Source of the DNA: a virus | Virus record (IMG/VR): IMGVR_UViG_3300027730_001702 | Coordinates: 1 to 64,000 of that record | Reading direction: 5' to 3' (one strand) | DNA: 64,000 nucleotides | In this document: one piece after another, positions 1-64,000 of the stretch | Layout: every line of letters starts with the position of its first letter | How positions within the stretch are numbered: position 1 is the stretch's first letter | The notes under the pieces: model-generated | Told to the model about the DNA's origin: nothing | Databases searched by the model: none | What the model saw: the letters and a program-made list of their open reading frames with translations, nothing else | Made by a program: the position numbers and the translations under genes

Positions 1-235
1 TATTAAAAAATTCACTAAATTTAGTCTCACCTTTTACATAAGATGGATTATCTTCCCAATGACCATCTACTTTTAATTCAAATAATCTATAATCACGGAT
101 AATATAAGTAACCATAACATTATCCTCTAGCTCTTTTGTTTGATATTCTTCTTGCTTGAAGTCAATATTAAGAGCTTTCAATTCCTCGTTAAGAGGTAAA
201 TCTTGCTCTACTTTGATATAATTAAACATTCCCAT
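1..235 (-). CDS. Partial hypothetical protein running off the left edge
   Basis: An uninterrupted minus-strand frame starts at an ATG at 235 (MGMFNYIKVEQDLPLNEEL...) and leaves the window without a stop. The opening (MGMF, then an acidic stretch with LPLNEEL) resembles small unassigned proteins common in phage genomes, but I cannot name a family. The C-terminal end is missing, so length and function are unknown. It lies 16 bases downstream of the metallophosphoesterase gene and probably shares its transcript. Confidence 0.6.
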   Translation of the reverse strand, partial: MGMFNYIKVEQDLPLNEELKALNIDFKQEEYQTKELEDNVMVTYIIRDYRLFELKVDGHWEDNPSYVKGETKFSEFFN

Positions 236-251
236 ATACTTATACTACTCT

Positions 252-914
252 TTATTTAATTTTTGTCAAACTTATCTTGTCTTTTTTATCTATAATGACA
301 TAACTACATTCTTTTTCGCAAAAGCTACCAGTATTTATATATTTATCTGTGTGTTCTGGAAGATGAGTATGTCCACATATTATAGTATCATAGTTATTCA
401 TATCTATGTACTTAAGAGCATTTTTTTTAATATCAGAACTTTTTTCAACAAAATCATTTGTTCTGGCTTTAAAAAACCTAAAGAAATTATCTGCGAATGG
501 AGTATATTTTCTAACAAAATAATAGCATCCAATGATAAAATTAGAAAGGTGTTTATACTTTGTGAAGTAAATATCAAAAACATCTCCGTGGATTATTAAT
601 ATTTTTTTATCTTTTAATTGTATTTTATGTTCATCTGCACAATCAAAACCTAATAGGATGCTCATAAACTCTGCTTTTAAAAAACAATGGTTACCGATTA
701 AATAAATTATCTTGCATTTTTTAGAAAGTTTTCGTAATTTAGAGAGTACCTTCCAATGACTCTTACATAACCTATGTAAATTATGATGATCAAAAAGATC
801 ACCAGCAATTATAATTGTTTTAGCTTTATTCTTTTTTAAGACCTTTAATAAGGCTTCTGCTTTACAATCTTTGTCTCCAAGGTGAATATCTGATATGATT
901 AAGTATTTATTCAT
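252..914 (-). CDS. Calcineurin-like metallophosphoesterase
   Basis: The 220-residue protein carries the ordered motifs of the two-metal phosphoesterase fold: SDIHLG near residue 8, GDLFD near 39, GNH near 75, HGD near 109 and GHTH near 181. The arrangement is closest to the LpxH/YbbF group of small phosphoesterases (UDP-2,3-diacylglucosamine hydrolase and relatives), but the substrate cannot be read from the motifs. It is the last complete gene of a run that starts with the UV endonuclease and two tiny membrane ORFs. A nucleic-acid or nucleotide substrate is as plausible as a lipid one. Confidence 0.85.
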   Translation of the reverse strand: MNKYLIISDIHLGDKDCKAEALLKVLKKNKAKTIIIAGDLFDHHNLHRLCKSHWKVLSKLRKLSKKCKIIYLIGNHCFLKAEFMSILLGFDCADEHKIQLKDKKILIIHGDVFDIYFTKYKHLSNFIIGCYYFVRKYTPFADNFFRFFKARTNDFVEKSSDIKKNALKYIDMNNYDTIICGHTHLPEHTDKYINTGSFCEKECSYVIIDKKDKISLTKIK

Positions 915-929
915 AGCTGATCTTCTGTT

Positions 930-1079
930 TTATTTATTTTTTTTATTTATATTGTCTAAACGCATTAGTATAAAAGACAATAATATAATTATAGTCAATA
1001 TATATTTCTGAGTGCATATAGAATACATCAAATAAATTATTCCTGCGACTTCTATAAGTGGATTTAATATTTTATTCAT
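930..1079 (-). CDS. Small membrane protein, 49 aa
   Basis: ATG at 1079 opens a 49-codon frame (MNKILNPLIEVAGIIYLMYS..., ending NINKKNK). The central part is strongly hydrophobic (two short apolar runs, IIYLMYSI and ILTIIILLSFIL), and the tail is basic, as in a small inner-membrane protein. It sits 6 bases after another tiny membrane ORF and 15 bases before the phosphoesterase gene, so it fits the same transcript. No family is recognised; the call rests on packing and composition. Confidence 0.5.
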   Translation of the reverse strand: MNKILNPLIEVAGIIYLMYSICTQKYILTIIILLSFILMRLDNINKKNK

Positions 1080-1085
1080 AATTTA

Positions 1086-1175
1086 TTACCAATGGTGAAG
1101 TGCATTTATAATAAGTACAATATTAGCTATCACACCTAAAATAACTACAAATAGTTCATATACTTTATGTGTCAT
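1086..1175 (-). CDS. Tiny membrane protein, 29 aa, overlapping uvdE
   Basis: ATG at 1175 overlaps the uvdE stop as ATGA and encodes MTHKVYELFVVILGVIANIV... ending ALHHW. It is essentially one transmembrane helix. The four-base overlap is a classic translational-coupling arrangement and is the main reason to believe it is translated. Function unknown. Confidence 0.45.
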   Translation of the reverse strand: MTHKVYELFVVILGVIANIVLIINALHHW

Positions 1176-2071
1176 AGTTTAGCAAAAGATTGTTCTTTCA
1201 TTTTTAATTCAAAGTCAACATCTATATTATCATATCCATAAGTATTTGGCAAGTTTTTTGCGTAGTCTGCGTGTTTTCGTGGATTCTTATGACCATCTAT
1301 ACTCTCAGAGTAATGGAACAATGGAGTATGATTACCCCAAGTGATTCGTGCAAGATGAAACGCTTCTTCTTCTGTTAAATTGTCTGGATGACATTTATGA
1401 TGAAGATAATCAAAGGTAATAGGGATATTGGAAACCGAATGGAAATACCTCATTAGCTTCTTAACTGACCAGCAAGTATCTTTATCATCATTTTCTATAA
1501 CCAATCTAGACCTTACATCGTCAGTTAACTTATTAAAATTAATCATAAACTTTTTGACTATATCATTTAAATTACCCTTAGAATTATGTATGTGCATATT
1601 CATAGGTGCATTATAGTTTAGCGAGCAACCAATCTGAGTCATAAACCAACCATAGAAATTTAATTCTTTGATTGTTTTAATTATTGCATTTTCATTATCA
1701 CTAGCGAGAACATTAAATTCGCTAGGATGACAAGATACTCTAACATTTTTAGATTCAATAAGATTCTTGATACTATCAAATGATACTAATATTTTATTAT
1801 AGTCTGGTAAATCTTGTAATGATATATTAGCTTTATCATAAGTAATAAGAGGAAATAGATCAGAAGAAATTCTGTAAGTATGATTATGGTCGGCACAATA
1901 CTTTATGTATTGATAAGTAGTAATCATATTGTTTAGTATTCTAGAGGATAGAGTAGAAATAGCTTCTTTTCTATCCATAGATGAGAAACGAGCATAAGTC
2001 ATAGTGTTGAACTTGATAGGGTCATCTTGTTCAGCTAAACTTGAAACGATACAACATACTCCTTTTCTCAT
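1172..2071 (-). CDS. uvsE: UV DNA damage endonuclease (UvdE/UVDE family)
   Basis: The 299-residue TIM-barrel-type protein matches the UvdE family: an early YCADHNHTYRISSDLFP block, SCHPSEF, MHIHNS, the signature RLVIENDD near residue 187, FDYLHHKCHP and a late HYSES...HADY. These supply the His, Glu and Asp residues that bind the metal cluster. UvdE nicks DNA 5' of cyclobutane dimers and 6-4 photoproducts. The start is supported by a TTGACA-N17-TATTCT promoter with the -10 box 6 bases upstream. Length is typical. Such a gene would repair sunlight damage to phage DNA. Confidence 0.92.
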   Translation of the reverse strand: MRKGVCCIVSSLAEQDDPIKFNTMTYARFSSMDRKEAISTLSSRILNNMITTYQYIKYCADHNHTYRISSDLFPLITYDKANISLQDLPDYNKILVSFDSIKNLIESKNVRVSCHPSEFNVLASDNENAIIKTIKELNFYGWFMTQIGCSLNYNAPMNMHIHNSKGNLNDIVKKFMINFNKLTDDVRSRLVIENDDKDTCWSVKKLMRYFHSVSNIPITFDYLHHKCHPDNLTEEEAFHLARITWGNHTPLFHYSESIDGHKNPRKHADYAKNLPNTYGYDNIDVDFELKMKEQSFAKL

Positions 2072-2077
2072 ACTATA

Positions 2078-2106
2078 AGAATACTACTCTTTGCTAACTC
2101 TGTCAA
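2078..2106 (-). promoter_or_regulatory. Sigma-70 type promoter of uvdE, leaderless geometry
   Basis: On the minus strand TTGACA (2101-2106), a 17-base spacer and TATTCT (2078-2083) precede the uvdE ATG (2071) by only 6 bases, which places the expected transcript start at the start codon itself. Confidence 0.75.
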
Positions 2107-2117
2107 GGTTCTATATA

Positions 2118-2315
2118 TTATTCGTAAATATATCTAACTGAACCATCTTTGTTTTTTAATTCCTTTTTAATCAACGCTTTATCTTTTTTAGTTTTCCATT
2201 TTATACTATCATAGTTATTTTTAAACCTATCAGAGAAACAATTTCTTGGTTTGCTTCCTTTTCCAGCTCCTATATTTGGCCGAAAATCATTCATATTTGG
2301 ACTTTTTTTGTTCAT
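2118..2315 (-). CDS. Small basic hypothetical protein, 65 aa
   Basis: The protein is Lys/Arg/Asn-rich with an RPNIGAGKGSKPRN stretch followed by FSDRFKNNYDSI. It resembles small basic phage proteins of unknown role. The first ATG (2315) lies inside a promoter-like -10 box (TATATG), so translation may really begin at the second Met (2294, MNDFRPNIG). A short tandem duplication containing TTTGGACTTTT spans the two candidate starts. No transmembrane or enzymatic motif is visible. Confidence 0.6.
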   Translation of the reverse strand: MNKKSPNMNDFRPNIGAGKGSKPRNCFSDRFKNNYDSIKWKTKKDKALIKKELKNKDGSVRYIYE

Positions 2316-2348
2316 ATATTTGGACTTTTCTTGTTAGTAAATTTACTT
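2313..2348 (-). repeat. Promoter-like direct repeat, copy 1
   Basis: Minus strand: TTTACT, 17 bases, TATATG. About 30 bases match a second copy at 4120-4150 (shared pattern AAATTTACTAA, GAAAA, CCAAATATAT). Both lie directly after a stop codon and upstream of a minus-strand gene, so this is probably a duplicated promoter or operator. Confidence 0.5.
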
Positions 2349-2450
2349 TACTACTTCATTTAATAATATATTATATACAATGAAAGTATAAAGTATACTA
2401 ATAATTAGTGCGACTATACAGCTTATCCCTTGGGCTTCTAGATCTTCCAT
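2343..2450 (-). CDS. Tiny membrane protein, 35 aa
   Basis: ATG at 2450 encodes MEDLEAQGISCIVALIISILY..., a single hydrophobic helix with an acidic N-terminus. A TTAACT/TATAAT pair with a 16-base spacer lies immediately upstream, its -10 box ending 3 bases before the ATG. The stop codon sits inside the promoter-like repeat of the next gene. Function unknown; support is the promoter and packing. Confidence 0.4.
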   Translation of the reverse strand: MEDLEAQGISCIVALIISILYTFIVYNILLNEVVK

Positions 2451-2503
2451 ATCATTATATACTATATAAATATAAAGTTAATAAATTATTTATAACTAAA
2501 GTT

Positions 2504-2590
2504 CGGAACGAGTAGGATTTGAACCTACGGATGGAGTTAACCATCGGAAGTTTAGTAAACTTCTGCTTTAGACCACTCAGCCATCGTTCC
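2504..2590 (-). tRNA. tRNA-Ser with anticodon ACU
   Basis: All arms are visible on the minus strand: a perfect 7-bp acceptor stem (GGAACGA/TCGTTCC), a three-bp D stem typical of serine tRNAs, an anticodon stem GAAGT/ACTTC with loop TTACTAA, a long variable arm (GATGG/CCATC) and a T arm GTAGG-TTCAAAT-CCTAC. The long variable arm and D loop identify the serine class. Loop positions 3-5 read ACT, giving an A34 anticodon for AGU; bacterial tRNAs for AGY normally have G34 (GCU). CCA is not encoded. Confidence 0.9.
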
Positions 2591-2605
2591 ATAATACTTT
2601 TTCTC

Positions 2606-2677
2606 CTGCCTAACTAGGATTTGAACCTAGAACATCTTCATTAACAGTGAAGCGCACTACCGTTGTGCTATTAGGCA
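2606..2677 (-). tRNA. tRNA-Asn (GUU)
   Basis: The minus strand folds into a complete cloverleaf: acceptor stem TGCCTAA/TTAGGCA, anticodon stem CTTCA/TGAAG enclosing CTGTTAA (anticodon GTT), and T arm CTAGG-TTCAAAT-CCTAG. It lies 15 bases from tRNA-Ser and right after the FMN-reductase gene, so the two tRNAs are probably processed from one transcript. CCA is not encoded. Confidence 0.93.
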
Positions 2678-2680
2678 AAA

Positions 2681-3298
2681 TCATTTTAGCCAAACGGAAG
2701 TAGGATTATAAGAGTTTATGTCTAGATAATCCCAAACCTTCCAATTCTTTTCGCCTTTTGAATAAGTTATTATATTAAATAAAAACGCATATAGATCTTC
2801 AATATGCCAAACATCATCTAGTAATTTCTTTCCTAAAAATCTAGATTGGTGAGCTATATGATCTGAATAACTATAAGCAAAGGCTGAAAATGGTGGCAAA
2901 ACGCAACCCATTGAGCAAAGAACTCCTTGCATTCTTGATGCTACTTCTTTGCCTCCAACAGAGTGCATTGTTACGATAACTCCTGCTGGTTTTCCAAGAA
3001 GATGCTGTTTGCCTTCTATCTCTGTCATTTTCTCAAAAAGTTGTTGCATTGGGCTTCCCCAACTATCCCAGTAAGTTCCAGTGCAAAAAATTAGTGCATC
3101 GCTATCTTTTATAATATTTCTAACTTTCGGCCAATCGAAATTAGAATGAAGATGAAGTATTTTTATTTTTATATTTGGATCTATTTTAAAGATTTTTCTT
3201 TTTATCTTTTTTATAAGACATGCAGTATTACCATTCTTACCACCAATAGAACCATTAATTATCGTTAAATTTGTATTGGTTGCTTCTTGCGGTTTCAT
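2681..3298 (-). CDS. Flavodoxin-like NAD(P)H-dependent FMN reductase family protein
   Basis: The 205-residue protein has the phosphate-binding loop of the flavodoxin-like fold near its start (GSIGGKNGNT), a central FCTGTYWDSWGSPMQQLFEKMT block that contacts the flavin ring in this family, and KPAGVIVTMHS. These features fit NADPH-dependent FMN or quinone reductases. The natural electron acceptor is not evident; a flavoprotein could supply reduced flavin to ThyX elsewhere in the window, which is inference. The start overlaps the preceding gene by 44 bases, so a later start is possible. Confidence 0.8.
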   Translation of the reverse strand: MKPQEATNTNLTIINGSIGGKNGNTACLIKKIKRKIFKIDPNIKIKILHLHSNFDWPKVRNIIKDSDALIFCTGTYWDSWGSPMQQLFEKMTEIEGKQHLLGKPAGVIVTMHSVGGKEVASRMQGVLCSMGCVLPPFSAFAYSYSDHIAHQSRFLGKKLLDDVWHIEDLYAFLFNIITYSKGEKNWKVWDYLDINSYNPTSVWLK

Positions 3299-3566
3299 TT
3301 ATATGACTTTTTATTAAATTATATAATCTAACTTCTTCTTTATTAGCTTCTCTTTCAACTTTATCTAAATTAGTAAACTTATATTCTTTGAGTTGGTGAT
3401 GTTTGAAATGATATACCGCTTTATTTGGATAAGAGTCATTCGCAAATCTTATATATCTAAATGGTAATTCCTCGCCTTTGATTTTATAAAGGGTTCCTAA
3501 AACTGGTTGAATTTGTTCATATGGAAATACTCCATCAATAAAATTTAATATTTTTACCCAGTTCAT
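3255..3566 (-). CDS. Hypothetical protein, 103 aa
   Basis: A soluble, basic, aromatic-rich protein with no motif I recognise (MNWVKILNFIDGVFPYEQ... LPFRYIRFANDSYPNKAVYHF...). It overlaps both neighbours, by 4 bases at its start and 44 at its end, so it is embedded in the operon with the FMN-reductase-like gene. Function unknown. Confidence 0.6.
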   Translation of the reverse strand: MNWVKILNFIDGVFPYEQIQPVLGTLYKIKGEELPFRYIRFANDSYPNKAVYHFKHHQLKEYKFTNLDKVEREANKEEVRLYNLIKSHINETARSNQYKFNDN

Positions 3567-3763
3567 ATGATTCCGAATACCTTAAGCATTATTATACAAG
3601 ATAGTACCACTCCTACTAGGCCAGTCAAAGTTCTAATCATTTTCATTTTATGATTATGATGGTCTACCCATAACTCAAAAGAATCTCTTAGTTTTCCTTT
3701 GGCTAGAAGTTTTCTCTTTTGTTTTTTTGTTAAATTAATTTTTGACATATTTCTGATATGCAT
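3563..3763 (-). CDS. Small membrane-anchored protein, 66 aa
   Basis: The N-terminal two thirds is highly basic (LTKKQKRKLLAKGKLRD) and the C-terminus is one hydrophobic helix (LTGLVGVVLSCIIMLKVFGII), giving a tail-anchored arrangement. Translation may begin at the sixth codon (MSKINLTKK) instead. Its end overlaps the next gene as ATGA. Function unknown. Confidence 0.55.
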   Translation of the reverse strand: MHIRNMSKINLTKKQKRKLLAKGKLRDSFELWVDHHNHKMKMIRTLTGLVGVVLSCIIMLKVFGII

Positions 3764-3785
3764 TTAAAAAATTTATTTAGAGGTT

Positions 3786-4082
3786 TTATTTCTTAAAATC
3801 ACCAAGGTCACGATCAAAGCTAAACTTTCCAACACTCTCAACTAAACCTTCATATGTCTCTTCTGTGCATCCTGCCATTTCAGTAAATGGAGCAATCACA
3901 ACAAAGATACCAAAAGCCCCAATAGTTGCTGCGGTTGAAACAGGGCGAACAAGTGCGATATCTCCTGCGGCTAGAAAGCCGTCTGCTACTGGTGTAGATT
4001 GATTAGATGTGCCAGAGTCGGCAAAAGTAAAAGAGGCAGAGATTAGAATGAGGCTTAATACTATATTTTTAATGTTTTTCAT
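3786..4082 (-). CDS. Exported protein with signal peptide, 98 aa
   Basis: The N-terminus is a clear Sec signal peptide (basic MKNIKN, hydrophobic IVLSLILISASFTF, likely cut after FADS or FA). The mature part has GDIALVRPVSTAATIGAFGIF, APFTEMAGC and FDRDLGDF. That combination (RPxxxAAT, a hydrophobic stretch, PFT, then F-R-LGDF) resembles a small exported family seen in gammaproteobacteria, sometimes loosely labelled multidrug transporter; the match is from memory. A near-perfect promoter sits 7 bases upstream. It may alter the host envelope. Confidence 0.65.
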   Translation of the reverse strand: MKNIKNIVLSLILISASFTFADSGTSNQSTPVADGFLAAGDIALVRPVSTAATIGAFGIFVVIAPFTEMAGCTEETYEGLVESVGKFSFDRDLGDFKK

Positions 4083-4089
4083 ATTGTAT

Positions 4090-4118
4090 ATTATATATTA
4101 GTATTATGCTTTTGTCAA
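4090..4118 (-). promoter_or_regulatory. Near-consensus sigma-70 promoter abutting a start codon
   Basis: Minus strand TTGACA (4113-4118), 17-base spacer, TATAAT (4090-4095), then 7 bases to the ATG at 4082. Both hexamers match consensus exactly. There is no room for a ribosome binding site in the resulting transcript. Confidence 0.85.
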
Positions 4119-4119
4119 C

Positions 4120-4150
4120 TATATATTTGGCATTTTCCTATTAGTAAATT
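4120..4150 (-). repeat. Promoter-like direct repeat, copy 2
   Basis: Second copy of the element at 2313-2348. On the minus strand it reads TTTACT, 17 bases, TATATA, and lies between the stop of the methyltransferase gene and the TTGACA promoter of the exported-protein gene, so two promoters may be stacked here. Confidence 0.45.
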
Positions 4151-4731
4151 TAATATTTATTTTTCGGTGGATTTTCAAATATAGTTGGGGGTTCGGAAAA
4201 TGTTGATGCGTTTTGTGAAGTTTTATCCATAAAAAGAACTCCATAATTCTTTATTTTTAATTGGCCATAAGCTTTTAAAGTAAATCCCCATTCTTGTATT
4301 CTCTCAATAAATTTATTTTTTATTTTCAAAGAATGATATTCAATCGCCATCTCATTTATATTTATAAAATCTTTTGAATTAAAATTCTCTGCTATTAATA
4401 ATTCGTATCCCTCTATATCACTTTTAAGAGCGGTGATATCATTTGTATTTATTAAATCTTTGATTTGTTGTGAATCGGATATATCAACGCATTGAAAAGA
4501 TAAATTATCTATATTTGTATATTTTTGTTTAAAAAAATTAATTTCATTTATATCTTTGTCTATGCCTATTACTTTATTTGCTCTATTACTCAAAAAATAT
4601 ATAAAAGAAAATTCTTTTTCATCTTTAACTCTCCATCTCCCACATCCCAAATCAAGAACATTCTGATCTTGAGCTTTAAAATATTTCCAATGTTCTGATG
4701 AGTTTTCTGTCTTTATATTAAAATTAATCAT
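4150..4731 (-). CDS. SAM-dependent methyltransferase, FkbM-like
   Basis: A class I methyltransferase with motif I as VLDLGCG near residue 26, the acidic loop VIGIDKD, a DIS motif near residue 104, and LKSDIEGYELL, which matches the D-EG-E segment of FkbM-type O-methyltransferases. It is followed by a proline-rich tail ending ENPPKNKY that resembles the C-terminus of the glycosyltransferase two genes upstream. With the adjacent cupin and glycosyltransferase it probably decorates a sugar. Confidence 0.75.
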   Translation of the reverse strand: MINFNIKTENSSEHWKYFKAQDQNVLDLGCGRWRVKDEKEFSFIYFLSNRANKVIGIDKDINEINFFKQKYTNIDNLSFQCVDISDSQQIKDLINTNDITALKSDIEGYELLIAENFNSKDFININEMAIEYHSLKIKNKFIERIQEWGFTLKAYGQLKIKNYGVLFMDKTSQNASTFSEPPTIFENPPKNKY

Positions 4732-4736
4732 TTTAT

Positions 4737-5141
4737 TTAATAATTTTTAGATTTCCATTCAAAATTAAAAAAATCAAAAGGTTTTCTATATTCGTCTTTT
4801 TGATCATAATCTACATTCGTACAATTTAAAACTATAGCTTCTTCAGTTCCTATAGCTGAAAATCCATGCCATATTTCGGGAGGTATTGTTAAAACTGAAG
4901 AAAATGGCATTAATATAATTTTTTCAGATTTATTTATTTTCTCGTCATATAATCCAACTAAAAGTCTTCCTTGTAGTAATATGAATCTATCTGTTTGTTT
5001 TTCATGTTTATGCCATGCTTTTATAACTCCAGGTAAACATGTCGTGACATAAATATGCTTAATTATTCCATCTTCTTTTTCTTTAACTAACTCTGCAAGC
5101 CATCCGCGATCATCTATAATTTTAGATATTAATTTATTCAT
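4737..5141 (-). CDS. RmlC/WxcM-like cupin (sugar epimerase or isomerase)
   Basis: The 134-residue protein has a RmlC-like opening (DDRGWLAELVKE), the cupin motif WHKHEKQTDRFILLQGRLLVGLYD and the second motif IPPEIWHGF. This is the single-domain cupin of dTDP-4-keto-6-deoxyhexose 3,5-epimerases and their 3,4-ketoisomerase relatives. Which reaction it performs cannot be decided from motifs. It is packed 5 bases from a methyltransferase and 4 from a glycosyltransferase. Confidence 0.75.
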   Translation of the reverse strand: MNKLISKIIDDRGWLAELVKEKEDGIIKHIYVTTCLPGVIKAWHKHEKQTDRFILLQGRLLVGLYDEKINKSEKIILMPFSSVLTIPPEIWHGFSAIGTEEAIVLNCTNVDYDQKDEYRKPFDFFNFEWKSKNY

Positions 5142-5145
5142 TTTA

Positions 5146-6012
5146 TTAATATTTATTTGGCGGAGGATTAGGATAATTACCAGATATAATAGGATTATGA
5201 GGATAATTCTTATTTGGTCTATTTAATTTTAACTTTGTGGATCGTGGAATATTTGCTATTTTTGGCCAAATCCAAGATTGCCCATCTTTATATTCTTTTA
5301 TTATTAAATCTGCCGTTAAGTAATTTAAATTTGTTTCATTATTATAATATGACCTAAATTCTGATTTATAAATTTCTCCTATCTTTCCTGTTCGATATAA
5401 AGAAAGTATCCATCTTTCTGTTAACCAATATAATGGATATCCATGATGGCTTTTGCTTAAATCTTTTTCATGTTCTATAATGTCGGGAAGATTTCTTATA
5501 TAGGAAGTTTTTGCCCACCAAAAATTACCAGAAAAAAATAATTTATGCTTATATAAATCTATTGAATAGTTATGATGATAACTCTCGGTTAAATTTACTC
5601 CAATGACATCATATCCATCCTCTAGTCCTCTTATAGACTTTTCGTATTTATTTATTAATATAAATTCTAACATTTTCCTCCAAGCAGAAATTGTTTTTTT
5701 ATACTGTGGTCTAGAAACTCCTTTAGCATGAATATATAATACATAAGATTCGTTATTTTGAGACCATTTTTTAAGTTGCCTTAAACAAGCTCTTTCGTAA
5801 TCTTTCATATCTGTTGAATAATTAATTAAATGTATTTTACTTGTTTTTTCTAATAAAAAATTAATATCTTCTTTTGATTTGCCTAGATATGAGATATAAA
5901 TTTTATCTAGTTCTTTAAATAAATCGCTAGAATATATACATTTAAATTGATCTTCGACAATCTCTCTCCAGTGATTCAAATCGCATATATGCCAAAATAT
6001 TACTTTTTTCAT
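5146..6012 (-). CDS. Glycosyltransferase-like protein
   Basis: The 288-residue protein contains YVLYIHAKGVSRPQ and, later, FFSGNFWWAKTSYI, the paired motifs (YIH-KG and GNFWWA) of a glycosyltransferase-like family found in phages, giant viruses and polysaccharide loci. The middle part (AWRKMLEFILINKYEKSI) fits the same family. Its proline-rich C-terminus ends PNPPPNKY, like the tail of the methyltransferase gene downstream. Donor and acceptor sugars are unknown. Confidence 0.65.
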   Translation of the reverse strand: MKKVIFWHICDLNHWREIVEDQFKCIYSSDLFKELDKIYISYLGKSKEDINFLLEKTSKIHLINYSTDMKDYERACLRQLKKWSQNNESYVLYIHAKGVSRPQYKKTISAWRKMLEFILINKYEKSIRGLEDGYDVIGVNLTESYHHNYSIDLYKHKLFFSGNFWWAKTSYIRNLPDIIEHEKDLSKSHHGYPLYWLTERWILSLYRTGKIGEIYKSEFRSYYNNETNLNYLTADLIIKEYKDGQSWIWPKIANIPRSTKLKLNRPNKNYPHNPIISGNYPNPPPNKY

Positions 6013-6044
6013 TTAAAATTTATCAATTATTAAATTTTTTATAT

Positions 6045-6079
6045 CCATATTATGTTATATCTATATTTATATAATATGG
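6045..6079. repeat. Inverted repeat in a divergent intergenic region
   Basis: CCATATTAT (6045-6053) is perfectly complementary to ATAATATGG (6071-6079). It lies between two divergently transcribed genes, 33 bases upstream of the plus-strand promoter, so an operator for both directions is possible; it is not followed by a T-run as a terminator would be. Confidence 0.4.
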
Positions 6080-6111
6080 CAAATATAATTATATGGTGTT
6101 ACATAAAATGT

Positions 6112-6140
6112 TTTACATTTTTAACCTATTTATGTATAAT
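6112..6140 (+). promoter_or_regulatory. Sigma-70 promoter with leaderless geometry
   Basis: TTTACA (6112-6117), 17 bases, TATAAT (6135-6140), then 5 bases to the ATG at 6146, so the predicted transcript start coincides with the ATG. Confidence 0.8.
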
Positions 6141-6145
6141 CTATT

Positions 6146-6337
6146 ATGGTTAAAAAATTAAATATATCAATAGAATATGTTATAGACTCCAAAAACAAAG
6201 TAGAAATCTTAGACGAATTATTAAAAGATGAGATACATTGGGTTCTTAGAAACAAAATAGACTCTTTAAAAGAGGTTATAGTCCATGAATTAGACTCTCA
6301 AATAACTAAAGACCATATCTATATAAATATAGTTTAA
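6146..6337 (+). CDS. Hypothetical protein, 63 aa
   Basis: A small charged protein (MVKKLNISIEYVIDSKNKVEILDELLKD...) with alternating beta and helical tendency and no recognised motif. It is the first gene after a strong promoter and its stop codon touches the start of the rsmI-like gene, so the two are co-transcribed. Function unknown. Confidence 0.65.
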   Translation: MVKKLNISIEYVIDSKNKVEILDELLKDEIHWVLRNKIDSLKEVIVHELDSQITKDHIYINIV

Positions 6338-7123
6338 ATGACAAATTCTGGCACTTTATATGTTATTGGCACAGATATTGGCAATAAAAAATATCTTTCT
6401 CCTGCGGTAAAAGAAGCTCTTAGTGATGTAGAGTGGGCGTTAACTGAACATGCCAGACGGTCCACCGATATATTAAACTATTTCAATATAAAAGTTAAAC
6501 AGGTTACTTTTAATCTTAGAAATGAAAAAATAAAAACTCAAGAAGCTATTTATAGATTATCTAAAGGAGACAATTTAGGGTTATTATCTGATGCTGGCAT
6601 GCCAGTAGTCTCAGATCCAGGAACAGAATTAATAGATTTATGTTTAAAATATAAAATAAAAGTTAAAGTCATCTCTGGGACATCTTCTATCGTACATGCC
6701 TTAGCTTACAGCGGATTTCCTAACGTACCATTTTATTTTGGAGGATTTTTAATTCCATCAAATGGAAGAAGACATCAAGGTTTAGATTTATCAAGCGTGA
6801 ATATTAAAGAAATTTATAAAATAAATAAGAAAAATCAAATGATTCCAGTCATAGAAAAGTATATTAATAATATTTTAAGTGAATGTTCTACAAGAAAAGG
6901 TCTTTCGGTGTTTCTTATAAATGGAATGCACTTAGATATAATTTTAACAAAATCTGAAAAATTTTTACCTATTAATACTCAAATCGCTATTTGCTCTGAA
7001 CTCACAAGAAGCCAAGAAAAAATACATAGAGGTACTGCTTCTGAATTAAAAAATATTCTTCAAGAAAATCCAAAATTAAAACTTGGTGAACATGTTATAA
7101 TTTTTTATATAAATAAAAATTAA
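6338..7123 (+). CDS. rsmI: RsmI-like 16S rRNA ribose 2'-O-methyltransferase
   Basis: The 261-residue protein has the tetrapyrrole-methylase fold signatures of RsmI in order: LYVIGTDIGNKKYLSP (usual GTPIGNL-DISP), TEHARRSTDILNYF (usual EDTR..LL..F), GDNLGLLSDAGMPVVSDPGTELI (near-exact RsmI block), VISGTSSIVHALAYSGFP and FYFGGFLIPS. RsmI methylates C1402 in the 16S rRNA decoding centre in bacteria. E. coli RsmI is about 286 residues, so this is near full length. Two family positions differ: PIGN is DIGN and the second PG is SG. An rRNA-modifying gene in a phage is unusual. Confidence 0.82.
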   Translation: MTNSGTLYVIGTDIGNKKYLSPAVKEALSDVEWALTEHARRSTDILNYFNIKVKQVTFNLRNEKIKTQEAIYRLSKGDNLGLLSDAGMPVVSDPGTELIDLCLKYKIKVKVISGTSSIVHALAYSGFPNVPFYFGGFLIPSNGRRHQGLDLSSVNIKEIYKINKKNQMIPVIEKYINNILSECSTRKGLSVFLINGMHLDIILTKSEKFLPINTQIAICSELTRSQEKIHRGTASELKNILQENPKLKLGEHVIIFYINKN

Positions 7124-7948
7124 TTATTTATTTTTATTGAATGAATTAGATAAAAATGGGCATTTAGAAATCTTTTCTTCGTTTATATTAAATTTATAAT
7201 CTAATTTATGTTTTCCTTCGGCTATGTTATTTCCATTTGAATCTTTACCGTCTCTATAGAAAAATTGACGATCCGAAATTTTCTCTCTTTTGCTCTCGTT
7301 GAAAATCGTTCTTGATTTTCTCCATGCTGAATGTTGGTCGTTAAGTTCTTTATTATTTTTTATGCTTGAAAATTTCATATTAGTTCTCTCATTTAAGTTT
7401 AATGGATAAGGCAATATCCTACATATTGGTGTATTTTCTTTTATTCTAATTAGTTTATTAGTTTCTGTAATTTTAAAATTCATAGTGAAAGTAAATGGCG
7501 ACCAGTTTGTTTCTACTATAGCCTCCAATGGTTGAAGTCCATTAATTGGATTATTTGGGTATCCAGAAACTAACAAGCCCCATCCTGGCGGTGTTTTAAA
7601 TACTACTGGAAAAGTAAAAGTCACAATTCCTGCGGTAAAATGAGATAAACAATAGCTAAAGTATTCATTTTGTTTCTTATGAATTATTTTTACGCTAGAT
7701 ATTCTTCCCTCTCCATCCCAAAAAACATCGGTTTCATTTTGATATAATATCGTATATCCTGCTTGATTTGCAGTAACTAAAGGAGTGCAGTAATAAGCAT
7801 AATTCTGAGCTTTATCATCCATCCAATCTCTTTTTGAAGAAGATGGTATTATATATTTTTTGCATTGTTCTTCAATATTTTCATGTACAAAATAACATTC
7901 AATTAAAATATCTTTTTTTATAATAGAGTTTTCGTCGTTTAAATTCAT
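7124..7948 (-). CDS. DUF6065-like protein
   Basis: The 274-residue protein carries the family-like blocks RDWMDDKAQNYAYYCTPL, PPGWGLLVSGYPNNPINGLQPLEA and VETNWSPFTFTMNFKIT, which I recognise as DUF6065, a family of unknown function. It starts exactly where the upstream glycosyltransferase-like gene stops, so the two form one unit, and it faces rsmI tail to tail without a gap. No catalytic residues are established for the family. The family assignment is from memory of its motifs. Confidence 0.65.
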   Translation of the reverse strand: MNLNDENSIIKKDILIECYFVHENIEEQCKKYIIPSSSKRDWMDDKAQNYAYYCTPLVTANQAGYTILYQNETDVFWDGEGRISSVKIIHKKQNEYFSYCLSHFTAGIVTFTFPVVFKTPPGWGLLVSGYPNNPINGLQPLEAIVETNWSPFTFTMNFKITETNKLIRIKENTPICRILPYPLNLNERTNMKFSSIKNNKELNDQHSAWRKSRTIFNESKREKISDRQFFYRDGKDSNGNNIAEGKHKLDYKFNINEEKISKCPFLSNSFNKNK

Positions 7949-8835
7949 TAAGAGTGTTTTTTATTAAAGGCAAAATTATTAATTCTATTAATTAAATCCA
8001 AAGATCCTTTTGTTAAATTTTTTTCTTCTGAATCTAAAATTGGTATAAAATTCCAAGGTTTATAAGATCTTTTATCAAAAATCATCTGATTAGTTTTTTT
8101 GTTTTTAATACCATAGCAATAGTGGTAAAATGTTCCTTCTCTGTTTGGGTCGTCAAAGGGTGGCATATCCATAACATCTATCATTTCTGGAATAATTTTT
8201 TTCTCTGCGAGGGCTATATTAAAACCAAACATATCACAAATCCAGTCTTTATATAAAGGGTTATTGTCTCTGTCCGTTGATCTAAATAATATTGTCAATT
8301 CTATCCATCTGTCAATTATTTTTCTTAGCACATTTTCTCTTACAAAAAATGGCCAACCAATTGGTCTGTAGTAGTTTAAAAAATCTATAAAATTTAAATT
8401 TACATATTTCATATAATAATTAATTGTTTTTTTACTGAATTCACTTAATTTCGGATCCATGTAGCTATATTGTTGCCCTGATATATCTGTTTCTTTTTCT
8501 AAAATAAATTTACTTTTAAAAACAAAATCTGCTTCTACAAATAAATAAAATTTGTCTGGTTCTGGAGTTTTTGATTCTAAATATTCTTTAACTGAAAAAG
8601 CTCTATCATATATAATATAATGGTCATCATCTTTTAATTTTGCATAACTTTTATTTTTGCATAAAAAATATGGATAATTTTTATTTAAATTTTCTCTGTC
8701 TGATATTATTAATGATAAAAAATCTATATTTTTATCATTCCCATATGTTTTTAAAAATGAATCATACATTAACTCCATCTGCCAATCAATATAATTGCTA
8801 GTTGTTTCGGTAACTAAAACTGTGAATTTATTCAT
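7948..8835 (-). CDS. Glycosyltransferase resembling peptidyl-Ser/Hyp glycosyltransferases
   Basis: The 295-residue protein has FYLFVEADFVFKSK (a DxD-like EAD metal site), GWPFFVRENVLRKIIDRWIELT, DWICDMFGFNIALAEKK and FYHYCYGI. This series resembles the plant hydroxyproline O-arabinosyltransferase / peptidyl-serine galactosyltransferase group (HPAT/SERGT-like). Similarity to these eukaryotic enzymes suggests transfer of sugar to a peptide, but that is inference. It is translationally linked to the upstream small ORF (stop and start share one base) and to the DUF6065-like gene. Confidence 0.6.
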   Translation of the reverse strand: MNKFTVLVTETTSNYIDWQMELMYDSFLKTYGNDKNIDFLSLIISDRENLNKNYPYFLCKNKSYAKLKDDDHYIIYDRAFSVKEYLESKTPEPDKFYLFVEADFVFKSKFILEKETDISGQQYSYMDPKLSEFSKKTINYYMKYVNLNFIDFLNYYRPIGWPFFVRENVLRKIIDRWIELTILFRSTDRDNNPLYKDWICDMFGFNIALAEKKIIPEMIDVMDMPPFDDPNREGTFYHYCYGIKNKKTNQMIFDKRSYKPWNFIPILDSEEKNLTKGSLDLINRINNFAFNKKHS

Positions 8836-8990
8836 TATATTTTTTTAATATATAAAGCCATTGATTTATTTGATATTTTTTTAATATATTCTTTTGCTTG
8901 AGCTTTTCCTTTTTTAGAGGCTGGAAAAGCTCCATATAAAAATTTATCTTTTTTATTTAAAATTGCATAATATTTACTTTTATTTTTCAT
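8835..8990 (-). CDS. Small KYYA-type protein, 51 aa, copy 1
   Basis: ATG at 8990 encodes MKNKSKYYAILNKKDKFLYG... with AFPASKKGKAQAKEYIKK. It is clearly paralogous to the 59-residue ORF at 27586-27765 (KYYAVYSKSDNFLHGVFPPSKEG). The conserved pattern is KYYA, F-LHG or F-LYG, and F-P-SK-G followed by a Lys-rich helix. Its stop shares a base with the next ATG, a sign of coupling. Function unknown; conservation of two copies supports real translation. Confidence 0.6.
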   Translation of the reverse strand: MKNKSKYYAILNKKDKFLYGAFPASKKGKAQAKEYIKKISNKSMALYIKKI

Positions 8991-9129
8991 TTAATATTAA
9001 TTCTTTTAAAAGCTTAAGATGGTGAAGGTTCCAATTTTCCCCATCTTTTTCTTCATTTTCTATATCTTGATATATATTATATGCTATCATTTGATCTAAT
9101 AAACTTATAATTTTTTGGTTATTATTCAT
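8980..9129 (-). CDS. Small acidic protein, 49 aa
   Basis: ATG at 9129 encodes MNNNQKIISLLDQMIAYNIY... with an acidic middle (DIENEEKDGENW) and an LKLLKELIL helix. It overlaps the next small ORF by 11 bases and heads the minus-strand run that includes the HPAT-like transferase. A TATAAT lies 9 bases upstream. Function unknown. Confidence 0.5.
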   Translation of the reverse strand: MNNNQKIISLLDQMIAYNIYQDIENEEKDGENWNLHHLKLLKELILNEK

Positions 9130-9173
9130 TATACTTATATTATATAAGAATAGTGTAATTCATTCTAGAATAT

Positions 9174-10334
9174 ATGTTTTATTTAAATGCAACCAAAAAA
9201 TTTTTATCTTTCACTGTGACAAACGCTGGTGGATTTAGTTCTTATGGATCTAGCGCAAAATCTGGTCATATATACTATAGTAATAATATATCTGACCCTT
9301 GGGGTAATAATGGAGTTCATATTGGCTCATTTGATCTTAAAACTGCTGGCTCTACTACATTCGTAATTGGTGAATCTAACGATGCCGCTGGAACAATCTT
9401 GGCTAATAAACAAAAATATACAAGTATGTGCAATTTATTTTCTGCTGGAACATTAGATTATCATTTTTTAACATTTGTAATAAATAGGTCTAAACCTGCT
9501 GATTTTGTGCCTACTAGCTGTCCATGTACACAATTTCCTGGGCAGGGAATTGTAAATAATCGTACAGTTTGTGACGCAGCAAATTTTACATTTTTAGATG
9601 GATATAATCATGCAGGCGCAAATATAACTATAACTCCATATTATATAAATTCTTCTAATACTTTAATTGCGGGGGGCAGTTTATCAACATCATTCTGGGA
9701 TCTCATAGAATTTGCTGCCAATCCTAATTGTTATAATCTTAAATCAAATAGTCCAACATCTGGTAGGTTTCCAGATGATGCTAATAATTACGACGAGGTT
9801 GGTTGGACAAATGGTTCAGTTCTTATGCCTATACATGGTTGTGAGGCTAATGGTCCATCTAGCACTTTAAGAAGAGGCGCGTTTCGTGATTATTTTCCTT
9901 CAGGTGGAGTCACGTTTCCAGCTAAATGCACATCAGCACTTCCAAATTATACAAATAAAAACGGTAATCATTATTGGGGCCGTGGATATGCTGATCCGCT
10001 GGGAAAAAATAAAACAAAAATAACTCAAAGTAATGGTCCGTATGGATCACCATTATCTGAAAATTATTATAATGATAATATTGTTTATGATTCATTATTC
10101 GGTAGTTCAAACGGAGTGAGCGGAACTGGGTTAGTCCAATGTCCAATATCTACAGGAGTAGTGTCTAATAACATGCGTCCAAGATATTTCTTAGATATTA
10201 CCTCAAGATGTAATGCAGGTGCAAGAACTAGCACTTTCCAACCATATTATAATGGCTCGACATATCCAACTTATGGTGGGTATGGATTTTACATGAAATT
10301 TAATTGGGACGCTTTATGCTATCCTTGCGTTTAA
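9174..10334 (+). CDS. Large Gly/Ser/Asn-rich, Cys-containing protein, probably virion or exported
   Basis: The 386-residue protein is rich in Gly, Ser, Asn and aromatics with scattered cysteines (SCPCTQF, CNLF, LCYPCV at the end), beta-rich in character, and lacks a signal peptide or known domain. This composition is typical of phage fibre, decoration or tip proteins. It is the only plus-strand gene among minus-strand virion-like genes. TAGTGTAATT (9151-9160) upstream matches the motif found before other virion-like genes. The functional label is inference. Confidence 0.55.
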   Translation: MFYLNATKKFLSFTVTNAGGFSSYGSSAKSGHIYYSNNISDPWGNNGVHIGSFDLKTAGSTTFVIGESNDAAGTILANKQKYTSMCNLFSAGTLDYHFLTFVINRSKPADFVPTSCPCTQFPGQGIVNNRTVCDAANFTFLDGYNHAGANITITPYYINSSNTLIAGGSLSTSFWDLIEFAANPNCYNLKSNSPTSGRFPDDANNYDEVGWTNGSVLMPIHGCEANGPSSTLRRGAFRDYFPSGGVTFPAKCTSALPNYTNKNGNHYWGRGYADPLGKNKTKITQSNGPYGSPLSENYYNDNIVYDSLFGSSNGVSGTGLVQCPISTGVVSNNMRPRYFLDITSRCNAGARTSTFQPYYNGSTYPTYGGYGFYMKFNWDALCYPCV

Positions 10335-10335
10335 C

Positions 10336-10779
10336 TTAAAGAAAATAAACCTTAAGATAGTCTTCTTTTGCTATAATAGAAAAAGATCTATAAGCCGCTT
10401 TATCAAGAGTAATCTTTTTCCAAAAATTAGCCCAGTCTTCATCTGTTACACCAACAACAAAAACTTTACCCCTATAATCTGTCATTTCTGGAGGCAATTG
10501 AGTCTCTATACTTCTTTTGGGTGGATTTTTATTAAATTGTTTTACTTTTTCTTGTATTTTTTCATTTTTAAAAAGTTCATCTAAAAATATAGTGTCCTCA
10601 TTTTGAGTATAAATTTTAGTAAAAAAATCACTAACTCTTTGCCCACATTCACAAGTTGGATTATCTCTCCAACTTAATAGGTCTATTTCTATATTTTTAT
10701 ATTTTTCTTTTAAAATATCGAATGTCTCTGGTGTTTCTACTGCTGCTCTTAAAGTTAGAAAAGAAATTATTTTGCTCAT
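10336..10779 (-). CDS. Hypothetical protein, 147 aa
   Basis: A soluble, charged protein (MSKIISFLTLRAAVETPETFD... with NPTCECGQRVSDFF and TDYRGKVFVVGVTDEDWANFW). The CxC plus a nearby Cys might bind a metal but no known zinc motif is complete. It ends 1 base from the convergent virion-like gene. A weak TATCAT lies 8 bases upstream of the start. Function unknown. Confidence 0.6.
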   Translation of the reverse strand: MSKIISFLTLRAAVETPETFDILKEKYKNIEIDLLSWRDNPTCECGQRVSDFFTKIYTQNEDTIFLDELFKNEKIQEKVKQFNKNPPKRSIETQLPPEMTDYRGKVFVVGVTDEDWANFWKKITLDKAAYRSFSIIAKEDYLKVYFL

Positions 10780-10843
10780 ATATTCTTATGATACTAAATT
10801 TTAATATAAAAGTCTAAAAATTTTTAAATGATATATATTTATT

Positions 10844-11275
10844 CTACATCCCAATCGGATCGGGAAATGAGGGATTTCCGTCATCTCCGCCAGTGTTGCA
10901 GTTTGTTGGCGGATCGGGTGGTGGTGACGGTGGCGGTGGCGGTGTATAACAACAATCTGGTAACGGGACTTTGTCTTTACACGTAACAGGAGTCACGACT
11001 TTACTTCTTGTGCATTCCATATCATAAACAAGTTCGTTCACAGGGCAACTAGCACCATCAGGCCAATCCTTGTAACCAGACCTACACCCTAACCCAGTGC
11101 CCTTGTCATCACTCCATTTTGTTTGTCCATAAATGCATTCACCACAAACACAACCATCACTTGGCATCGTGCAGGATTTACAGAATGCATCGCAGTCTTC
11201 ATCTTTAAAGCCGAAGGGGTATTTTAGAACCTTGTATGGACAACTCCAACTACCATATTGTACAATAAGACACAT
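10844..11275 (-). CDS. Cysteine- and proline-rich protein, 143 aa
   Basis: The N-terminal 110 residues carry about seventeen cysteines in closely spaced pairs (CDAFCKSC, CVCGEC, DCCYTP), followed by a polyproline segment (PPPPPSPPPDPP) and a Gly/Asp tail. Base composition is visibly more GC-rich than the neighbours. Such disulphide- or metal-knotted modules occur at phage tail tips or as exported proteins, but no signal peptide is present. It directly follows the 931-residue virion-like gene. Function unknown. Confidence 0.6.
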   Translation of the reverse strand: MCLIVQYGSWSCPYKVLKYPFGFKDEDCDAFCKSCTMPSDGCVCGECIYGQTKWSDDKGTGLGCRSGYKDWPDGASCPVNELVYDMECTRSKVVTPVTCKDKVPLPDCCYTPPPPPSPPPDPPTNCNTGGDDGNPSFPDPIGM

Positions 11276-11287
11276 AAATTACTTTCG

Positions 11288-14083
11288 TTAGTTTATCAAA
11301 GCCTTTAAACTTCCAGTTTCTTGAACTAAATTATATATTAAATTAATTTTTTCTTTATTTTCATCACTTGTAAGAATATTTATTGATCCGCTAATGATTG
11401 GAGATGTGTAATATTTAAATTTATTTTGAAAATTATTTAAAGTATTAATTTTATTGATTTTATTTCCTGCGTAAGCTGAATATTTATCTCCATAATATAG
11501 ATTATTTGGAATGTGACTAGCAGAAATTGTATAAATTCTCACAGTTGGTTTTGTATAGCCAGTTATAGGAAATAGCACGAGTAAATTTCCTGAAGTATAA
11601 GATCCACTTTGCCTTAATTCTCCGCTGGATTCTGTATATGATATTGCCTGTCCAACATATTCGTTTAATCCTGAGCCATATATACTATTGCCTGTATAAA
11701 AATAAAATCCAGTATATTCTGTTGATACTAATAATTTATAATCTATATTATTTTCAAGATATAGTTGCGGATACTTTTCATTTGAAAAATTATAATAAAA
11801 TTTTGCTCCAGATCTTTGTGCGCTAATCGTACTTGATGAAACAACTTGATTTCCTATAATTGGATTTAGAATTTCTTGAATTAAATTTTCTCCAGTAACA
11901 AAAAGTTTACCAGAAACTGGATTTTCAGAAGCAGAGAAATATTCAATCTTTGGCGTTGGATGATTTGGTATATAAAATTGAAGAAGTCTATAATTACCAC
12001 TTATTTTATTAAAATTTGGAGTTGTGATTTTCAATTCAGAAATATCTCCTTTAACTGCTAGTGGTCTAATTTCAGTTAAATTTGTTTGTAATAAGTTATA
12101 TGTATAGCCATTCTTTAAGATTAGTTCGCTTAAATTTTTCTCAAGGTTAGCTACTGTATCATAAAATTTATAACCAGTATAAGTGGCTCCACTTATAAAA
12201 TTAACTGATACATAATGTTGTTTTGCGTCTGCTGAATTAAAAATTGGTAAAACGTCCGTATTTAATTTAAATAATAAATCTAATTGAACTGCTCCAGTAA
12301 ATGGGTTAAATGTATTTTTTGTAGAAATAACTGAATCATTTTGTCCAGAGAAAAGCCCAGAAAAACCTTGGTTATATTTAAAATATTGTCTGTCGCTGTT
12401 TAAATAGTAGAGTCCATCTCCGCTTGATGATATTTTTATATTTGTTTGTGCTTGGTATGTGGGATGACTATATATTCCAGATTGAAGTTTTAATTTTAAA
12501 TTAGATCTTTCGGCTTCTATGTTTTTTCCAGTAGCATATAATGTTAATCCAAATATTTTTGAATCTATTGGACTGTTATTTATTAATATTTTTCCATTAA
12601 TATCATAATTAATATTTGATCCAGTTTTTTGCATTGGTAAAAAGTTATTACCTTTTTTAGCAAAATAAAAATAATCATCTGCTAATAGTCTATTATTGTT
12701 AGATATAATACTAAGGGTTGAGTTTATGTATTTTTTTGAGGCCAAGAAATTTAATTTACCATTGATAAGCATTGTTCCAGTTACTTCGTTTAATATTAAA
12801 GCTCCTGTATTTGTATATAATTTTGTACCATTTGGTAAAGTAGTGAATGTATTTCTTCCAGATGTTAAGTAATTATTTTTATAATGAACTGTTATACTAG
12901 AGTTTTTTCCAACAGTATAATATTTAACTAATTGCCCAGATAAATTTGTATTATCTGGATAATAAAAACTTGTTTCTTTATAACCTTGATCTACAATATC
13001 AATTAAAGAATTTTGAGAACTGAGATAAAAATTCTTTGGAATATCGCCAGTATTGAATATTGCAAAATCATATATCTCTTCGTCATTTAATGTACCAGAC
13101 TGATTAAGATTAAAATTATTATTATATAATTTATATAATCCTGTATTTTTAGGTTGAAAATATGGGCCATAACCTAGTGATAATACTTTTGGCGAGTTTC
13201 CTGTTGGTTTCCAATATACAGAGCCAGAAAAAGCAAAAATTCTATATTTTACAAGATCATTTTTATTTGTTGCATAAGGATTATGAAATTGTGAATTTTT
13301 TTGTCCAATAATATTTGTATAAACAAAAGTACACTTATTTTGAATGCACCAATCAATGTTTGGTATATTGTCTTGCAAATATACTTTATTATAAGTTATT
13401 GCTCTTCCAGTTTGTGTACCAGATTCTGCGCCCTGAACATAATAATCTGCTCTTTCTTGTGAAAAACCTAATTTTTGTAAATCTTTTCTTGTATAAAAAT
13501 TTCTACCTACAGAACCTATTTGATATCCACTATGATCTATAAGTTCATATACGTTTTTATATGGGGAGATAAATGGCTTAGTAATCGGATCGTTCAATGA
13601 ACAGTAGCCACATATTCTAAATTTTTCTCCAGAAGATAAACCGTCAGGATATTCGTCAGGTTTACCATATGGAATTCCGCGGCTATCTTCAAAATTTGCT
13701 GTTAAAACTCTATCTAAGCAGTAGCCTTGTTCATTTTGTGTTGAATATGGCAGTTCACCAGTTGGAAAAAAAGTTTTTGAACCAAATTTTATTCTTATTC
13801 CTGTGTTCCTGTAGTTTTGCATCCATCCAGATTCATACCACAATGAATTATATTTTTCTTTTCTTAAGCTAACAAGTTTATTCAAATAATTTTGATTTGT
13901 TCTTTTTGAAATGGATTCTCCTAGATTAATTGGAGATAATTCGACTAAATTTTTAAAATTACTATCTAAAAATCTGGGATCGGTAAATTTAGCGTATAAA
14001 TTGTTATTTGCCGCAGCAGAATCCAAATCTATTGCTTTGATTGTTTGGTTGAAACCTTTTCTATAACCAGTAATTTTGTTCAT
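11288..14083 (-). CDS. Large virion-like structural protein, 931 aa
   Basis: A 931-residue protein rich in Asn, Tyr, Ser, Gly and Thr with long stretches of predicted beta structure and no enzymatic motif. The N-terminal 250 residues are less repetitive (YRKGFNQTIKAIDLDSAAANN, with several Cys), and the rest looks like repeated beta domains with TG and SG turns (NTGALILNEVTGTMLING). This is typical of tail fibres or baseplate proteins. AAGTGTAATTC lies 11 bases before the start, and a strong terminator lies upstream, isolating the gene from purA transcription. Confidence 0.65.
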   Translation of the reverse strand: MNKITGYRKGFNQTIKAIDLDSAAANNNLYAKFTDPRFLDSNFKNLVELSPINLGESISKRTNQNYLNKLVSLRKEKYNSLWYESGWMQNYRNTGIRIKFGSKTFFPTGELPYSTQNEQGYCLDRVLTANFEDSRGIPYGKPDEYPDGLSSGEKFRICGYCSLNDPITKPFISPYKNVYELIDHSGYQIGSVGRNFYTRKDLQKLGFSQERADYYVQGAESGTQTGRAITYNKVYLQDNIPNIDWCIQNKCTFVYTNIIGQKNSQFHNPYATNKNDLVKYRIFAFSGSVYWKPTGNSPKVLSLGYGPYFQPKNTGLYKLYNNNFNLNQSGTLNDEEIYDFAIFNTGDIPKNFYLSSQNSLIDIVDQGYKETSFYYPDNTNLSGQLVKYYTVGKNSSITVHYKNNYLTSGRNTFTTLPNGTKLYTNTGALILNEVTGTMLINGKLNFLASKKYINSTLSIISNNNRLLADDYFYFAKKGNNFLPMQKTGSNINYDINGKILINNSPIDSKIFGLTLYATGKNIEAERSNLKLKLQSGIYSHPTYQAQTNIKISSSGDGLYYLNSDRQYFKYNQGFSGLFSGQNDSVISTKNTFNPFTGAVQLDLLFKLNTDVLPIFNSADAKQHYVSVNFISGATYTGYKFYDTVANLEKNLSELILKNGYTYNLLQTNLTEIRPLAVKGDISELKITTPNFNKISGNYRLLQFYIPNHPTPKIEYFSASENPVSGKLFVTGENLIQEILNPIIGNQVVSSSTISAQRSGAKFYYNFSNEKYPQLYLENNIDYKLLVSTEYTGFYFYTGNSIYGSGLNEYVGQAISYTESSGELRQSGSYTSGNLLVLFPITGYTKPTVRIYTISASHIPNNLYYGDKYSAYAGNKINKINTLNNFQNKFKYYTSPIISGSINILTSDENKEKINLIYNLVQETGSLKALIN

Positions 14084-14094
14084 ATAACTATTTC

Positions 14095-14105
14095 GAATTA
14101 CACTT
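14095..14105 (-). promoter_or_regulatory. Candidate late-type promoter motif AAGTGTAATTC
   Basis: The motif lies between a terminator and the ATG of the 931-residue virion-like gene, with no consensus -35 box. The same AxGTGTAAT pattern precedes several other genes in the window (for example 50256-50266 and 25444-25454). Confidence 0.35.
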
Positions 14106-14111
14106 AAAAAT

Positions 14112-14146
14112 AAAAAATGCGAGAATTAATAACTCTCGCATTTTTA
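14112..14146. terminator. Bidirectional intrinsic terminator
   Basis: ATGCGAGA (14117-14124) pairs with TCTCGCAT (14134-14141) around a 9-base loop, extended by an A-run on one side and a T-run on the other, so a stable hairpin followed by U residues forms in either direction. It would end transcription coming out of the purA and intron region before the virion-like gene. Confidence 0.9.
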
Positions 14147-14279
14147 TATTCTTTTTTATTAGTTTGGCCCCGTTTTTGTCTGGTCCTTCTGTTGCTCTTT
14201 TGTATCTTTGTAGACGCATATACTTCATCAAAGAAAAAGCCTTATTACCAGATTGATCTTTCGCTTCTGTACAAATGAT

Positions 14280-14556
14280 CTAAACCTTCTCATTTTAAGT
14301 TATTTTCTCAAAATTTATATTGAGAAACTCGATATTGCTATCGAGATCGGACTATATCTTGCTTACTAACTTTCGTTAGTAAGACTGGGCGCTCGTGTCT
14401 CTGTTATTGTTGCGGTAACTCAAGAGTTAGTCTCTACACCTTCATGCTTCGTTTTTACCGCGAAGCAAGCTTGGCTCGGTATGATCCACTTGGGACTTCC
14501 ACCGAATTCACCCAGTATGGCCAGTTTTATTTTTAAAGAACTAAAACTAGTTACAC
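14280..14556 (-). ncRNA. Group I intron catalytic core
   Basis: On the minus strand the helices of a group I intron appear in order. P1-like: AGTTTTA/TAAAACT (14521-14550). P3: ACTGGG (14511-14516) with CCCAGT (14384-14389). P4/P6 region with ACCGAGCCAAGC. P7: AGACTA (14428-14433) with TAGTCC (14349-14354). P8: a perfect 9-bp hairpin with GAAA loop (14362-14383). P9: CTCGATA-GCAA-TATCGAG (14328-14345). AAGATATAGTCC at P7 is classic. Extra hairpins between P7 and P3 suggest subgroup IA. It follows purA; no 5' exon is recognisable. A 63-codon open frame (14088-14279, containing TEAKDQSGNKAFSLMKYM) follows and could be a 3' exon. Confidence 0.85.
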
Positions 14557-14576
14557 CTTAAATTTAAATATGCGCT

Positions 14577-15572
14577 TTATATATTAGCTGTATCGCCAGA
14601 AAATATTATTTCACAATATTTTTTTAATTTTTTTGAAATAAACTCTTTCATGTCTTTGAAGTCGTCAAATTTTATAAAATTTGTGTTTTCTTTCTTATTA
14701 TCAAACTTAATTTTAAATATTTTTAATTTCTCTAGAATATCACATTTATTAATAATTAGCCTTGTCACTCCAGATTTTTTAATTGCGTATTCTAATTTAG
14801 TTAAATCTAACCAGTTGGCTATCCTTTTTCTTCCTGTGGTTGTGCCATATTCTTTCCCCACTTCTATAACTTGATTAAGTTCATTATCTAGTAGTAATGA
14901 TTCTGGAAATAATGGATCTACTCCGCTTTTAGTATCATATATTTTAGCAACACCAATAATGTCTCTTATCTTTTTAGGACTAAAGCCCAATGAGCAAGCA
15001 GAGTAAGGTAATGTTTCGCTGCTTGTTACATATGGATAATTTCCATAATTTAAATCTAACCAAAAACTTTGAGCGCCTTCACAAAGTATGTTTCCATTAA
15101 GCTCGCCATCCCAAATATATTTTTTATCTAAATAATATTTAGCCAGTTTTCCTGTTCTTAATGCTTTATCTGCATAACATGGTGCAATTCCTTGTCCAGT
15201 TGTCCCTAGTTTAGGTTTTAAAAATTTAAGATCATATTCAATGTGTCTTTGAGTAATGATATGAGCTTTTGGGCTAACTTTAATTAAAGAAGTATCAAAA
15301 CCTTCGTTATCTAAGTACTCTATTTCGTCAAAAAATTTATCAATATTAATGACACAATTTGGACCTATTATGCTAGTTTTATTTTGGAAAACTCCGCAAG
15401 GAATAATATGAGTTTTATATTTTTTATCATTAATATAAACTGTATGCCCTGCGTTTGGCCCACCATTCCAACGACAAACGATATCATAATTTTTAGATAT
15501 TGCATTACTTATCTTGCCTTTTCCTTCATCTCCCCAACATAAACCAAAAATAACATCAACTGCTTTTATCAT
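14577..15572 (-). CDS. purA: Adenylosuccinate synthetase family protein, copy 1
   Basis: The 331-residue protein has the PurA signatures: GLCWGDEGKGK (catalytic Asp15), WNGGPNAGHTVY (catalytic His43), LGTTGQGIAPCYADKALR and the aspartate loop TTTGRKRIANWLD near residue 243. PurA joins aspartate to IMP with GTP to give adenylosuccinate. Bacterial PurA is about 430 residues, so this is the short form seen in phages and archaea. The catalytic Asp is retained, unlike the PurZ enzymes of 2-aminoadenine phages. It overlaps the SEC-C-like gene and lies downstream of guaB/guaC. A paralogue lies at 25828. Confidence 0.9.
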   Translation of the reverse strand: MIKAVDVIFGLCWGDEGKGKISNAISKNYDIVCRWNGGPNAGHTVYINDKKYKTHIIPCGVFQNKTSIIGPNCVINIDKFFDEIEYLDNEGFDTSLIKVSPKAHIITQRHIEYDLKFLKPKLGTTGQGIAPCYADKALRTGKLAKYYLDKKYIWDGELNGNILCEGAQSFWLDLNYGNYPYVTSSETLPYSACSLGFSPKKIRDIIGVAKIYDTKSGVDPLFPESLLLDNELNQVIEVGKEYGTTTGRKRIANWLDLTKLEYAIKKSGVTRLIINKCDILEKLKIFKIKFDNKKENTNFIKFDDFKDMKEFISKKLKKYCEIIFSGDTANI

Positions 15573-15798
15573 CTTTAGGTTTTTCTCTTAACTCATTAAC
15601 GTAATTTTCTAAATTTTCTTTTGCTTTATTGCAAAAATCCTGTCCAGAAGCACCACAGCAATTCTTAAATTTTTTTAATGATAATGGGCACATACTATTT
15701 CTAGATATTTTTGGTAATACTCTTACGACTGGAGAAAATGGAGTTGCCCTCGCGTAAGGATTATGATTTAATGAAATTTTATTAGATTCTTGTTCCAT
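15556..15798 (-). CDS. SEC-C-like zinc-binding small protein, copy 1
   Basis: The 80-residue protein has SRNSMCPLSLKKFKNCCGA, a SEC-C-type zinc knuckle (normally RN-CPCGSGKKYKNCCG) in which the second Cys of the first pair is replaced. A conserved upstream piece, YARATPFSPVVRVLPKI, recurs in the paralogue at 27375 (YARATEFSPIVRIYPKI). SEC-C modules bind zinc and mediate protein contacts. It overlaps purA by 17 bases and lies downstream of an exported-protein gene. Role unknown. Confidence 0.7.
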   Translation of the reverse strand: MEQESNKISLNHNPYARATPFSPVVRVLPKISRNSMCPLSLKKFKNCCGASGQDFCNKAKENLENYVNELREKPKDDKSS

Positions 15799-15803
15799 AT
15801 TTT

Positions 15804-16190
15804 TTATCTCGCTGGTTGTGGTTTTGGTCTTAACTGATTATACATTTGATTGTATTTATTCACATCTTCAATTTTATTAGCATCCATAATAAGGAAAGCT
15901 TTTTGACCTAATCTAAAATTTTCATTTTCCTTCGCAGAAATGACTCCTTGCATTCTTGATCTTAATTTCGAATCTTGTGTTAATGATAGACTATTTTTTT
16001 GCTCTTGCAATAATTTGTTGTATCTTTTATTAGATTCTATTTGAGTCTTAACAATATGATATTCTGCTCCGCGAGTTACATCATCGTACTTCTGATAAGT
16101 CGTTTGAGCTTTAGAGCCAGAGATAGTTATAATTAAAGCTAAAATAGCTAAAATAATTGATTTAATATTTTTATAATTTACCATGTGCAA
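15804..16190 (-). CDS. Exported protein with signal peptide
   Basis: The N-terminus (start at 16190, or more likely 16184: MVNYKNIKSI...) is a Sec signal peptide with core ILAILALIITISGSKA and a probable cut before QTTYQK. The mature part is a charged, mostly helical domain (YHIVKTQIESNKRYNKLLQEQ) with a proline-rich end. Its start overlaps the end of the guaB-like gene. It probably acts in the periplasm; function unknown. Confidence 0.65.
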   Translation of the reverse strand: MHMVNYKNIKSIILAILALIITISGSKAQTTYQKYDDVTRGAEYHIVKTQIESNKRYNKLLQEQKNSLSLTQDSKLRSRMQGVISAKENENFRLGQKAFLIMDANKIEDVNKYNQMYNQLRPKPQPAR

Positions 16191-17271
16191 ATCCCTCGTA
16201 CATGCTATTAGGACTATTTTTAACTGCTGTAATTTTATCTGTCCATAATCCTCCTCGCATATCTTTCATATTTCTAAAGCCTAAATAACTCATCGCGCTT
16301 CTTAAGCCGTTAGCAAAATCATAAACTATATCTTCTATTGATTTATCAAATAGTGGGATTAAAGTGTTATCTCCTTCTACAAATAAATTCTTTTTTGTTC
16401 CATCATGGAGTTCGTAATCTTCTACTACATCTTTACTAGCCATTCCTCTGTACTTTGCATATCTTATTCCATTTTTTTCAATTATATCTTCTTCATCAAC
16501 TATATCTGATAATCCAGCGAAAATTCTTCCACAAATAACTGCGTCACAGCCACTTGCTATAGCTTTAACTAAATCTTTCGGATATCGAATACCTCCGTCA
16601 GCTAAAATACTCGGTCTATGTTCTGGATTTGGTTTATCTTGCTTAAATAAATCTACTTGAGAAAGTTCCCAATTTCTTACGGCTTTCCAAGCGTAATAAT
16701 TTCCAGTTAAACTTGGGCAACCTATTCCTGTTTTGACTTGAGTTAAACACATTGATCCTGGACCGATTAAATGTCTAAATCCATCCGCTTTTAAATTAGC
16801 TAGTCTATAAACGCTTTCTTTTGTTAATGTATTACCAACAATAATGTCTTGAGAAAATCCAGCTGTTTTAAACCACCTAAGAAAATCTTCTACATTTTTA
16901 GCTAAACCATTTGCTGTATCAAGAAAATAAATATCAGTATAAGTACTTGTCTGTCTTATTCTTTCTTCGGCATCTTTTAATCCAATTGCGTTTATAGAAA
17001 ATCCGCTTTCATCTTTAATTGTTTTAGATTTAGATCTTTGATCATCGATACTCATAAATCGATGCAGTACTCCAGCCGCGCCAATTTTATTCATTTTGAT
17101 ACAAGATTTAACAGTTGATACTGTATCCATTGGAGATAATATCAATGGAATTTTTATATAGTTTTTTCTTGAAATCTTTGCTGTTGTATCTATTTCTTTT
17201 CTAGACGAAATGTCTGAAAAATTTGGTAGTAGTGATATATCGTCGTAACTTAAAGCTTCAACAAATCTCAT
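16171..17271 (-). CDS. IMP dehydrogenase / GMP reductase family enzyme
   Basis: The 366-residue TIM barrel has LSYDDISLLPNFSDI, SPMDTV, the catalytic-loop segment GPGSMCLTQVKTGIGCP (Cys nucleophile), ILADGGIRYPKDLVKA, CGRIFAG and YRGMASK. There is no CBS insert, and the length and KTGIG loop are closer to GMP reductase (GuaC) than to ordinary IMPDH, though motifs alone leave both open. GMP reductase makes IMP from GMP; IMPDH makes XMP from IMP. Upstream of purA, the former would feed adenylate synthesis. A TTGACT-N17-TATCAT promoter fixes the start. Confidence 0.85.
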   Translation of the reverse strand: MRFVEALSYDDISLLPNFSDISSRKEIDTTAKISRKNYIKIPLILSPMDTVSTVKSCIKMNKIGAAGVLHRFMSIDDQRSKSKTIKDESGFSINAIGLKDAEERIRQTSTYTDIYFLDTANGLAKNVEDFLRWFKTAGFSQDIIVGNTLTKESVYRLANLKADGFRHLIGPGSMCLTQVKTGIGCPSLTGNYYAWKAVRNWELSQVDLFKQDKPNPEHRPSILADGGIRYPKDLVKAIASGCDAVICGRIFAGLSDIVDEEDIIEKNGIRYAKYRGMASKDVVEDYELHDGTKKNLFVEGDNTLIPLFDKSIEDIVYDFANGLRSAMSYLGFRNMKDMRGGLWTDKITAVKNSPNSMYEGFAHGKL

Positions 17272-17277
17272 TCTTAA

Positions 17278-17306
17278 ATGATAAAGCTTCTTTCTATAAA
17301 AGTCAA
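17278..17306 (-). promoter_or_regulatory. Promoter of the guaB/guaC-like operon
   Basis: Minus strand TTGACT (17301-17306), 17 bases, TATCAT (17278-17283), 6 bases to the ATG at 17271. Likely drives the guaB/C-like, exported, SEC-C and purA genes as one unit. Confidence 0.75.
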
Positions 17307-17314
17307 ATACAAAA

Positions 17315-17608
17315 TTAAATACTTTTTATTGATGTACCATCTTTTTTATTAAAATTCAAATGATCTGATTCCGAAAGACCTAAAGTGGTTTTAAATAAAA
17401 GTAAAGTATTATTATCTATATTTTGAATTTTTTCTATATATTTGTCTTCTGCATATTTTTCTCTTGTATTCTTGCTACAACCACACCCACCTAAAGACAT
17501 ATCATAAAAAGAAATAGTATCATTAAATATAGAAAATTCCTTATGTTGAGGAATTTGATTCCTTATTTCGTTTACAAATTCAGATAAATTAAGATTCTTC
17601 TCTATCAT
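17315..17608 (-). CDS. Hypothetical protein, 97 aa
   Basis: A soluble acidic/Asn-rich protein with a central GGCGCSKNTREKY segment whose paired cysteines may bind metal. It starts within the end of the upstream membrane-protein gene (20-base overlap), so the two are coupled. No family recognised. Confidence 0.6.
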   Translation of the reverse strand: MIEKNLNLSEFVNEIRNQIPQHKEFSIFNDTISFYDMSLGGCGCSKNTREKYAEDKYIEKIQNIDNNTLLLFKTTLGLSESDHLNFNKKDGTSIKSI

Positions 17609-17954
17609 GGTATTTCATTAATATTACACTTATATAATATAATATTAAAGAACCAAAAAAATTCAAAAATATTATACTATATATTGAGATAAATGGATAA
17701 CTTAGTATATTTAGCCATGTATTTAGACAAACTGGACATGATAATAGCTTGGTGAAAAAATTATTATATTCAATACTTAAAAATATAGGATATTTGACAT
17801 CTGAATATTTTTTCTTGAATTCTATATATCTATTTAGTTTTAAAAATTTATTTAAAATAGGTATTTTCGTGCCATATTCATAAAGTGCCTCTGTTTTAAA
17901 CCATATCAAAAGAACAAAAGCGTTAATAAAGATGAAATATAAATCATTAGCCAT
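17589..17954 (-). CDS. Membrane protein with CPVC motif (DUF1360-like)
   Basis: The 121-residue protein has an N-terminal hydrophobic helix, a basic middle part, the motif LLSCPVCLNTWLN and two C-terminal hydrophobic segments. A Cys-x-x-Cys followed by x-x-W between membrane helices is characteristic of DUF1360-type membrane proteins; a second example with CHECSSFW occurs at 63690-63986. It begins where dCMP deaminase ends. Function unknown. Confidence 0.6.
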   Translation of the reverse strand: MANDLYFIFINAFVLLIWFKTEALYEYGTKIPILNKFLKLNRYIEFKKKYSDVKYPIFLSIEYNNFFTKLLSCPVCLNTWLNILSYPFISIYSIIFLNFFGSLILYYISVILMKYHDREES

Positions 17955-18370
17955 TAAGCATTATACTTAATAAGATCAATATCGTAAAATTTAAATATAT
18001 CTAAAGACTTTTGATCTCGATGATATTCTTCTAGATATAATACTTTTTCAATCCCATAAGAGGCTATGCTAATTGCACATGATGAACATGGTAGTAGACT
18101 TGTGGCAATTAAATATGGTTTATCATATCTAGATATACAGGATAAAGCGTTTGTTTCAGCATGAATGACAAAAGCTCTTCTTTCATCTCTATCGTCCCAA
18201 AAAGTAATATCTATTTGTTTTTTACTTGTTAAACCGTTGTATCCTATACTTAATAGTCTCCCGTCATTATTTAATATAGCGCATCCAACTTTTTTATATA
18301 GATCTTCTGACCTTTCTGACGCTAATAAAGCAAATTTAATTGCCATATCTTCAAATGAAATTCTTTCCAT
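17954..18370 (-). CDS. dCMP deaminase (cytidine/deoxycytidylate deaminase family)
   Basis: The 138-residue protein has the zinc site HAETNALSC (His, catalytic Glu) and LLPCSSCAISIASYGI (two Cys ligands), plus VGCAILNNDGRLLSIGYNG typical of deoxycytidylate deaminases. It would convert dCMP to dUMP, the substrate of ThyX at 52471. A TTGACT/TATAAT promoter (16-base spacer) ends 6 bases before the ATG. Confidence 0.9.
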   Translation of the reverse strand: MERISFEDMAIKFALLASERSEDLYKKVGCAILNNDGRLLSIGYNGLTSKKQIDITFWDDRDERRAFVIHAETNALSCISRYDKPYLIATSLLPCSSCAISIASYGIEKVLYLEEYHRDQKSLDIFKFYDIDLIKYNA

Positions 18371-18376
18371 ATCTAA

Positions 18377-18404
18377 ATTATAAATTAATTATAAATTAAG
18401 TCAA
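18377..18404 (-). promoter_or_regulatory. Promoter of the dCMP deaminase operon
   Basis: Minus strand TTGACT (18399-18404), 16 bases, TATAAT (18377-18382), 6 bases to the ATG at 18370. It is back to back with the promoter at 18412. Confidence 0.7.
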
Positions 18405-18411
18405 TTTTAAC

Positions 18412-18440
18412 TTTACTTTTTTAAAATAAAGATGTATACT
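18412..18440 (+). promoter_or_regulatory. Promoter of the dNMP kinase/sigma operon
   Basis: TTTACT (18412-18417), 17 bases, TATACT (18435-18440), 7 bases to the ATG at 18448. The short divergent region holds two outward promoters and nothing else I can see. Confidence 0.7.
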
Positions 18441-18447
18441 TGAGCCT

Positions 18448-19041
18448 ATGATAGGTATAACAGGAGTAGCAAGATCTGGAAAAGATACATTTTATGGTAT
18501 TCTTGCTAAATATTTTGAGAACAAAAGTTTGAAAGCTAAGAGACTTGCTTTTGCAGATAATTTGAAAAAAGAACTAGGCCCATTTGTAATCGAAAAATTT
18601 AAAATAGACTTAGCGAATTGCTCAAACGAAGAAAAAGAATTAGTCCGTCCATTAATGGTTTCTTACGGTAAATGTAGGAGATCTCAAACAGAAGGTAAAT
18701 ATTGGACTTCATTATTAGATATAAAAATAAAAGAATTTAATCAAAAAAATATAATACCAATCATTACAGATGTTAGATATATAGAGTATAAAGAGGATGA
18801 ATATTCTTGGCTGAAGAATTATAATGGAATTTTAATACATTTATGCAGAAAATTAGACGATGGAAGTCTTGTGCAGCCAGCTAATATAGAAGAAAAAGCT
18901 AATGACAATAAATTAAAAGCTGTAGCAGATTTTTGTATAAGTTGGGATACTTGCCAAGACACTAATTTTTTGTATGAGTTAATGGAGAAAAATTTAGAAA
19001 AAATATATGAATTATACACAAGACATAGACTTAATAATTAA
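18448..19041 (+). CDS. Deoxynucleoside monophosphate kinase
   Basis: The 197-residue P-loop kinase starts MIGITGVARSGKDTFYGILAKY (Walker A GVARSGKDT) and continues with KRLAFADNLK and IIPIITDVRYIEY, matching the phage T4 gene 1 type of dNMP kinase that phosphorylates deoxynucleotides for replication. Its promoter leaves no leader. The next gene, the sigma factor, starts inside its last 35 bases. Confidence 0.85.
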   Translation: MIGITGVARSGKDTFYGILAKYFENKSLKAKRLAFADNLKKELGPFVIEKFKIDLANCSNEEKELVRPLMVSYGKCRRSQTEGKYWTSLLDIKIKEFNQKNIIPIITDVRYIEYKEDEYSWLKNYNGILIHLCRKLDDGSLVQPANIEEKANDNKLKAVADFCISWDTCQDTNFLYELMEKNLEKIYELYTRHRLNN

Positions 19042-19606
19042 AGTAAAAGAATCAGCTGATAATGAATCTTTAAAAGAATTGTCTAATCGACATAGCGGTA
19101 TATATAACGAAATGGTAAAAAAATACTACAGACATTTAGTAACTACTGGTCTAAATCCAAATGATATTATTTCAGATAAAATGTACATTCTATATAAATC
19201 TGCTATGAGTTTTAATCCAGATAAAAATGTAAAATTTTCTACATGGCTAGGAAATCAAGCTAGGTATTATTGCTTGAATTGTATGAATAAGAACAATCAT
19301 TTAATCGCTATGGAAAATAACGATATAAGACTTATTTTAGAAAAAAAACAAACTAACGATAGTTTCGACTCAAATCTATTAAAAGAAAAATGCGATTTAA
19401 TATTTTCAATTCTAGATAGAGTAAAAGACGACCGCTTAACTAAAATATATAAAATGAGGTATTTTTCTGGTAAAAAATTAACTCCTTGGAGTAAAATAAG
19501 CGCAAAATTAAAATTGAGTACTCAAACCGTTATTAATTTACATAATAAAGGTAAAAAACTTTTAAAAAATAAGTTGACAACTAAGAATAATATTGATATA
19601 ATCTAA
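19007..19606 (+). CDS. Phage-encoded sigma-70 family factor
   Basis: The 199-residue protein has a sigma region 2 core (MSFNPDKNVKFSTWLGNQARYYC) and a C-terminal helix-turn-helix of region 4 type (PWSKISAKLKLSTQTVINLHNKG). It lacks regions 1 and 3, like phage late factors such as T4 gp55 and small group-4 sigmas. It would redirect RNA polymerase to phage promoters; the -35-less AAGTGTAAT motif before several genes is a candidate target. The end of the gene contains the -35 and -10 of the next gene. Confidence 0.85.
   Translation: MNYTQDIDLIIKVKESADNESLKELSNRHSGIYNEMVKKYYRHLVTTGLNPNDIISDKMYILYKSAMSFNPDKNVKFSTWLGNQARYYCLNCMNKNNHLIAMENNDIRLILEKKQTNDSFDSNLLKEKCDLIFSILDRVKDDRLTKIYKMRYFSGKKLTPWSKISAKLKLSTQTVINLHNKGKKLLKNKLTTKNNIDII
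19574..19602 (+). promoter_or_regulatory. Perfect sigma-70 promoter inside the sigma gene end
   Basis: TTGACA (19574-19579), 17 bases, TATAAT (19597-19602), 9 bases to the ATG at 19612. Both hexamers are exact consensus; the box overlaps the last codons of the sigma gene. Confidence 0.85.
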
Positions 19607-19611
19607 ATACT

Positions 19612-19908
19612 ATGAATAAAATACAAACAAATAACGAAAAACAAAAATCAGATTGGTCTAAAAGAGATGTAGGCGCTCTATGGAAAAGAGAAAGCACTAA
19701 TCAAAAATATCTATCTGGTTATGTTAAGATTGATGAACTCGGTATCGAGACTGAGATTAAGATCGTAGTCTTTTCTAATAAAAACAAGAAAGACAATCTC
19801 AAAGCTCCAGATTACAGAATTTATCTATCTAAACCTGCTGAAAAGCTAGATGAAACTAAAGCCACTAGAATTGAAAAAGTAGAAGAATCTGTAGACGAAG
19901 TGCTTTAA
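19612..19908 (+). CDS. DUF736-like small protein, 98 aa
   Basis: The protein reads DWSKRDVGALWKRESTNQKYLSGYV, then an IKIVVFSNKNKK and APDYRIYLSKP segment. This resembles the DUF736 / single-stranded-DNA-binding-like small proteins seen in phages and plasmids, where GALWK, NK-K and PDYRI are conserved. A role in DNA metabolism is possible but unproven. It is expressed from an exact consensus promoter and its stop touches the next gene. Confidence 0.65.
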   Translation: MNKIQTNNEKQKSDWSKRDVGALWKRESTNQKYLSGYVKIDELGIETEIKIVVFSNKNKKDNLKAPDYRIYLSKPAEKLDETKATRIEKVEESVDEVL

Positions 19909-20993
19909 TGGATTTTAGTTTAAATTTACCAATAAACTCGGTATCTTTTGGTCAGGTATCATCATTACTCTTAAGAGAGCTATTTCTTAAAAATAAAGTA
20001 GTACCAATTAGTCCAATCGGTCAAGTAGATTTATCATCTCAAAACCTTGATAAAGACTACACCGATTGGCTACAGACCAATTTAAATCTATTTCTTTCTA
20101 AGCACTCTAGAAAAAATAAAACTTTTAAACTATGGCATATAAACGGTAGTTTAGAAAGTTTTTCAGAAAATCAAGTTTTGTTTTCATTTTATGAATTAGA
20201 CTCTCCAACTGATGTTGAGTTAAATATTGTAAAAAACAATTATAAAGTATTATTTTCATCTAAATATGCAATTGATACATTTAAAAAATATGGATGTTCT
20301 AACGTAGACTATCTGCCATTAGCATTTGATAAGTATAACTTTAAAAGACTAGAGAAAGACTATTTTCCTGATAGGATTGTATTTAATTTATTAGGTAAAT
20401 TAGAGAAAAGAAAGCATCATAAAAAGATTATCCAAACTTGGCTTAAGAAATTTGGTAATGATAGAAACTATCATCTACAATGTGCAATTTATAATCCATT
20501 TATAAAAGCAGAAGATCAGCAAAGTTTAATACATAACTCTATTTTAGAAAATAAAAATTTCTTTAATATATCTTTTTTAAATTTTATACAAAAAAATTCA
20601 GATTACAATGACCTTTTAAATAGCGCTGATATTGTATTAGGAATGAGTGGCGCAGAAGGATGGGGATTACCAGAGTTTCATTCTGTTGCAATTGGAAAAC
20701 ATTCTGTTATATTAAATGCTCACGCTTATAAGGAATGGGCTGATGATTCAAATTCTGTATTAGTAAATCCTTCTTCAAAAATTGAAGCATATGACAATAT
20801 GTTTTTTCATAAAGGGCAAATATTTAATCAAGGAAATATATATGACTTTAATGAAGATGAATTCATCGCCGCATGTGAAAAAGCTATAGAAAAAGTTAAA
20901 TCATCTAAATTAAATAAAAATGGTTTAAAATTACAAGAAGATTTCAGCTCTGAAAAATTTGCAGATAACGTATTGTCTATTATGGTAAAATAA
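19908..20993 (+). CDS. GT-B fold glycosyltransferase (family 4-like)
   Basis: The 361-residue protein has a GT-B C-terminal half: FNLLGKLEKRKHHKKIIQTW, a DIVLGMSGAEGWGLPEFHSVAIGKHSVIL sequence (the EGWGLP...E donor-site motif) and NSVLVNPSS. It may modify nucleic acid, virion or host glycans; its position next to sigma and reductase genes does not settle which. Stop and start with the previous gene overlap by one base. Confidence 0.75.
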   Translation: MDFSLNLPINSVSFGQVSSLLLRELFLKNKVVPISPIGQVDLSSQNLDKDYTDWLQTNLNLFLSKHSRKNKTFKLWHINGSLESFSENQVLFSFYELDSPTDVELNIVKNNYKVLFSSKYAIDTFKKYGCSNVDYLPLAFDKYNFKRLEKDYFPDRIVFNLLGKLEKRKHHKKIIQTWLKKFGNDRNYHLQCAIYNPFIKAEDQQSLIHNSILENKNFFNISFLNFIQKNSDYNDLLNSADIVLGMSGAEGWGLPEFHSVAIGKHSVILNAHAYKEWADDSNSVLVNPSSKIEAYDNMFFHKGQIFNQGNIYDFNEDEFIAACEKAIEKVKSSKLNKNGLKLQEDFSSEKFADNVLSIMVK

Positions 20994-20994
20994 T

Positions 20995-21345
20995 ATGCCA
21001 GAATATTTATATGAACATCCAAAATCTAAAGAGATTATTAGTATAATACAAAGCGTTCACGATGAGCATGAATTTTTTGATAAAAAAGGTATTAAATGGA
21101 ATAGAGTGTTTACTGCTCCAGAATTGAATACTCAAGATAAATTAACGGAACAATCTAGTGAAAATGATTTTGCTAGAGTAACTAAAAATCAAAAAGGAAA
21201 TGTAGGAGATCTTTGGGATAGAAGCTCTGAACTATCGGATAAACGTAAAAAAATTTATGGCGAAGATCCAGTAAAGAAAAAATATTTTAATGATTGGTCT
21301 AAAAAAAGAAAAGGCAAAGTACACCCCAAAAGTCGTTCAGAGTAA
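20995..21345 (+). CDS. Hypothetical protein, 116 aa
   Basis: The opening MPEYLYEHPKSKEIISIIQSV and KKGIKWNRVFTAPEL resemble phage FmdB-type zinc-ribbon proteins but the cysteines are absent, so it may be a degenerate ribbon. The C-terminal half is highly charged (KRKKIYGEDPVKKKYFNDWSKKRKGK). It begins 1 base after the glycosyltransferase stop. Function unknown. Confidence 0.6.
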   Translation: MPEYLYEHPKSKEIISIIQSVHDEHEFFDKKGIKWNRVFTAPELNTQDKLTEQSSENDFARVTKNQKGNVGDLWDRSSELSDKRKKIYGEDPVKKKYFNDWSKKRKGKVHPKSRSE

Positions 21346-21396
21346 ATTGTTTATAATATTTTAGAATTTTCTTTCTTTATATTTAAAAAGATGTAA

Positions 21397-21419
21397 TATA
21401 GAGTCTCCTCAACTCTATA
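21397..21419 (+). promoter_or_regulatory. Hairpin just upstream of nrdA
   Basis: TATAGAGT (21397-21404) pairs perfectly with ACTCTATA (21412-21419) around the loop CTCCTCA and ends 2 bases before the nrdA ATG. A TGTAATAT box overlaps its left end. There is no U-run, so it is more likely a translational operator or RNA-stability element than a terminator. Confidence 0.55.
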
Positions 21420-21421
21420 AA

Positions 21422-23668
21422 ATGAATGTAAAAAAAAGAAATAATACTACTGAAAAATTTGACATAGAAAAAATTAACAAAGTTATTAATTGGGCTATAG
21501 ATGGTTATAGTGGGGTAAGTCTAACAGACGTAGAAATTAACGCTAAAATAAATATCACTGATGGCGTTCATACAAAAGAAATTCACGGTTTATTAATTGA
21601 AAGCGCAGCAAATTTAATCTCTATAGAAAAACCAAATTATCAATATGTTGCCGCTAGACTTCTTAATTATCAATTAAGAAAAGATGTGTGGAAAGGTAAG
21701 CATGCACCAAGGCTTTCTGAATTTATAAATAACGGTTTAAAAAATAAAATATATGATCCTATTATTCTAGAAAAATATACAGAGGATGAAATAAATAAAC
21801 TAGGAGAGATTATAGATCACGAAAGAGATTTTATATTTACATATGCTGGGGTAAAACAATTATGTGATAAGTATTTAATAAAAAACAGAACCACTCAACA
21901 GATTTATGAAACTCCACAATTTGCATATATATTAATTTCTGCCTATGCATTTATTAATTATCCAACTGAGACTAGGCTATCTTATGTTAGAAAATTTTAT
22001 GATGCTATTAGCAAGCACAAGATAAATTTACCAACTCCAATTATGGCAGGAGTAAGAACCTCCAGTAAAAATTATGCAAGTTGTTGTTTGATTGGAGTAG
22101 ACGATACAAGAGAAAGTATTACTGCTAGTGCTACAGCGGTTAGTATGGCTACAGCAAATAGATGTGGAATTGGAATTGATGTTAGTAAAATTAGAGCAAT
22201 TGGTGCGCCGATTAAAAATGGAGAAGTTGTTCATACTGGTTTAATTCCATTCTTAAAAATTTATGAAAGTAGCGTAAAAGCTTGGCAACAAAATGGACTA
22301 AGAGGTGGAAGTGCAACCTGTAATATCCAATGGTGGCATTACGAAATTGAAGATATCATAGTTTTGAAAAACAATGCTGGAACAGATGATAATCGTGTTC
22401 GTAAACTTGATTATACAGTTGGCATGAGTAAATTATTTTATGATAGGGTTTTAAAAGACGAAGATATCATGCTATTTAATACTGCCGAAGTACCAGAGCT
22501 TTATGAAGCTTGGGGAACAAAAGATTTTGACAAGATTTATAAAGAGTGTGAATCTAAAAAACTAAAAATTAAAAAGAAAATGTCTGCTAGAAAATTATTC
22601 TCTTTAATTGTAAAAGAAAGAGTTGAGACTGGAAGAATTTATATTCTAAATGTAGATCATGCTAATAATCATGGAGCATGGTCCGATAAGGTCACTATGA
22701 GCAATCTTTGCACAGAAGTTATTCATCCTACAATTCCGCTTAATGATTATCATGATAAAAATGCAGAAATTGGTATGTGTATTCTTTCAGCAGTTAATAT
22801 GTTAGAAGTAAAAAACTGGCAAGATTTAGAAAAAGTTTGTGATTTAATCGTAAGATTTCTTGAAGAAATTATAGATATTCAAGATTATTTTAACACTGCT
22901 GCTGAAAATTTTGCTAAAAAACGTAGAAGCCTTGGAGTTGGAATTACAAATCTTGCTGCTTTTCTTGCTAAAAATGAATTAAAATATAATTCAGATAAAT
23001 CTCTTTCAGTAATAGACGAATGGATGGAACATTTTCAATACTATCTTTTAAAAAGTAGTTGCCAGTTATCTAAAGAAAAAGGTAGATGTGAAAAGTTTGA
23101 AAATACTAAATACTCTAAAGGCATATTACCAATAGATACATATAAGGATAAAATAGATGAATTAGTGAAAAGAAAACTATCACTTGATTGGGAAAAATTA
23201 AGAAAAGATATTAAAGAGTTTGGATTAAGACATTCCACTTTATCTTCTTGTATGCCTTGTGAGAGTAGTTCGGTTATTCAATCTTCTACAAATGGTGTTG
23301 AGCCAATTCGTAGTCTGATTACTTATAAGACAAGTAAGATGGGTAAACTTCCAGTTATGGTTCCAGGAATTGGAAAATATGATCATAATTATGAATTAGC
23401 TTTTGATTTTAAAGATAATTTAGGCTTACTAAAAGTTAATGCTGTGATTCAAAAATATATTGATATGGCTATTTCTACTAATGTATACTATAATTATAGT
23501 CACTATGATAACCATATATTACCAGATAGCAAAGTTATGAAAGAAATAATGTATGCTTATAGCCTTGGATTAATTAGTTTATATTATAATAACACAGATG
23601 ATGGAGATAAAGAACAATCTATGATACAAAAAGAAGATGACTGTTCTAGCGGAGCTTGTAAGCTATAA
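21422..23668 (+). CDS. nrdA: Ribonucleotide reductase class Ia, large subunit
   Basis: The 748-residue protein has an N-terminal ATP-cone (VKKRNNTTEKFDIEKINKV), the active-site cysteine in ASCCLIGVDDTRES, SNLCTEVIHPT with its Asn-Cys-Glu triad, GMCILSAVNML, and the C-terminal redox pair CSSGACKL, all as in E. coli NrdA. It reduces ribonucleotides to deoxyribonucleotides with NrdB. A hairpin lies directly before the start. An FkbM methyltransferase gene separates it from nrdB. Confidence 0.95.
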   Translation: MNVKKRNNTTEKFDIEKINKVINWAIDGYSGVSLTDVEINAKINITDGVHTKEIHGLLIESAANLISIEKPNYQYVAARLLNYQLRKDVWKGKHAPRLSEFINNGLKNKIYDPIILEKYTEDEINKLGEIIDHERDFIFTYAGVKQLCDKYLIKNRTTQQIYETPQFAYILISAYAFINYPTETRLSYVRKFYDAISKHKINLPTPIMAGVRTSSKNYASCCLIGVDDTRESITASATAVSMATANRCGIGIDVSKIRAIGAPIKNGEVVHTGLIPFLKIYESSVKAWQQNGLRGGSATCNIQWWHYEIEDIIVLKNNAGTDDNRVRKLDYTVGMSKLFYDRVLKDEDIMLFNTAEVPELYEAWGTKDFDKIYKECESKKLKIKKKMSARKLFSLIVKERVETGRIYILNVDHANNHGAWSDKVTMSNLCTEVIHPTIPLNDYHDKNAEIGMCILSAVNMLEVKNWQDLEKVCDLIVRFLEEIIDIQDYFNTAAENFAKKRRSLGVGITNLAAFLAKNELKYNSDKSLSVIDEWMEHFQYYLLKSSCQLSKEKGRCEKFENTKYSKGILPIDTYKDKIDELVKRKLSLDWEKLRKDIKEFGLRHSTLSSCMPCESSSVIQSSTNGVEPIRSLITYKTSKMGKLPVMVPGIGKYDHNYELAFDFKDNLGLLKVNAVIQKYIDMAISTNVYYNYSHYDNHILPDSKVMKEIMYAYSLGLISLYYNNTDDGDKEQSMIQKEDDCSSGACKL

Positions 23669-23670
23669 AA

Positions 23671-23699
23671 TTGATTTTATTATTATTGTAAAGTATAAT
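23671..23699 (+). promoter_or_regulatory. Promoter between nrdA and the FkbM gene
   Basis: TTGATT (23671-23676), 17 bases, TATAAT (23694-23699), 6 bases to the ATG at 23706. It supports that ATG over upstream alternatives in the same frame. Confidence 0.75.
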
Positions 23700-23705
23700 T
23701 ATATA

Positions 23706-24338
23706 ATGAAGTATTACGCTCAAATTGGACAAGATAAACTTGTAGATTTTATGTTTAAAAATAAAGAAAATGGATTCTTTATAGACATTGGCGCGCAGGA
23801 TCCAGAAGATCTAAATAATACTTCTTTTTTTGAAAAATATAGAAATTGGAATGGAGTAGCAATTGAAAAAGCTTCTATGTGGAACGATAAATGGGCTAGT
23901 TCTTCTAGAAAAAAAACTTTATATATTAATAACGATGCAAGGTCTATAGATTATAAAAGCATATTAAGAGATAATAGTTTAGATGTCGTAGATTATATAT
24001 CTTTAGATTTAGAGCCGCCACAAGTTACTTTTGATGTATTAAAAAATATAATAACACAAAATATAAAATTTAAAGTTATGACTTTCGAGGTAGATGCTTA
24101 TAGATCTGAAGATATTAAAAATAGATCAAGAGATCTTCTTAGTTCTAATGGTTATGAATTAAAATATGAATTATATTTTACTGATAACACTCTTAAAAAT
24201 GCTCATGTAGATGATGTTTGGATTAATAAAGATTATATTAAAGACTTCAATTTTTTGAATATTAGTTGTAATAAACTAGAATTTAACTTTATTTTAAATG
24301 AATTTACAAATATAGATGAAAACAGTTTTAAACTTTAA
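23706..24338 (+). CDS. FkbM-like methyltransferase within the nrd region
   Basis: The 210-residue protein begins MKYYAQIGQDKLVDFMFKNK and has GFFIDIGAQDPE (motif I), WNGVAIEKA, VDYISLDLEPPQ and VMTFEVDAY, the order of FkbM-type methyltransferases in which the Asp/Glu of ISLDLEP is typical. The start is chosen from the promoter ending 6 bases upstream. It overlaps nrdB by 23 bases, so methylase and reductase subunit are co-expressed. FkbM enzymes usually methylate sugar hydroxyls; a link to ribonucleotide reduction is not evident. Confidence 0.75.
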   Translation: MKYYAQIGQDKLVDFMFKNKENGFFIDIGAQDPEDLNNTSFFEKYRNWNGVAIEKASMWNDKWASSSRKKTLYINNDARSIDYKSILRDNSLDVVDYISLDLEPPQVTFDVLKNIITQNIKFKVMTFEVDAYRSEDIKNRSRDLLSSNGYELKYELYFTDNTLKNAHVDDVWINKDYIKDFNFLNISCNKLEFNFILNEFTNIDENSFKL

Positions 24339-25380
24339 AAACATAGATACTACGAAGCAGCCATTGTTTCTTGGTGAAGATTTGAATCTTCAGAGATATG
24401 ATAGGTTTAAGTATCCGATATTTTTTGAATTATTTAAAAAGCAAAATGAAAATTTTTGGTGGCCACATGAAATAGCTTTAGGCAAAGATCGAAGTGATTA
24501 TAAAAATTTAACAGATACAGAAAGATTTGTGTTTGATAGTAATTTACGATTCCAAACTCTTGGAGACAGTATGTTATCTAGAAGTATACATTCCCTTAAA
24601 GATTATGTTTCTAATCCAGAACTAGAAATATGTATGAACACTTGGGCTCAATTCGAAGGCATTCATTCTTATTCCTATTCTTATCTTTTGAATAATGTTT
24701 ATCCCGACCCTACAAAATTTTTTGATAGTATCATGGAAGATAAGGAAATAACAAGTCGCGCTCAATTAATTAGGGACAATTTTGATAAAATTCTTGGTAG
24801 CGATGAAAAGAAAGATCCTAAACAAAAGATTTTTGATGCTATTCTTTCTATTAATGTAATGGAAGGGCTTGTGTTTTATGTTTCTTTTGCTTGTTCCTTT
24901 TATTTTGGATATAGAGGAAAGATGGAAGGTAACTCTAAGATTATTAAGTTTATTCAAAGGGATGAGGCTCTTCATTTTGCAGTGTCTCAAAACCTAATGA
25001 AAATATTAAGGGACGAAGATAAAGAAGGTTTTACATCCCTTGTAAAGAAAAATGAAGATAAGATATATGCTTTTTATGAACAAGCTGCAAAGAATGAAAG
25101 TGAATGGTCTCAGTATCTCTTTAGTAAAGGTAGTTTACTTGGATTAAATGCTGACGTTTTAGATGGCTACTCTAAGTGGCTTTGTGATAGCAGACTAAGA
25201 AGCTTGGGTTACAAGAAGATATTTAATCAAAAAGATAACCCTATTGCTGGGTGGCATGATAGCTATTTAGACAGTAGTAAAGTACAAGTTGCACCACAAG
25301 AAACAGAGATATCCAGTTATAAAGTCGGCGCAAGAAAAACTGACATCGAAGACAAGGATTTTTCTGATTTAAAACTGTAA
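24316..25380 (+). CDS. nrdB: Ribonucleotide reductase class Ia, small subunit
   Basis: The 354-residue protein retains the diiron and radical residues of NrdB: FQTLGDS (Asp), TWAQFEGIHSYSYSY (Glu, His, and the radical Tyr seven residues after Glu), NVMEGLVFYVSFA (Glu) and QRDEALHFAV (Glu, His). The tail ending DKDFSDLKL would dock NrdA. It overlaps the FkbM-like gene. Confidence 0.95.
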   Translation: MKTVLNFKNIDTTKQPLFLGEDLNLQRYDRFKYPIFFELFKKQNENFWWPHEIALGKDRSDYKNLTDTERFVFDSNLRFQTLGDSMLSRSIHSLKDYVSNPELEICMNTWAQFEGIHSYSYSYLLNNVYPDPTKFFDSIMEDKEITSRAQLIRDNFDKILGSDEKKDPKQKIFDAILSINVMEGLVFYVSFACSFYFGYRGKMEGNSKIIKFIQRDEALHFAVSQNLMKILRDEDKEGFTSLVKKNEDKIYAFYEQAAKNESEWSQYLFSKGSLLGLNADVLDGYSKWLCDSRLRSLGYKKIFNQKDNPIAGWHDSYLDSSKVQVAPQETEISSYKVGARKTDIEDKDFSDLKL

Positions 25381-25459
25381 TACATTTTAATTACTCAAGA
25401 AACAACGACACTACCCACTTTAATAGAATAATACCATACATTAATGTGTAATTATCTAT

Positions 25460-25789
25460 GTGAATTTAGATATTTCATTACTATTTAATTTAGTTTTAGG
25501 AGCACTTTCTTTCTTAGGAGGATGGCTATTTACTAGAGTATTCTCTCTTTTCGATAAACAAGAGAATCTCATGAAAGAAATCAATGATAAAACATTTAGT
25601 GATTTTATAACATTAAGAAGAGAATTAGAAGTCGAATCTAGAAAACATCAACAAGAATTAGCTGATCTAGCACTTAAGGTAAGCGTAACATACATGACTA
25701 AAGAATCTTTTGAAACATACTTTAATAGAATAGAAGACAAATTAGATCGAAATTTTGAAATAATACAAGAATATTTATCAAAAAAATAA
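25460..25789 (+). CDS. Membrane-anchored coiled-coil protein, 109 aa
   Basis: A GTG start at 25460 gives an N-terminal hydrophobic helix (LLFNLVLGALSFLGGWLF) followed by a long charged helix likely to form a coiled coil. ATGTGTAATTA lies upstream with its -10-like TAATTA ending 5 bases before the GTG, which supports the start. It could be a small structural or lysis-associated membrane protein; no family recognised. Confidence 0.6.
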   Translation: MNLDISLLFNLVLGALSFLGGWLFTRVFSLFDKQENLMKEINDKTFSDFITLRRELEVESRKHQQELADLALKVSVTYMTKESFETYFNRIEDKLDRNFEIIQEYLSKK

Positions 25790-25791
25790 CC

Positions 25792-25820
25792 TTTACTTTA
25801 CTTTAGGATATTGGTATAAT
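25792..25820 (+). promoter_or_regulatory. Promoter of the second purA
   Basis: TTTACT (25792-25797), 17 bases, TATAAT (25815-25820), 7 bases to the ATG at 25828. It argues for that ATG rather than the in-frame TTG one codon earlier. Confidence 0.75.
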
Positions 25821-25827
25821 TTGATTG

Positions 25828-26823
25828 ATGGTAAATCATGTAGATATTATATTTGGATTAGCTTGGGGCGATGAGGGCAAAGGCAAAATTAGCAATGCAA
25901 TTAGCAAAAATTATGATATAGTTTGCCGTTGGAATGGTGGTCCAAATGCTGGACATACAGTATACTTAGGAGACAAAAAATATAAAACACATCTTATTCC
26001 TTGTGGAATTTTTCAAAACAAACTTAGCGTTATTGGCCCAAATTGCGTTATTAATATTGATAAATTTTACGATGAAATAGATTATCTTAAAAAAGAAGGA
26101 TTTGACACATCGTTAATTAAAGTAGGTCCAAAAGCTCATGTTATAACAGAAAAACATATTCAATATGATCTTAAATTTTTAAAACCCAAACTTGGCACAA
26201 CTGGTCAAGGTATTGCTCCATGCTATGCAGACAAAGCTTTAAGAGTTGGTAAACTTGCGAAGGATTATCTAGATAAAGAATACCTTTGGGACGGAGAACT
26301 ATATGGCAATATTCTTTGTGAAGGTGCACAGAGCTTTTGGTTGGATTTAAATTATGGAGATTATCCGTATGTTACGAGTAGCGAAACGCTTCCATATTCT
26401 GCTTGTTCTTTGGGATTTAGTCCAAAGCTTATCAGAGATATTATTGGAGTAGCAAAAATTTACGATACCAAAAGTGGAGTAGATCCATTATTTCCAGAAA
26501 CTCTTTGGGAAGATAATGAATTAAATAGTTTGATAGAGCTAGGAAAAGAGTATGGCACGACCACTAACAGAAAAAGATTAGCTAATTGGTTAAATTTTTA
26601 TAAATTGCAAAAAGCAATTAAAATATCTGGCACAACCAAGCTTATTATAAATAAATGTGATATTTTAGATCAACTCAATATTTTTAAATTAAGATTTGAC
26701 AACTTAAGGGACGGACCTAATTTCATTAAATTCAATAATTTTGATAATATGAAAGAGTATATAAAAAACCAACTTAAAGATTATTGTGATGTAATTTTTT
26801 CTGGTAATAAAGAGTATATATAA
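25828..26823 (+). CDS. purA: Adenylosuccinate synthetase family protein, copy 2
   Basis: The 331-residue protein is closely similar along its whole length to the PurA at 14577, keeping GDEGKGK, NGGPNAGHTVY and GTTGQGIAPCYADKALR. It differs in the aspartate-binding loop, TTTNRKRLANWLN in place of TTTGRKRIANWLD, so substrate or kinetic properties may have diverged. The two copies lie on opposite strands about 10 kb apart, each near a SEC-C-like gene. Whether copy 2 makes adenylosuccinate from IMP or uses another purine is open. Confidence 0.88.
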   Translation: MVNHVDIIFGLAWGDEGKGKISNAISKNYDIVCRWNGGPNAGHTVYLGDKKYKTHLIPCGIFQNKLSVIGPNCVINIDKFYDEIDYLKKEGFDTSLIKVGPKAHVITEKHIQYDLKFLKPKLGTTGQGIAPCYADKALRVGKLAKDYLDKEYLWDGELYGNILCEGAQSFWLDLNYGDYPYVTSSETLPYSACSLGFSPKLIRDIIGVAKIYDTKSGVDPLFPETLWEDNELNSLIELGKEYGTTTNRKRLANWLNFYKLQKAIKISGTTKLIINKCDILDQLNIFKLRFDNLRDGPNFIKFNNFDNMKEYIKNQLKDYCDVIFSGNKEYI

Positions 26824-26828
26824 AATAA

Positions 26829-27098
26829 ATGAATTTTTTAAATTTTAAAAATTTAATTTTTTGGGGAGGTTTTGTAAGAGATTATCTAATTCGTGGAGAA
26901 TCATTTAATGATATAGACATAGACCCATCTCAGTGCGAAGTTAATCTAATAGATTATCTAGATAATAATTATTCTGAATTTAAAACTACTTGTAATTTTT
27001 TTCCTACATATATAATTAATAATTATAAGATTCAAATAGTGCATCTGAATGGGAAAGAAGGATTCAAGCCAATACATTCTCATAATTTGTTTCATTGA
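26829..27098 (+). pseudogene. Truncated nucleotidyltransferase-like gene
   Basis: The 89-residue ORF carries GGFVRDYLIRGESFNDIDIDPS, the GG-VRD...D-D motif of nucleotidyltransferases of the poly(A) polymerase/tRNA-NT fold; the intact relative at 48954-49409 has GSYVREWIGNGEPMDRGWNDVDV. Here the protein stops after LNGKEGFKPIHSHNLFH, where it runs into the antisense of a virion-like gene fragment. It looks like a gene cut short by a deletion and is probably inactive. Confidence 0.55.
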
Positions 27099-27332
27099 AA
27101 ATCCTAGAGGCCTTGGTGTTGTTGGTCCGACATTGTTTCCTTCAGCTATGCAAAATGGAAAACCTCCAATTTTATTATTTTCATCAACTATCAAACACCC
27201 CTCGTCATCGACTAGGCTTTTAAGATCGCAAGCGCAATCTTTTAATTCATCGTCGCTTCCAACATCTATCTCTTTAAGAATTTTCTTAAGATAGTCTGGA
27301 TAATTATCAGGTTCTGTTAGTGCACATGGCAT
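26958..27332 (-). pseudogene. Truncated copy of the MPCALTEP virion-like module
   Basis: The first ~85 residues (MPCALTEPDNYPDYLKKILKEIDVGSDDELKDCACDL..., to MKQIMRMYWLESFF) align with the N-terminal module of the genes at 49420 and 50272. After that the reading frame is simply the antisense of the neighbouring nucleotidyltransferase fragment (LNLIIINYICRKK...), so the native C-terminal domain is lost. AAGTGTAAATC upstream matches the promoter motif of the other copies. Confidence 0.65.
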
Positions 27333-27374
27333 ATATTAGAGATTTACACTTAATATAATATAATATAATATAAT

Positions 27375-27626
27375 ATGAACAAAGAGAACATAGATAAACT
27401 AACTTCAATTGAATATGCTAGAGCTACAGAATTTAGTCCAATTGTAAGAATATATCCAAAGATACCAAGAAATACAGTCTGCCCTTCTACTGGCAAAAAG
27501 TTCAAAAATTGTTGTGGTAAGTTAAATCAAGACTTTTGTGAAAAAGCCAAAGACTCCTTAAAAGAGCATCTTATGAAAATGGTAAATGAAAAAGAAAATC
27601 AAAATAAAGAAACCGAAACCAGCTAA
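27375..27626 (+). CDS. SEC-C-like zinc-binding small protein, copy 2
   Basis: The 83-residue protein has YARATEFSPIVRIYPKIPRN and the knuckle CPSTGKKFKNCCGK, paralogous to the protein at 15556. As there, the first Cys pair is reduced to one Cys. A TTTACA box and a run of five ATAAT repeats (27352-27374) supply several possible -10 boxes before the ATG. It overlaps the next small gene. Confidence 0.7.
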   Translation: MNKENIDKLTSIEYARATEFSPIVRIYPKIPRNTVCPSTGKKFKNCCGKLNQDFCEKAKDSLKEHLMKMVNEKENQNKETETS

Positions 27627-27765
27627 ATATTACGCTGTTTACAGTAAAAGCGATAACTTTCTTCACGGAGTTTTCCCTCCATCTAAAGAAGGATTACTTA
27701 AAGCTAAGGCTCATATATTAAAAATAGATCCATCAAATAAAAATTACAAAATTAAAAAATATTAA
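27586..27765 (+). CDS. Small KYYA-type protein, 59 aa, copy 2
   Basis: ATG at 27586, inside the end of the SEC-C-like gene in another frame, opens MKKKIKIKKPKPAKYYAVYS..., ending NYKIKKY. The segment KYYAVYSKSDNFLHGVFPPS parallels KYYAILNKKDKFLYGAFPAS in the ORF at 8835-8990, which supports a real gene. Very basic. It ends overlapping the convergent membrane-protein gene by 4 bases. Function unknown. Confidence 0.6.
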   Translation: MKKKIKIKKPKPAKYYAVYSKSDNFLHGVFPPSKEGLLKAKAHILKIDPSNKNYKIKKY

Positions 27766-28748
27766 TTATTAATACTTGGATCTGCTAAAGTGGGGTCGTG
27801 TTTAACTTTTGTTCCTCGTTTAAAGTTTTTATGTAGATTTTCGTATAGCACTTTGAAGGTATTTAATGACTTTTCTATAAGATCTTTAATCTTTCCTTCT
27901 GGTATTGGCACATCTTGATTTTCTATTTTTTTAATCATTGAATTATAGGCTATTACTAAACATACTGCTAGTGGATCAAAAACAATAACAATTAATATAA
28001 TAAATATTCTAACTGCATTTTCTATTTTTAATCCAAAAGCTTCTGCTACAAATTTAAATGTTCCAATTTCTCCTTTGCTATTATCACTTTCAAGTTTCAT
28101 TATTTCTTGGCTATTATCTAGACTTTGTTTTTCTAAATTTTGAAGATCAGAAGTTACTGTAGATATTTGAGAGAATAAATTATTAATGTTGCTTTGAGAT
28201 CCTTCGACTATTTTATTTTTGCTTTCTACTAATTTAATATCTGTTACTTTTTCAGTTTTAGCTGAACTAAAGAATCCTCCATCTATAGTTTTAGTTGTAG
28301 TAACATCTTGTTTGACAGCATTATCTAAAGATGTTTGATATGTCTTTTGTAATTCTATGAGATCTTTTAATTTATTTTTATTGAAATCTATTTGAGAGAG
28401 GTAGAAGTTTTGCTGAGATTTTAAGCTTTGAATTTTGTTTAAGTTTAAAGAGTACTGTGAAAAATTGCGTTGAAAAGCGTCAGAAAGAAAACCAAATATG
28501 CCTAAACTAGTAATACCCATCAATAGAATTATAGCACAAAGCATATAATTTTTAAGAATTTTGTTGATATCTTTCCAGTAACGATAAAGATAACTAGCTG
28601 TAACTAATTTAGCTATCTCTAAACTACCAGACATAATTGCTACGCTATAAAAGCTAGCAGCAAATAATAAAGCTATTCCTTTGACTGAAAAAAATGCAGC
28701 ACAAGAAGCTAATAGTAAAGCTGATAACCCAAGTATATATTTAAACAT
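27762..28748 (-). CDS. Multi-pass membrane protein with coiled-coil domain
   Basis: The 328-residue protein has two or three N-terminal hydrophobic helices (IALLFAASFYSVAIMSG, KNYMLCAIILLMGITSLGIF), a long Gln/Lys/Ser-rich central coiled coil of about 150 residues, then a C-terminal membrane segment (FVAEAFGLKIENAVRIF... with IILIVIVFDPLAVCLVI) and a charged tail. The FDPLAV element recurs in my memory of large-phage membrane proteins of unknown function. ATGTGTAATTT upstream may be its promoter. Confidence 0.6.
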   Translation of the reverse strand: MFKYILGLSALLLASCAAFFSVKGIALLFAASFYSVAIMSGSLEIAKLVTASYLYRYWKDINKILKNYMLCAIILLMGITSLGIFGFLSDAFQRNFSQYSLNLNKIQSLKSQQNFYLSQIDFNKNKLKDLIELQKTYQTSLDNAVKQDVTTTKTIDGGFFSSAKTEKVTDIKLVESKNKIVEGSQSNINNLFSQISTVTSDLQNLEKQSLDNSQEIMKLESDNSKGEIGTFKFVAEAFGLKIENAVRIFIILIVIVFDPLAVCLVIAYNSMIKKIENQDVPIPEGKIKDLIEKSLNTFKVLYENLHKNFKRGTKVKHDPTLADPSINN

Positions 28749-28760
28749 AATAATTAATCT

Positions 28761-28785
28761 AAATTACACATTTTAAATGTAATTA
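28761..28785. promoter_or_regulatory. Divergent promoter-like palindrome
   Basis: The short region between two divergent genes holds TGTGTAATT (minus, 28763-28771) and ATGTAATTA (plus, 28777-28785) arranged as a near-palindrome. Each motif faces its own gene; the plus one ends 5 bases before the GTG at 28791. Confidence 0.4.
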
Positions 28786-28790
28786 TATGA

Positions 28791-29306
28791 GTGATAGTAT
28801 CAGAAAGAGATATAGACTTTTTTGCTAAAAAACTAGGACTATCTTTAGAAAAAACTTTTTTATTGATTCAAGATCCAGATTGTTTACCAGAAATATTAAA
28901 TAAAATATCAGAAACAAATATAAATGGAATAGTAGATATAAGCTTTCCAGTATTTGCAGAAATAACAATTATTAAATATGCAAAAGATTTAAAATATTCT
29001 TTTGAAGAAAAAGAGTATGTTTCAGAGAGTATTGGTAATAAATTTTATGATTTAATAGAGTATCCAGTAACAGATAAATCATTCTTTGAACTCAAAAAAG
29101 ATGAAGATACAGCTAGATCATTATTAGTTTTCTTAGGATTCTTTTATAAAAGTTTAAATAAAAGAAGAAGAGCTTATCCTTCAGAGAAAATCTATTACAA
29201 TATAGCTAAAGATGGATTTAAAAATTCAGACAAAATACAAGTATCAGAACATCTACAAGATTGGATTAAAGTATTAAGAGTTATACATAATGAAGTCTGG
29301 TTTTAA
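28791..29306 (+). CDS. Hypothetical protein, 171 aa
   Basis: GTG at 28791 starts a soluble, mostly helical protein (VIVSERDIDFFAKKLGLSLEK...). No catalytic motif is visible; FFYKSLNKRRRAYPSEKIYYNIA is a basic patch. The GTG is supported by the upstream TGTAATTA element; an ATG 5 bases earlier is in another frame and closes after 13 codons. Function unknown. Confidence 0.65.
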   Translation: MIVSERDIDFFAKKLGLSLEKTFLLIQDPDCLPEILNKISETNINGIVDISFPVFAEITIIKYAKDLKYSFEEKEYVSESIGNKFYDLIEYPVTDKSFFELKKDEDTARSLLVFLGFFYKSLNKRRRAYPSEKIYYNIAKDGFKNSDKIQVSEHLQDWIKVLRVIHNEVWF

Positions 29307-29344
29307 TATATCTCTCTGAATTATTTAACTTTTCTTTAATATCC

Positions 29345-29637
29345 AAAAGGGCTTTACCTCTAGATAAGATATATCTGAGGTTAAGTATTATCAATCCAAC
29401 TTTTCTTTTAACTCCAATTTTTGCTTCGATCTCAGAAGCAAACGGGCCATCGCACTTATGGATCAGAGGTAGCTTCGATCACTACATTCTGCGATGCCTT
29501 TAGCTACATTCCCTTCTTTAGCCATATTATGTACAAATGAAGGTTTTAATAGTTGTCAGCCCTTATGACATTGCTATCTCAGGGATTGATAGTTGATTTT
29601 TTGACATCAACAAACTGTCCTATTTGGGAACTATGTT
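29345..29637 (-). ncRNA. Candidate structured noncoding RNA, family unknown
   Basis: A promoter (TTGACA-N17-TATTAT) at 29643-29671 fires leftward into about 300 bases without a convincing gene. The predicted RNA has a hairpin CTATC/GATAG with CCCT in its loop, then TGTCA/TGACA with AAGGGC in its loop (the loops can kiss, or the second can pair with AGCCCTT near 29347-29353), an interleaved pseudoknot GTAGCT/AGCTAC with CATCGCA/TGCGATG, a perfect 8-bp hairpin TTTGCTTC/GAAGCAAA, and a terminal hairpin ACCTCAGATA/TATCTAGAGGT. Two short frames exist (MAKEGNVAKGIAECSDRSYL and a downstream frame with LRYILSRGKALLDIKEKL), so a decayed gene remains possible. Confidence 0.5.
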
Positions 29638-29642
29638 GACTT

Positions 29643-29671
29643 ATAATATATTAAACTTGATCTTTTGTCAA
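29643..29671 (-). promoter_or_regulatory. Promoter of the candidate ncRNA
   Basis: Minus strand TTGACA (29666-29671), exactly 17 bases, TATTAT (29643-29648). Predicted transcript start about 29636-29637. It interlocks with the plus-strand promoter at 29657-29685, so the two cannot be occupied at once. Confidence 0.7.
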
Positions 29672-29685
29672 ATTTTATTTATTAT
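29657..29685 (+). promoter_or_regulatory. Promoter of the 69-residue ORF
   Basis: TTGATC (29657-29662), 17 bases, TATTAT (29680-29685), 7 bases to the ATG at 29693. It overlaps the leftward ncRNA promoter. Confidence 0.65.
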
Positions 29686-29692
29686 AATACAA

Positions 29693-29902
29693 ATGGAAGT
29701 GATAAAAAATAAAGCTAGATGGACAGTTTACTCATATAAATGCATAAAACATTACAATGTATCTAACGAAAATATCTATGACGAGCCAAATGAATATCCA
29801 TGCCTAGCCGTACCTCAGTTAGTTTCAGATATTAACGGCGCAAGGATTAAATTTAATTTTGTTTATAAAAAAGATTGTGAAAAACTATTAAAAGCTTTAT
29901 AA
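29693..29902 (+). CDS. Hypothetical protein, 69 aa
   Basis: The frame is open from 29624, but the promoter ending 7 bases before 29693 favours that ATG (MEVIKNKARWTVYSYKCIKH...). The protein is small, soluble and basic/aromatic with two Cys. The tmRNA promoter lies across its last codons. Function unknown. Confidence 0.6.
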   Translation: MEVIKNKARWTVYSYKCIKHYNVSNENIYDEPNEYPCLAVPQLVSDINGARIKFNFVYKKDCEKLLKAL

Positions 29903-29903
29903 T
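29875..29903 (+). promoter_or_regulatory. Promoter of the tmRNA precursor
   Basis: TTGTGA (29875-29880), 17 bases, TATAAT (29898-29903), giving a precursor starting near 29910; the mature 5' end at 29932 would be made by RNase P. Confidence 0.65.
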
Positions 29904-29931
29904 GTGTAAGCTAGGTTAGTTCTTTCTTATT

Positions 29932-30317
29932 GGGCCCGTACTGGTTTCGATTTTAGAGATACGAATTAAAATGCAAGTGGAGGTTGAATCGTGGACTCCT
30001 TAAAAAGTTTCACTTATATTAACTGCCAAAAAAGCAAAATATAAAGGTCACATTTCAGCAAGAGTTTCTCTTGTTGAGCTGACCGCTTCTGTAGCTTAAG
30101 TTACAGCGTGATACCCTTGAAGCATCTATTGGGATATTGCGTAATTAGATGTTTGATTATAAAGAGTTTTTTTATTCTTTTTATACTCAATATTAAAAAT
30201 AAAATCGCTAAGTATGTTTGTTGTTTATCTATATAAAGCTAAAAACAAAAACGACTAAACTTGTAGTATTTTAATTTAAATTTTTAAAAGACAGAGGTTC
30301 AATTCCTCTCGGGTCCA
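29932..30317 (+). ncRNA. ssrA: Transfer-messenger RNA (tmRNA)
   Basis: The ends form the tRNA-like half: GGGCCCG (29932-29938) pairs with CGGGTCC (30310-30316), the T arm AGAGG-TTCAATT-CCTCT precedes it, and TGGTTTCGA near the 5' end is the conserved tmRNA segment. A resume codon GCC follows TTAACT, giving a 24-residue tag that starts AKKAKYKG and ends ELTASVA, with its TAA in the loop of CTGTA/TACAG just as the E. coli tag stop sits in a hairpin loop. tmRNA rescues stalled ribosomes and tags nascent chains for proteolysis. The final SVA replaces the usual LAA. CCA is not encoded. Confidence 0.93.
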
Positions 30318-30382
30318 AGTTAAATATCTAATAAATTATTTAAGAATTAGATTTTAGCATTAAAAAATGTGTATATAATATT

Positions 30383-32560
30383 ATGGCCGAAGATAAAAAA
30401 ATTGTAGTATTCGGAGACGGTACAAAAGATACCAATCTTGAGAGCGCAGGGTCCTGTGCAAATTGTTCTACTTATAATGGAGCAAGTAGCCCATTTGTAT
30501 TTACTCCTATTAATCTTACTTATAAGATTAAAGCTAAATACATTTATGCTAAAGACGGAAGCGAAGATACTCTAGCTTTGACCCCTAACGGAGATACCTA
30601 CGTTGAGTATAACCTTATGTCAATAGAAAGTATTGATAAAGGAGCCGAAGGAAAAAATGCAGCAGAAGAATTAAAGAATTATTATAACGACGAGCTTGAT
30701 CAAGGCGGTGGAGAAGAAGAAATGACAATAGGTTTCGCAGAAAAAGTAATAGCAGAGTTCCATACAGAACTATCAAAGTCAAAATGGAAAACTTTTTTTG
30801 AAAAGGTAATTAAAAATAGCATAAAGACAGAAAATCTTTTAAAATCAACATTTCAAGATTACATTAATCATGATTTTATTACTGACCATAATAGAAAAGC
30901 AATATCTTATAGCGGTTGGAGCGGAAACTCAGTTGAAAAAACTTACTCAGTTAAAGTAAATGTAGGCGTGAAACCAAAATTTTTAAAAAGTTGCACTTTA
31001 GAAGACGACAAAAGCAGACTCACGCTAACTAAACCAGAAAAAAAATTCTGTAAAGCATTTTTGGCTGTCATAGGAGAAGAGAAAGAATTATCAGATGATA
31101 ATTTTTTATTTGAAGTCACAGATCAATACTCTGAGCCAACTCCAAGAGGATTTTTCGCAACTACTGCTCTTGGGAAAATAGAAGATCTCGATACCAATGA
31201 AAAGTTAATCACTCCTGCTACCATGCTACAAACTACACGAGATTATGAAAAGTTATTAAAAGATGGCGCTTTTGCTGGTTTTCAAGGAGCGGCAAGTAAC
31301 GGTGGAGGTCCATTTAAATTTAACAGCGAAGAAAAAGCTTGGAGTATAGGTGCGCAATTCGGAAGTACTCGAGTAGAAGTCGAAGCAGATATGAGTGGAG
31401 GTCAAGCAAAACAAGATATCTACGTTAGATATAAAATGGCTATTGGTCCTGACGGTAAAATAGGCCAAACCACAGTAACTATAGGAGGAAGAAAAGCATC
31501 TCTTGGATACGCTCTTCAACAGATTGCTAAAAATATGCAAGGTTGGCTGCATCAGGTCTGGATGTCTTGGCACAAACCCAATGATTCAAGCAGCTTAGCT
31601 GCGGTAGAGCTAGCTGAGGATAACGCTGACAAAGTTAAGGACAAAACTGAAAAATTAAAAGATGACGCGGAGGTAGCTGCAGACAAGATAGCCGATGCTG
31701 CTGGAGCTGTTGCAGGCGCTACCCCTGAGACCGCTGCTGCTGTGGCCCAACAACTGGCATCTGTTAAGGCCGCGGCTGAGCAGGCAAATACTGCAGCAAT
31801 TGCTGCACAGACCGAACAAACCATTCTATCAACAGGCTCAGGATCTAATCCCGTAACTTCTAACACAAACGAGGGGAACATAAGCAAGGCAGTAACTCAG
31901 ATTGGTCAAACCATACAACACTTAGATACCGTCATAGAAAATCTTGGTACTGTCCCAGCTAACCTTCCAGCCGCTCAATCATCAATGACTGCGGCAGTAA
32001 ATAAATCAGCAGAAGCTAGTAACACAGCAACTGAAGCTGACACCAAAGCCACAGAAGTAAAAACAGACGCAACTGGCCTCGTAAACGTCGTTAAAAATCT
32101 CACAGAGATAGCAGGATCAGGAAGAGATGTTGATCCAGACACAAGAAATATGCTAAATACATTTGGGGCGAAAGTCGAAGAGGCTAAAAATGTTGTAAAA
32201 GATATAGTAGCTGATAATAATAAAACAGTACCACCAGATTTAATAGATAAGATTGGTGAGGTAATAACCCCTGTTCCAGAGGGTAATATACCAAAAACTT
32301 CCACACCGAAATCAGATCTTGAAGCCGACACTAGCATAGATTCAGGTGATACAACAAAAGGAAATACTTCTTTTATATTTAAAGGTTCGGCCACGGAAAC
32401 ACCAAATCCAATATCAACAATTGGAGCTAACGAAGGAGAGGGTTTTAAATCTGATAATAACGAAGGGTGGCAGAATCCAGAATCCGTAGGATTTCTGCAA
32501 TTTAAAATAACACCCGCAAATGAGGATAACGAACCACAAAATGGAAAGTTTTCTCAATAA
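30383..32560 (+). CDS. Large Ala-rich virion-like protein, 725 aa
   Basis: The N-terminal ~400 residues form a mixed globular region (SCANCSTYNGASSPFVFTP, later GAQFGSTRVEVEADMSGG); residues ~410-600 are Ala/Asp/Lys-rich heptads (AEVAADKIADAAGAVAG, AAAVAQQLASVKAAAEQA) that should form coiled coils, and the last 120 are Pro/Ser/Thr/Asn-rich linkers. Base composition and codon use are more GC-rich than the neighbours, especially in the coiled-coil part. This fits a virion structural or ejected protein. TATAAT ends 3 bases before the ATG. No family recognised. Confidence 0.65.
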   Translation: MAEDKKIVVFGDGTKDTNLESAGSCANCSTYNGASSPFVFTPINLTYKIKAKYIYAKDGSEDTLALTPNGDTYVEYNLMSIESIDKGAEGKNAAEELKNYYNDELDQGGGEEEMTIGFAEKVIAEFHTELSKSKWKTFFEKVIKNSIKTENLLKSTFQDYINHDFITDHNRKAISYSGWSGNSVEKTYSVKVNVGVKPKFLKSCTLEDDKSRLTLTKPEKKFCKAFLAVIGEEKELSDDNFLFEVTDQYSEPTPRGFFATTALGKIEDLDTNEKLITPATMLQTTRDYEKLLKDGAFAGFQGAASNGGGPFKFNSEEKAWSIGAQFGSTRVEVEADMSGGQAKQDIYVRYKMAIGPDGKIGQTTVTIGGRKASLGYALQQIAKNMQGWLHQVWMSWHKPNDSSSLAAVELAEDNADKVKDKTEKLKDDAEVAADKIADAAGAVAGATPETAAAVAQQLASVKAAAEQANTAAIAAQTEQTILSTGSGSNPVTSNTNEGNISKAVTQIGQTIQHLDTVIENLGTVPANLPAAQSSMTAAVNKSAEASNTATEADTKATEVKTDATGLVNVVKNLTEIAGSGRDVDPDTRNMLNTFGAKVEEAKNVVKDIVADNNKTVPPDLIDKIGEVITPVPEGNIPKTSTPKSDLEADTSIDSGDTTKGNTSFIFKGSATETPNPISTIGANEGEGFKSDNNEGWQNPESVGFLQFKITPANEDNEPQNGKFSQ

Positions 32561-32587
32561 AAAATAAACAAAAAATTAATCAATAAA

Positions 32588-32689
32588 ATGTCAAACCACA
32601 ATATTATAAACGAAGCAGATATAGATATTAAATGTTCTCCTATAGAAGAGAATGTTCCTAAAGAAAACATACAAATAACAAAAAAATAA
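32588..32689 (+). CDS. Very small hypothetical protein, 33 aa
   Basis: ATG at 32588 encodes MSNHNIINEADIDIKCSPIE... and stops at 32689, filling most of the gap between the virion-like protein and the glycan cluster. Acidic N-terminal half, Lys-rich end. There is no independent evidence of translation beyond position and codon use. Confidence 0.35.
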   Translation: MSNHNIINEADIDIKCSPIEENVPKENIQITKK

Positions 32690-32722
32690 GAAAAAAATTA
32701 ATCTTTACTCTATAATAAGTTA

Positions 32723-33688
32723 TTGAACATTCTTTGGCCCGACATTCATAAAAATTTAACTAAAAATATAGCAAAAGCATTTTCCTTGCTTGGTCATAAT
32801 CTCATACTACCAAGCAATGAGTATATACCAACAAATTTACCACCAAAACAATTTAATCAATGGGCATGGAATAATACTTGGACTCAAGAAAAAGCTGACC
32901 TAGAATTTACTACGAAAAATGTAAAAGTCTTAAACAAACAACAAATATTAGATCTTAAACCAGAAATAATATTTATCACAAGCTTTGAAACTCAATTTGA
33001 AATATTAAATGAAATTTGGCCTCACTTAAAAGAAAAAAGCAAACTAGCTTGCTATAGTGGCAATGATTATTGGGACGGAGCTTATCCATTTTATATTATT
33101 AAAAATTATCTTTGTGCAGATTATGTTGGTTATGCTCTCGCTAATAAGTACAAAGTAAATCATCTTTACTACAAGCCTTGGGTAGACTATGATAGATGCA
33201 CTTTTGATGGACCAACAGATGGAAATATAGTTGGAATTTATATTTCAGAATACGAAAAGAATTTTAATCAAGAATACAACATGAGTAAAACATTACAACA
33301 AATTACTCCATATATAGACTACCATTACCATACAAATAGTTCTCAAGAAGAATTAACAAAAACTTTAAAATCAAGTATTGCAACTCAACATATTAAACAT
33401 CTTGAAGGATATGGAATATCAGTAATTGAAAGCATGGCTTGTGGAAAACCAGTATTAATGCATCGGCAAATGGCACAAAACAAAAGTTTAATGAATTGGA
33501 GCATTGAAAATGTAACAGCTTTATTTTTTGAAAGTCAGCACGAATATATAGCAAAATTAAAAGCATTATACGATAGTAAAGAATATAGATATTTTCTTCA
33601 ACATACTACGGCTAATGTTATTCGTCAAATCATAGATAATCAAAAAGAAACCGAAAAGCTTGGACATTTTCTTAATAATCTAGTATAA
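32723..33688 (+). CDS. GT-B glycosyltransferase (family 4-like)
   Basis: A TTG start at 32723 follows a TATAAT by 6 bases. The 321-residue protein has an N-terminal DIHKNLTKNIAKAFSLLGH Rossmann-like start and the donor-site block EGYGISVIESMACGKPVLM near residue 230, typical of GT4-type retaining transferases. First gene of the glycan cluster. Substrates unknown. Confidence 0.75.
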   Translation: MNILWPDIHKNLTKNIAKAFSLLGHNLILPSNEYIPTNLPPKQFNQWAWNNTWTQEKADLEFTTKNVKVLNKQQILDLKPEIIFITSFETQFEILNEIWPHLKEKSKLACYSGNDYWDGAYPFYIIKNYLCADYVGYALANKYKVNHLYYKPWVDYDRCTFDGPTDGNIVGIYISEYEKNFNQEYNMSKTLQQITPYIDYHYHTNSSQEELTKTLKSSIATQHIKHLEGYGISVIESMACGKPVLMHRQMAQNKSLMNWSIENVTALFFESQHEYIAKLKALYDSKEYRYFLQHTTANVIRQIIDNQKETEKLGHFLNNLV

Positions 33689-33689
33689 T
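33661..33689 (+). promoter_or_regulatory. Promoter within the glycan cluster
   Basis: TGGACA (33661-33666), 17 bases, TATAAT (33684-33689), 8 bases to a GTG start at 33698. It would drive the long overlapping run that follows. Confidence 0.65.
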
Positions 33690-33697
33690 TTCACATA

Positions 33698-34534
33698 GTG
33701 AAAATCTGGCTCTGCGGAATAACTCAAAATGAGAAGCAGAATATTGATGATATGACAAAAGATATATATCAATATTTTGATGGTTTAATTTTTGTAGATG
33801 GTGGATCAACAGATGATACATTAGATATATTAAATGCAAGAAAAGGTCAAGGAAAGGTTATAAATAGAGAATGGTCTAACGACCATGACCTTCAAATGAA
33901 TGGTTTTTTAAGAGCAAATGTAATGCAAAATGGCGATTGGTTTATTATTCGGGATAGTTGCGAAAGGCTAGATATAGATTGGGTTAAGAATTTACGTAAT
34001 TTTATAGAAAATTTCTTAGAAAAGAACAAAGTAAATAGTTGCGTTGACAGACAAAAAGCTTTTCTTGTTAAATATTTTGATGATATGATATTTCAAGGAA
34101 GTCCTCATTGGGGTTTACAAGGAATGAAACCAGGATATCTTGATCTTTATGAATATTACGGTAAAAATCAACAATTATTCGCATGGGAAGAAAGGCCATC
34201 TCAAAGAAAGCATTATATTGATAGTGATATGAAATATTACTTTGTTTACGGAAGATCTAATCATTGCGTTCTTCATTATTACGATAACGGTAAAACTCCA
34301 GAAAGATATCAACAACAAGAAGAAATCAGACAAACATTTAGAAGGTATTGTCAAGATTTAGGAATAAAGTTTAACCTAGACTCATTAAAAGAATATTGGA
34401 GAAATAATGCAATTGATGAAAAAATGAAATTCTTTATTAACAACGAAAGATTGATAAGGAGATTTTATAGGTTGAATATCTTGAATCATTCAGTAGAGCA
34501 AATTGATTCATCAGAAGAATGGACACTAGAATGA
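33698..34534 (+). CDS. GT2-like glycosyltransferase
   Basis: GTG start supported by the promoter 8 bases upstream. The 278-residue protein opens KIWLCGITQNEKQNIDDMTK and has GLIFVDGGSTDDTLDIL, the nucleotide-binding motif of family 2 transferases, and IIRDSCERL in place of a plain DxD. The C-terminal half is family-specific. It overlaps the next gene as ATGA. Confidence 0.75.
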   Translation: MKIWLCGITQNEKQNIDDMTKDIYQYFDGLIFVDGGSTDDTLDILNARKGQGKVINREWSNDHDLQMNGFLRANVMQNGDWFIIRDSCERLDIDWVKNLRNFIENFLEKNKVNSCVDRQKAFLVKYFDDMIFQGSPHWGLQGMKPGYLDLYEYYGKNQQLFAWEERPSQRKHYIDSDMKYYFVYGRSNHCVLHYYDNGKTPERYQQQEEIRQTFRRYCQDLGIKFNLDSLKEYWRNNAIDEKMKFFINNERLIRRFYRLNILNHSVEQIDSSEEWTLE

Positions 34535-35430
34535 AGTTAGTAGATTGTTTCATGTATTTTAATGAAAAGGATATTGCATATTTAAGGATTAAAGAATTAT
34601 ATAATGCTGTAGATTATTTTGTAATTAATGAAGCTACGAAAACGCATCAAGGACAAGAGAAGCAGCTATCTTTTTGGAAAGATGATAGATTGCAAGAATT
34701 TAAAGATAAGATTTTTTACTCAGCGATAGAGCTAGATGGAAGATTTGACGTTTTAATGCCAAAGTTTTTTCCAGATGCAAAAATTGGAGCTAAAGAGCAT
34801 GAACAAAGAATTAGACTCTTTGAGCAAATTGAAACATTAAATTTAGATAATTCAGATACGATAATGATCTCTGATTGTGATGAAATCCCTAATAAAAATG
34901 TTTTTCAACAGATGGTAAAAAATCCAATCGTTGCATTAAATCAAATGTTTTTTGTTCATTATATTGATTTTTATACAAACAAAAATGTAACTGGAACTGT
35001 AGCTTGTAAATACGAAGGATTAAAACATTTAAATACTCTATGCTTTGGAATGGGATTTCAACTTTTAAGACGAGATAAAGATTTTATGCCAAGAATAGAG
35101 AATGGTGGATGGCATTATTCTTATATGGGCGGAGCAAAGTCGGTAAGTCAAAAAGTAGTTTCAACTTATGATGGTAATTTAGATTCTCAATGGAAAACAG
35201 AACAAGCAGCCCAACAACTAATTGACGAAAGCATTAAGAATAGACAAAGTCCATTTTCTCAAGAACCAATCACTATTCTAGATTTTAAATACGCAACATT
35301 TACTGATTTAAATTTCATAACAGCAAAACAAGGCGGATGGCATAAATCATCAGCGAGATGTCAATTACATCCTAAAGTATTAGAGCTGGACTTCAATGGA
35401 GATTTCCAAAATTTAAGGTATATAAAATGA
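34531..35430 (+). CDS. GT17-like glycosyltransferase
   Basis: From the ATG at 34531 (ATGA overlap with the previous stop) the protein reads MKLVDCFMYFNEKDIAYLRIKEL, VDYFVINEATKTHQGQEK, DTIMISDCDEIPN and NGGWHYSYMGGAKSV. This order is diagnostic of family 17, named for the mammalian bisecting GlcNAc transferase MGAT3 and found in phages and bacteria. The SDCDEIP motif binds metal and nucleotide sugar. The sugar transferred is not predictable. Confidence 0.85.
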   Translation: MKLVDCFMYFNEKDIAYLRIKELYNAVDYFVINEATKTHQGQEKQLSFWKDDRLQEFKDKIFYSAIELDGRFDVLMPKFFPDAKIGAKEHEQRIRLFEQIETLNLDNSDTIMISDCDEIPNKNVFQQMVKNPIVALNQMFFVHYIDFYTNKNVTGTVACKYEGLKHLNTLCFGMGFQLLRRDKDFMPRIENGGWHYSYMGGAKSVSQKVVSTYDGNLDSQWKTEQAAQQLIDESIKNRQSPFSQEPITILDFKYATFTDLNFITAKQGGWHKSSARCQLHPKVLELDFNGDFQNLRYIK

Positions 35431-36131
35431 GTAATCCTTTTGATTTTTTTGAAGAAATTTATTGCATTAATTTAGCTTATCGTACGGATAAGTGGAAAAT
35501 GTGTCTAGAACAATTCGAAAAACTAGGTATCCATAAAAGAGTAGAAAGATTTGATGCCATAAAATTCGAAGGATCACATCCTAATGTAAATATTCGTTCA
35601 GCTGGATGTTTTGCGTCTCATAGAGCAGCAATCAATTTAATTAAAGAGCGTAACTTAAATAATGCTTTAATTTTTGAGGATGATGTTGAATTTCTTAATG
35701 ATGTAAATAATCAATTATCATTATCTTTAGAAGATCTTAAAAAACAAAATTCTTGGGATATATTTTATCTAGGTATGCATGTTGGATATGGATTTGATAT
35801 TTCCAGACCAAATGACATTCCACTAGAAAGAGTTAGTGAAAATTTATTAAAAGTTAATGTAGCGCTATGTGCTCATGCTCAAGCATATAGCAGAGAAGCA
35901 GCTGAAATTATTAGCTCAAATATTCCAGCAGGACAAGAGATTATACCTTGGCTCCAAAGAAATGAAAGCGTAGATGGATGGCTAATGCGACACATTTTAC
36001 CAAGAGGAAAATCATTTTCTACAAATGAAATATTAGCAACACAAAAAGAATGTTTTTCTGATAATAATCTAGTAATCACAAGATTAGATAAGCATTTCGT
36101 TACTGAATTTAATAAATTAAAACCATCATGA
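35427..36131 (+). CDS. GT25-like LPS-type glycosyltransferase
   Basis: The 234-residue protein has IYCINLAYRTDKWKMCLEQFEKLG, AGCFASHRAAINLI and NALIFEDDVEF, the hallmark sequence of family 25 (LPS galactosyl- and collagen glucosyltransferases), with EDDV as metal site. It overlaps both neighbours by four bases. Confidence 0.85.
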   Translation: MSNPFDFFEEIYCINLAYRTDKWKMCLEQFEKLGIHKRVERFDAIKFEGSHPNVNIRSAGCFASHRAAINLIKERNLNNALIFEDDVEFLNDVNNQLSLSLEDLKKQNSWDIFYLGMHVGYGFDISRPNDIPLERVSENLLKVNVALCAHAQAYSREAAEIISSNIPAGQEIIPWLQRNESVDGWLMRHILPRGKSFSTNEILATQKECFSDNNLVITRLDKHFVTEFNKLKPS

Positions 36132-36937
36132 TAACATTTTCTCAATTAGGTAAATATGGCGCAATTGGAAATCAACTTTTTCAATATGCTACCTTGTATT
36201 CTATTGGTAAATTAAATGGGTATGAAGTTAAAATTCCAAAAACAGAAGAACATTTTGATGAAGGTACATTTAGAATACAGCACTATTTTTTAAATTGTTT
36301 TGATAATATATCAGCGAATATTCTTACAGAAGAAGATTTGAAGCAAATAAAATATACCGCCAATTGGTCTTATAATTTTTACAATAAAAATATATTTACA
36401 ATACCAGACTTTACTAATTTAGAAGGATATTTTCAATCTTATAAATATTTTAATATCTTTGAAAATGACTTAAAAAGACAATTAACTTTTAAAAATGAGA
36501 TAAAAAACTCTGTATATAATAAACATAATATAGATTTTAGTAAATTTTCTTCTGTTCATTTAAGATGTGGTGATTATGCTCATAGACAACAATATCATCC
36601 AGTAATGAATAAAGACTATTACGCAAAAGCTTTTGATATAATCAATTCAGAGAATTACCTAGTATTCTCTGATACAATGCCTAAAGCCAAAGAAATTTTC
36701 CAACAATTTAATAATATTAATTTTATTTATATAGAAAATAATCACGCATTTGAAGATATGTATTTAATGTCCATCTGCCAAAACAATATTCTTGCAAACA
36801 GTAGTTTTGCTTGGTGGGCTGCTTGGCTTAATAAAAATAACAACAAAGTAGTTGCACCATCAAATTGGATGGGACCAGCTTATAATGGTCAATGGAATAT
36901 AGATGATCTAATTCCACAAAATTGGAGTATCGTCTAA
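36128..36937 (+). CDS. GT11 alpha-1,2-fucosyltransferase-like
   Basis: The 269-residue protein has YGAIGNQLFQYATLYSI (the G-GNQLFQ motif), SSVHLRCGDYA (HxRxGD-type motif) and ILANSSFAWWAAWLN near the end, all characteristic of family 11. These enzymes transfer L-fucose from GDP-fucose. Together with the Gmd gene 8 kb downstream this suggests fucose-type sugars in the product. Confidence 0.85.
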   Translation: MITFSQLGKYGAIGNQLFQYATLYSIGKLNGYEVKIPKTEEHFDEGTFRIQHYFLNCFDNISANILTEEDLKQIKYTANWSYNFYNKNIFTIPDFTNLEGYFQSYKYFNIFENDLKRQLTFKNEIKNSVYNKHNIDFSKFSSVHLRCGDYAHRQQYHPVMNKDYYAKAFDIINSENYLVFSDTMPKAKEIFQQFNNINFIYIENNHAFEDMYLMSICQNNILANSSFAWWAAWLNKNNNKVVAPSNWMGPAYNGQWNIDDLIPQNWSIV

Positions 36938-36938
36938 T

Positions 36939-37547
36939 ATGCTTTTATCTCTAGAAAATTTAATTAATAAATATAATTGCAAAATCAATGGAGTAATGCA
37001 TATTGGTGGTCATCATGGCGAAGAACATGAGTCATACAAAAAGCATAATATTCAAAATATTATTTACTTCGAGCCAATGAAATCTTCATTTGAAATATTA
37101 AAAAATAAAGTAAAAGATGAAGCCTTAGTTATAAATAAAGCTCTAGGAAATGAGAATAAAAAAGTACAAATGAATGTAGAAAAAAATAATCAAGGCCAAT
37201 CTAGTTCAATACTTAATCCTAAAATTCATTTACAACAATATCCATGGATTCATTTTACAGACAAAGAAGAAGTAGAGATGATGAAATTAGATGATTTTGA
37301 ATTTAATAAAAATAATTATAATTTTATAAATATTGATGTTCAAGGTTACGAACTAGAAGTATTCAAAGGCGCTAAAAATACATTAAATAATATAAATTAT
37401 ATAGTCTCAGAAGTGAATCGAGCAGAAGTTTATGAAGGATGCCCGCATATTAAAGATTTATGCGATTTCTTAAAAGAGTTTGGGTTCGAACTAGAAGAAG
37501 TTTGTTGGGCTGGAGAAACTTGGGGTGATGCATTTTTTAAAAAATAA
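36939..37547 (+). CDS. FkbM family methyltransferase
   Basis: The 202-residue protein has GVMHIGGHHGEEHESYKKH (SAM loop), IIYFEPMKSSFEIL, a LGNENKKVQMNV segment and FINIDVQGYELEVFKGA, the classic FkbM signature. It probably O-methylates a sugar hydroxyl in the same glycan. Confidence 0.85.
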   Translation: MLLSLENLINKYNCKINGVMHIGGHHGEEHESYKKHNIQNIIYFEPMKSSFEILKNKVKDEALVINKALGNENKKVQMNVEKNNQGQSSSILNPKIHLQQYPWIHFTDKEEVEMMKLDDFEFNKNNYNFINIDVQGYELEVFKGAKNTLNNINYIVSEVNRAEVYEGCPHIKDLCDFLKEFGFELEEVCWAGETWGDAFFKK

Positions 37548-38408
37548 ATGAAAAAAATTTTTAATCTTATAGATGGACACTTTGCTCACGATAAATATTC
37601 AGTAGCGGCCAGAGATTCTAAGCATATAGAATGGGATAGATCTTTAAATAATCTTAATTCTCCAACTTTTTATTCTCATATGAAGATGTTTGATATAGAT
37701 AAAATTAGAAGCGAAAAAGAATTATCATATGGATGGGTTTTTGAATCCCAAGGAGTAGAGTCAATCTGCTACCAATCAATAGAACAAATAATACCTAAAT
37801 TTAATAAAGTTTTTACTCATAGTTCAGATTTATTAAATAAATATGAAAATTGTAAATGGATTCCAGGAGGTGGAATATGGATAGAAGGTAGAGATGATTT
37901 GCCACATGGAGAAGGAAAAATCGCTATTCATGATAAAAATAAATTATGCTCAATGGTATCCTCAAACAAACAAATGTGCAATCTACATTTAACAAGATTA
38001 AAAATAATGGAATCAATAAAAAATAACAATAAAATTGATAAATTTTTTGCTACAGGAGGAAATATTGATCAAGGTTGGATACCTATTTATAGGACATTAA
38101 AAGATTATATGTTTTCAATTGTTATTGAAAATTTTATAGATGACCTATATTTTACAGAAAAAATATTAAACTGTTTTGCTACTGGTACAATTCCAATATA
38201 TCTTGGCGCAAGAAATATAAATTGTATTTTTGATAAAAATGGAATACTTCAATTTTCTTCTTTAGAAGAATTTAATAATATTATTGATAAATTATCACAA
38301 AATGATTACAATTCTAGAATAGAAGCAGTTAAATATAATTTTAATAAATGCTTGGAATTCAAATCAATAGAAGACTATATATATGAAAAATATTTTATTA
38401 CTGGGTAA
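37548..38408 (+). CDS. GT10 alpha-1,3-fucosyltransferase-like
   Basis: The 286-residue protein ends with YMFSIVIENFIDDLYFTEKI followed by LNCFATGTIPIYLGARNI, which matches the conserved family 10 block (E-N-...-TEK-...-G-PVY-G). The N-terminal half is divergent, as usual in the family. A second fucosyltransferase type next to a GT11 supports fucose or a related 6-deoxysugar. Confidence 0.8.
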   Translation: MKKIFNLIDGHFAHDKYSVAARDSKHIEWDRSLNNLNSPTFYSHMKMFDIDKIRSEKELSYGWVFESQGVESICYQSIEQIIPKFNKVFTHSSDLLNKYENCKWIPGGGIWIEGRDDLPHGEGKIAIHDKNKLCSMVSSNKQMCNLHLTRLKIMESIKNNNKIDKFFATGGNIDQGWIPIYRTLKDYMFSIVIENFIDDLYFTEKILNCFATGTIPIYLGARNINCIFDKNGILQFSSLEEFNNIIDKLSQNDYNSRIEAVKYNFNKCLEFKSIEDYIYEKYFITG

Positions 38409-39258
38409 AGGTTATATTGGATCAAGTCTCTCGGACTATCTTATTTCAAAATCAGACATAAAATCAAATATTTATTCTAAAAAAGATTTAAATTATTTAG
38501 ATTTTAATACTTTAAATAAGTACCTCCAACAAAATCAATCCATCAAAATAGACTATATTATAAACTGCGCTGGATATACTGGAAGACCAAACGTAGAAGG
38601 ATGTGAAAACGATAAAGAAACTTGTTGGAAATATAATGTAAAATTACCTATTATTTTAACAGAAATAGCTTCTCTCTGGGACATACCAATTATTCATATT
38701 AGTAGCGGATGTGTTTATAGTGGATATGAAAAAGATTATACAGAAGAAGACGAACCAAATTTTGGAATTTACAATCAAAATAGTAGCTTTTATAGTAAAA
38801 CTAAACATGCATGCGAACTATCATTAAAAAATAGTAACTCATATATTTTTAGAATAAGGATGCCATTTTCATATAAATCTTCTGAACGTAACTATATAGA
38901 CAAAATATTAAAATATGATAATTTAATCAGCTATAAAAACAGTTTAACTAATATTGATGATCTTAATGAATTTATTTATAAATTTATAAATTTGCAAAAT
39001 AAACCAGAATATGGAATTTATAATGTTACTAATCAAGGTTATGCTACGGCCAAAGAAATCGTAGAAATACTCAAAAAGTATAATTTGCAAAATAAGAATT
39101 GGAAATTTTTAGATCAAAATCAAATGAATTTTAAAGTTTTAAGAAGTAATTGCGCTCTTTCTACAAAAAAAATTAAAAAACTAAATTTAGAGCTACCTAA
39201 TATATATTATAGCATGGAAAACTCTATTAAAAACTATGACAATTTGCACACTATTTGA
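38383..39258 (+). CDS. RmlD-like NAD(P)-dependent sugar reductase/epimerase
   Basis: The 291-residue SDR protein opens ILLLGKGYIGSSLSDYL (GxGxxG dinucleotide loop), has INCAGYTGRPNVEGCE, IHISSGCVYSG and YSKTKHACE (Y-x-x-x-K catalytic pair). This fits dTDP-4-dehydrorhamnose reductase relatives, though the exact reaction is uncertain. It overlaps both flanking glycosyltransferase genes. Confidence 0.8.
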   Translation: MKNILLLGKGYIGSSLSDYLISKSDIKSNIYSKKDLNYLDFNTLNKYLQQNQSIKIDYIINCAGYTGRPNVEGCENDKETCWKYNVKLPIILTEIASLWDIPIIHISSGCVYSGYEKDYTEEDEPNFGIYNQNSSFYSKTKHACELSLKNSNSYIFRIRMPFSYKSSERNYIDKILKYDNLISYKNSLTNIDDLNEFIYKFINLQNKPEYGIYNVTNQGYATAKEIVEILKKYNLQNKNWKFLDQNQMNFKVLRSNCALSTKKIKKLNLELPNIYYSMENSIKNYDNLHTI

Positions 39259-40177
39259 TTACAACTATCTAGATAAAGGCTTAGTAATGATAGAATCATT
39301 ATTAAAACATGATCCTGAATTAGAAATTCATGTATTATGCCTTGACGATAAGACTTTTGACATTTGCAATAAAATAAAAGAAATTAAAGCTTATTCATTA
39401 CAAGATTTAGAGAAAGAAGATCAAAATTTATTAAAAATAAAAAATAGAAATATAAAATCAGAATTAGGAGATTGGTATGATTTAGGTGATCATGCGTATT
39501 ATTGTTATTCCTTAACTCCATATTTTACAAATTATATATTAGAAAAATATAGTAAAGAATCAGTTTTATATTGCGACTCTGATTTAATCTTTTATGAAAA
39601 TTTGAATACTTTAAAAGAAGAAATAAAAGAAAAAGATTGCGCTATAGTAACTCATAAAAATGAATCGGCATTTTATAAATACGAATCGAGAGTTGGAATT
39701 TATAATGTTGGTATTATTTATTTTAAAAAATCAAATTTAGGAATATTAATATCTAGATTCTGGAGAGATTTAATGTTTGATTGCGCTAATCAATTTGCTC
39801 AATCACATGGAACTTGTGGAGACCAGAAATACTTGGAGCTTTTTGAGCCGCTTTTTGGAAAACACAATATTCATGTAGTTGAAGGTAATATTGCTCATGG
39901 AGCTCCATGGAATTTTGAGAATTATACATTTTTAAATGAACGAGACGTAATTTATAAATTTAATAATGCAAAACAAAGAATTTTATTCAATCATTTTTCG
40001 CATTTTAATATAAAGAATGAGAAATGGTATTCTGCATATAAAGGCGAATGGAATCCAGAAACTTTAAATAAATATGTGCATGATATTTATCAAGATTACT
40101 ATGATAAAATACTTGAAATAAGAAATAAATATAGTATAATAGAAGAACATATTTGCCCATATCCAAACTCAAAATGA
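39236..40177 (+). CDS. GT8-like glycosyltransferase
   Basis: The 313-residue protein has TICTLFDYNYLDKGLVMIESL, LEIHVLCLDDKT, the metal motif VLYCDSDLIFY and a C-terminal ILFNHFSHF segment in place of the usual H-x-x-G-x-K-W. It resembles family 8 nucleotide-diphospho-sugar transferases. Its stop overlaps the next start as ATGA. Confidence 0.7.
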   Translation: MTICTLFDYNYLDKGLVMIESLLKHDPELEIHVLCLDDKTFDICNKIKEIKAYSLQDLEKEDQNLLKIKNRNIKSELGDWYDLGDHAYYCYSLTPYFTNYILEKYSKESVLYCDSDLIFYENLNTLKEEIKEKDCAIVTHKNESAFYKYESRVGIYNVGIIYFKKSNLGILISRFWRDLMFDCANQFAQSHGTCGDQKYLELFEPLFGKHNIHVVEGNIAHGAPWNFENYTFLNERDVIYKFNNAKQRILFNHFSHFNIKNEKWYSAYKGEWNPETLNKYVHDIYQDYYDKILEIRNKYSIIEEHICPYPNSK

Positions 40178-40791
40178 ATAAAGAAATGAAATCCGCATGG
40201 TACAATAAGGATATACTCTGCTCTGAAATGATAAGAGGAGCATTAGGATTAAATGGATGGGCTAGATTAGAGCATTCTGGTCATTTTAAATATCTAGATA
40301 CATTAGTTCAAAAAATACATATTAAAACTTTGCTAGACTTAGGATGTGGTGCAGCAGAATTAGGTAGAGTATACCAAAATAAATATGAATATACAGGATT
40401 TGATTTGGAGCATATAATAGAAAATGTAGCAAAAACAGTAAATCCACAGTTAAAATATGGGTATTTTGATGCATATAACTCAGACTTTTCTTTTTTGAAA
40501 AACAATGATTTAATTGTTTGTAATAGCTTCTTATCTGAAATGGATACTCCAGTAGAAATATTAATTAAAATATTAAATAATATTGATAGATATTTTATAA
40601 TACATAGACAAATTTTCTCAAATGAACCAACCAATACTGTAAAATATGGCACATATGGAAACCTAGAAACATCTAGATCAATCATAAACTTTAAGGATTT
40701 TGAGAATATAACTAAAGAATTTAATTTAATATACAAAATTGATATGCCAGAAGATCTTGGTAGTTCAATTTTACTAGAAAGAAAAAAATGA
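40174..40791 (+). CDS. SAM-dependent methyltransferase, class I
   Basis: The frame is open from 40153, but ATG 40174 overlaps the previous stop and is preferred (MNKEMKSAWYNKDILCSEMI). TLLDLGCGAAELGRVY is motif I, YTGFDLEH motif II, and NDLIVCNSFLSEM the post-II segment. Small-molecule or sugar methylation is likely from the context; target unknown. Confidence 0.75.
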   Translation: MNKEMKSAWYNKDILCSEMIRGALGLNGWARLEHSGHFKYLDTLVQKIHIKTLLDLGCGAAELGRVYQNKYEYTGFDLEHIIENVAKTVNPQLKYGYFDAYNSDFSFLKNNDLIVCNSFLSEMDTPVEILIKILNNIDRYFIIHRQIFSNEPTNTVKYGTYGNLETSRSIINFKDFENITKEFNLIYKIDMPEDLGSSILLERKK

Positions 40792-41672
40792 AATTAGCAT
40801 TTGGCATGATAGTTTTTGAAAGTGATTACGTTCTAAAAGAATGTTTAGAGCAAGTTTATCCATTTGCTGAACAAATTTTAATTGCAGAAGGACCAGTTTC
40901 ATATTGGCAAAGGATGGGCAAAACAACTTCACAAGATGAAACTAATCATATTTTAAATACATTTCCAGATCCAGATAAAAAAATTACAATAACTCATGGT
41001 CAATACTCAGAAAAAGACGAACAATGTCAAGCTTATATGAAGAATTTAAGACCAGATATAGATTATCTTTTTAACTTAGATTCAGATGAAGTTTATAAAA
41101 CCGAGGATCTTAAAAAAATAATTAAAATTTTAGAAGAATATAAACCTGCTAGAATGGCAGTTAGAAGTTGTTCTTTTTATGGCGGATTTGATCATTATCT
41201 AAATGGATTCGAATTGGGTAAAGATAATTTTTTAAGAATATTTAGAGTAACTCCAGGTTGCTCATGGGAAAAACATAGACCACCAACAATAAGATATCCA
41301 GATGATGCTAATATAAATTGGATGCATATAGATTCAGAAACGTTATGGAATAATTTTGGCATTCAAATGTATCATTATTCTTATGTATTCCCAAAGCAAG
41401 TTTTTAATAAAGTAGGTTATTATAAAAGTGATATTAGTAAAGAAAATTGTATAGATGATTATTTTAATCAAGTATATTTACCTTGGGTTACTGGCGATGA
41501 AAATCAAAGAAAAAATATTGAAGAAAAATACGAAGGAGTACATGAATTTAAACCGAATGTAAGAGGTTTTTGTGGGACTTCTAAATTCGAAGGAACTCAT
41601 CCAGAAGCAATTTTAAAAAATTTAGAAAATTTAAAATTAAAATTTAACAAACAATTAAAAGAATATGTTTAG
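40788..41672 (+). CDS. GT2-like glycosyltransferase
   Basis: The 294-residue protein starts KLAFGMIVFESDYVLKECLEQ and has a DYLFNLDSDEVYKTEDL metal motif (DSDE), as in family 2 transferases acting on glycan chains. Four-base overlap upstream, eight-base overlap downstream. Confidence 0.75.
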   Translation: MKLAFGMIVFESDYVLKECLEQVYPFAEQILIAEGPVSYWQRMGKTTSQDETNHILNTFPDPDKKITITHGQYSEKDEQCQAYMKNLRPDIDYLFNLDSDEVYKTEDLKKIIKILEEYKPARMAVRSCSFYGGFDHYLNGFELGKDNFLRIFRVTPGCSWEKHRPPTIRYPDDANINWMHIDSETLWNNFGIQMYHYSYVFPKQVFNKVGYYKSDISKENCIDDYFNQVYLPWVTGDENQRKNIEEKYEGVHEFKPNVRGFCGTSKFEGTHPEAILKNLENLKLKFNKQLKEYV

Positions 41673-42135
41673 TACAAATCAAGAATCTTCCTTTTTCTTA
41701 AATCATATAAATAAAACTCATAAGGTTCTAGAGTATGGATCTGGAGAGTCAACATTTGAAATAGCTCAAAGATGCAAAGAAATTTTATCTATAGAACATC
41801 AAGAGAATTGGTTTTTTAAAATTAAAAATGATCTACCATCTAATGCTAAAATCGTATTAAGAACACCTAATTTACCATATACTGAAGGAGGAGATTGTGG
41901 AACATATCAAGAATTTAAAGATTATATAGACTATCCAATTCCATATGGACCATACGATATAATTTTGATAGATGGAAGAGCCAGAATATTCTGCGCTTCA
42001 ATATGTTCAAAAATTGGCAGACAAGATACTATAGTATTTATACATGATTTTAATAGAGAAGAATATAAACCAGCTTTAAATTTTTTAAATTTAATAGATC
42101 AAGTTGGTACGATGGCTAAATTTTCGATAAAATGA
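41665..42135 (+). CDS. Methyltransferase-like protein, 156 aa
   Basis: A short class I methyltransferase: VLEYGSGESTFEIAQRCK is the SAM loop, ILSIEHQENW the acidic strand, DIILIDGRARIFCAS the Asp strand and TIVFIHDFNREEY the following strand. About 60 residues shorter than typical, but the Rossmann core is complete. Target unknown. Confidence 0.7.
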   Translation: MFSTNQESSFFLNHINKTHKVLEYGSGESTFEIAQRCKEILSIEHQENWFFKIKNDLPSNAKIVLRTPNLPYTEGGDCGTYQEFKDYIDYPIPYGPYDIILIDGRARIFCASICSKIGRQDTIVFIHDFNREEYKPALNFLNLIDQVGTMAKFSIK

Positions 42136-42361
42136 TTTCTGTAAATTACGCTGGAAGACTAGGAAATAATATTTTCCAATGACTGGATTCTGGCATCCAA
42201 AAGGTGAAAGAAAAGATGTGAATCTTTTAATAAATGAAGATAGATATATATATTGCGATTTAGGAGTAAAGGACGATTGGATTAGCTCAAAAGAACAAAT
42301 AGACTCTTTATTAATTAAAAATAAAAACTTTGAATATTATACATATGATCAAATTATTTAA
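42132..42361 (+). pseudogene. Remnant of a GT11-like fucosyltransferase gene
   Basis: ATG 42132 opens MISVNYAGRLGNNIFQ, the N-terminal GRLGNNIFQ motif of family 11, then hits TGA (42180-42182). An ORF overlapping it as ATGA (42179-42361) encodes 60 residues, including FWHPKGERKDVNLLINEDRY and DDWISSKEQIDSLL. The most economical reading is a gene that lost its centre in a deletion. The second piece might still be translated; no function is assignable. Confidence 0.5.
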
Positions 42362-43268
42362 TTTAAATAACTATAAAATAGATTTTTCTAAATTTAAAAA
42401 TCATCTACATGATAAAAATGTCGTAGAATTAGAAAATTCTATCGCCAAATATGTAGGTGCAAAATATGCATGTTCGATAAATAGTGCCACAAATGCTATA
42501 TTCTTATTATTTTTAAATAAAAAAATACAAGTAAAAGTTCCAAGTATGATACCTCCAGTAGTATTAAATGCATTAATAACATCTGGAAATTCTATAAAAT
42601 TTACTGATAATACAGAATGGATAGGAAATTCCTATATACTACACGAATTTAAAGACTATAAAATAATTGATTCCGCACAAAAAGTAGAAAAAAATCAATT
42701 CAAAAATGAAGCAAATCCTAATGATGTAATGTTTTTTAGTTTTTATCCAACTAAACCAATAGGAGGAATTGATGGAGGCATGATTGTTTCTGACGATTAT
42801 GATAAAATTCGCTGGCTAAAAGAAGCTGTAATGAATGGGATGTCTTATGCAGAAAATAATTGGGAAAGACAAGTTAAATTTCCAGGATATAAAATGTATA
42901 TGAATTCAATACAAGCAGAAATTGTGCTCAGAAATTTTGATAAATTTGATTTAACAAAAAGTAAATTAAAAAATATTAGAGATTTTTACAATAAAAAATT
43001 TAATTTGAATAATACAAGCGATCATCTTTATAGAATAGAAGTAAATAATAATAAAAATTTCATAGAAGCGATGAAAAAAAATGAAATCACTTGTGGACTT
43101 CATTATGAAGCTCAAAATTTAAATCCAATATATTCAAAAAATGATCAAAAATGCCCTAATTCAGAAAGAATCTCTAAAAAAACAGTAAGCATACCCTTTC
43201 ATTATAAGTTGACAAAAACTAATTTAAATTATATAATTAAAAAGGTCAATGAATATAGAGATTTATAA
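42345..43268 (+). CDS. DegT/DnrJ/StrS sugar aminotransferase (FdtB-like)
   Basis: About 307 residues from ATG 42345 (an ATG at 42330 is possible). The PLP fold is shown by GAKYACSINSATNAIFLLF, DSAQKVE (phosphate/ring contact), and FFSFYPTKPIGGIDGGMIVS, where the Lys in PTKP is the Schiff-base residue. With the FdtA-like isomerase and RmlB-like dehydratase that follow, it would aminate a 3-keto-6-deoxyhexose on dTDP. Confidence 0.8.
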   Translation: MIKLFNLNNYKIDFSKFKNHLHDKNVVELENSIAKYVGAKYACSINSATNAIFLLFLNKKIQVKVPSMIPPVVLNALITSGNSIKFTDNTEWIGNSYILHEFKDYKIIDSAQKVEKNQFKNEANPNDVMFFSFYPTKPIGGIDGGMIVSDDYDKIRWLKEAVMNGMSYAENNWERQVKFPGYKMYMNSIQAEIVLRNFDKFDLTKSKLKNIRDFYNKKFNLNNTSDHLYRIEVNNNKNFIEAMKKNEITCGLHYEAQNLNPIYSKNDQKCPNSERISKKTVSIPFHYKLTKTNLNYIIKKVNEYRDL

Positions 43269-43635
43269 TACTTTTACAGACGAAAGAGGAGGGTATCTGC
43301 TGCCTATTGACTTTAAAAGATTACCGTTTAGCCCCAAGAGAGTTTTTATAGTAAGAGACGTACCAAAAAATACAGTTAGAGGAAATCATGCGCATTTCAA
43401 AACTCAACAATTTTTAATATGTGTTAAAGGTAAAATACAAGTAAATCTAGATTATGGAAATAAAAAAGAAAAAACCTTAATTAAACAAGGAGAATTTGTT
43501 CATATACCACAAATGGTATGGGATTCACAAAAATTTTTAACTGGCAGCGATATAATGATTTCTATTTGCTCAACAATATATGATGAAAAAGATTATATTT
43601 TAAATAAAAAAGAATTTTTAAATTTAATTAAATGA
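43249..43635 (+). CDS. FdtA-like dTDP-4-keto-6-deoxyglucose 3,4-ketoisomerase
   Basis: The 128-residue cupin has FTDERGGYLLPIDFKRLPF, RVFIVRDVPKNTVRGNHAHF (the R-G-x-H-A-H metal motif) and KQGEFVHIPQMVW. This is the FdtA/WxcM-like isomerase domain that makes dTDP-3-keto-6-deoxy sugars. It starts inside the aminotransferase gene and its stop overlaps rmlB, so the three are coupled. Confidence 0.85.
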   Translation: MNIEIYNTFTDERGGYLLPIDFKRLPFSPKRVFIVRDVPKNTVRGNHAHFKTQQFLICVKGKIQVNLDYGNKKEKTLIKQGEFVHIPQMVWDSQKFLTGSDIMISICSTIYDEKDYILNKKEFLNLIK

Positions 43636-44606
43636 ATATAATAGTGACAGGTGGCCTTGGTTTTATTGGCTCTAATTTTATTAAGTATATAATTAATAAA
43701 AAAGAAGTCCATTCCATCATAAACATAGATACAAAAAGTAAATATCATGGAGCAGCAAACTTAAATAATACAAAATCTTTTCAAAATAATATAAAATATA
43801 AATTTGAGGATTTTTGGTTGGAGATGTTAAATAACTCTATAGAAATTAAAAAATTTAAAAACATATTAAAAGAAAATAATATAACCCACATAGTCCATTT
43901 TGCCGCAGAATCTCATGTAGATAATTCAATATCTGACCCAAGGCGATTCATTCAATCAAATATATTCGGGACATTCAACCTATTAGAGATTATTAGAGAT
44001 TTTCCAGAGATTAGATTTCATCATATTTCTACTGATGAAGTTTATGGCAGTTTAGGTGAAGAAGGTAAATTCACAGAAAAAACGCCATATGCACCAAATT
44101 CTCCATACTCTGCATCAAAAGCTTCGAGCGATATGCTAGTTAGAGCTTATCATCATACTTTTAAAATTTTAATCACAATTTCTAATTGCTCAAACAACTA
44201 TGGACCAAATCAACATAATGAAAAATTCATACCAGTTGTTATCAATTCTATATTAAATAATAAAAAAATACCTGTTTATGGGAATGGAAAAAATATAAGA
44301 GATTGGATATTTGTTGATGATCATTGTGAAGCAGTATGGTCTATACTAAATAATGGTAAAATTGGCGAAACATATAATATAGGTGGAGATTGCGAAAAAA
44401 CAAATCTAGAGATTATTAATGATATTTGTGAAGTATTAAATGTTAATCCTCAAGATCATATGTCTTTTGTAGAAGATCGTAAAGGACATGATTTTAGATA
44501 TGCAATAGATAATAACAAAATAAACAAAGAATTAAATTGGTATCCAATCACATCTTTTAAACACGGACTAAAACAAACAATTGATTTTTATAAAAATTTG
44601 TTATAA
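43632..44606 (+). CDS. rmlB: dTDP-glucose 4,6-dehydratase
   Basis: The 324-residue SDR protein has VTGGLGFIGSNFIKYI (NAD loop), HFAAESHVDNSISDP, HHISTDEVYGSLGEEG (catalytic Asp-Glu) and YSASKASSD (Y-x-x-x-K), the complete RmlB signature set. It makes dTDP-4-keto-6-deoxyglucose, the substrate for the FdtA-like and FdtB-like enzymes just upstream. No RmlA is visible in the window, so dTDP-glucose presumably comes from the host or another locus. Confidence 0.9.
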   Translation: MNIIVTGGLGFIGSNFIKYIINKKEVHSIINIDTKSKYHGAANLNNTKSFQNNIKYKFEDFWLEMLNNSIEIKKFKNILKENNITHIVHFAAESHVDNSISDPRRFIQSNIFGTFNLLEIIRDFPEIRFHHISTDEVYGSLGEEGKFTEKTPYAPNSPYSASKASSDMLVRAYHHTFKILITISNCSNNYGPNQHNEKFIPVVINSILNNKKIPVYGNGKNIRDWIFVDDHCEAVWSILNNGKIGETYNIGGDCEKTNLEIINDICEVLNVNPQDHMSFVEDRKGHDFRYAIDNNKINKELNWYPITSFKHGLKQTIDFYKNLL

Positions 44607-44609
44607 TAT
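44581..44609 (+). promoter_or_regulatory. Promoter of gmd
   Basis: TTGATT (44581-44586), 17 bases, TAATAT (44604-44609), 6 bases to the ATG at 44616; a TATAAT two bases earlier is an alternative -10. Confidence 0.6.
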
Positions 44610-44615
44610 AACAAT

Positions 44616-46799
44616 ATGAGTTTGAATTTTCAAGAAACCTATTATGGTAAAAAGATAGACACTTCTAATATCCTCAATATTGAAGATGCTAGTAGAATAA
44701 TTAATGGAAGAAAAACAGTAGTAATAACTGGCGTAACTGGTCAGGATGGAAGTCATATGGTTGATTTTTTACTTAAAAATACAGATTATCTTATTTTTGG
44801 TGGAGTAAGAAGATTAAGCGTATATAATCATGAAAATATTAAGCATATCAAGTCTGATAGATTTCATCTTATTAATTTTGATTTAACCGATTCTCATGCT
44901 ATATCAAGAACTGTAGAAAAATTGCAACCAGATTATTTTATTAACTTTGCTGCTCAAAGTTTTGTTGCGAGCAGCTGGGATTTTGCTCGTCAAACTTGGC
45001 AAACTAATTCTACCGCTGTGCTTGATATTTTAGAAGCAATAAGGCTTTACAAGCCATCTTGTAGACTTTATCAAGCTGGTTCAAGCGAAGAATTTGGAAA
45101 TGTACAATATACTCCTCAAGACGAGAATCATCCATTAAAGCCAAGGAGTCCATATGGAGCGAGCAAAGCTGCTTCTAGACAATTAGTTAAGGTATACAGA
45201 GAGTCTTATGGATTATATGCCGTACAAGGGTATCTTTTTAATCACGAGTGTTTGACTGAAAAAACCCCAATTATTATAAAATATAAAGATTCTGGATTGA
45301 TAAATATTCTACCAATTAGCGAGATTGTTCCTCATAGAAGAAACCATTTAAAAGGTAAAAAATATATCTCCACGGATAATTGTAATTATTTAATATGGGA
45401 TGGCGGAACGTGGAGCGAAATTTTAACAAGAACGGCCACATGGAATGATGAAAATAATGATAAAGATATACATAGAATAATGTGTCGCGCTGGATTTTAC
45501 GAAGCAACGGCAGATCATATATCTTTTATAAAAGGCGGAATGCAAATTAAAACCAAAGATTTATCTGTCAATAATGAACTAGAACTTAAACCACTACCAG
45601 AAAAAAATAACATATCTATTGTTTTAGATGAAGAGGCTGAACTTTTAGGATTAATGACTGCGGAGGGATACATTAGCGAAGATGGTCGTGGCAAATTTAC
45701 TAATAAAGATAATGATTTATGCGAAAGAGTAAAGTTTTTGTGGAGCAAACTATCCTCTGGATATACATCTGAATATTACAGCCAAAGCGGATTCACGAAT
45801 AGAAAAGATATAAAAAATATAAATTTATGCGGAGATTCAAATTATTTAAAACTATTAAGAAAAAATCTTTATACTGAAACGGGCGATAAAAGAATTCCAA
45901 TTAAAATTTTAAATTCAAACCTAAAAACAATTCAAATTTATTTAAAAGCATATAACGATGGAGATGGATTAAAAGCTAGTAATCAAAAAACTGAATTCCA
46001 AGGTTTTACGACCTCATCCTATACGCTTGCTTCTGGCTTATGCTATTTATTGAGTTTACTAAAATTTAGATTTACATTATGTCCAGAAGAAAGAGGAGAT
46101 AGGCTTTATTTTAAAATTAATATAAATTCAAATAATAAAAATATATCTAATAAAGGAAAACATTTAATAAAAAGTCAAAATGAAGTAACTAAAATATCAA
46201 AATTACAATATTCTGGATGGTTATTTGATCTTGAAACAAAGTCGGGAACATTTTCTGCTGGAATTGGATTTTCTTGGGTCCACAATAGTCCAAGAAGAGG
46301 CGAGGAATTCGTAACTCGCAAAATCACTAAAAATGTAGCAAGAATTTACCATGCAATTAAAAATAATGAACCCTTTAGTCCATTAGAATTAGGCAATATT
46401 GAAGCGAAAAGAGATTGGAGTTATGCTGAGGATTTTATAGAAGGTGTTTGGATGATGTTAAATCAAGATAAATATAATAGTAATTACGATGGAAATGCGA
46501 AAGAATATGTTTTTTCATCGAATGAGACGCATACAATTAAAGAGTTTGCAGAAAAAGCTTTTGCTTATGCTGGAATTAATGGCGAATGGATTGGAGAAAA
46601 AGAACATGAAGTATATGTCTCTGAGGATAAAAAGGTATTAATTCAAATTAATCCTAAATTTTATAGACCAGCAGAAGTGGAGCTTCTTCTTGGTAATTCG
46701 GATAAAGCTAGAAAAGAGCTAAACTGGCAACCAAAAATTTCATTTGACAAATTAATAGAAAAGATGGTAAACTGGGATATTGAAAATCTCAAATCATAA
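44616..46799 (+). CDS. gmd: GDP-mannose 4,6-dehydratase interrupted by an intein
   Basis: The 727-residue precursor consists of a Gmd (GVTGQDG near residue 39, FAAQSFVASSW, AGSSEEFG, YGASKAASR with Y-x-x-x-K) split after LFNHE by a 346-residue intein (residues 212-557) and resuming with SPRRGEEFVTRKI. Removing the intein leaves about 381 residues, close to the usual 345-375. Gmd makes GDP-4-keto-6-deoxymannose, precursor of GDP-fucose, rhamnose and perosamine sugars; two fucosyltransferase-like genes upstream fit that. The end overlaps the next ORF. Confidence 0.92.
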   Translation: MSLNFQETYYGKKIDTSNILNIEDASRIINGRKTVVITGVTGQDGSHMVDFLLKNTDYLIFGGVRRLSVYNHENIKHIKSDRFHLINFDLTDSHAISRTVEKLQPDYFINFAAQSFVASSWDFARQTWQTNSTAVLDILEAIRLYKPSCRLYQAGSSEEFGNVQYTPQDENHPLKPRSPYGASKAASRQLVKVYRESYGLYAVQGYLFNHECLTEKTPIIIKYKDSGLINILPISEIVPHRRNHLKGKKYISTDNCNYLIWDGGTWSEILTRTATWNDENNDKDIHRIMCRAGFYEATADHISFIKGGMQIKTKDLSVNNELELKPLPEKNNISIVLDEEAELLGLMTAEGYISEDGRGKFTNKDNDLCERVKFLWSKLSSGYTSEYYSQSGFTNRKDIKNINLCGDSNYLKLLRKNLYTETGDKRIPIKILNSNLKTIQIYLKAYNDGDGLKASNQKTEFQGFTTSSYTLASGLCYLLSLLKFRFTLCPEERGDRLYFKININSNNKNISNKGKHLIKSQNEVTKISKLQYSGWLFDLETKSGTFSAGIGFSWVHNSPRRGEEFVTRKITKNVARIYHAIKNNEPFSPLELGNIEAKRDWSYAEDFIEGVWMMLNQDKYNSNYDGNAKEYVFSSNETHTIKEFAEKAFAYAGINGEWIGEKEHEVYVSEDKKVLIQINPKFYRPAEVELLLGNSDKARKELNWQPKISFDKLIEKMVNWDIENLKS
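45249..46286 (+). mobile_element. Intein with LAGLIDADG homing endonuclease in gmd
   Basis: The insert begins with Cys (CLTEKTPIIIKYKDSG) and ends FSWVHN, followed by Ser as the first C-extein residue, the standard splice chemistry (Cys1, penultimate His, terminal Asn, +1 Ser). Block B is visible as FYEATADHISF. Two dodecapeptide-like motifs, LLGLMTAEGYISED and LKAYNDGDG, mark a LAGLIDADG homing endonuclease. The insertion divides the highly conserved NHE-SPRRGE motif of Gmd. Confidence 0.92.
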
Positions 46800-47124
46800 A
46801 CTTTGTCAATTAATCGTTAAGAAATTTATTAAAGGAAATATTAATTGGCCAAGAGAGATTAAAATCGCTCAAAGATTAGTTAAAAGGTTTAATTCTTTTG
46901 ATTTTTGGGATAATCTTAAAGAATTAGGAAGTCCACCACCTTCATTAGCTTGGTTTCTTAAGCCAGAGGGAAAAGCTTTTATTTTAAAAGAATATGAAAG
47001 TTTTAATTTAAATTTAAATACAGAAACAGTAAAACTAGAAGAAAATAAAGTCCAAGATGATAAAAAGATTTGCAAAAAGCCCAAAAGTTTGATAGAATTT
47101 ATAAGATATGGCAAAAAAATCTAA
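46780..47124 (+). CDS. Hypothetical protein, 114 aa, preceding the recombinase
   Basis: A TTG at 46780 inside the end of gmd starts the longest frame; TTGACA (46744-46749), 18 bases and TAAACT lie 6 bases before it. The protein (LCQLIVKKFIKGNINWPREI, LGSPPPSLAWFLKPEGKAFIL) is basic with an acidic/lysine tail and is found directly before the RecA-like gene, which starts inside it. A recombination accessory role is possible; no family recognised. Confidence 0.55.
   Translation: MKISNHKLCQLIVKKFIKGNINWPREIKIAQRLVKRFNSFDFWDNLKELGSPPPSLAWFLKPEGKAFILKEYESFNLNLNTETVKLEENKVQDDKKICKKPKSLIEFIRYGKKI
47070..47098 (+). promoter_or_regulatory. Promoter of the recombinase gene
   Basis: TTGCAA (47070-47075), 17 bases, TAGAAT (47093-47098), 9 bases to the ATG at 47108, within the preceding ORF. 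Confidence 0.5.
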
Positions 47125-48250
47125 AGAAGAAATTATTGAATCATCTGGTCCAAGTGCATCAGATAGACTATTATCATTTTTAAAAGAAAATAAAGAAGAT
47201 CATTATAACTTTGAGGATGAAGTATATTACAAAGTATCTACTGGTAGTTTAAACCTGGATATCGCCACAAGCGGTGGTTTATGTCCAGGTTTGCATAGAT
47301 TTATTGGTATGAATGAAGGTGGTAAAACTTCAGAAGCACTAGAAGTTACAAAGAACTTTCTTAAAACTGTAGATAATTCTAGAGCTTTACTCTTTAAAGC
47401 AGAAGGAAGATTAAGCAAAGAGATTAAAGATCGTTCTGGTATTAAGTTTGTGACTGACGCTAAAGAATGGGTTGATGGAACTTGCTTCGTATTTGAATGC
47501 AATATTTTTGAAACCGTTTCAGAATTAATGAAAGATCTTATTCAATCAAATGATGAGAATAAGAGATATATCTTTATTCTTGATTCAGTTGACGGCTTGA
47601 TGACAAAAGGCGATTCTCAAAAGAGTATGACCGAAGCAACAAAGGTTGCAGGTGGAGCAGTTATCTCTTCAATGTTGATGAAGAAGATTTCTCTTGCACT
47701 TTCTAAACGTGGCCACATGGCAATCTTTATTAGTCAAGTTCGATCTGACATCAAGCTCGATCCTTACGCAGCAAATAAGGATATTCGTCAAACTACTGCA
47801 ACTGGTGGAAATGCGCTATTGCATTTCGCTAATTGGATTCTTGAATTCGAACCCAAATTCAATAAAGATATGATTTTCGAAAAACCAAATGAAAAATACG
47901 ACCCAATTAAAAACAAAATAATTGGTCATAATGTTAAAATTACTATTAAAAAATCCACAAACGAAACAACGAATTCCAAGGTTCAATATCCAATAAAATA
48001 TGGCCGTAAAGATGGTTCTTCTGTTTGGAGAGAATATGAGATTATTGATCAAATCCTAAGTTGGGAATTTGCGACCGCAAAAGGAGCATGGGTTACTTTT
48101 TCTGATGAAATTATTGAAGAACTTAAAAAGGTAAATCTAGAGCTTAAGAAGCAACATCAAGGAATAGACAATTTGAGATCCTATCTTGAAGAAAATAAAC
48201 CAATCGTAGATTATTTTTACACCAAATTTATTAATACTCTAGCGTCATGA
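47108..48250 (+). CDS. RecA/UvsX-like recombinase
   Basis: The 380-residue protein has an unusual Walker A loop GMNEGGKTS near residue 68, Walker B FILDSVDGL, a loop-1 region after KVAGGAVISS, FISQVRSD, and a loop-2 segment TTATGGNALLHFANWILEFEP. The size (T4 UvsX is about 391) and divergence from bacterial RecA suggest a phage UvsX-type strand-exchange protein for recombination-dependent replication and repair. Four-base overlap with the next gene. Confidence 0.88.
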   Translation: MAKKSKEEIIESSGPSASDRLLSFLKENKEDHYNFEDEVYYKVSTGSLNLDIATSGGLCPGLHRFIGMNEGGKTSEALEVTKNFLKTVDNSRALLFKAEGRLSKEIKDRSGIKFVTDAKEWVDGTCFVFECNIFETVSELMKDLIQSNDENKRYIFILDSVDGLMTKGDSQKSMTEATKVAGGAVISSMLMKKISLALSKRGHMAIFISQVRSDIKLDPYAANKDIRQTTATGGNALLHFANWILEFEPKFNKDMIFEKPNEKYDPIKNKIIGHNVKITIKKSTNETTNSKVQYPIKYGRKDGSSVWREYEIIDQILSWEFATAKGAWVTFSDEIIEELKKVNLELKKQHQGIDNLRSYLEENKPIVDYFYTKFINTLAS

Positions 48251-48666
48251 GATTATTAAATATTAACGGTAAACTCGTTAATAAAAACGTAAGAAAGAAT
48301 CTCATAGATTGGGAGGCTAAAAGCCGCAGTAAACTTCAATTTAAATTCAAACAATTCTTTTATCCCTATTGGAAAAATCATATTGTATATGAAGAGTTTC
48401 CAGTATATGGAAGCATGCTTAAAGTCGATATATTAAATGCAACAAAAAGAATAGCAGTTGAGATACAAGGTAATCAACATGAATCCTTCAATGAATTTTT
48501 TCATGATCATTCTAGACTCAAATATCTTCAGAGCATAAAAAGAGACGTTAAAAAAGAAAAATGGCTGGAGCTTAATGAATTTAAATTTCTTGAATTATAC
48601 GAAAGTGATTTAAAAAATTTATCGCCACAGTATATAGAAGAAAAAACTGGAATATTAATCATTTAA
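48247..48666 (+). CDS. Small PD-(D/E)XK/Vsr-like endonuclease
   Basis: The 139-residue protein contains YEEFPVYGSMLKVDILNATKRIAVEIQGNQHESF, split here as FPVYGSMLKVDIL and IAVEIQGNQH: an Asp after a hydrophobic strand and E-x-Q in the next, as in DUF559/Vsr-type nucleases. FKFLELYESDL ends the fold. Its coupling with the recombinase suggests a repair or DNA-processing role. Confidence 0.65.
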   Translation: MRLLNINGKLVNKNVRKNLIDWEAKSRSKLQFKFKQFFYPYWKNHIVYEEFPVYGSMLKVDILNATKRIAVEIQGNQHESFNEFFHDHSRLKYLQSIKRDVKKEKWLELNEFKFLELYESDLKNLSPQYIEEKTGILII

Positions 48667-48681
48667 GTGTAAAACTTGCTA

Positions 48682-48957
48682 GTGGCAAGTAAAAATAAAA
48701 CTTTTAAAATACCAGACTCTTTGCTCAAGCAAATTGATGAATGTAGCTTCGGCGGATATATTCTTTTTAATTTCTCAAGTAAAGGCGAACCCCAAGTATA
48801 TACAAAATTCGATAATCAAATAAACGCTATGGCTCTTTTGTATTATGTAAATACTTGGAGTCAAAGCGTAGATCAACTAAATTTAGAAGCCACAACAGAT
48901 CAAATAGCAAGAACCAATCAAGATGATAAAGATTTTGGTGAAGAAGATAAAGATTAA
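48682..48957 (+). CDS. Hypothetical protein, about 91 aa
   Basis: The frame is open from a TTG at 48676; the GTG at 48682 is preferred because AAGTGTAAAAC lies 6-7 bases upstream. The protein (ASKNKTFKIPDSLLKQIDEC..., acidic tail ending FGEEDKD) has no known motif. Convergent overlap of 4 bases with the next gene. Confidence 0.6.
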   Translation: MASKNKTFKIPDSLLKQIDECSFGGYILFNFSSKGEPQVYTKFDNQINAMALLYYVNTWSQSVDQLNLEATTDQIARTNQDDKDFGEEDKD

Positions 48958-49409
48958 ATAAATTTATAATTATCTAAATCGTAAGTTTTATTTAAGATGA
49001 TTAGTTTCCAACCTTTATTTATTAAACTTTTCTCAACGCTTAAATTCCTACCAATATCATTTGTATTTAAAAATTTACATATTTTATTTTTAGTTAAACT
49101 TAAAAATTCTTCTTGATATTTTTCATATGGTGGCATAATTTTAAACTCTCCATCATAACGAAAAAGATTAGCTGAATATTTAGAGCTATAAAATGGTGTT
49201 GACCCAGCTCTAAAATCTAATTTTATATTTGGAAATTTATTTAAAACTTCTCTTGTTATGGTGGCCTCTTTATCTTTTGCGCATATGACATCAACATCAT
49301 TCCATCCACGGTCCATTGGTTCTCCATTTCCAATCCATTCTCTCACATAACTACCAGTTAATTTTCCTTCATTTTGAAGAATATATTCAATAAACAAAGA
49401 ATGATTCAT
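48954..49409 (-). CDS. Nucleotidyltransferase-fold protein
   Basis: The 151-residue protein has GSYVREWIGNGEPMDRGWND followed by VDV, the GS-x(n)-D-x-D motif of the nucleotidyltransferase superfamily, with a probable third acidic residue in KLDFRAG. The truncated ORF at 26829 is a relative. It sits 10 bases after the virion-like protein gene. Target unknown. Confidence 0.65.
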   Translation of the reverse strand: MNHSLFIEYILQNEGKLTGSYVREWIGNGEPMDRGWNDVDVICAKDKEATITREVLNKFPNIKLDFRAGSTPFYSSKYSANLFRYDGEFKIMPPYEKYQEEFLSLTKNKICKFLNTNDIGRNLSVEKSLINKGWKLIILNKTYDLDNYKFI

Positions 49410-49419
49410 GTTATATTTT

Positions 49420-50250
49420 TTAAGTTATGACTAAAGCGCTTCTAGTTCCAGGAACATCAGTAACACAGCCGCCAGTTGAATCAAATCTTTTATACATAGG
49501 TATAGAAACTGTAGTTTTATCTATTTTTATTGACATATTATCTTGACCAACTAATTCAGTATTAACACAAGTTTGTTCATAAGACGAAAAAGTAGTATTA
49601 TAAGTTCCATAAAGCATTAAAAATGATGGATAAAAATAGTAATCATTTCCTTCTTTTATATAATATTGATAAACTGGAACTTCAGGAGGATTAACACCGC
49701 AAATATCTTGATACATATTAAAGAAAAAACCAGCTAAAAAAAGATCGTAGAAACTTACGTCCGTAAGGCAAACTGACGGACTACTGCCTGACGCATATTT
49801 ATACGTGAGTTTAAGATTATAAATTAATGATCTTTGCTTTTTACAAACAAGCTCTTTGTCTTGCTTGACATACCTTTCATATTTATTCTTTTTATAATCA
49901 TGAATTGCTAATGGAGAGCAGCTACCGCAGCTTCCAACTTCTATGTGGTTCAATGTCTGGGTAAAATCTTTACTTTGCCAATATAGCCACATAGCATCTT
50001 TTAATGATAATTTTATAGGATTAAGAGTTCCACCTCCCACTAAAGAAGTATCTTCTGTAAATTCCCAACAAAATGGAAATGCTCCAACTTTACCATCTGA
50101 ATCTGTAATAGGGCATCCTTCATCTGTAGTTGGAGTTTTTAAAGAGCAAGCGCAATCTTTTAATTCATCGTCGCTTCCAGCATCTATCTCTTTAAGAATA
50201 CTCTTAAGGTAATCTGGATAATTATTTGGCTCTGTTAGGGCGCATGGCAT
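49420..50250 (-). CDS. MPCALTEP-module protein A, virion-like
   Basis: The 276-residue protein has an N-terminal module of about 95 residues (MPCALTEPNNYPDYLKSILK, DDELKDCACSL, TDEGCPITDSDGKVGAFPFC, LKDAMWLYWQSKDF) shared with the gene just upstream and with a fragment at 26958. The rest is a separate beta-rich domain with Cys. A constant N-terminus with changing C-termini is how phage tail proteins hold exchangeable receptor-binding tips; that role is inference. AAGTGTAATTT lies 5 bases before the ATG. Confidence 0.65.
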   Translation of the reverse strand: MPCALTEPNNYPDYLKSILKEIDAGSDDELKDCACSLKTPTTDEGCPITDSDGKVGAFPFCWEFTEDTSLVGGGTLNPIKLSLKDAMWLYWQSKDFTQTLNHIEVGSCGSCSPLAIHDYKKNKYERYVKQDKELVCKKQRSLIYNLKLTYKYASGSSPSVCLTDVSFYDLFLAGFFFNMYQDICGVNPPEVPVYQYYIKEGNDYYFYPSFLMLYGTYNTTFSSYEQTCVNTELVGQDNMSIKIDKTTVSIPMYKRFDSTGGCVTDVPGTRSALVIT

Positions 50251-50268
50251 ACTTTAAATTACACTTGA
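50083..50268 (-). repeat. 186-bp direct repeat, copy A
   Basis: Identical to 50770-50955 except for one base, which is the third position of the start codon (ATG here, ATA there). It covers the first ~60 codons of the module plus the promoter motif. Confidence 0.95.
50256..50266 (-). promoter_or_regulatory. Candidate late-type promoter motif AAGTGTAATTT
   Basis: Minus strand motif with the -10-like TAATTT ending 5 bases before the ATG at 50250. The same bases recur at 50943-50953 before module protein B. No -35 consensus is visible. Confidence 0.4.
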
Positions 50269-50271
50269 TTT

Positions 50272-50937
50272 TTAAAAATTAGCAGTTAATTTGAATGTTG
50301 AGCTTCCCATCGTATGTCTTTGTTCATCAAAACCACCATCATAATTTATATTTTTTCCGTTAAAAGTTCCTTGGTTAGGACCACCAGTAAACCATCGACT
50401 TATCGCATAAAGAGGGTCTGGAGTTGGAGTGTCTACTTCCCATGAAAATTGAACAAATACTGCAATGTCCAAAGAATAAAGGTTTTCCTCTTCATTTTTC
50501 TTTCTTGGATTTGGATATACCTCTACATAACCACCAAGCCCAGGAACTCCTCCAATCTTCTGGTAAACAGCATTAGGACAAACTTTTTCCTTTCCACTGG
50601 TAGATCCAACATAAGGCATTTTAATAGTAAATGATTTAGACTCACCATCATCGTAATTAAAATCAACGTTTAATGTAAAACTCTTCGTTTTCCAATAGAT
50701 TTCCATGATTTCTTTTAATGTAAATAATTGGAGGCCATTATCTTCTATAACAAGACATCCTGGAAAAAGTCCAACTTTACCATCTGAATCTGTAATAGGG
50801 CATCCTTCATCTGTAGTTGGAGTTTTTAAAGAGCAAGCGCAATCTTTTAATTCATCGTCGCTTCCAGCATCTATCTCTTTAAGAATACTCTTAAGGTAAT
50901 CTGGATAATTATTTGGCTCTGTTAGGGCGCATGGTAT
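50272..50937 (-). CDS. MPCALTEP-module protein B with an ATA start codon
   Basis: The frame reads ATA-CCA-TGC... (IPCALTEPNNYPDYLKSILK) from 50937 and continues for 221 codons through the shared module (LKEIMEIYWKTKSF) into a different C-terminal domain (FTIKMPYVGSTSGKEKV, GGFDEQRHTMGSSTFKLTANF). The first internal ATG is at 50706, after the whole module. Thus either ATA initiates, or translation gives only the C-terminal 144 residues, or the gene is silenced. The rest of the frame is intact, so decay, if any, is recent. Confidence 0.6.
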   Translation of the reverse strand: MPCALTEPNNYPDYLKSILKEIDAGSDDELKDCACSLKTPTTDEGCPITDSDGKVGLFPGCLVIEDNGLQLFTLKEIMEIYWKTKSFTLNVDFNYDDGESKSFTIKMPYVGSTSGKEKVCPNAVYQKIGGVPGLGGYVEVYPNPRKKNEEENLYSLDIAVFVQFSWEVDTPTPDPLYAISRWFTGGPNQGTFNGKNINYDGGFDEQRHTMGSSTFKLTANF

Positions 50938-50955
50938 ACTTTAAATTACACTTGA
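50770..50955 (-). repeat. 186-bp direct repeat, copy B
   Basis: Second copy of the repeat at 50083-50268; the only difference is the start-codon base. Direct orientation, 687 bp apart start to start. Confidence 0.95.
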
Positions 50956-50980
50956 CTTTTAATTTTTAGCTTGGTATCAT
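50952..50980 (+). promoter_or_regulatory. Promoter of the dnaB-like operon
   Basis: TTGACT (50952-50957), 17 bases, TATCAT (50975-50980), 9 bases to the ATG at 50990. It overlaps the leftward motif of module protein B. Confidence 0.75.
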
Positions 50981-50989
50981 ATATAAAGG

Positions 50990-52474
50990 ATGATTTACTC
51001 TTTACAAGTAGAAAGACATGTACTAAGCGGCTTACTTAAACATCAAGATCTCTTTGCGGATATTGATGTATTTTTAACCGAAAATGATTTTTATAATGAT
51101 GTTCATTCATCAATATATACTGTATTTAAAAATATAAAGCACAAGGGAGAAAACGTAGATAAGGTATTACTAGCAGAAAAGATTAAGAATCTTGGGATTT
51201 CATTCAAAGATGAGATTAATATTTTTGATTATATTGATAATTTAAGTTTTTCTCAGATCACAGAAGAAGCCACAATGACAGCTTGCAAAGAGCTAATTAA
51301 ATTAAGAGTTCGAAGAGAAATATCTCAGACAGCAGATAAATTAAAAGAATATATTAACAAGAATTCAGAAGATTCAATGGATGAAATTATTGGTAAGATT
51401 GATCAAATTTATAATAAGAAAATATCAGCATACTCAGAAAATGATGTACCAGTTAATGTTTTTGAAGAAGTTGAGGATTTAATAGAAGAAATTGGTAATA
51501 GTCCCAAAGATGATACAGGATTAATTACTCCATACTCCGAGTTTAACAGAATGTACGGAGGCTTAAAAAATGGGAATATTTATGCTATCGCAAGTCGCCC
51601 AGGTCAAGGAAAAACTTCATTTTTAAATGACATTTGTTTTAAAACTTCTATTAATCCAAAGAATAAAACTAAAACTTTAATTCTCGACACAGAAATGCAA
51701 ACAATGGATATTCAAATTCGAATGGTTGCATCATTAACTAATGTTCCAGTATGGTATCTAGAAACGGGTAATTGGCGTAAAAATGAAGATATGACCCGAA
51801 AAGTAAGAGCAGCTTGGGCAAAAGTTAAGACTTATGAGTACTTTCACTATCATGTTGGCAATAAGAATATTGATCAAGTATGCTCTATTATACGCAGATG
51901 GTATTTATCTAAAGTTGGTCGAGGCAATCAAGCTATGATAGCTTATGATTACATTAAATTAACAGGTGAAAAAGTTGGCCAAAACTGGGCAGAACATCAA
52001 GCTATTGGTGAAAAAATTGATAAGCTAAAAAGAATTTCAGAAGAAATCAATTGTCCAGTTATAACAGCAATGCAATTAAATAGGACTGGGGAGAATTTTA
52101 ACAGAAACTCTTCTAACGTTGTTGACGATAGCTCTGTAATCTCTCTTTCAGATAGACTCCAATGGTTTGCTTCATTCGTGGCAATCTTTAGGCGAAAAAC
52201 TCTAGATGAATTGACTCTAGATGGTCAAGCATTTGGAACACATAAACTAATTCCAACTAAAACAAGATTTCAAGGTAAAGATGCGGCGGGCCACCAAGAC
52301 TTGGTGAGAAGGCTAGATTCATCTGGCAAAGAGGTATGGGGACAAAACTACCTTAATTATCAAATTACAAATTTTAATATAGAAGAGCGCGGTTCATTAA
52401 GAGATGTTGCTGAAAGACAAAGGGAGCAATACGAGCTAACCGATCAAAATGCAAATGATGGAGAATTACTATGA
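50990..52474 (+). CDS. DnaB-like replicative helicase
   Basis: The 494-residue protein has the DnaB N-terminal helical domain (EAVL-type opening ERHVLSGLLKHQDLF), the Walker A loop SRPGQGKTSF near residue 203, TLILDTEMQTMDIQIRM, Walker B MIAYDYIKL and the sensor ITAMQLNR. It should unwind DNA at the phage fork. Its stop overlaps thyX. Confidence 0.9.
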   Translation: MIYSLQVERHVLSGLLKHQDLFADIDVFLTENDFYNDVHSSIYTVFKNIKHKGENVDKVLLAEKIKNLGISFKDEINIFDYIDNLSFSQITEEATMTACKELIKLRVRREISQTADKLKEYINKNSEDSMDEIIGKIDQIYNKKISAYSENDVPVNVFEEVEDLIEEIGNSPKDDTGLITPYSEFNRMYGGLKNGNIYAIASRPGQGKTSFLNDICFKTSINPKNKTKTLILDTEMQTMDIQIRMVASLTNVPVWYLETGNWRKNEDMTRKVRAAWAKVKTYEYFHYHVGNKNIDQVCSIIRRWYLSKVGRGNQAMIAYDYIKLTGEKVGQNWAEHQAIGEKIDKLKRISEEINCPVITAMQLNRTGENFNRNSSNVVDDSSVISLSDRLQWFASFVAIFRRKTLDELTLDGQAFGTHKLIPTKTRFQGKDAAGHQDLVRRLDSSGKEVWGQNYLNYQITNFNIEERGSLRDVAERQREQYELTDQNANDGELL

Positions 52475-53127
52475 ATGTAGATTTAGTATCAGTTACAAAA
52501 CCAGAAATTAAGGGAATTAAAAACGCAGAAGATTTGGTCTCCTATTGCGCTAGAGTTAGCAATCCATCTAATCAAATGAATACAGAGACCGCTCCAAAAC
52601 TATTAAAATTTTTAATCAAACATAAACACTGGAGTCCATTTGAACTTGTTGATATGTGTGTTGAAATAAAAACTAGCAGAGCTATTGCTGCGCAAATTTT
52701 AAGACACAGATCATTTTGTTTTCAAGAATTTAGTTTAAGATATAGTTTAGCCACAGAATACGAAGACATAGAACTTAGACTTCAGGGTGATAAAAATAGA
52801 CAAGTAGGCGAAATTCTTATGAAAACAAATACAGAAGCATACGATAAAGTCAATGAACTTTTAATAGAATCCCTATCCCTTTCTCAACATTGTTATGATA
52901 CAATGATTGAAAATGGAGTTGCAAAAGAAGTAGCAAGAATGATATTACCTTTAACAACTCAAACTACAATGTATATGAAAGGTTCGTTAAGAAGCTGGAT
53001 TCATTACATCGAGTTAAGAACCGATCAAAATACTCAAAAAGAACATAGAATAATTGCAGAAAAATGCAAAAAGATTTTTATTAAAGAATTTCCTGTGATA
53101 AGTGAGGCTTTAGAATGGAGCAAGTAA
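52471..53127 (+). CDS. thyX: Flavin-dependent thymidylate synthase
   Basis: The 218-residue protein has the ThyX motif as RHRSFCFQEFSLRY, preceded by HWSPFELVDMCVEIKTSR and followed by LPLTTQTTMYMKGSLRSWIHYIELR in two pieces (LPLTTQTTMYMKG, WIHYIELR). It methylates dUMP to dTMP using methylene-THF and reduced FAD, and pairs with the dCMP deaminase at 17954. Overlaps by four bases with dnaB and by 13 with the primase gene. Confidence 0.95.
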   Translation: MNVDLVSVTKPEIKGIKNAEDLVSYCARVSNPSNQMNTETAPKLLKFLIKHKHWSPFELVDMCVEIKTSRAIAAQILRHRSFCFQEFSLRYSLATEYEDIELRLQGDKNRQVGEILMKTNTEAYDKVNELLIESLSLSQHCYDTMIENGVAKEVARMILPLTTQTTMYMKGSLRSWIHYIELRTDQNTQKEHRIIAEKCKKIFIKEFPVISEALEWSK

Positions 53128-54020
53128 GTATTTACGAAGTCCTTACTGAATTGGGATATCAACTAAAAGATTGTGGTAAAGAATTTAGAGCTAGACCCTT
53201 ATATAGGGATAGCGATAATGATACAGTTTTAAGAATATATAAAGACACAGGTAAATGGTTCGACTTTAAACAAAATATAAGCGGAGACTTGAACTCTCTA
53301 GTGAGGCTTACTCTGAGAATAGATGATCCAGAAAAAGCCCAAGAATGGCTTAAAAATAAAAACTTTGCATTTAATCAACCTCAAGGGGCGTCGAAACCGC
53401 TCCTTAAATCAACAAAAAAGTTTGATTTAGATCTATTATCTAATTTAGAAAATAATCATTTGTATTGGAATAATAGAGGAATTATTACAGATGTTTTAAT
53501 AAAATTTAAAGGTGGGATAGGTAAGGCTGGTAAAATGAAAAATAGATATGTTTTTCCTATATTTGATATTAAAAATAATATAATAGGATTTTCTGGTAGA
53601 GATATTACAAATCTTTCTAAGATTAAATGGAAACATCTTGGTGAGAAGAATGATTTCGTTTACCCACTATTCTTAAACTCGAAAGTAATAGAGATTCAAA
53701 AAGAAGTAATTCTTGTTGAGAGCATTGGCGACATGCTGAGTTTATATCAAGCAGGAATTGAAAATGTATTAGTAACGTTTGGTACAAGTCTTAGTTTATC
53801 TATATTAAACTATTGTTTAAAAATAGATATAAAAAAGATATACATTAGCTTAAACAATGATTCACAAAAGAATAACACAGGGAATATAGCTTCAGAAAAG
53901 ATCTACGCCAGATTGAATAGGTACTTTGATAGCAATCAATTAAAAATCATTTTACCAACTAAAAAAGATTTTGGAGAGATGACTAAAGAAGAAATTTTAA
54001 AATGGAAAACAAACCTTTAA
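53115..54020 (+). CDS. DNA primase (TOPRIM)
   Basis: The 301-residue protein has an N-terminal region like the DnaG zinc-binding domain but without its cysteines (FRARPLYRDSDNDTVLRIYK), then RYVFPIFDIKNNIIGFSGRD (RNA-polymerase-like core) and the TOPRIM residues in LVESIGDMLSLYQAG (Glu) and ISLNND. It makes primers for the polymerase genes downstream. Shorter than DnaG, like other phage primases. Confidence 0.85.
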   Translation: MEQVSIYEVLTELGYQLKDCGKEFRARPLYRDSDNDTVLRIYKDTGKWFDFKQNISGDLNSLVRLTLRIDDPEKAQEWLKNKNFAFNQPQGASKPLLKSTKKFDLDLLSNLENNHLYWNNRGIITDVLIKFKGGIGKAGKMKNRYVFPIFDIKNNIIGFSGRDITNLSKIKWKHLGEKNDFVYPLFLNSKVIEIQKEVILVESIGDMLSLYQAGIENVLVTFGTSLSLSILNYCLKIDIKKIYISLNNDSQKNNTGNIASEKIYARLNRYFDSNQLKIILPTKKDFGEMTKEEILKWKTNL

Positions 54021-54967
54021 AAATATTATCTGCTTCTAGAATAAAAACTCTTGAGACTTGCTCTTGGGTCTACTGGAACAACTATCATGAAAAAATTCCG
54101 CAGACTCAAAATGATGGTAGTCTTAGAGGTACAATCTGCCATACAATATTCGAGATTCTTTTAAATCCAAAACATAAAAATCACTATAATAAAATAATTA
54201 AGAAAGATTCTATTACATCTAGTAAAGCTATCACTAGATTAGTTAAAAAGTTAAAAGCTAAAGTTGGACTAAATGAGTCTAATTTTGAACTATTAGATCA
54301 GATGATATTAGTAGGTCTTAAGAATGATTTTTTCGGTGAAAAAGATGGTAAAATTGTATCTCCAGAATATGCTTTCGACATTGAAAATGATGAACCTAAA
54401 TATCATATTAAGGGTTTTATTGATAAACCCGTTAAATCAAACAATAAAATGGTTATAATTGACTACAAAAGCTCTAAAGCCAAGTTTAGGGGCGATGACC
54501 TTCAGGCAAATATTCAAGCCATGATGTATAGTTTAGCCAGCAAAAAGTTATGGCCCAAACTCAAACCAGTCGTAAGATTCTTATTTCTTAGATTTCCCAA
54601 ACAACCAATTCAAGAGCTTGAATTTTCAGATGACCAAATTAAAGGATTCGAGCATTATTTAGAGCATATTAATAACTATATTAATAAATTTGACGAAAAT
54701 TCGGCAAAAGCAAATTTTGCTATAGATAATAATAAAAGTAAATGGATGTGTGGGGTAGGCAATTGGAGATGTCCATATAGAGATGCCTATGAATATTACG
54801 TTAAATTAAATGAGAAAGGCGAGATTGTAGAGTCAAGTCTTAACAATGAATTTAAAGATATCACAGGATTTACTATAGAAAAAAGAAAATATCAAGGATG
54901 TCCAAAGTTTAACAATACAAATAAAGATGATATTTTAGATAAAAAAGAAGATGAATTTTTAGATTGA
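54002..54967 (+). CDS. PD-(D/E)XK exonuclease, RecB/Cas4-like
   Basis: The 321-residue protein opens LSASRIKTLETCSWVYWNNYH, has RGTICHTIFEILL (His motif), HIKGFIDKPV and MVIIDYKSSKAKFRGDDLQANIQAMMYSL in parts (IDYKSSK; QANIQAMMYSL), the RecB-family D...D-x-K and Q motifs. Cysteines at CSW, MCG, RCP and GCPKF may form the Fe-S cluster of this group. Likely processes DNA ends in replication or recombination. Confidence 0.85.
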   Translation: MENKPLKILSASRIKTLETCSWVYWNNYHEKIPQTQNDGSLRGTICHTIFEILLNPKHKNHYNKIIKKDSITSSKAITRLVKKLKAKVGLNESNFELLDQMILVGLKNDFFGEKDGKIVSPEYAFDIENDEPKYHIKGFIDKPVKSNNKMVIIDYKSSKAKFRGDDLQANIQAMMYSLASKKLWPKLKPVVRFLFLRFPKQPIQELEFSDDQIKGFEHYLEHINNYINKFDENSAKANFAIDNNKSKWMCGVGNWRCPYRDAYEYYVKLNEKGEIVESSLNNEFKDITGFTIEKRKYQGCPKFNNTNKDDILDKKEDEFLD

Positions 54968-54992
54968 TTCGCATTAAAATATAAACTATAAT
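54964..54992 (+). promoter_or_regulatory. Promoter of the DNA polymerase genes
   Basis: TTGATT (54964-54969), 17 bases, TATAAT (54987-54992), 9 bases to the ATG at 55002. Confidence 0.75.
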
Positions 54993-55001
54993 AGTCTCAA
55001 A

Positions 55002-55748
55002 ATGATACCATTATTTAAATCTCACTATTCTTTAGGTAGATCTATATTAACTTTAGAAGATAAACAAGAGCAAGATGATTATCCAGACTCTATTATTCAA
55101 ATAGCAAAACAAAACAATTTAAAAGAAATATATTTAGTTGAAGATAATATGTCTTCTTTCTTAGAGGCTTATACTAATTGTAGAGCGAATAATATCAAAT
55201 TAAACTATGGATTAAGGATATCAGTCACAGAATCAATAAGCGATAAATCCGAAGAATCAAAAATCAAGTCATCAAAGATAATCTTATTCTTTAAAAATAA
55301 AAAAGGACATCAGCAATTAACAAAACTCTATAGTGTCGCAGCTAAAGAAGGTTTTTATTATGAACCAAGACTAGATTATAAAACAATTTCCAAAAATTGG
55401 ACCGATGATTTAATTCTATGCATACCATTCTATGATTCTTTTATATTCAATAATACTCTTAAAAATAGTCTTTGCGTCCCTCAATTTGATTTTACAAAAC
55501 CTATCTTCTTCATAGAAGATAATGATCTACCATTTGATTCACTCGTAAAACAAAAAGCTTTATCTTTTGCTGAAAAGAACAATCTTAAAATATACAAAGT
55601 GCAAAGTATTTTTTATAAAGAAAGAAAAGATTTTAAAGCTTACTTAACTTTTAGATGCATTAACAATAGAAGCGTTTTAAATAAACCTAATTTAGATCAT
55701 ATGTCCAGTAACGAATTTTGCTTTGAAAGCATTCATAAAAGGAATTAA
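55002..55748 (+). CDS. Family-C DNA polymerase, separate PHP-domain protein
   Basis: The 248-residue protein begins PLFKSHYSLGRSILTLEDK, like the PHP domain that opens DnaE, and has LNYGLRISVTE, ILFFKNKKGHQQLTKLYSVA and FYYEPRLDYKTI. Several PHP metal ligands appear altered, so it is probably structural. The catalytic part is encoded separately at 56599, with an exonuclease gene in between. Confidence 0.8.
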   Translation: MIPLFKSHYSLGRSILTLEDKQEQDDYPDSIIQIAKQNNLKEIYLVEDNMSSFLEAYTNCRANNIKLNYGLRISVTESISDKSEESKIKSSKIILFFKNKKGHQQLTKLYSVAAKEGFYYEPRLDYKTISKNWTDDLILCIPFYDSFIFNNTLKNSLCVPQFDFTKPIFFIEDNDLPFDSLVKQKALSFAEKNNLKIYKVQSIFYKERKDFKAYLTFRCINNRSVLNKPNLDHMSSNEFCFESIHKRN

Positions 55749-56386
55749 TGGACGAGCATCTTTTAAGATACGATAAAGACAAGACTATAGTCTTTATAGA
55801 TTGCGAGAGTTTTAATCTTTGTCTTAACTTTTGCCATAATATTCCTTGGCAGATAGCGATGATAAAAGTCAAAGGCGACAAGAAAATAGACCAGAAGAAT
55901 TTTTATTTAAAATGGGATACAGATTTAAAAATAAGTGAAGATGCTGCGAGAATCACAAGATACGATCACAGAAAAGTCCAAAAAGAAGGTTTCAATCCAA
56001 AAGAAGTATTTCCTACAATAAAAGATTGGCTCGACAATGCAGACTATATAATTGGACACAATATTTTAGGGTTTGACATTTACCTTATAAAAGAATACTA
56101 TAAAACTATGGAATCAAATTGGAAGGGATTAATGAATAAAATTATAGATACTAATGCGGTCGCAAGAGGCATTAAATATAATTCTATTTATACTCCTAAA
56201 GATGATTTACTTGAATATCAATATAAAATTCTTAATACCAGAAAGAAAAATGTTAAAAGCTCTTTAACTTTTTTGGGTAAAGAGAACGGCATAGATCACG
56301 ATTATGAGAGTCTTCACGACGCAATAAATGATCTTGACTTGAATTTAAAAGTATGGAATAAACTAAAATGGCAGATAGAGGTATAA
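55748..56386 (+). CDS. DEDD 3'-5' proofreading exonuclease
   Basis: The 212-residue protein has FIDCESFNL (Asp-x-Glu), YIIGHNILGFDIYL (N-x-x-x-F-D), and a late HDYESLHDAINDLDLNLKVW (His...Asp), the DnaQ-type catalytic set. Start and stop overlap with the PHP gene by one base. It would proofread for the family-C polymerase. Confidence 0.85.
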   Translation: MDEHLLRYDKDKTIVFIDCESFNLCLNFCHNIPWQIAMIKVKGDKKIDQKNFYLKWDTDLKISEDAARITRYDHRKVQKEGFNPKEVFPTIKDWLDNADYIIGHNILGFDIYLIKEYYKTMESNWKGLMNKIIDTNAVARGIKYNSIYTPKDDLLEYQYKILNTRKKNVKSSLTFLGKENGIDHDYESLHDAINDLDLNLKVWNKLKWQIEV

Positions 56387-56387
56387 A

Positions 56388-56615
56388 ATGGGCTCATTAG
56401 ACAATGTTTACGATACTATACAAAAATTAGAAGACCATGGAATAGAATATCTTCTTATAACCATAGAAAAAGGAAAGAAGCAGGGTAAAGCTGATGTATT
56501 TTACAGCTTAAAAGATAGAGCTTCTATGAAAATTCTAGCAAAAGGATTGGATGTTTTTAATCAAGAAATAGATAAAATTGAAAAAGAGCAAGAGGAAGAT
56601 GAAAATGAAGACTGA
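56388..56615 (+). CDS. Small acidic protein between exonuclease and polymerase
   Basis: The 75-residue protein is helical with an acidic tail (LDNVYDTIQKLEDHGIEYLL, ending KEQEEDENED). It lies 1 base after the exonuclease and overlaps the polymerase start. It may be a polymerase accessory subunit; no family recognised. Confidence 0.6.
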   Translation: MGSLDNVYDTIQKLEDHGIEYLLITIEKGKKQGKADVFYSLKDRASMKILAKGLDVFNQEIDKIEKEQEEDENED

Positions 56616-59193
56616 CAACTACTCCAACGCAAAAGATTTTTCTGATCAATTCGAAAATATAGAGCTAGATATTCACGGGGTTAGATTGCCTGAGTTTGAG
56701 ATTGATCTAGCCTCTAAAAGACATTTAGGTGTTAGTGAGGATGCATCAAACTATGACTTTTTAAGAGCCTTAACATTAAACGGATTTAAAACTTTAAATA
56801 TTAATAAAGCTGATAAGGATTACAAGAGGTATATCGATAGGGCAAAATATGAATTAGACACGTTAAAAGAGTTAGGGTTTATTGATTATATATTATTAGT
56901 ATGGGATGTTATACATTTTTGTAAAACTAGTGATATTCCAGTGGGTTTAGGCAGAGGTTCGGCCGCAGGGTCTTTGATATTATATTTAGTGGGCGTTACC
57001 AGAATTGATCCAGTTAAATATGATCTCTATTTTGAAAGATTTATATCCAAGATTCGCGCTAAAAAACAGATTGTTGATGGGGTAACGTATTTAGATGGTA
57101 GTTTGATGTGCGATGTAGATTTAGATATTTGTTATTATAATCGTCAAAAAGTCCTTCAATATTTAGAGAATAAATTCAAAGACAAAACTAGCAAGATATT
57201 AACCTTTAATAGTTTAAGTGGAAAATTGCTTATTAAAGAATGTGGTAAAATCATTGCTGAAAAACCAGAGCAAGAAATGACAATGATATCTTCTTTAATT
57301 CCTAAAACCTATGGCCAAGTTAAGGACATCTCAGAAGCCTATAAAGAAGTTGAGCAATTTAAAGAGTGGTGCGATCAAAATAAAGAAGCATATCAAGTCG
57401 CCCTTAAATTAAGAGACTTAATCAAGAATAAAGGAGTTCATCCTTCTGGCGTATTACTTTCTTATTACGATTTAGAGACTATCTGTCCAACAGAATTCTC
57501 TTCAGACAAAGAAATCGTATCTAGCTTCGATATGAACTGGGCAAGCGTTTTTAACATAAAGCTTGATATTCTTGGCTTAAGAAGCGTTTCTGTAGTAGAT
57601 AATGTTTGCAAGAGCATTAATCTAAAAATAGAAGATATAGATTTAAATCATGAATCTATTTATAGAAATTTACAGGATTTAAAATCGCCACATGGTCTAT
57701 TCCAAATCGAAGCAGAAACTAATTTTAGGGTATGTCAAAAAGTTAAACCAAAAAATCTAGAAGAACTTAGCGGTGTTCTAGCTTTAGCTAGACCTGGAGC
57801 TCTTCAATTCGTAGATAAATATGCAGCTCATACAAATTTTCAACAATCAGAAAGTATTCATCCGTTTTTTGATGAAATTTTAAAACAAACTGGCGGGGTT
57901 GCTTTATATCAAGAGCAATTAATGAAAATGGCTAATAAGATTGGTTTTAATTTAGATGAAGCAGAAATCTTAAGAAGAATCGTGGGTAAAAAGAAAACGG
58001 AAGAAATCAAAGCTTGGAAACAAAAGATCGAACAAAAATGTAAACAAAATAAAATTCCAAAAGAAGTTAGCGAAATTTTATGGAAGCTTCTTGAAGATTC
58101 TGTTAATTACTCCTTTAATAAATCGCATTCAATAGCTTATGCTGGACTTGCAGCAATTACAATTTATCTTAAGTTTAATTATCCTCAACAATTCTTTTTA
58201 TCATTATTAAAGATGAGCAGGAATGAACCAGATCCAATTGGCGAAATATCTAAAATTCAAAAAGAAATGCATAACTTCGGGATCAAACTCCTTCCTCCTC
58301 ATATTATTAAATCAGAAATGGATTTCTCAATTGAGGATAAAGACATTAGATTCGGTCTATTATCAATCAAAGGTATTAGCGATAAATCAATAGAAAAATT
58401 GAATAGCTTTAGAAATAAATATTCTAATAAATTTGAAATATTTGAAGCTGCAGAAGAAGCTGGATTAAATATTGGAGCATTATCTGCATTAATTCAAGCT
58501 GGCGCACTTAGTGGGTTCAATCAATCAAGAAGTAAAATAGTACTAGAAGTTCAATTATGGAACATGCTAACCTCTAAAGAGAAGAAATACGCTATATCAT
58601 TTGCAGATAAATTCGATTATGATCTAATTAAAATTATTAAACATCTTAATAAATTCACTGACGAAAAAAATAAAGTGGTTATTAAAGATAATAGATTGAG
58701 TACCATTAAAGAAAAGTATACTCCATATTTGAGCATATATGAGCAAAATAATAAAAGTGAAAGCTTTGCTAATTGGTATTACGAAAAGAAGCTTCTGGGA
58801 TATACTTATAATAAAAATCTAAAAGATATCTTTGCTGAGAAAAGAGAAAATCTTAAATATATATCTGATATATTAGATGAACCAGTAAACTCTAAAGTAG
58901 CTTTAGTTGGTCAAATAGAAGAGGTATTTTCTGGAATATCCAAAAATGCAAAAAAGACAAGATATGTTAGATTAAAGATATCAGATGAAACAAGCACCAT
59001 TAGCGCATTAATATTTAACGATAATATCGACACAAATAAACTATTAAATAATAAAAATTTTGAAGAAGGGAATATTGTTATAGTAAAAGGTTCTAAAAGA
59101 GATGATTGTATATTTGGTGATTTAATAGCTATTCAAGATCATGAGATATACATGAAATTAAATGATTTAAAAAAGATAGATAAAAATAATTGA
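56599..59193 (+). CDS. dnaE: Family-C DNA polymerase catalytic subunit (DnaE-like)
   Basis: ATG 56599 is chosen for the AGGAAG before it; the frame is open from 56578. The 864-residue protein has PVGLGRGSAAGSLILYLVGV, LMCDVDLDICYYNRQKVLQYL (catalytic Asp-x-Asp), GVHPSGVLLSYYD, KLDILGLRSVS, LALARPGALQFV and a C-terminal OB fold (VALVGQIEEVFSGISKNAKK). It lacks the PHP domain, supplied by the gene at 55002. The order PHP, exonuclease, polymerase is that of PolC, but in separate genes. Confidence 0.93.
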   Translation: MKMKTDNYSNAKDFSDQFENIELDIHGVRLPEFEIDLASKRHLGVSEDASNYDFLRALTLNGFKTLNINKADKDYKRYIDRAKYELDTLKELGFIDYILLVWDVIHFCKTSDIPVGLGRGSAAGSLILYLVGVTRIDPVKYDLYFERFISKIRAKKQIVDGVTYLDGSLMCDVDLDICYYNRQKVLQYLENKFKDKTSKILTFNSLSGKLLIKECGKIIAEKPEQEMTMISSLIPKTYGQVKDISEAYKEVEQFKEWCDQNKEAYQVALKLRDLIKNKGVHPSGVLLSYYDLETICPTEFSSDKEIVSSFDMNWASVFNIKLDILGLRSVSVVDNVCKSINLKIEDIDLNHESIYRNLQDLKSPHGLFQIEAETNFRVCQKVKPKNLEELSGVLALARPGALQFVDKYAAHTNFQQSESIHPFFDEILKQTGGVALYQEQLMKMANKIGFNLDEAEILRRIVGKKKTEEIKAWKQKIEQKCKQNKIPKEVSEILWKLLEDSVNYSFNKSHSIAYAGLAAITIYLKFNYPQQFFLSLLKMSRNEPDPIGEISKIQKEMHNFGIKLLPPHIIKSEMDFSIEDKDIRFGLLSIKGISDKSIEKLNSFRNKYSNKFEIFEAAEEAGLNIGALSALIQAGALSGFNQSRSKIVLEVQLWNMLTSKEKKYAISFADKFDYDLIKIIKHLNKFTDEKNKVVIKDNRLSTIKEKYTPYLSIYEQNNKSESFANWYYEKKLLGYTYNKNLKDIFAEKRENLKYISDILDEPVNSKVALVGQIEEVFSGISKNAKKTRYVRLKISDETSTISALIFNDNIDTNKLLNNKNFEEGNIVIVKGSKRDDCIFGDLIAIQDHEIYMKLNDLKKIDKNN

Positions 59194-59218
59194 CATTTTA
59201 AAATATAAGTAGTAATAT
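59190..59218 (+). promoter_or_regulatory. Promoter after dnaE
   Basis: TTGACA (59190-59195) overlaps the dnaE stop; 17 bases, TAATAT (59213-59218), 8 bases to the ATG at 59227. Confidence 0.75.
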
Positions 59219-59226
59219 AAAGGAAT

Positions 59227-59760
59227 ATGATATCATTTTACAAACCAAATAGTAAAAACACAGGCACAGCTTGTAGTTTTAGCGTAAATTCAAAAGATAA
59301 TTCTGTATGGGGTTCATTAATCAAGCAAAGCTCTTGGAATGATGCCAAAAAGATTGGGTCTTTTTCGGAGAATCAAAATAATCCAAATAAAAGTGTTAAG
59401 GTTAAATTTTCATTAACAGAGGCAGCTGGAATTCTTGACGCAATAGAAAGAAATACAGAGTTTTCTGCTTATCATAACTCAGAAAAACAAATTACTAAGA
59501 TCAAGTTGTCGCCCTATATTAGAGAAGAAAAACAAGTCGGTTTCTCTTATAGTGTTCATAAAGAAGATAAGCAAAATATAGAAAATAAACAGTCTTATTT
59601 AATTGGTTTTTACTTTAACGAAGCTAGACTTTTAAGGGAGTTTTTAGCCTATTCTTTAAATTCTGTTTTTGAAACTCAAAGAATTGAAGCAATAAAGAAA
59701 GCTAAAAATTCAACAGAAGAAACGATCAATAGCCCACAAGAAGATAGCGAACTTTGGTAA
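59227..59760 (+). CDS. Putative ssDNA-binding protein
   Basis: The 177-residue protein has beta-rich blocks (MISFYKPNSKNTGTACSFSV, SVWGSLIKQSSW, VKVKFSLTEAAGIL) and a short acidic C-terminus ending QEDSELW, resembling the acidic tip by which SSB proteins bind partners. It follows the polymerase gene and has its own strong promoter, as an abundant DNA-binding protein might. No diagnostic motif exists, so the label is tentative. Confidence 0.4.
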   Translation: MISFYKPNSKNTGTACSFSVNSKDNSVWGSLIKQSSWNDAKKIGSFSENQNNPNKSVKVKFSLTEAAGILDAIERNTEFSAYHNSEKQITKIKLSPYIREEKQVGFSYSVHKEDKQNIENKQSYLIGFYFNEARLLREFLAYSLNSVFETQRIEAIKKAKNSTEETINSPQEDSELW

Positions 59761-59762
59761 TC

Positions 59763-61676
59763 GTGAAAAGAAAAAAAATCTTATTTCAAAGTGATTTTTC
59801 TTTAGCAAAAACTGGTTTCGGCAGAAACTCTAGAGCTTTACTAAAGTATCTGTATTCTACGGATAAGTATGATATAACTCACTACTCCTGTGGTATGACT
59901 TATGATCACCCAGAGCTTAAAAAAACCCCATGGAAATCTGTAGGCTCGCTTCCTAATAATCAACAAGAACTAGAACAACTCAATAGAGACCCAAACTTGG
60001 CAAGAATGGCTAGTTATGGGGCTCATTTTATAGACAGAGTAATTAACGAAGAAAAACCAGATGTCTATTTCGCTGTACAAGATATTTGGGGGGTCGATTT
60101 TGCAATTGAAAAGAATTGGTTTTCTAAAATTAGTTCTGTTATTTGGACGACATTAGATTCCTTGCCTATACTTCAATCTGCTATTACAAATGCAACCAAG
60201 ATAAAAAACTATTGGATCTGGAGCAATTTTGCAACAAAAGCTCTGCATAAACTTGGTTATAGTCATATAAAAACAGTTCACGGGTGCTTAGAAGATAAAG
60301 ATTTTTATAGATTATCAGATTTTGACAGAAAAGAACTTCGCAGAAAGAACAATCTTCCAGAAAATGCTTTTATTATCGGATTCGTGTTTAGAAATCAGTT
60401 AAGAAAAAGCGTTCCTAATCTTTTGCAAGGTTACGCTTTATGGAAAAAGGAAAATCCAGGAATTGAGAATACTTATTTATTGTTTCATACACATTGGGGA
60501 GAAGGTTGGAACATACATAAGTTAGCTTCAGAGATCGGAGTAAATCCTCAAGAAGTATTAACGACATATATATGTAAAAACTGTGGTCAATACGAAATTA
60601 AACCCTTTACTGGTCAAGATTTAAACTGTAAATATTGTGGAGCAGAAAAGAGTCAGACAACAACGAATGTAGGATTAGGAGTTACAGAGTCTCAATTAAA
60701 CGAGGTATACAATTTTATGGATACATACTGTCATCCTTTCACAAGCGGAGGTCAAGAGATACCCATTCAAGAAGCAAAATTAACAGAATTAATTACGCTA
60801 GTTACTAATTATTCTTGTGGAGAAGAAATGTGTGAGTCACAAGCAGGTTCATTACCTCTGGAATGGACAGAATATAGAGAACACGGAACAGAATTTATTA
60901 AAGCTTCTACAACTCCAGAATCTATAGCCAAACAAATTAACATTGTATTTAAAATGCCCGAATATAAAAGAAGAGAGTTGGGTAAAAAAGCTAGAGAATG
61001 GACAATTGATAATTTTGCAGTAAAAAACATAGGTAAAACTCTAGAAGATTTTATCGATTCTCAACCTTTTGCTGATTGGGAAAAAATAAAAGAAAACCCA
61101 GAGGATAAAAAAGATCCTTATTATCAAATGCCAGAGATTAAAGATGATGCAGTCTGGTTGATTGAGCTGTATCATAATATTTTAAAAATGAAAAATATCG
61201 ATAGTAATGATTCTGGGCATAAATATTGGATGCAAGAATTATCTAAAGGAGCAAAAAGACAAGATGTAGAAAATTATTTCAGAAATGTAGCCTTGAAAGA
61301 AAATGAAAATAAAAAACAAGTAAAATTTGAAGATCTACTTGATGAAAAAGATAAAGGTAGAGTTATATATGTTATGCCAGAAAGCGCAGGAGACATATTC
61401 TTAAGTACTGCTTTATTTAAATCTATTAAAAATAGATATCCAGACTATAGCTTGTATGTGGCTACAAAACCGCAGTATAAAGACATACTAGATGGTAATC
61501 CTTATGTTCATAGATGGATAGAATATAATCCTATGATGGATAACTTAATTTGGTTAGAAGGAAATAGTCAACACAATGGATACTTTGATATCGCTTATTT
61601 ACCTTATACCTGCACTCAAAGAAATTTAAATTATCTTCACAATGGCTTAGATAAAATAGATTTTGAACTCAAGTAG
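59763..61676 (+). CDS. Composite glycosyltransferase with zinc ribbon and N-terminal GT9 half
   Basis: GTG 59763 (2 bases after the previous stop) is preferred over a TTG at 59754. The 637-residue protein has a GT-B region (ILFQSDFSLAKTGFGRNSRALL; FVFRNQLRKSVPNLLQGY; TSGGQEIPIQEAKLTEL), into which a zinc ribbon is inserted (CKNCGQ...CKYCG, near residues 275-300), then a helical linker and GRVIYVMPESAGDIFLSTAL, the start of a GT9 heptosyltransferase domain. The rest of GT9 is in the next ORF. Confidence 0.75.
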   Translation: MKRKKILFQSDFSLAKTGFGRNSRALLKYLYSTDKYDITHYSCGMTYDHPELKKTPWKSVGSLPNNQQELEQLNRDPNLARMASYGAHFIDRVINEEKPDVYFAVQDIWGVDFAIEKNWFSKISSVIWTTLDSLPILQSAITNATKIKNYWIWSNFATKALHKLGYSHIKTVHGCLEDKDFYRLSDFDRKELRRKNNLPENAFIIGFVFRNQLRKSVPNLLQGYALWKKENPGIENTYLLFHTHWGEGWNIHKLASEIGVNPQEVLTTYICKNCGQYEIKPFTGQDLNCKYCGAEKSQTTTNVGLGVTESQLNEVYNFMDTYCHPFTSGGQEIPIQEAKLTELITLVTNYSCGEEMCESQAGSLPLEWTEYREHGTEFIKASTTPESIAKQINIVFKMPEYKRRELGKKAREWTIDNFAVKNIGKTLEDFIDSQPFADWEKIKENPEDKKDPYYQMPEIKDDAVWLIELYHNILKMKNIDSNDSGHKYWMQELSKGAKRQDVENYFRNVALKENENKKQVKFEDLLDEKDKGRVIYVMPESAGDIFLSTALFKSIKNRYPDYSLYVATKPQYKDILDGNPYVHRWIEYNPMMDNLIWLEGNSQHNGYFDIAYLPYTCTQRNLNYLHNGLDKIDFELK

Positions 61677-61690
61677 GATACAATAAAAGA

Positions 61691-62842
61691 GTGAGACTTT
61701 TAGATACATACGCAACTAATACTGGTTCAAAAATTGACAAACCTTTTATCTATACTAAATTTTTTCCTTTGCCCTTACAAAAGTATATAACTTTTCAAGC
61801 TCAAACTCCTTATGACTCTAGAAATTATTCTTATTGGCAAGAAGTAATTGGATTGATTCATGCTCCTTTATTAAAAGAAAACATTCATATATTACAAGTT
61901 GGTATAAAAGACGAAAAAGTTTTAAATGGAGTAATTAATATCGTTGGCCAAACGACTCTAAATCAATTAGCTTATGTTATTGAAAATAGTATTTTACACT
62001 TTGGCGCTGATAGTCTTTCTGTTCATTTAGCTTCTTATTTTGATAAGCCCATAGTTTCAATTTACAGCATAAGCAATCCCGATGTTGCTGGTCCTCATTT
62101 TGGAAATAAAAATAAACATATACTACTAAAAGGGTACGAAAAAATTGGAAATAAAAAACCATCATACTCTCAAGTAGAAAACCCTAAATCAATAGATACC
62201 ATAAAACCAGAAGAAATTGCTAAAGGGATTTTGGATTTATTAAATATAAGCCATTCTAAATTACCAGAAACTATACATATTGGACCAGATTTTAATAATA
62301 GGAGTTTTGAAGTTATATTAGACGATGAGATAGACGTAAATTCAATTCCAATAGAAAATCCTATCATAAGAATGGATTATCTTTTCAACGAAAAAGTTCT
62401 TGAAAAAGTATTATCAATTAAAAAATCCATAATTTTCACAGATAAACCCATTAAAAAAGATATACTTAAAAAGTACAAAAGTAATATTATCCAATTAATT
62501 TACATTATAGACCATGATAATGATGTAAACTTTGTTAAAACGTTAAAGAATAATTCAATAAACTATGTATTACTATCTTTCTTGAAGGATGACGAGCTTA
62601 GTAAGTATAAATTAAATTATATGGATTATAACTTAATTATAAACAGAAACCATAAGAGTAAACAAGACACTAGCGTAAAAGAGATTGATAATCTTTACTA
62701 TAACTCTTCTAGAATACTGCATACTTCAAAAGGTCAGTTTAGATCAAAATATGATTGGTTAAATAAAACAGGAGATAAAGTAGTGGATCATCCTGATTTT
62801 TGGAAAGAAGCTGATAATTTTTATATTTTTAAGTTGACTTAA
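61691..62842 (+). CDS. C-terminal half of a GT9-like glycosyltransferase plus unknown domain
   Basis: A GTG start follows TACAAT by 6 bases. The first ~190 residues contain INIVGQTTLNQLAYVIENSI and HFGADSLSVHLASYFDKPIV, the donor-binding half of GT9 heptosyltransferases, which completes the half-domain ending the previous gene. The remaining ~190 residues (ENPIIRMDYLFNEKVLEKV...) are unassigned. The two ORFs could act as a split enzyme or represent a broken gene. Confidence 0.7.
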   Translation: MRLLDTYATNTGSKIDKPFIYTKFFPLPLQKYITFQAQTPYDSRNYSYWQEVIGLIHAPLLKENIHILQVGIKDEKVLNGVINIVGQTTLNQLAYVIENSILHFGADSLSVHLASYFDKPIVSIYSISNPDVAGPHFGNKNKHILLKGYEKIGNKKPSYSQVENPKSIDTIKPEEIAKGILDLLNISHSKLPETIHIGPDFNNRSFEVILDDEIDVNSIPIENPIIRMDYLFNEKVLEKVLSIKKSIIFTDKPIKKDILKKYKSNIIQLIYIIDHDNDVNFVKTLKNNSINYVLLSFLKDDELSKYKLNYMDYNLIINRNHKSKQDTSVKEIDNLYYNSSRILHTSKGQFRSKYDWLNKTGDKVVDHPDFWKEADNFYIFKLT

Positions 62843-62862
62843 TATACAATCTGTAGTATCAT
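62834..62862 (+). promoter_or_regulatory. Promoter of the 274-residue recombination-like gene
   Basis: TTGACT (62834-62839), 17 bases, TATCAT (62857-62862), 6 bases to the ATG at 62869; the -35 overlaps the end of the previous gene. Confidence 0.75.
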
Positions 62863-62868
62863 TACTAA

Positions 62869-63693
62869 ATGAGCCCTAAAATCAAATCAGAAGAAAATAC
62901 AGTTTCAATTGGTAGTTCAGAGTTGTTCAATGTTGTGAATAAAGGATCAGACATTCAAATTGAAAATACTGCGACACCAATGCTTCAAGTTACTCCTCCA
63001 AAGCTAGTAACTAGAAATAATTATGGTCTTATTGAAGATCAAACTTTAAATTATGTATTTAATGATGATGGTACAATCAATTGGCGTAAAATGGTTAAAG
63101 TTGAACATCTTGTACCTAATAGGCAAAAAACTCAAGAAACAGATGTTTCAAAACTTCAAGATAAAGATCTTCTTATACTTTTAGGCGGAATTAAAGAACT
63201 AGCTCAAATTAGGGGCTATACTAGTGTTGAATATAAAGTTGTTGCAGCTTCTGAAAATTATTTTGCAACGAGTTGTAGGATTACTTGGTTGCCAAATTAT
63301 GAAACTGGTGGAAAAGAGGTGATTTTTGAATCTCTTGCTGATGCCACTTTAAATAATACAAAGAGCTTTGCCAGATTCTTCTTGGCTGCAATTGCCGAGA
63401 ATAGAGCGTTTGTGCGTTGTGTTCGTAATTTTTTGAAGATTAATATTGTTTCTCAAGAAGAACTTGGAGATGCAAAACTTCTCGATGACTCTTCTTCTGT
63501 AAATGAAAATCCAACTTCTCCCCAATCATTACTTGAAAAAGTCATGAAAGAAAAGAATGTTAATTTTGAAGCGCTTAAGAAAAGATTAATTAAAGATAAT
63601 TTTGATAATGCAGAAAATTTAAACTCTATCTCAGATATACCCAAAGTTAAGTTGTTTGAATTAATAGATCGAATTAAAAAAATTAAAGATTAA
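62869..63693 (+). CDS. Putative single-strand annealing/recombination protein
   Basis: The 274-residue protein has INWRKMVKVEHLVPNRQK, LLILLGGIKELAQIRGYTSV, YFATSCRITWLPNYETGGK and ARFFLAAIAENRAFVRCVRNFL. An N-terminal beta-sheet domain ending in an AEN-AFVR-VRN helix, a Ser/Asn linker and a C-terminal helical domain recalls ERF/Rad52-like annealing proteins, but no decisive motif is present. Its strong promoter and replication setting agree. Call is tentative. Confidence 0.4.
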   Translation: MSPKIKSEENTVSIGSSELFNVVNKGSDIQIENTATPMLQVTPPKLVTRNNYGLIEDQTLNYVFNDDGTINWRKMVKVEHLVPNRQKTQETDVSKLQDKDLLILLGGIKELAQIRGYTSVEYKVVAASENYFATSCRITWLPNYETGGKEVIFESLADATLNNTKSFARFFLAAIAENRAFVRCVRNFLKINIVSQEELGDAKLLDDSSSVNENPTSPQSLLEKVMKEKNVNFEALKKRLIKDNFDNAENLNSISDIPKVKLFELIDRIKKIKD

Positions 63694-63986
63694 TAATCTT
63701 TATACTTTACTAATTGGTTTCTTACAAAATAAAGATTAATAAAAAATCCACAAAAAGCGCTTAATATATTACTAAAGTAAGAATAAATTAATAAATCAAA
63801 AGGATTAATAAAAAAACTAACACCTAAAGATATCCAAAAACTAGAACATTCATGACAAAGCAAAGGTTTATGAATATAAGGAATCTTAGCTATAAAATTT
63901 CTAAAAGGTCTAGCAATCTCAGTATCGCTCCAAGCATAAGTCACTCCCAAGCAAACAAACAAATACGCTAAGAATTGATAAAACAT
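63690..63986 (-). CDS. Membrane protein with CHEC motif (DUF1360-like)
   Basis: The 98-residue protein has an N-terminal hydrophobic helix, KPLLCHECSSFWISLGVSFF and two further apolar stretches. The C-x-x-C-x-x-F-W motif between membrane segments parallels CPVCLNTW in the protein at 17589. Convergent with the previous gene (4-base overlap). Upstream sequence lies outside the window. Confidence 0.6.
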   Translation of the reverse strand: MFYQFLAYLFVCLGVTYAWSDTEIARPFRNFIAKIPYIHKPLLCHECSSFWISLGVSFFINPFDLLIYSYFSNILSAFCGFFINLYFVRNQLVKYKDY

Positions 63987-64000
63987 TTAAATAAAATAAA

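Follow-up and report, generated by a model that had tools for sequence, protein, structure and literature searches.

On the minus strand of the DNA analysed here, between a purA gene that ends at 14577 and a gene for a 931-aa protein that starts at 14083, lies a complete group I intron core. This DNA, called the window below, is 64,000 nt long and comprises positions 1 to 64,000 of IMG/VR record IMGVR_UViG_3300027730_001702, a 66-kb uncultivated virus contig in which our own covariance model finds one copy of the ribozyme. A focused Rfam scan matched the core to RF00028 (14571-14328, minus strand) at 69.1 bits, where the cut-off is 50, and E=2.6e-17; it was not listed when the whole window was scanned at gathering thresholds with fast filters, and against our own model (R1) it scores 133.9 bits. 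The first-pass annotation had proposed a complete core, and it was right in this, P3, a guanosine-binding P7, P8 with a GAAA loop and P9 with a GCAA loop all being present, and right also that no recognisable 5' exon, start codon, tRNA or other RNA gene stands upstream of it. As to the other hallmarks of a group I intron, a terminal G before the 3' splice site can be placed, by eye and from conserved context, at 14291, and this copy has C-G in place of the U-G pair expected at the 5' splice site. The features are collected in Table 1. Next to the element, phage purA and guaB-like genes occupy 14577-17271 (minus strand); the WGDEGKGK motif of the former presumably marks an ordinary PurA, and in PHROGs the gene is matched to phrog_1211, which bears the name 2-aminooxy adenylosuccinate synthetase. 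Two phage tRNA genes, one for Ser and one for Asn, stand side by side at 2503-2678 (minus strand).

Table 1. Features of the element and its surroundings, in window coordinates
Feature	Position	Strand	Basis
Promoter-like motif GTGTAAC	14550..14556	-	motif enrichment before ORF starts; spacing to guide
boxA-like AGTTCTTTAA in leader	14533..14542	-	likeness to tmRNA leader and many relatives
Guide (IGS) GGCC, with G at 14522 predicted to pair with the 5' splice site base	14519..14522	-	guide/site pairing analysis
Group I core, P3 to P9.1	14304..14516	-	RF00028 69.1 bits; own model 133.9 bits; helix coordinates
P3	14516-14509 with 14391-14384	-	pairing
P7	14435-14428 with 14356-14349	-	pairing
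P8, GAAA loop	14383-14362	-	pairing
P9, GCAA loop	14345-14328	-	pairing
P9.1	14327-14304	-	pairing
Predicted terminal G of core, 3' splice site after G	14291..14291	-	conserved ATAAC..TG context by eye; family P10 test
Exon predicted to be circularised, 125 nt	14166..14290	-	between reversed splice sites; alignment with L022, L026, L056
5' splice site GGGGCC^AAAC (C-G for U-G), with the cut falling between 14166 and 14165	14162..14171	-	homology to relatives
Terminator-like hairpin with T-run	14112..14147	-	read directly from sequence
Second GTGTAAT motif, before 931-aa gene	14097..14103	-	sequence reading

A relative of purA is encoded in 72 loci; in L022, L024, L026 and L056 the same ribozyme follows purA directly, and in four more it stands elsewhere in the locus. 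A scan with a core pattern gave 83 stretches, which were sorted by eye into two classes, canonical introns that have a P1 hairpin upstream (class A) and elements with a promoter-like stretch and a guide, usually TGGCC, and without a 5' exon (class B). This division is our own and not independent. Thirty-nine elements of the second class were analysed. Some upstream helix can be drawn in 22/33 elements of class A and 19/38 of class B, a comparison which discriminates weakly and carries no weight as proof. The covariance model has matches in 11/50 records of the purA lineage, some of them fragmentary, with up to four copies per record. One example is L207 (the record of L127), a 147-kb phage record where four matches fall within about 18 kb (94000-113800); three of the four were read by eye, all three fit the permuted pattern described next, and they differ from one another in exon and in downstream gene.

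Where, if there is no 5' exon ahead of the core, is the other half of P1? In 36 of 37 non-duplicate elements the guide G sits 9 nt before P3. Taking this position as given, we scanned the 230 nt past the core for a strict complement to the three bases after the guide G, with U next, then A or G, then A, and such a site is present in 33 of 36 elements against 4.8 expected from dinucleotide shuffles, the formal P of 3e-27 being overstated since the elements are related. In the 39 related phage elements the downstream site lies 60-179 nt beyond the 3' splice site. A stronger argument for the pairing than the formal P is the covariation: GACC goes with GGUU, GCCC with GGGU, GGGC with GCCU and GGUC with GACU, and guides other than GGCC have their target in 11 of 13 of their own tails compared with 55/429 tails that belong to a different guide. 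A looser scan that allowed any U was not significant (1629/20000 permutations were as good), because AT-rich tails give spurious pairings, and one requiring AA, GA or TA after the U was equalled in 1/20000; the strict test was designed after these two had been seen, and it is on the strict test that the conclusions rest. Since the guide pairs with a site beyond the 3' splice site, the order of the splice sites is reversed. The strict test has three exceptions, and the window copy is among them. Its site, GGGGCC^AAAC, is homologous to GGACT^AAAC in L022 and GGCCT^AAA in L056. A guide-paired 5' splice site beyond the 3' one, established at the level of the family, is represented in this copy by 4 bp with a C-G. 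Hur and Waring (1995) are said to have reported natural introns with C-G at the 5' splice site.

Ahead of the exon stands a terminal G, with ATAAC..TG as its conserved context. P10, formed by the start of the exon with the bases just before the guide, has a mean of 2.46 bp against 1.28 for all combinations, and 0/20000 permutations were as high, though the 3' splice sites were placed by eye with P10 in mind and the test may be biased by this; in the window copy P10 has 2 bp only. Predicted exons are 60-179 nt long. Fourteen of them belong to a subfamily that we call marine-type for convenience, with no habitat assignment meant, and to these a three-helix structure fits in which 17/21 pairs are doubly changed and 91% of cells are paired, the latter falling to 34-40% when partners are slid by 1-3 columns. 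The ends of this conserved structure pair with each other. Among the four sequences of the window's own subfamily there is one helix with changed letters (TCTGGT/ACCAGA, TCTAGA/TCTAGA, CTATCT/AGATAG), which is suggestive only of a helix being kept in these exons. The core, the reversed splice sites with their covariation and, for the marine-type subfamily, the exon structure are features of the sequences themselves, as is the gene context: in 31/38 elements an ATG follows the 5' splice site at a distance of 2-26 nt, which in 21 of these 31 is no more than 12 nt. In the remaining 7/38, the window included, a promoter-like motif intervenes between the 5' splice site and the gene, and in the window there is a terminator-like hairpin in addition. 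None of the downstream proteins has a named function in PHROGs, and their genes are accordingly not taken here as virion genes.

The promoter-like motif needs some comment. Over the window together with L003-L066, GTGTAA occurs within 60 nt upstream of 69/771 ORF starts where 6.6 would be expected, mostly 13-18 nt before the ATG, a spacing consistent with near-leaderless mRNAs in the phage lineage of the window. Its G is exactly 14 nt ahead of the guide G in six elements, and mostly 28-36 nt before it in elements with a boxA-like leader; if GTGTAA is a -10-like element, the predicted start of transcription is either the guide itself or a point about 20 nt upstream. A similar GTGTAA..AGTTCTTT leader precedes the phage tmRNA, the window ribozyme and the ribozymes of many relatives, which suggests that promoter and boxA-like signals are shared by structured RNAs, the boxA reading being one that we take from general knowledge of rRNA leaders. 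The tmRNA itself is at 29905-30317 of the window (plus strand), with the leader GTGTAA..TTAGTTCTTT resembling that of the ribozyme. A boxA-like GTTCTTTGA is located inside the P5 loop, not in the leader, in L051, L063, L098, L100, L102, L119, L129 and L150. At 49420-50951 of the window (minus strand) a gene start and its GTGTAA motif are partly duplicated in tandem, and in the upstream copy the listed ATG start of the other is replaced by ATA.

Taken together this makes it probable, at about 0.82, that the window element is a natural group I intron of circularly permuted order, with a ribozyme gene to itself and not a place inside an interrupted gene. The start of the transcript, catalysis, the circle and its role are what we infer by adding known group I chemistry to the sequence. 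The transcript would begin with the guide or a little upstream of it; the core would fold, and the site past the 3' splice site would pair with the guide and so supply the missing half of P1. Guanosine would then attack the downstream 5' splice site, the RNA beyond being released with a 5' guanosine, and the freed 3' end of the exon would attack the 3' splice site after the terminal G, so that the exon becomes a small RNA circle. For most relatives this puts the 5' end of the released RNA 2-26 nt ahead of a start codon. For the window copy, the terminator-like hairpin and second promoter-like motif would uncouple the unit from the next gene, and the circle is therefore the main predicted product. 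Activity of the window copy is uncertain because of the C-G for U·G at the 5' splice site and because a P1-like hairpin, unconserved, can be drawn upstream. A broader proposal, that permuted group I introns are a family in uncultivated phages, sometimes several per genome, which serve as gene leaders and each yield a trans-acting structured circle while releasing a near-leaderless guanosine-led mRNA, is offered tentatively, as possible rather than probable.

What else could the element be? The four options of the first-pass annotation did not include a permuted order of splice sites, and the one that came nearest was a free-standing ribozyme. Another of them was a relic whose host gene had been deleted. 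An inactive remnant of a former intron would accord with the C-G at the splice site and with the uncoupling from the next gene, but the core is intact, and dozens of phage contigs share the arrangement, with covariation across the family, so that this explanation, unlikely overall, could apply at most to the window copy. Somewhat less likely again is ordinary splicing of the window copy into the purA 3' UTR at ACT^AGTTTTA, with the upstream hairpin as P1 and the downstream site decayed. The proposed hairpin, CTAGTTTTA/TAAAACTGG, does pair in the window over 9 bp, with a U-G at the expected guide G, only 11/500 shuffles are as good, and the C-G downstream would fit decay. To that extent such a splice, in RNA read through from purA, is possible for this copy. 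However, 11/500 is the lowest value among 39 elements tested and so near chance, there is a single exon base pair beyond the U-G, the 5' strand of the hairpin overlaps the promoter-like motif, and the hairpin is not shared by the closest relatives, being absent from L022, L056, L104 and L120; the conserved P1 partner of the guide is the downstream site, ending at 14166.

Cleavage at the downstream site alone, setting the 5' end of an mRNA while the exon is left uncircularised, is a shade more improbable still. The abutment of the 5' splice site on start codons in the 31 elements mentioned is what it would predict; set against it are the conserved terminal G with the P10 signal, the conserved exon structure with paired ends, and the existence of uncoupled units with a promoter-like motif of their own downstream. 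Trans-splicing with a distant 5' exon, also suggested earlier, has the missing upstream exon in its favour, and a short guide match leaves other targets possible in principle, but the guide's partner is downstream in cis and guide variants covary with it. Nor did the 63-codon frame beyond the core, considered as a coding 3' exon, prove to be conserved: tblastn against the fetched relatives gave nothing better than E=3.9, no frame matching it is present in L022, L024 or L056, and the coding 3' exon was rejected. Trans-splicing is thus given very little credence indeed.

How widely the permuted arrangement is spread can be judged in part from searches of other genomes. Seven bacterial-genome matches to the core pattern, read by eye, look canonical as a set (two of the seven upstream regions are cut short or atypical), and four are in or next to tRNA genes; the guide-plus-P3 pattern had no match in bacterial genomes. 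In cultured phages DNA searches gave short core matches only, many of them enterobacterial and Pseudomonas, and H101, the sole one whose splice sites were read, by eye, looks canonical. With two of the downstream proteins, tblastn found no cultured relative.

The open-licence literature searched yielded no permuted group I intron of a phage and no natural stand-alone permuted group I family; a 2023 list of natural permuted RNAs names group II introns and not group I. If the permuted reading is true, phages make small circular non-coding RNAs by ribozyme and may set mRNA 5' ends by the same means. The many natural variants of guide and exon lend themselves to direct in vitro tests of the mechanism. 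Class A, the canonical group I introns of phages and bacteria, is close to the permuted elements in its core and differs from them in having an upstream P1 and an interrupted host gene. The lariat-capping (GIR1) ribozyme, compared here by its description in PMC8637638, is a group I descendant that sets the 5' end of a downstream mRNA, as the phage elements may; it does so by one-step branching, whereas the phage elements appear to keep both group I splice sites. CP group II ribozymes, known in bacteria (PMC8637638), are likewise natural stand-alone permuted introns with small circles, which in the phage family are predicted, though their chemistry and fold are those of group II and their hosts bacterial rather than phage. 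The coral mitochondrial ND5-717 group I intron, with permuted splicing that was called the first natural case (PMC6545197), shares with the phage family a natural permuted group I precursor and has a circular RNA intermediate; there, however, the order follows from a circular genome and ND5 exons are joined, whereas the phage element is a compact stand-alone unit with an exon of 60-179 nt. Permuted group I introns are a standard laboratory route to circular RNA, and in the engineered permuted intron-exon (PIE) constructs (Puttaraju and Been 1992, as cited in PMC6545197) the 3' splice site precedes the 5' splice site and a circular exon is expected, just as in the window family. In contrast to them the phage family occurs in nature, has a promoter-like leader of its own and carries an exon with conserved structure.

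What the first reader, a model, noticed from the sequence alone, without database searches (positions are those of the whole stretch)
29345..29685. Unassigned structured RNA with its own promoter next to tmRNA
An exact-spaced TTGACA/TATTAT promoter points into a gene-poor stretch that can form kissing hairpins (loops CCCT and AGGG), an interleaved pseudoknot (GTAGCT/AGCTAC with CATCGCA/TGCGATG), an 8-bp hairpin and a long 3' hairpin, with AGCCCTT near the 3' end able to pair with the AAGGGCT loop. I could not match it to RNase P, 6S, known riboswitches or intron cores. Its promoter interlocks with the promoter of the 69-residue ORF, so the two are mutually exclusive. It could be a new phage ncRNA.
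Basis: partly seen in the sequence, partly recalled or inferred. Interest (0 to 1): 0.75.

Follow-up and report, generated by a model that had tools for sequence, protein, structure and literature searches.

The report
New structured RNA in freshwater phages
A family of T4-like freshwater viruses of bacteria encodes a previously undescribed, intricately folded RNA of about 310 letters with its own promoter and two matching 11-letter segments that always change together, which suggests that it grips one partner at two places.

Summary
The element is real, and it is almost certainly a non-coding RNA. Pattern and covariance searches found it in about 80 viral contigs (67 distinct sequences, four clades, about 59% identity between clades 1 and 2, lower for clade 4). 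It has a conserved TTGACA-17-nt promoter and conserved ends. Of 70 proposed pairs, 39 show changes on both sides that keep the pair; 94.5% of cells pair, against 32-50% when partners are slid. The CCCT/AGGG kissing loops are not: those bases pair elsewhere. Rfam 15 has no match. The tmRNA neighbour is not a fixed feature; ribonucleotide-reductase genes are the usual neighbours, but in two clades they point the wrong way for a cis leader. Best reading: a trans-acting phage RNA, probably made early, that displays two equivalent sites for one partner. The partner, function, host and transcription itself are not shown.

The parts
29643..29671 (-). sigma-70-type promoter TTGACA-17-TATTAT of the RNA
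   Evidence: TTGACA with 17-nt spacing recurs in all four clades
29325..29636 (-). the conserved RNA, about 310 nt (ends inferred from where conservation starts and stops)
   Evidence: conservation begins about 6-10 nt after the -10 box and stops just after the second repeat copy
29617..29631 (-). helix H1 (GUUC/GGAC), 5' hairpin
   Evidence: covaries: GUUC/GGAC, GUCC/GGAC, GCUU/AAGC, GCCU/AGGC, CCGC/GCGG
29592..29611 (-). helix H2 (GUUGAU/AUCAAC), local hairpin; in clade 1 it competes with a possible 5'-3' closing helix UUGAUGUC/GAUAUUAA
   Evidence: read by eye in the alignments; alternative closing helix
29583..29591 (-). 5' strand of long-range helix X (UAUCAAUCC)
   Evidence: up to 19 bp in clade 3, mostly 11-12 bp in clade 4
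29389..29397 (-). 3' strand of long-range helix X (GGAUUGAUA)
29548..29578 (-). helix H4 (GAUAG..CUAUU and UGUC..GACA), whose loop carries the 5' strand of pseudoknot PK2
   Evidence: the pair at columns 77/94 is C-G in 16 and U-A in 14 sequences
29558..29564 (-). PK2 5' strand AAGGGCU
   Evidence: AAGGGCT/AGCCCTT, GAAGGCT/AGCCTTC, ATAGGCT/AGCCTAT, CAGGCT/AGCCTG, GAAGACT/AGTCTTC, CGGAGCTT/AAGCTCCG
29347..29353 (-). PK2 3' strand AGCCCUU
29512..29543 (-). helix H5 (CCUUC/GAAGG)
   Evidence: covaries within clade 1
29502..29507 (-). PK1 5' strand GUAGCU
   Evidence: GTAGCT/AGCTAC, GTAGGT/ACCTAC, GTGGCT/AGCCAC, GTGGAT/ATCCAC
29469..29474 (-). PK1 3' strand AGCUAC, in the loop of H7
29445..29498 (-). 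helix H6 (GGCAUCGCA/UGCGAUGGCC) enclosing H7 (GAUCG/UGAUC, 29461-29480)
29420..29442 (-). helix H8 (UUUGCUUC/GAAGCAAA); GNRA-type loop in most of clade 3 and in clade 4
   Evidence: 7 of 8 pairs show changes on both sides; loops read
29399..29411 (-). repeat copy 1 (UAAAAGAAAAGU and one base before it)
   Evidence: equal to copy 2 apart from one extra base, in 67 of 67 distinct RNAs
29357..29380 (-). helix H9, 3' hairpin (CCUCAGAU/AUCUAGAGG)
29328..29340 (-). repeat copy 2 (UAAAGAAAAGU and two bases before it), at the conserved 3' end

Best explanation
A free-standing, trans-acting structured RNA of T4-superfamily phages, about 310 nt in the window (about 280-320 nt in the family). Supported by comparative sequence analysis: a conserved promoter, conserved ends, covarying helices including two pseudoknots, no conserved reading frame, and survival of the RNA although its gene neighbourhood was rearranged. 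Inferred: transcription by host sigma-70 polymerase early in infection, since the promoter is of host type. Inferred mechanism: the fold presents two copies of a motif, Y-A-(A)-WW-G-RR-AA plus two variable bases, as two equivalent docking sites for one partner molecule, which the RNA scaffolds or titrates during takeover of the cell. Whether that partner is a protein or an RNA, and of host or phage, is not known.
For: Homologues in about 80 viral contigs. Structure: 94.5% of cells paired vs 32-50% slid; 39 of 70 pairs with changes on both sides; none of 500 shuffles reaches the observed percentage paired, the two both-sides counts or the covariation score. Stems within a sequence are stronger than stems mixed between clades for X and PK2 (for clade 2 the rows for PK1 and H6 there were mis-anchored and one search is used instead). 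Promoter in all clades. In nearly all clade 1 and 3 loci the gene after the RNA is convergent, so there is nothing for it to lead. The two repeat copies agree in 67 of 67 RNAs, with 11 changes on 8 branches in both copies and none in one copy. The one-nt length difference between the copies persists in every clade. Full-length forms of the motif occur almost only in the RNA (one other site, in the window), and no internal segment was seen to change with it.
Against: No transcript, partner or phenotype was observed. Concerted change could in principle come from gene conversion between the repeats. The member-finding patterns fixed part of copy 2, which limits how much one-copy variation could have been seen (positions 1, 10, 11 and, in clade 4, 3 were free). 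The repeats could instead make an intramolecular tertiary or intermolecular RNA-RNA contact.
Confidence: 0.42

Rival explanations
1. It is an RNA-only oligomer in the manner of ROOL and GOLLD: the two repeats make equivalent contacts with neighbouring copies of the same RNA, building a ring or cage.
For: Phage-encoded, compact, two pseudoknots, no known RNA-binding protein recognised next to it; ROOL and GOLLD are phage RNAs often near tRNA islands that form nanocages (PMC12286853). Equivalent contacts would explain two matching repeats.
Against: No self-complementary or reciprocal partner segment for the repeat was found; the RNA is about half the length of the solved ROOL (659 nt) and far shorter than GOLLD (many over 800 nt).
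Confidence: 0.22
2. It is a cis-acting leader or riboswitch of ribonucleotide reductase: in clades 2 and 4 it lies about 100-150 nt upstream of nrdA on the same strand.
For: Frequent adjacency to the nrdA-nrdB block in all clades.
Against: In most of clades 1 and 3 the block is inverted: the RNA is convergent with the 3' end of the block and in nearly all loci has no codirectional gene directly after it, yet it is conserved. Clade-4 locus L223 has another gene between the RNA and nrdA.
Confidence: 0.07
3. It is a catalytic RNA, for example a distant RNase P-like or intron-derived ribozyme. The order of its interlocked helices (X with PK2) is reminiscent of P2/P4 of RNase P (from memory), and clade 3 has GAGGGAAAGUC.
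For: Interleaved long-range helices; many invariant unpaired purines.
Against: No RNase P, intron or other ribozyme family at E<=10 for the window region or E<=1 for clades 2-4; the RNase P-like strings are in the reverse order.
Confidence: 0.08
4. It is a replication-primer transcript (ColE1 RNA II-like, or an R-loop origin as in T4) whose folding controls hybridisation to DNA.
For: Strong promoter, A-rich purine tract at the 3' end in clades 1-3.
Against: No GC-skew switch at the site in the window (one search shows a switch near 18 kb that follows gene direction); in clade 4 the tract is AUUGGGAAG, not A-rich; does not explain two matched copies.
Confidence: 0.06
5. It is the guide scaffold of an RNA-guided nuclease or the ncRNA of a retron.
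For: Conserved 3' end followed directly by variable sequence.
Against: No TnpB/Cas12f zinc-ribbon (PF07282) and no reverse transcriptase (PF00078) in 20 phage records of this group, some of them incomplete.
Confidence: 0.02
6. The RNA is real but the matched repeats are a by-product of gene conversion or template switching between short direct repeats about 70 nt apart, and mean nothing for function.
For: Short direct repeats on the same strand.
Against: The one-nt length difference is kept in all 67 RNAs and the sequences flanking the repeats differ, so conversion would have to stop within about 12 nt each time.
Confidence: 0.13

Closest known systems
ROOL and GOLLD RNAs (large ornate phage/prophage RNAs)
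   Same: Encoded in phages, non-coding, elaborate pseudoknotted fold supported by covariation, function unknown
   Different: About 310 nt rather than 659 nt (the solved ROOL) or over 800 nt (many GOLLD); no Rfam match to either; proximity to tRNA/tmRNA is not constant; two concertedly evolving repeats
Stable RNAs of phage T4 of unknown function (species 1 and 2; from memory, not tested)
   Same: T4-superfamily phage, stable RNAs made from a region with tRNAs
   Different: No sequence comparison was made here; those RNAs are much shorter as I recall
Glutamine riboswitch and two-piece tmRNA of marine T4-like phage Melnitz (PMC9004378)
   Same: Structured RNA beside tmRNA in an aquatic T4-like phage; tmRNA described there as lying behind an early promoter
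   Different: Those are known RNA families; the present RNA matches neither, and the related marine phages HTVC008M and Mosig show no significant match
Protein-titrating sRNAs such as CsrB/RsmZ or 6S RNA (works-like comparison, from memory)
   Same: The proposed mode: several copies of one binding motif on a structured RNA (CsrB/RsmZ), or an RNA that occupies a host factor (6S)
   Different: No Rfam match to either; two copies rather than many; no 6S-like open rod

Membership tests
ROOL / GOLLD / OLE | Match to the family's covariance model | tested here: not met
   cmscan: window at gathering score, 29280-29930 at E<=10, clade 2-4 representatives at E<=1: none
ROOL / GOLLD / OLE | Homo-oligomeric RNA-only assembly | not testable with these tools
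   needs native gel or cryo-EM
RNase P RNA | Covariance-model match and conserved regions CR-I to CR-V in order | tested here: not met
   RNase P-like strings in reverse order only
tmRNA | Covariance-model match, tRNA-like ends, tag frame | tested here: not met
   the only tmRNA in the window is 29932-30318
Riboswitch / cis leader | Codirectional downstream gene in members generally | tested here: not met
   convergent neighbour in nearly all clade 1 and 3 loci
6S RNA | Covariance-model match | tested here: not met
TnpB/IscB guide RNA or retron ncRNA | Co-encoded nuclease or reverse transcriptase | tested here: not met
   PF07282 and PF00078 absent from 20 records; IscB-type HNH nucleases were not searched
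Protein-coding gene | Conserved open frame | tested here: not met
   longest closed frames 18-68 aa on the sense strand and 30-74 aa antisense, lengths differing within and between clades; substitutions keep base pairs

The most novel reading that the evidence does not exclude
A new class of phage RNA that holds one partner at two identical sites, with the sites tracking changes in that partner across phage lineages, i.e. an RNA scaffold or decoy for a host or phage factor.
Probability: 0.4. Interest if true: 0.9.

Novelty: categorically new. Interest (0 to 1): 0.76.

Why it matters
It adds a strongly supported RNA family that no Rfam model covers, found across T4-like phages, many of them from metagenomes, with no member in the phage collection searched. 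The matched repeats turn an orphan RNA into a testable problem: change one copy or both and see what binding is lost. A partner found this way would show how a large phage uses RNA rather than protein to act in its host. 'Categorically new' refers to the RNA family; in a looser sense it joins the phage-encoded orphan RNAs such as ROOL and GOLLD.

Tried and rejected
Kissing loops CCCT/AGGG: rejected, both strands pair elsewhere. Rfam search incl. permissive thresholds: nothing relevant. INPHARED phages by blastn with members of all four clades: no real match. Pattern scan of the genome collection: 8 hits, all unrelated by inspection. Pairing of the repeat with an internal partner: in clade 4 the H1 loop CCCAAUU could pair with AAUUGGG, but it does not track the changes in L254 or the L247 group, so rejected. 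Pairing with E. coli rRNA: nothing convincing, and the host is unknown. A resemblance of the clade-4 repeat (GCUCAUUGGGAAG) to a tRNA D-arm is not shared by clades 1-3 and has no stem; set aside. Origin-of-replication reading: no skew switch here. Papers: no description of this RNA found, within an open-access library only. A first count of the repeat copies missed clades 1-3 through a faulty pattern and is superseded.

Full report
What was checked first. The promoter alone is one of nine comparable sites in the window, so the question was whether anything around it is conserved. Rfam gives only tmRNA and two tRNAs in the window, and nothing relevant for 29280-29930 at E up to 10.

Homologues. 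The record is a viral contig of 66,268 bases. Genes a few kb away (a PurZ-like adenylosuccinate synthetase and a 328-residue protein) brought in about a hundred related phage loci, a score of which hold a sequence 85% or more identical to the element, some of them overlapping stretches of one contig. An alignment showed conservation that begins just after a conserved promoter and stops abruptly about 310 nt later. Patterns drawn from invariant stretches, then covariance models R1 and R2, extended the family to about 80 contigs in four clades, with 67 distinct full-length RNAs. Clade 2 is about 59-61% identical to the window; clades 3 and 4 are more remote by model score (R1: 340-365 bits for clade 1, 248-270 for clade 2, 220-238 for clade 3, 55-74 for clade 4). 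The first three clades were in the model, clade 4 was not. They are phages with RNR and a replication set of T4 type as far as seen. Pelagibacter phages HTVC008M and Mosig, the nearest named relatives by NrdA, have no significant match, nor do the four 107-211 kb records with more remote PurZ.

Structure. On a 30-sequence, three-clade alignment I wrote a structure of 70 pairs with two pseudoknots. It pairs 94.5% of cells; sliding the 3' partners by 1-3 columns leaves 32-50%; 39 pairs carry changes on both sides (14 at best when slid), and none of 500 shuffles reaches the observed percentage paired, both-sides counts or covariation score (one measure, further pair types, is reached by 43 of 500). 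Shuffles ignore relatedness, and the structure was partly read off these sequences, so the slid controls and the changes between clades carry the weight. The clearest case is PK2: AAGGGCT/AGCCCTT, GAAGGCT/AGCCTTC, ATAGGCT/AGCCTAT, CAGGCT/AGCCTG, GAAGACT/AGTCTTC and, in clade 4, CGGAGCTT/AAGCTCCG. Clade 4 was not used to draw the structure and fits it. Helix X changes almost completely between clades and stays paired (9 bp in most of clade 1, up to 19 bp in clade 3, mostly 11-12 bp in clade 4); in clade 2 it is interrupted. PK1 goes GTAGCT/AGCTAC, GTAGGT/ACCTAC, GTGGCT/AGCCAC, GTGGAT/ATCCAC, with one mismatch in three clade-2 and two clade-3 members. In one search the automatic anchoring of PK1 and H6 failed for clade 2; those rows are not used. 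MAFFT misaligned parts of X, H5 and H9 for clade 3, which lowers the counts. An alternative 5'-3' closing helix competes with the local hairpin H2 in clades 1 and 2; I leave open whether this is a switch.

Promoter and ends. TTGACA followed by 17 nt and a -10-like hexamer precedes the RNA in 57 of 58 members scored; the remaining clade-4 member was scored with a different -10 choice. No intrinsic terminator was found at the 3' end, so how the end is formed is unknown. There is no conserved reading frame.

Neighbourhood. In clades 2 and 4 the RNA lies about 100-150 nt before nrdA, same strand (one clade-4 locus, L223, has a gene between). In most of clades 1 and 3 the nrdA-nrdB block lies in the opposite orientation after the RNA, which is then convergent with the gene next to it. 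The simplest reading is one inversion. The RNA outlived it, so it does not seem to need a gene in cis. tmRNA lies some 300-1000 nt upstream in many clade 1 and 3 loci, several kb away in others, and is not in the clade 4 loci scanned.

The repeat. An 11-nt sequence, CAAAGAAAAGU in most of clades 1-3 and CAUUGGGAAGU in most of clade 4, occurs once before the 3' strand of X (with one extra base) and once at the 3' end. In all 67 distinct RNAs the two copies are identical at the 11 shared positions. On a tree made from the rest of the RNA, 11 substitutions fall on 8 branches, each in both copies, none in one only. They are C/U changes at position 1 (three), AAGU to AAAU, AAGA and AAUU, UU to CU, and the four-base change between clades 1-3 and clade 4. 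The patterns used to collect members fixed part of copy 2, but positions 1, 10, 11 and (clade 4) 3 were free, copy 1 was not used for collecting in the final step, and no collected RNA failed the comparison. In five phages scanned, full-length copies of the motif are found almost only in the RNA itself (one further site, window 58707 +).

Interpretation. Identical sites at two places, kept identical while both change, point to one partner in trans that both sites meet. Binding is inference. Oligomerisation of the RNA is the strongest rival, gene conversion the main trivial one. Nothing here shows that the RNA is transcribed, though the promoter and covariation make that very likely (I would put 'structured non-coding RNA' at about 0.97; the 0.42 given above is for the full statement with its mechanism).

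Limits. The sequences are viral contigs, mostly metagenomic; hosts are unknown, and 'freshwater' is my reading of the sample identifiers and relatives, not a tool result. The literature search covered only an open-access library.

Noticed in passing
window 19574 (+), 43209 (+), 4118 (-): Three perfect TTGACA-17-TATAAT promoters, each just ahead of a small ORF (98, 128 and 98 aa): candidate early genes (ORFs).
   Followed up: no
window 29932-30318; L172, L177, L188, L190: One-piece phage tmRNA with an unusual tag (AKKAKYKGHISARVSLVELTASVA); clade 3 phages have a different tag ending in LIAA.
   Followed up: partly
window 29624-29902 (+): Small divergent ORF (92 aa from TTG, 69 aa from ATG), conserved in about two dozen clade 1 loci and most clade 3 loci, no PHROG or Pfam match; its promoter would overlap that of the RNA.
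   Followed up: partly
window 28791-29306 (+): 171-aa protein of unknown family, conserved in many loci, convergent with the RNA and ending about 20 nt from its 3' end.
   Followed up: no
window 30383-32560 (+): 725-aa ORF with no family match; one other viral contig (identical) was found; G+C of 30001-32000 is 0.37, higher than the surroundings, so perhaps recently acquired.
   Followed up: no
window 25825-26823 (+): PurZ-like adenylosuccinate synthetase (phrog_1211); whether these phages carry 2-aminoadenine in their DNA is an open question.
   Followed up: no
nrdA-nrdB blocks of L046, L129, L145, L063 versus L172, L181: The ribonucleotide-reductase block is inverted relative to the RNA between clades 2/4 and most of 1/3.
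   Followed up: partly
window 1172-2071 (-): UV-endonuclease UvdE homologue.
   Followed up: no

What the first reader, a model, noticed from the sequence alone, without database searches (positions are those of the whole stretch)
50083..50955. 186-bp repeat in which the only difference is the start codon
Two adjacent virion-like genes share 186 identical bases covering promoter motif and N-terminal module, apart from one base that turns ATG into ATA in the upstream gene. The C-terminal domains differ. Recombination between the direct repeats would delete one C-terminus; gene conversion could switch the ATG between copies. This looks like an on/off or exchange cassette for a receptor-binding tip.
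Basis: partly seen in the sequence, partly recalled or inferred. Interest (0 to 1): 0.72.

Follow-up and report, generated by a model that had tools for sequence, protein, structure and literature searches.

The report
Duplicated phage gene with lost start
An uncultivated phage carries two neighbouring copies of a modular gene whose shared front ends are kept identical by recombination, and the first copy has lost its normal start codon and is probably switched off; a similar loss in a related phage suggests ordinary turnover of gene copies rather than a dedicated switch.

Summary
Window 50770-50955 and 50083-50268 are 186-bp direct repeats that differ at one base, turning ATG (lower gene, 276 aa) into ATA (upper gene, intact 221-codon frame). 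The repeat covers a late-promoter-like GTGTAA motif, the start codon and an N-terminal Cys-rich module. The genes belong to a family not found in Pfam, PHROGs or the PDB, with 22 open members in 8 related uncultivated viruses, all with the same N-module and promoter and varied C-termini. All start with ATG except the window's upper copy. A frameshifted remnant in another virus also has ATA, where a close relative has an intact ATG gene. Neighbouring copies in a third virus share their own near-identical 5' tracts, as expected from gene conversion. The genes sit as removable cassettes: the same intergenic site is empty in four relatives, holds one cassette in two, and two in the window. Most likely the ATA copy was recently silenced during birth-and-death turnover. 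A reversible switch is possible but nothing found shows it. Repeat-mediated deletion would usually join ATA to the lower C-terminus and so silence it. Virion location and receptor binding are unproven.

The parts
50272..50937 (-). Upper gene, ATA at the start position, intact 221-codon frame, distinct C-terminal domain
   Evidence: keeps the 11 residues invariant in the family
49420..50250 (-). Lower gene, ATG start, 276 aa, same N-module, C-terminus of the KEG..YYFYP subfamily
50770..50955 (-). Upper copy of the 186-bp repeat (promoter motif, start codon, N-module)
50083..50268 (-). Lower copy of the 186-bp repeat
50945..50952 (-). Late-promoter-like AGTGTAAT of the upper gene
   Evidence: function inferred
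50258..50265 (-). Late-promoter-like AGTGTAAT of the lower gene
   Evidence: function inferred
48954..49409 (-). Companion gene, 151 aa, nucleotidyltransferase-like by motif only; relatives follow family genes in other viruses
   Evidence: no Pfam support
48958..50949 (.). Cassette insert between the stop of the 93-aa gene and the -35 box of the helicase gene promoter; the site is empty in four relatives
50952..50980 (+). Promoter of the DnaB-like helicase gene (TTGACT, 17 bp, TATCAT), right border of the insert
   Evidence: sequence inspection
26958..27332 (-). Third copy of the N-module, ATG start, C-terminus cut short (124 aa)
26829..27098 (+). Truncated companion-type gene facing the third copy
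   Evidence: sequence inspection

Best explanation
The two genes are tandem cassettes of a modular phage gene family: promoter, start codon and Cys-rich N-terminal module are common, and the C-terminal domain differs. Shown by sequence: the cassettes are present or absent at the same intergenic site in related viruses, neighbouring copies share near-identical 5' tracts, and cassettes decay to remnants. Inferred: recent gene conversion or unequal exchange made the 186 bp identical, after which the upper copy took a G-to-A change in its start codon. With no visible Shine-Dalgarno sequence and a very short predicted leader, AUA should start translation poorly, so the upper copy is probably silent or nearly so, a recent casualty of copy turnover. 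It may still act as a recombination donor.
For: 22 open members in 8 viruses all start with ATG except the upper copy. The only other ATA is L006:5971, which also has a 1-nt frameshift and has lost its C-terminus, whereas L007, 97% identical there, has ATG and an intact gene. Further remnants: window 27 kb and L007:9006. Neighbours in G003 share an 83-bp identical promoter-start tract in one pair, and in another pair a 5' tract of about 120 bp nearly identical, with 87% N-module but 35% C-terminal identity. The same site is empty in G002, G003, G004, G008 and holds a single cassette in G005 and G007. Seven of eight AGTGTAAW sites lie just upstream of a gene start. Ribosome binding to leaderless mRNA depends on an AUG codon in E. 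coli (PMC4965119).
Against: The upper frame is fully open and keeps the 11 residues invariant in the family, two of them outside the repeat, so it was used until very recently or still is. Transcription and translation starts are inferred from sequence only. The start-codon change is the sole difference in 186 bp, about 1.6% by chance for one random mutation (3/186), which leaves room for selection to silence it. No reads could be examined.
Confidence: 0.62

Rival explanations
1. AUA works as a weak start, so the upper protein is made at a low level; the change tunes dosage rather than kills the gene.
For: Open 221-codon frame with the family's invariant residues kept and codon-position G+C like neighbouring genes; AlphaFold gives it a confident N-module and a beta-rich C-terminal part like the lower gene.
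Against: All other open members use ATG; no Shine-Dalgarno seen and no other NTG before codon 78. A very recent loss would leave the same open frame.
Confidence: 0.2
2. A reversible switch: gene conversion between the repeats moves ATG and ATA between copies, turning the upper C-terminus on and off in the phage population.
For: 186-bp homology and signs of conversion between neighbours elsewhere make it possible.
Against: Both near-identical contigs have ATA above and ATG below; the second ATA case is a decayed remnant; no recombinase or long inverted repeat is tied to the locus. Deletion by crossing over in the repeat would mostly put ATA in front of the lower C-terminus.
Confidence: 0.1
3. 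The ATA is a sequencing or assembly error, or the assembly has forced two variants into one.
For: Near-identical repeats are prone to misassembly.
Against: A second contig of different length and ends agrees over 34.5 kb at 100%, though it may share reads or a sample; unique C-termini flank both copies.
Confidence: 0.05

Closest known systems
Phage tail-fibre or receptor-binding protein sets with a common N-terminal anchor and exchangeable C-terminal tips (e.g. Mu and P1 fibre genes; from own knowledge)
   Same: Constant front part, differing C-terminal part, recombination in the shared part
   Different: No invertase or inverted repeats seen, each copy has its own promoter, no homology to any known fibre, virion location not shown
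Silent-copy systems such as neisserial pilE/pilS (from own knowledge)
   Same: A probably unexpressed copy next to an expressed one with shared homology
   Different: The silent copy here keeps promoter and whole frame and lacks only the start codon; the C-termini are not alike enough to exchange pieces; no variation seen
Orphan modules of polymorphic-toxin-type loci (CdiA/Rhs; from own knowledge)
   Same: Conserved front, variable C-terminus, a small companion gene downstream of some copies, displaced remnants left beside a working copy
   Different: No toxin or immunity homology found; the companion belongs to one conserved family; stranded copies keep their own promoter
Birth-and-death multigene families with gene conversion (from own knowledge)
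   Same: Tandem copies, patchy 5' identity, empty sites, remnants
   Different: A sequence family not named in the libraries searched, in an uncultivated phage group

Membership tests
Phage receptor-binding or tail-fibre proteins | Sequence or fold similarity to known fibre, spike or tip proteins | tested here: inconclusive
   No PHROGs, Pfam or PDB sequence match of note; Foldseek had no hit at E<=0.001 and the weak rows were mixed; model pLDDT 71
Phage receptor-binding or tail-fibre proteins | Present in the virion and binds the host | not testable with these tools
   needs proteomics and binding assays
Phage receptor-binding or tail-fibre proteins | Conserved N-module with variable C-terminus among paralogues | tested here: met
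Reversible phase-variation cassette | More than one arrangement or start-codon state within a population or between close strains | tested here: inconclusive
   two near-identical contigs agree; no reads available
Invertible fibre switching (Mu/P1 type) | Long inverted repeats flanking the variable part, with a linked invertase | tested here: not met
   the long repeats are direct; inverted pairs near the locus are short and imperfect; no recombinase recognised by inspection of the window's ORFs
Tandem family shaped by gene conversion | Neighbouring copies more alike in one tract than in the rest, and there more alike than to their best C-terminal relatives | tested here: met
   window pair; L005 pair N 87% against C 35%, with better C matches in other viruses at N 53-71%; L008 pair with an 83-bp identical tract
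Leaderless late genes | Mapped transcript 5' end at or next to the start codon | not testable with these tools
   motif spacing only

The most novel reading that the evidence does not exclude
Losing the start codon of the upper copy is selected: it silences one of two tip genes, and because deletion between the direct repeats would then join ATA to the lower C-terminus, it also protects the tandem array from collapse, while gene conversion keeps the option of re-arming the stored copy.
Probability: 0.08. Interest if true: 0.7.

Novelty: new member of a known kind. Interest (0 to 1): 0.33.

Why it matters
It documents an unnamed modular gene family in an uncultivated phage group and shows how its members come and go, homogenise and decay. 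If the silencing proves to be selected or reversible, it would be a simple way for a phage to store a spare C-terminal domain. As it stands it is mainly a clear example of cassette turnover and a caution about reading switches into near-identical repeats.

Tried and rejected
PHROGs, Pfam and PDB sequence searches gave no match for the family. Foldseek against PDB and BFVD and the VIA second look gave nothing above noise. The upper C-terminus had no close relative other than the twin contig. No relative in genome contigs. A cultured relative could not be named: helicase matches in phage records are about 25% identical. Literature searches for a matching phage system found none, and the paper measuring all 64 start codons in E. 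coli is not held. Strict leaderlessness was considered, but spacing from motif to start varies from 14 to 21 nt, so only a very short leader is claimed. Rejected: an alternative in-frame NTG start before codon 78 (none). No phage tRNA for AUA was found (only tRNA-Ser and tRNA-Asn).

Full report
Observation. One search gives the exact repeat: 50770-50955 and 50083-50268 on the minus strand, 186 nt, one mismatch, at the third base of the start codon. The upper gene has ATA followed by 220 further open codons; the first NTG in frame is ATG at codon 78. The lower gene has ATG and 276 codons. The wider match is 210 nt at 96%. A third, diverged copy lies at 27156-27365. The finding is therefore accurate to the base.

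Is it an assembly artefact? Contig IMGVR_UViG_3300028114_001316 is 100% identical over 34.5 kb and carries the same ATA. Towards the end of the window's record the two begin to differ (97% over the last 424 bp), so they are different assemblies. They may share a sample, so this is support, not independent proof.

The family. Searches with the proteins found relatives only in viral contigs, none in prokaryote genomes. Profile searches of the nine records give 22 distinct open members in eight viruses, not counting the twin contig, and remnants. The first 62 residues or so are shared: M-P/A-C, YPDYLK, CAC, FPFC. After a helix with the pattern AM.LYW..K the C-terminal parts diverge. Eleven residues were invariant in 19 members, and the ATA copy keeps all of them, including M78 and C120 outside the repeat. 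The start Met is not among the eleven, because the ATA copy is in the alignment. No library names the family, and fold searches with a model of mean pLDDT 71 found nothing.

Promoter and start. All members have GTGTAA or GTGTAT 14-17 nt before the start codon, by inspection. In the window, seven of eight AGTGTAAW sites lie just upstream of a gene start in the right orientation, including the large ORFs at 9174 and 11288. The total count of the motif is not above chance; only its placement is telling. No Shine-Dalgarno sequence is visible. If GTGTAAT acts as a -10 element the leader of these two genes is zero to a few bases (inference). Ribosome binding to leaderless mRNA depends on an AUG codon in E. 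coli (PMC4965119). The host here is unknown.

Start codons across the family. Every other open member starts with ATG. The one further ATA is at L006:5971. That stretch is 97% identical to L007:5831-6321, where the gene is intact with ATG. In L006 a base is missing in a run of G, the C-terminus is gone, and the sequence joins to what matches the end of a companion gene in L007, followed at once by an intact ATG copy. So an ATG-to-ATA change occurred at least twice, both times in the upper of two tandem copies, and in L006 it goes with decay.

Cassette behaviour. At the site between the 93-aa gene and the helicase gene, G002, G003, G004 and G008 have only about 40 bp; G005 and G007 hold one family gene with ATG; the window holds two plus a companion gene. 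The insert begins right after the stop codon of the 93-aa gene and ends at the -35 box of the helicase promoter. Companion genes with a GG/GS..R...D.D pattern follow family genes in several other places, and one follows a remnant. The nucleotidyltransferase label rests on that pattern alone, since Pfam gives nothing.

Homogenisation. In L008 two neighbours share an 83-bp identical tract over promoter and start and then differ. In L005 two neighbours share about 120 bp nearly identical at the 5' end, with N-modules 87% and C-termini 35% identical, while better C-terminal matches in other viruses have N-modules only 53-71% identical. The window pair is the third such case. Gene conversion or unequal exchange explains these; which of the two acted is not shown.

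What recombination would do. A crossover between the direct repeats deletes the upper C-terminus. Because the start codon lies near the promoter end, 18 nt from the edge, nearly all such crossovers leave ATA joined to the lower C-terminus. The reverse, unequal duplication, would give the upper C-terminus an ATG. This is deduction from the map, not observed.

Verdict. Recent loss of the start codon in one of two tandem cassettes, in a family with constant turnover, is the best account (0.62). Weak use of AUA (0.2), a reversible switch (0.1) and an error (0.05) remain.

Noticed in passing
44616-46799 +: GDP-mannose 4,6-dehydratase gene interrupted by an intein-like insert of about 300 residues (roughly residues 212-514); six relatives have the uninterrupted gene.
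   Followed up: partly
14577-15572 - and 25825-26823 +: Two adenylosuccinate synthetase-like genes of 331-332 aa (PurA models score far above the PurZ model, all below curated cut-offs), inverted relative to each other with 74-80% DNA identity.
   Followed up: partly
29932-30317 +: A tmRNA gene (Rfam 108 bits) in the phage, with an unusual predicted tag ending SVA.
   Followed up: no
2503-2678 -: tRNA-Ser with predicted anticodon ACT next to tRNA-Asn.
   Followed up: no
L007:9006-9102 +: Twelve-residue remnant of the family (MPCALTSNTDYP) with ATG intact, directly before an intact companion gene; identical to the start of the family gene elsewhere in the same virus.
   Followed up: partly
32.7-46.8 kb and 56.6-59.2 kb: The phage encodes a DnaE-type polymerase and a long run of sugar-nucleotide and glycosyltransferase-like genes (by inspection).
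   Followed up: no
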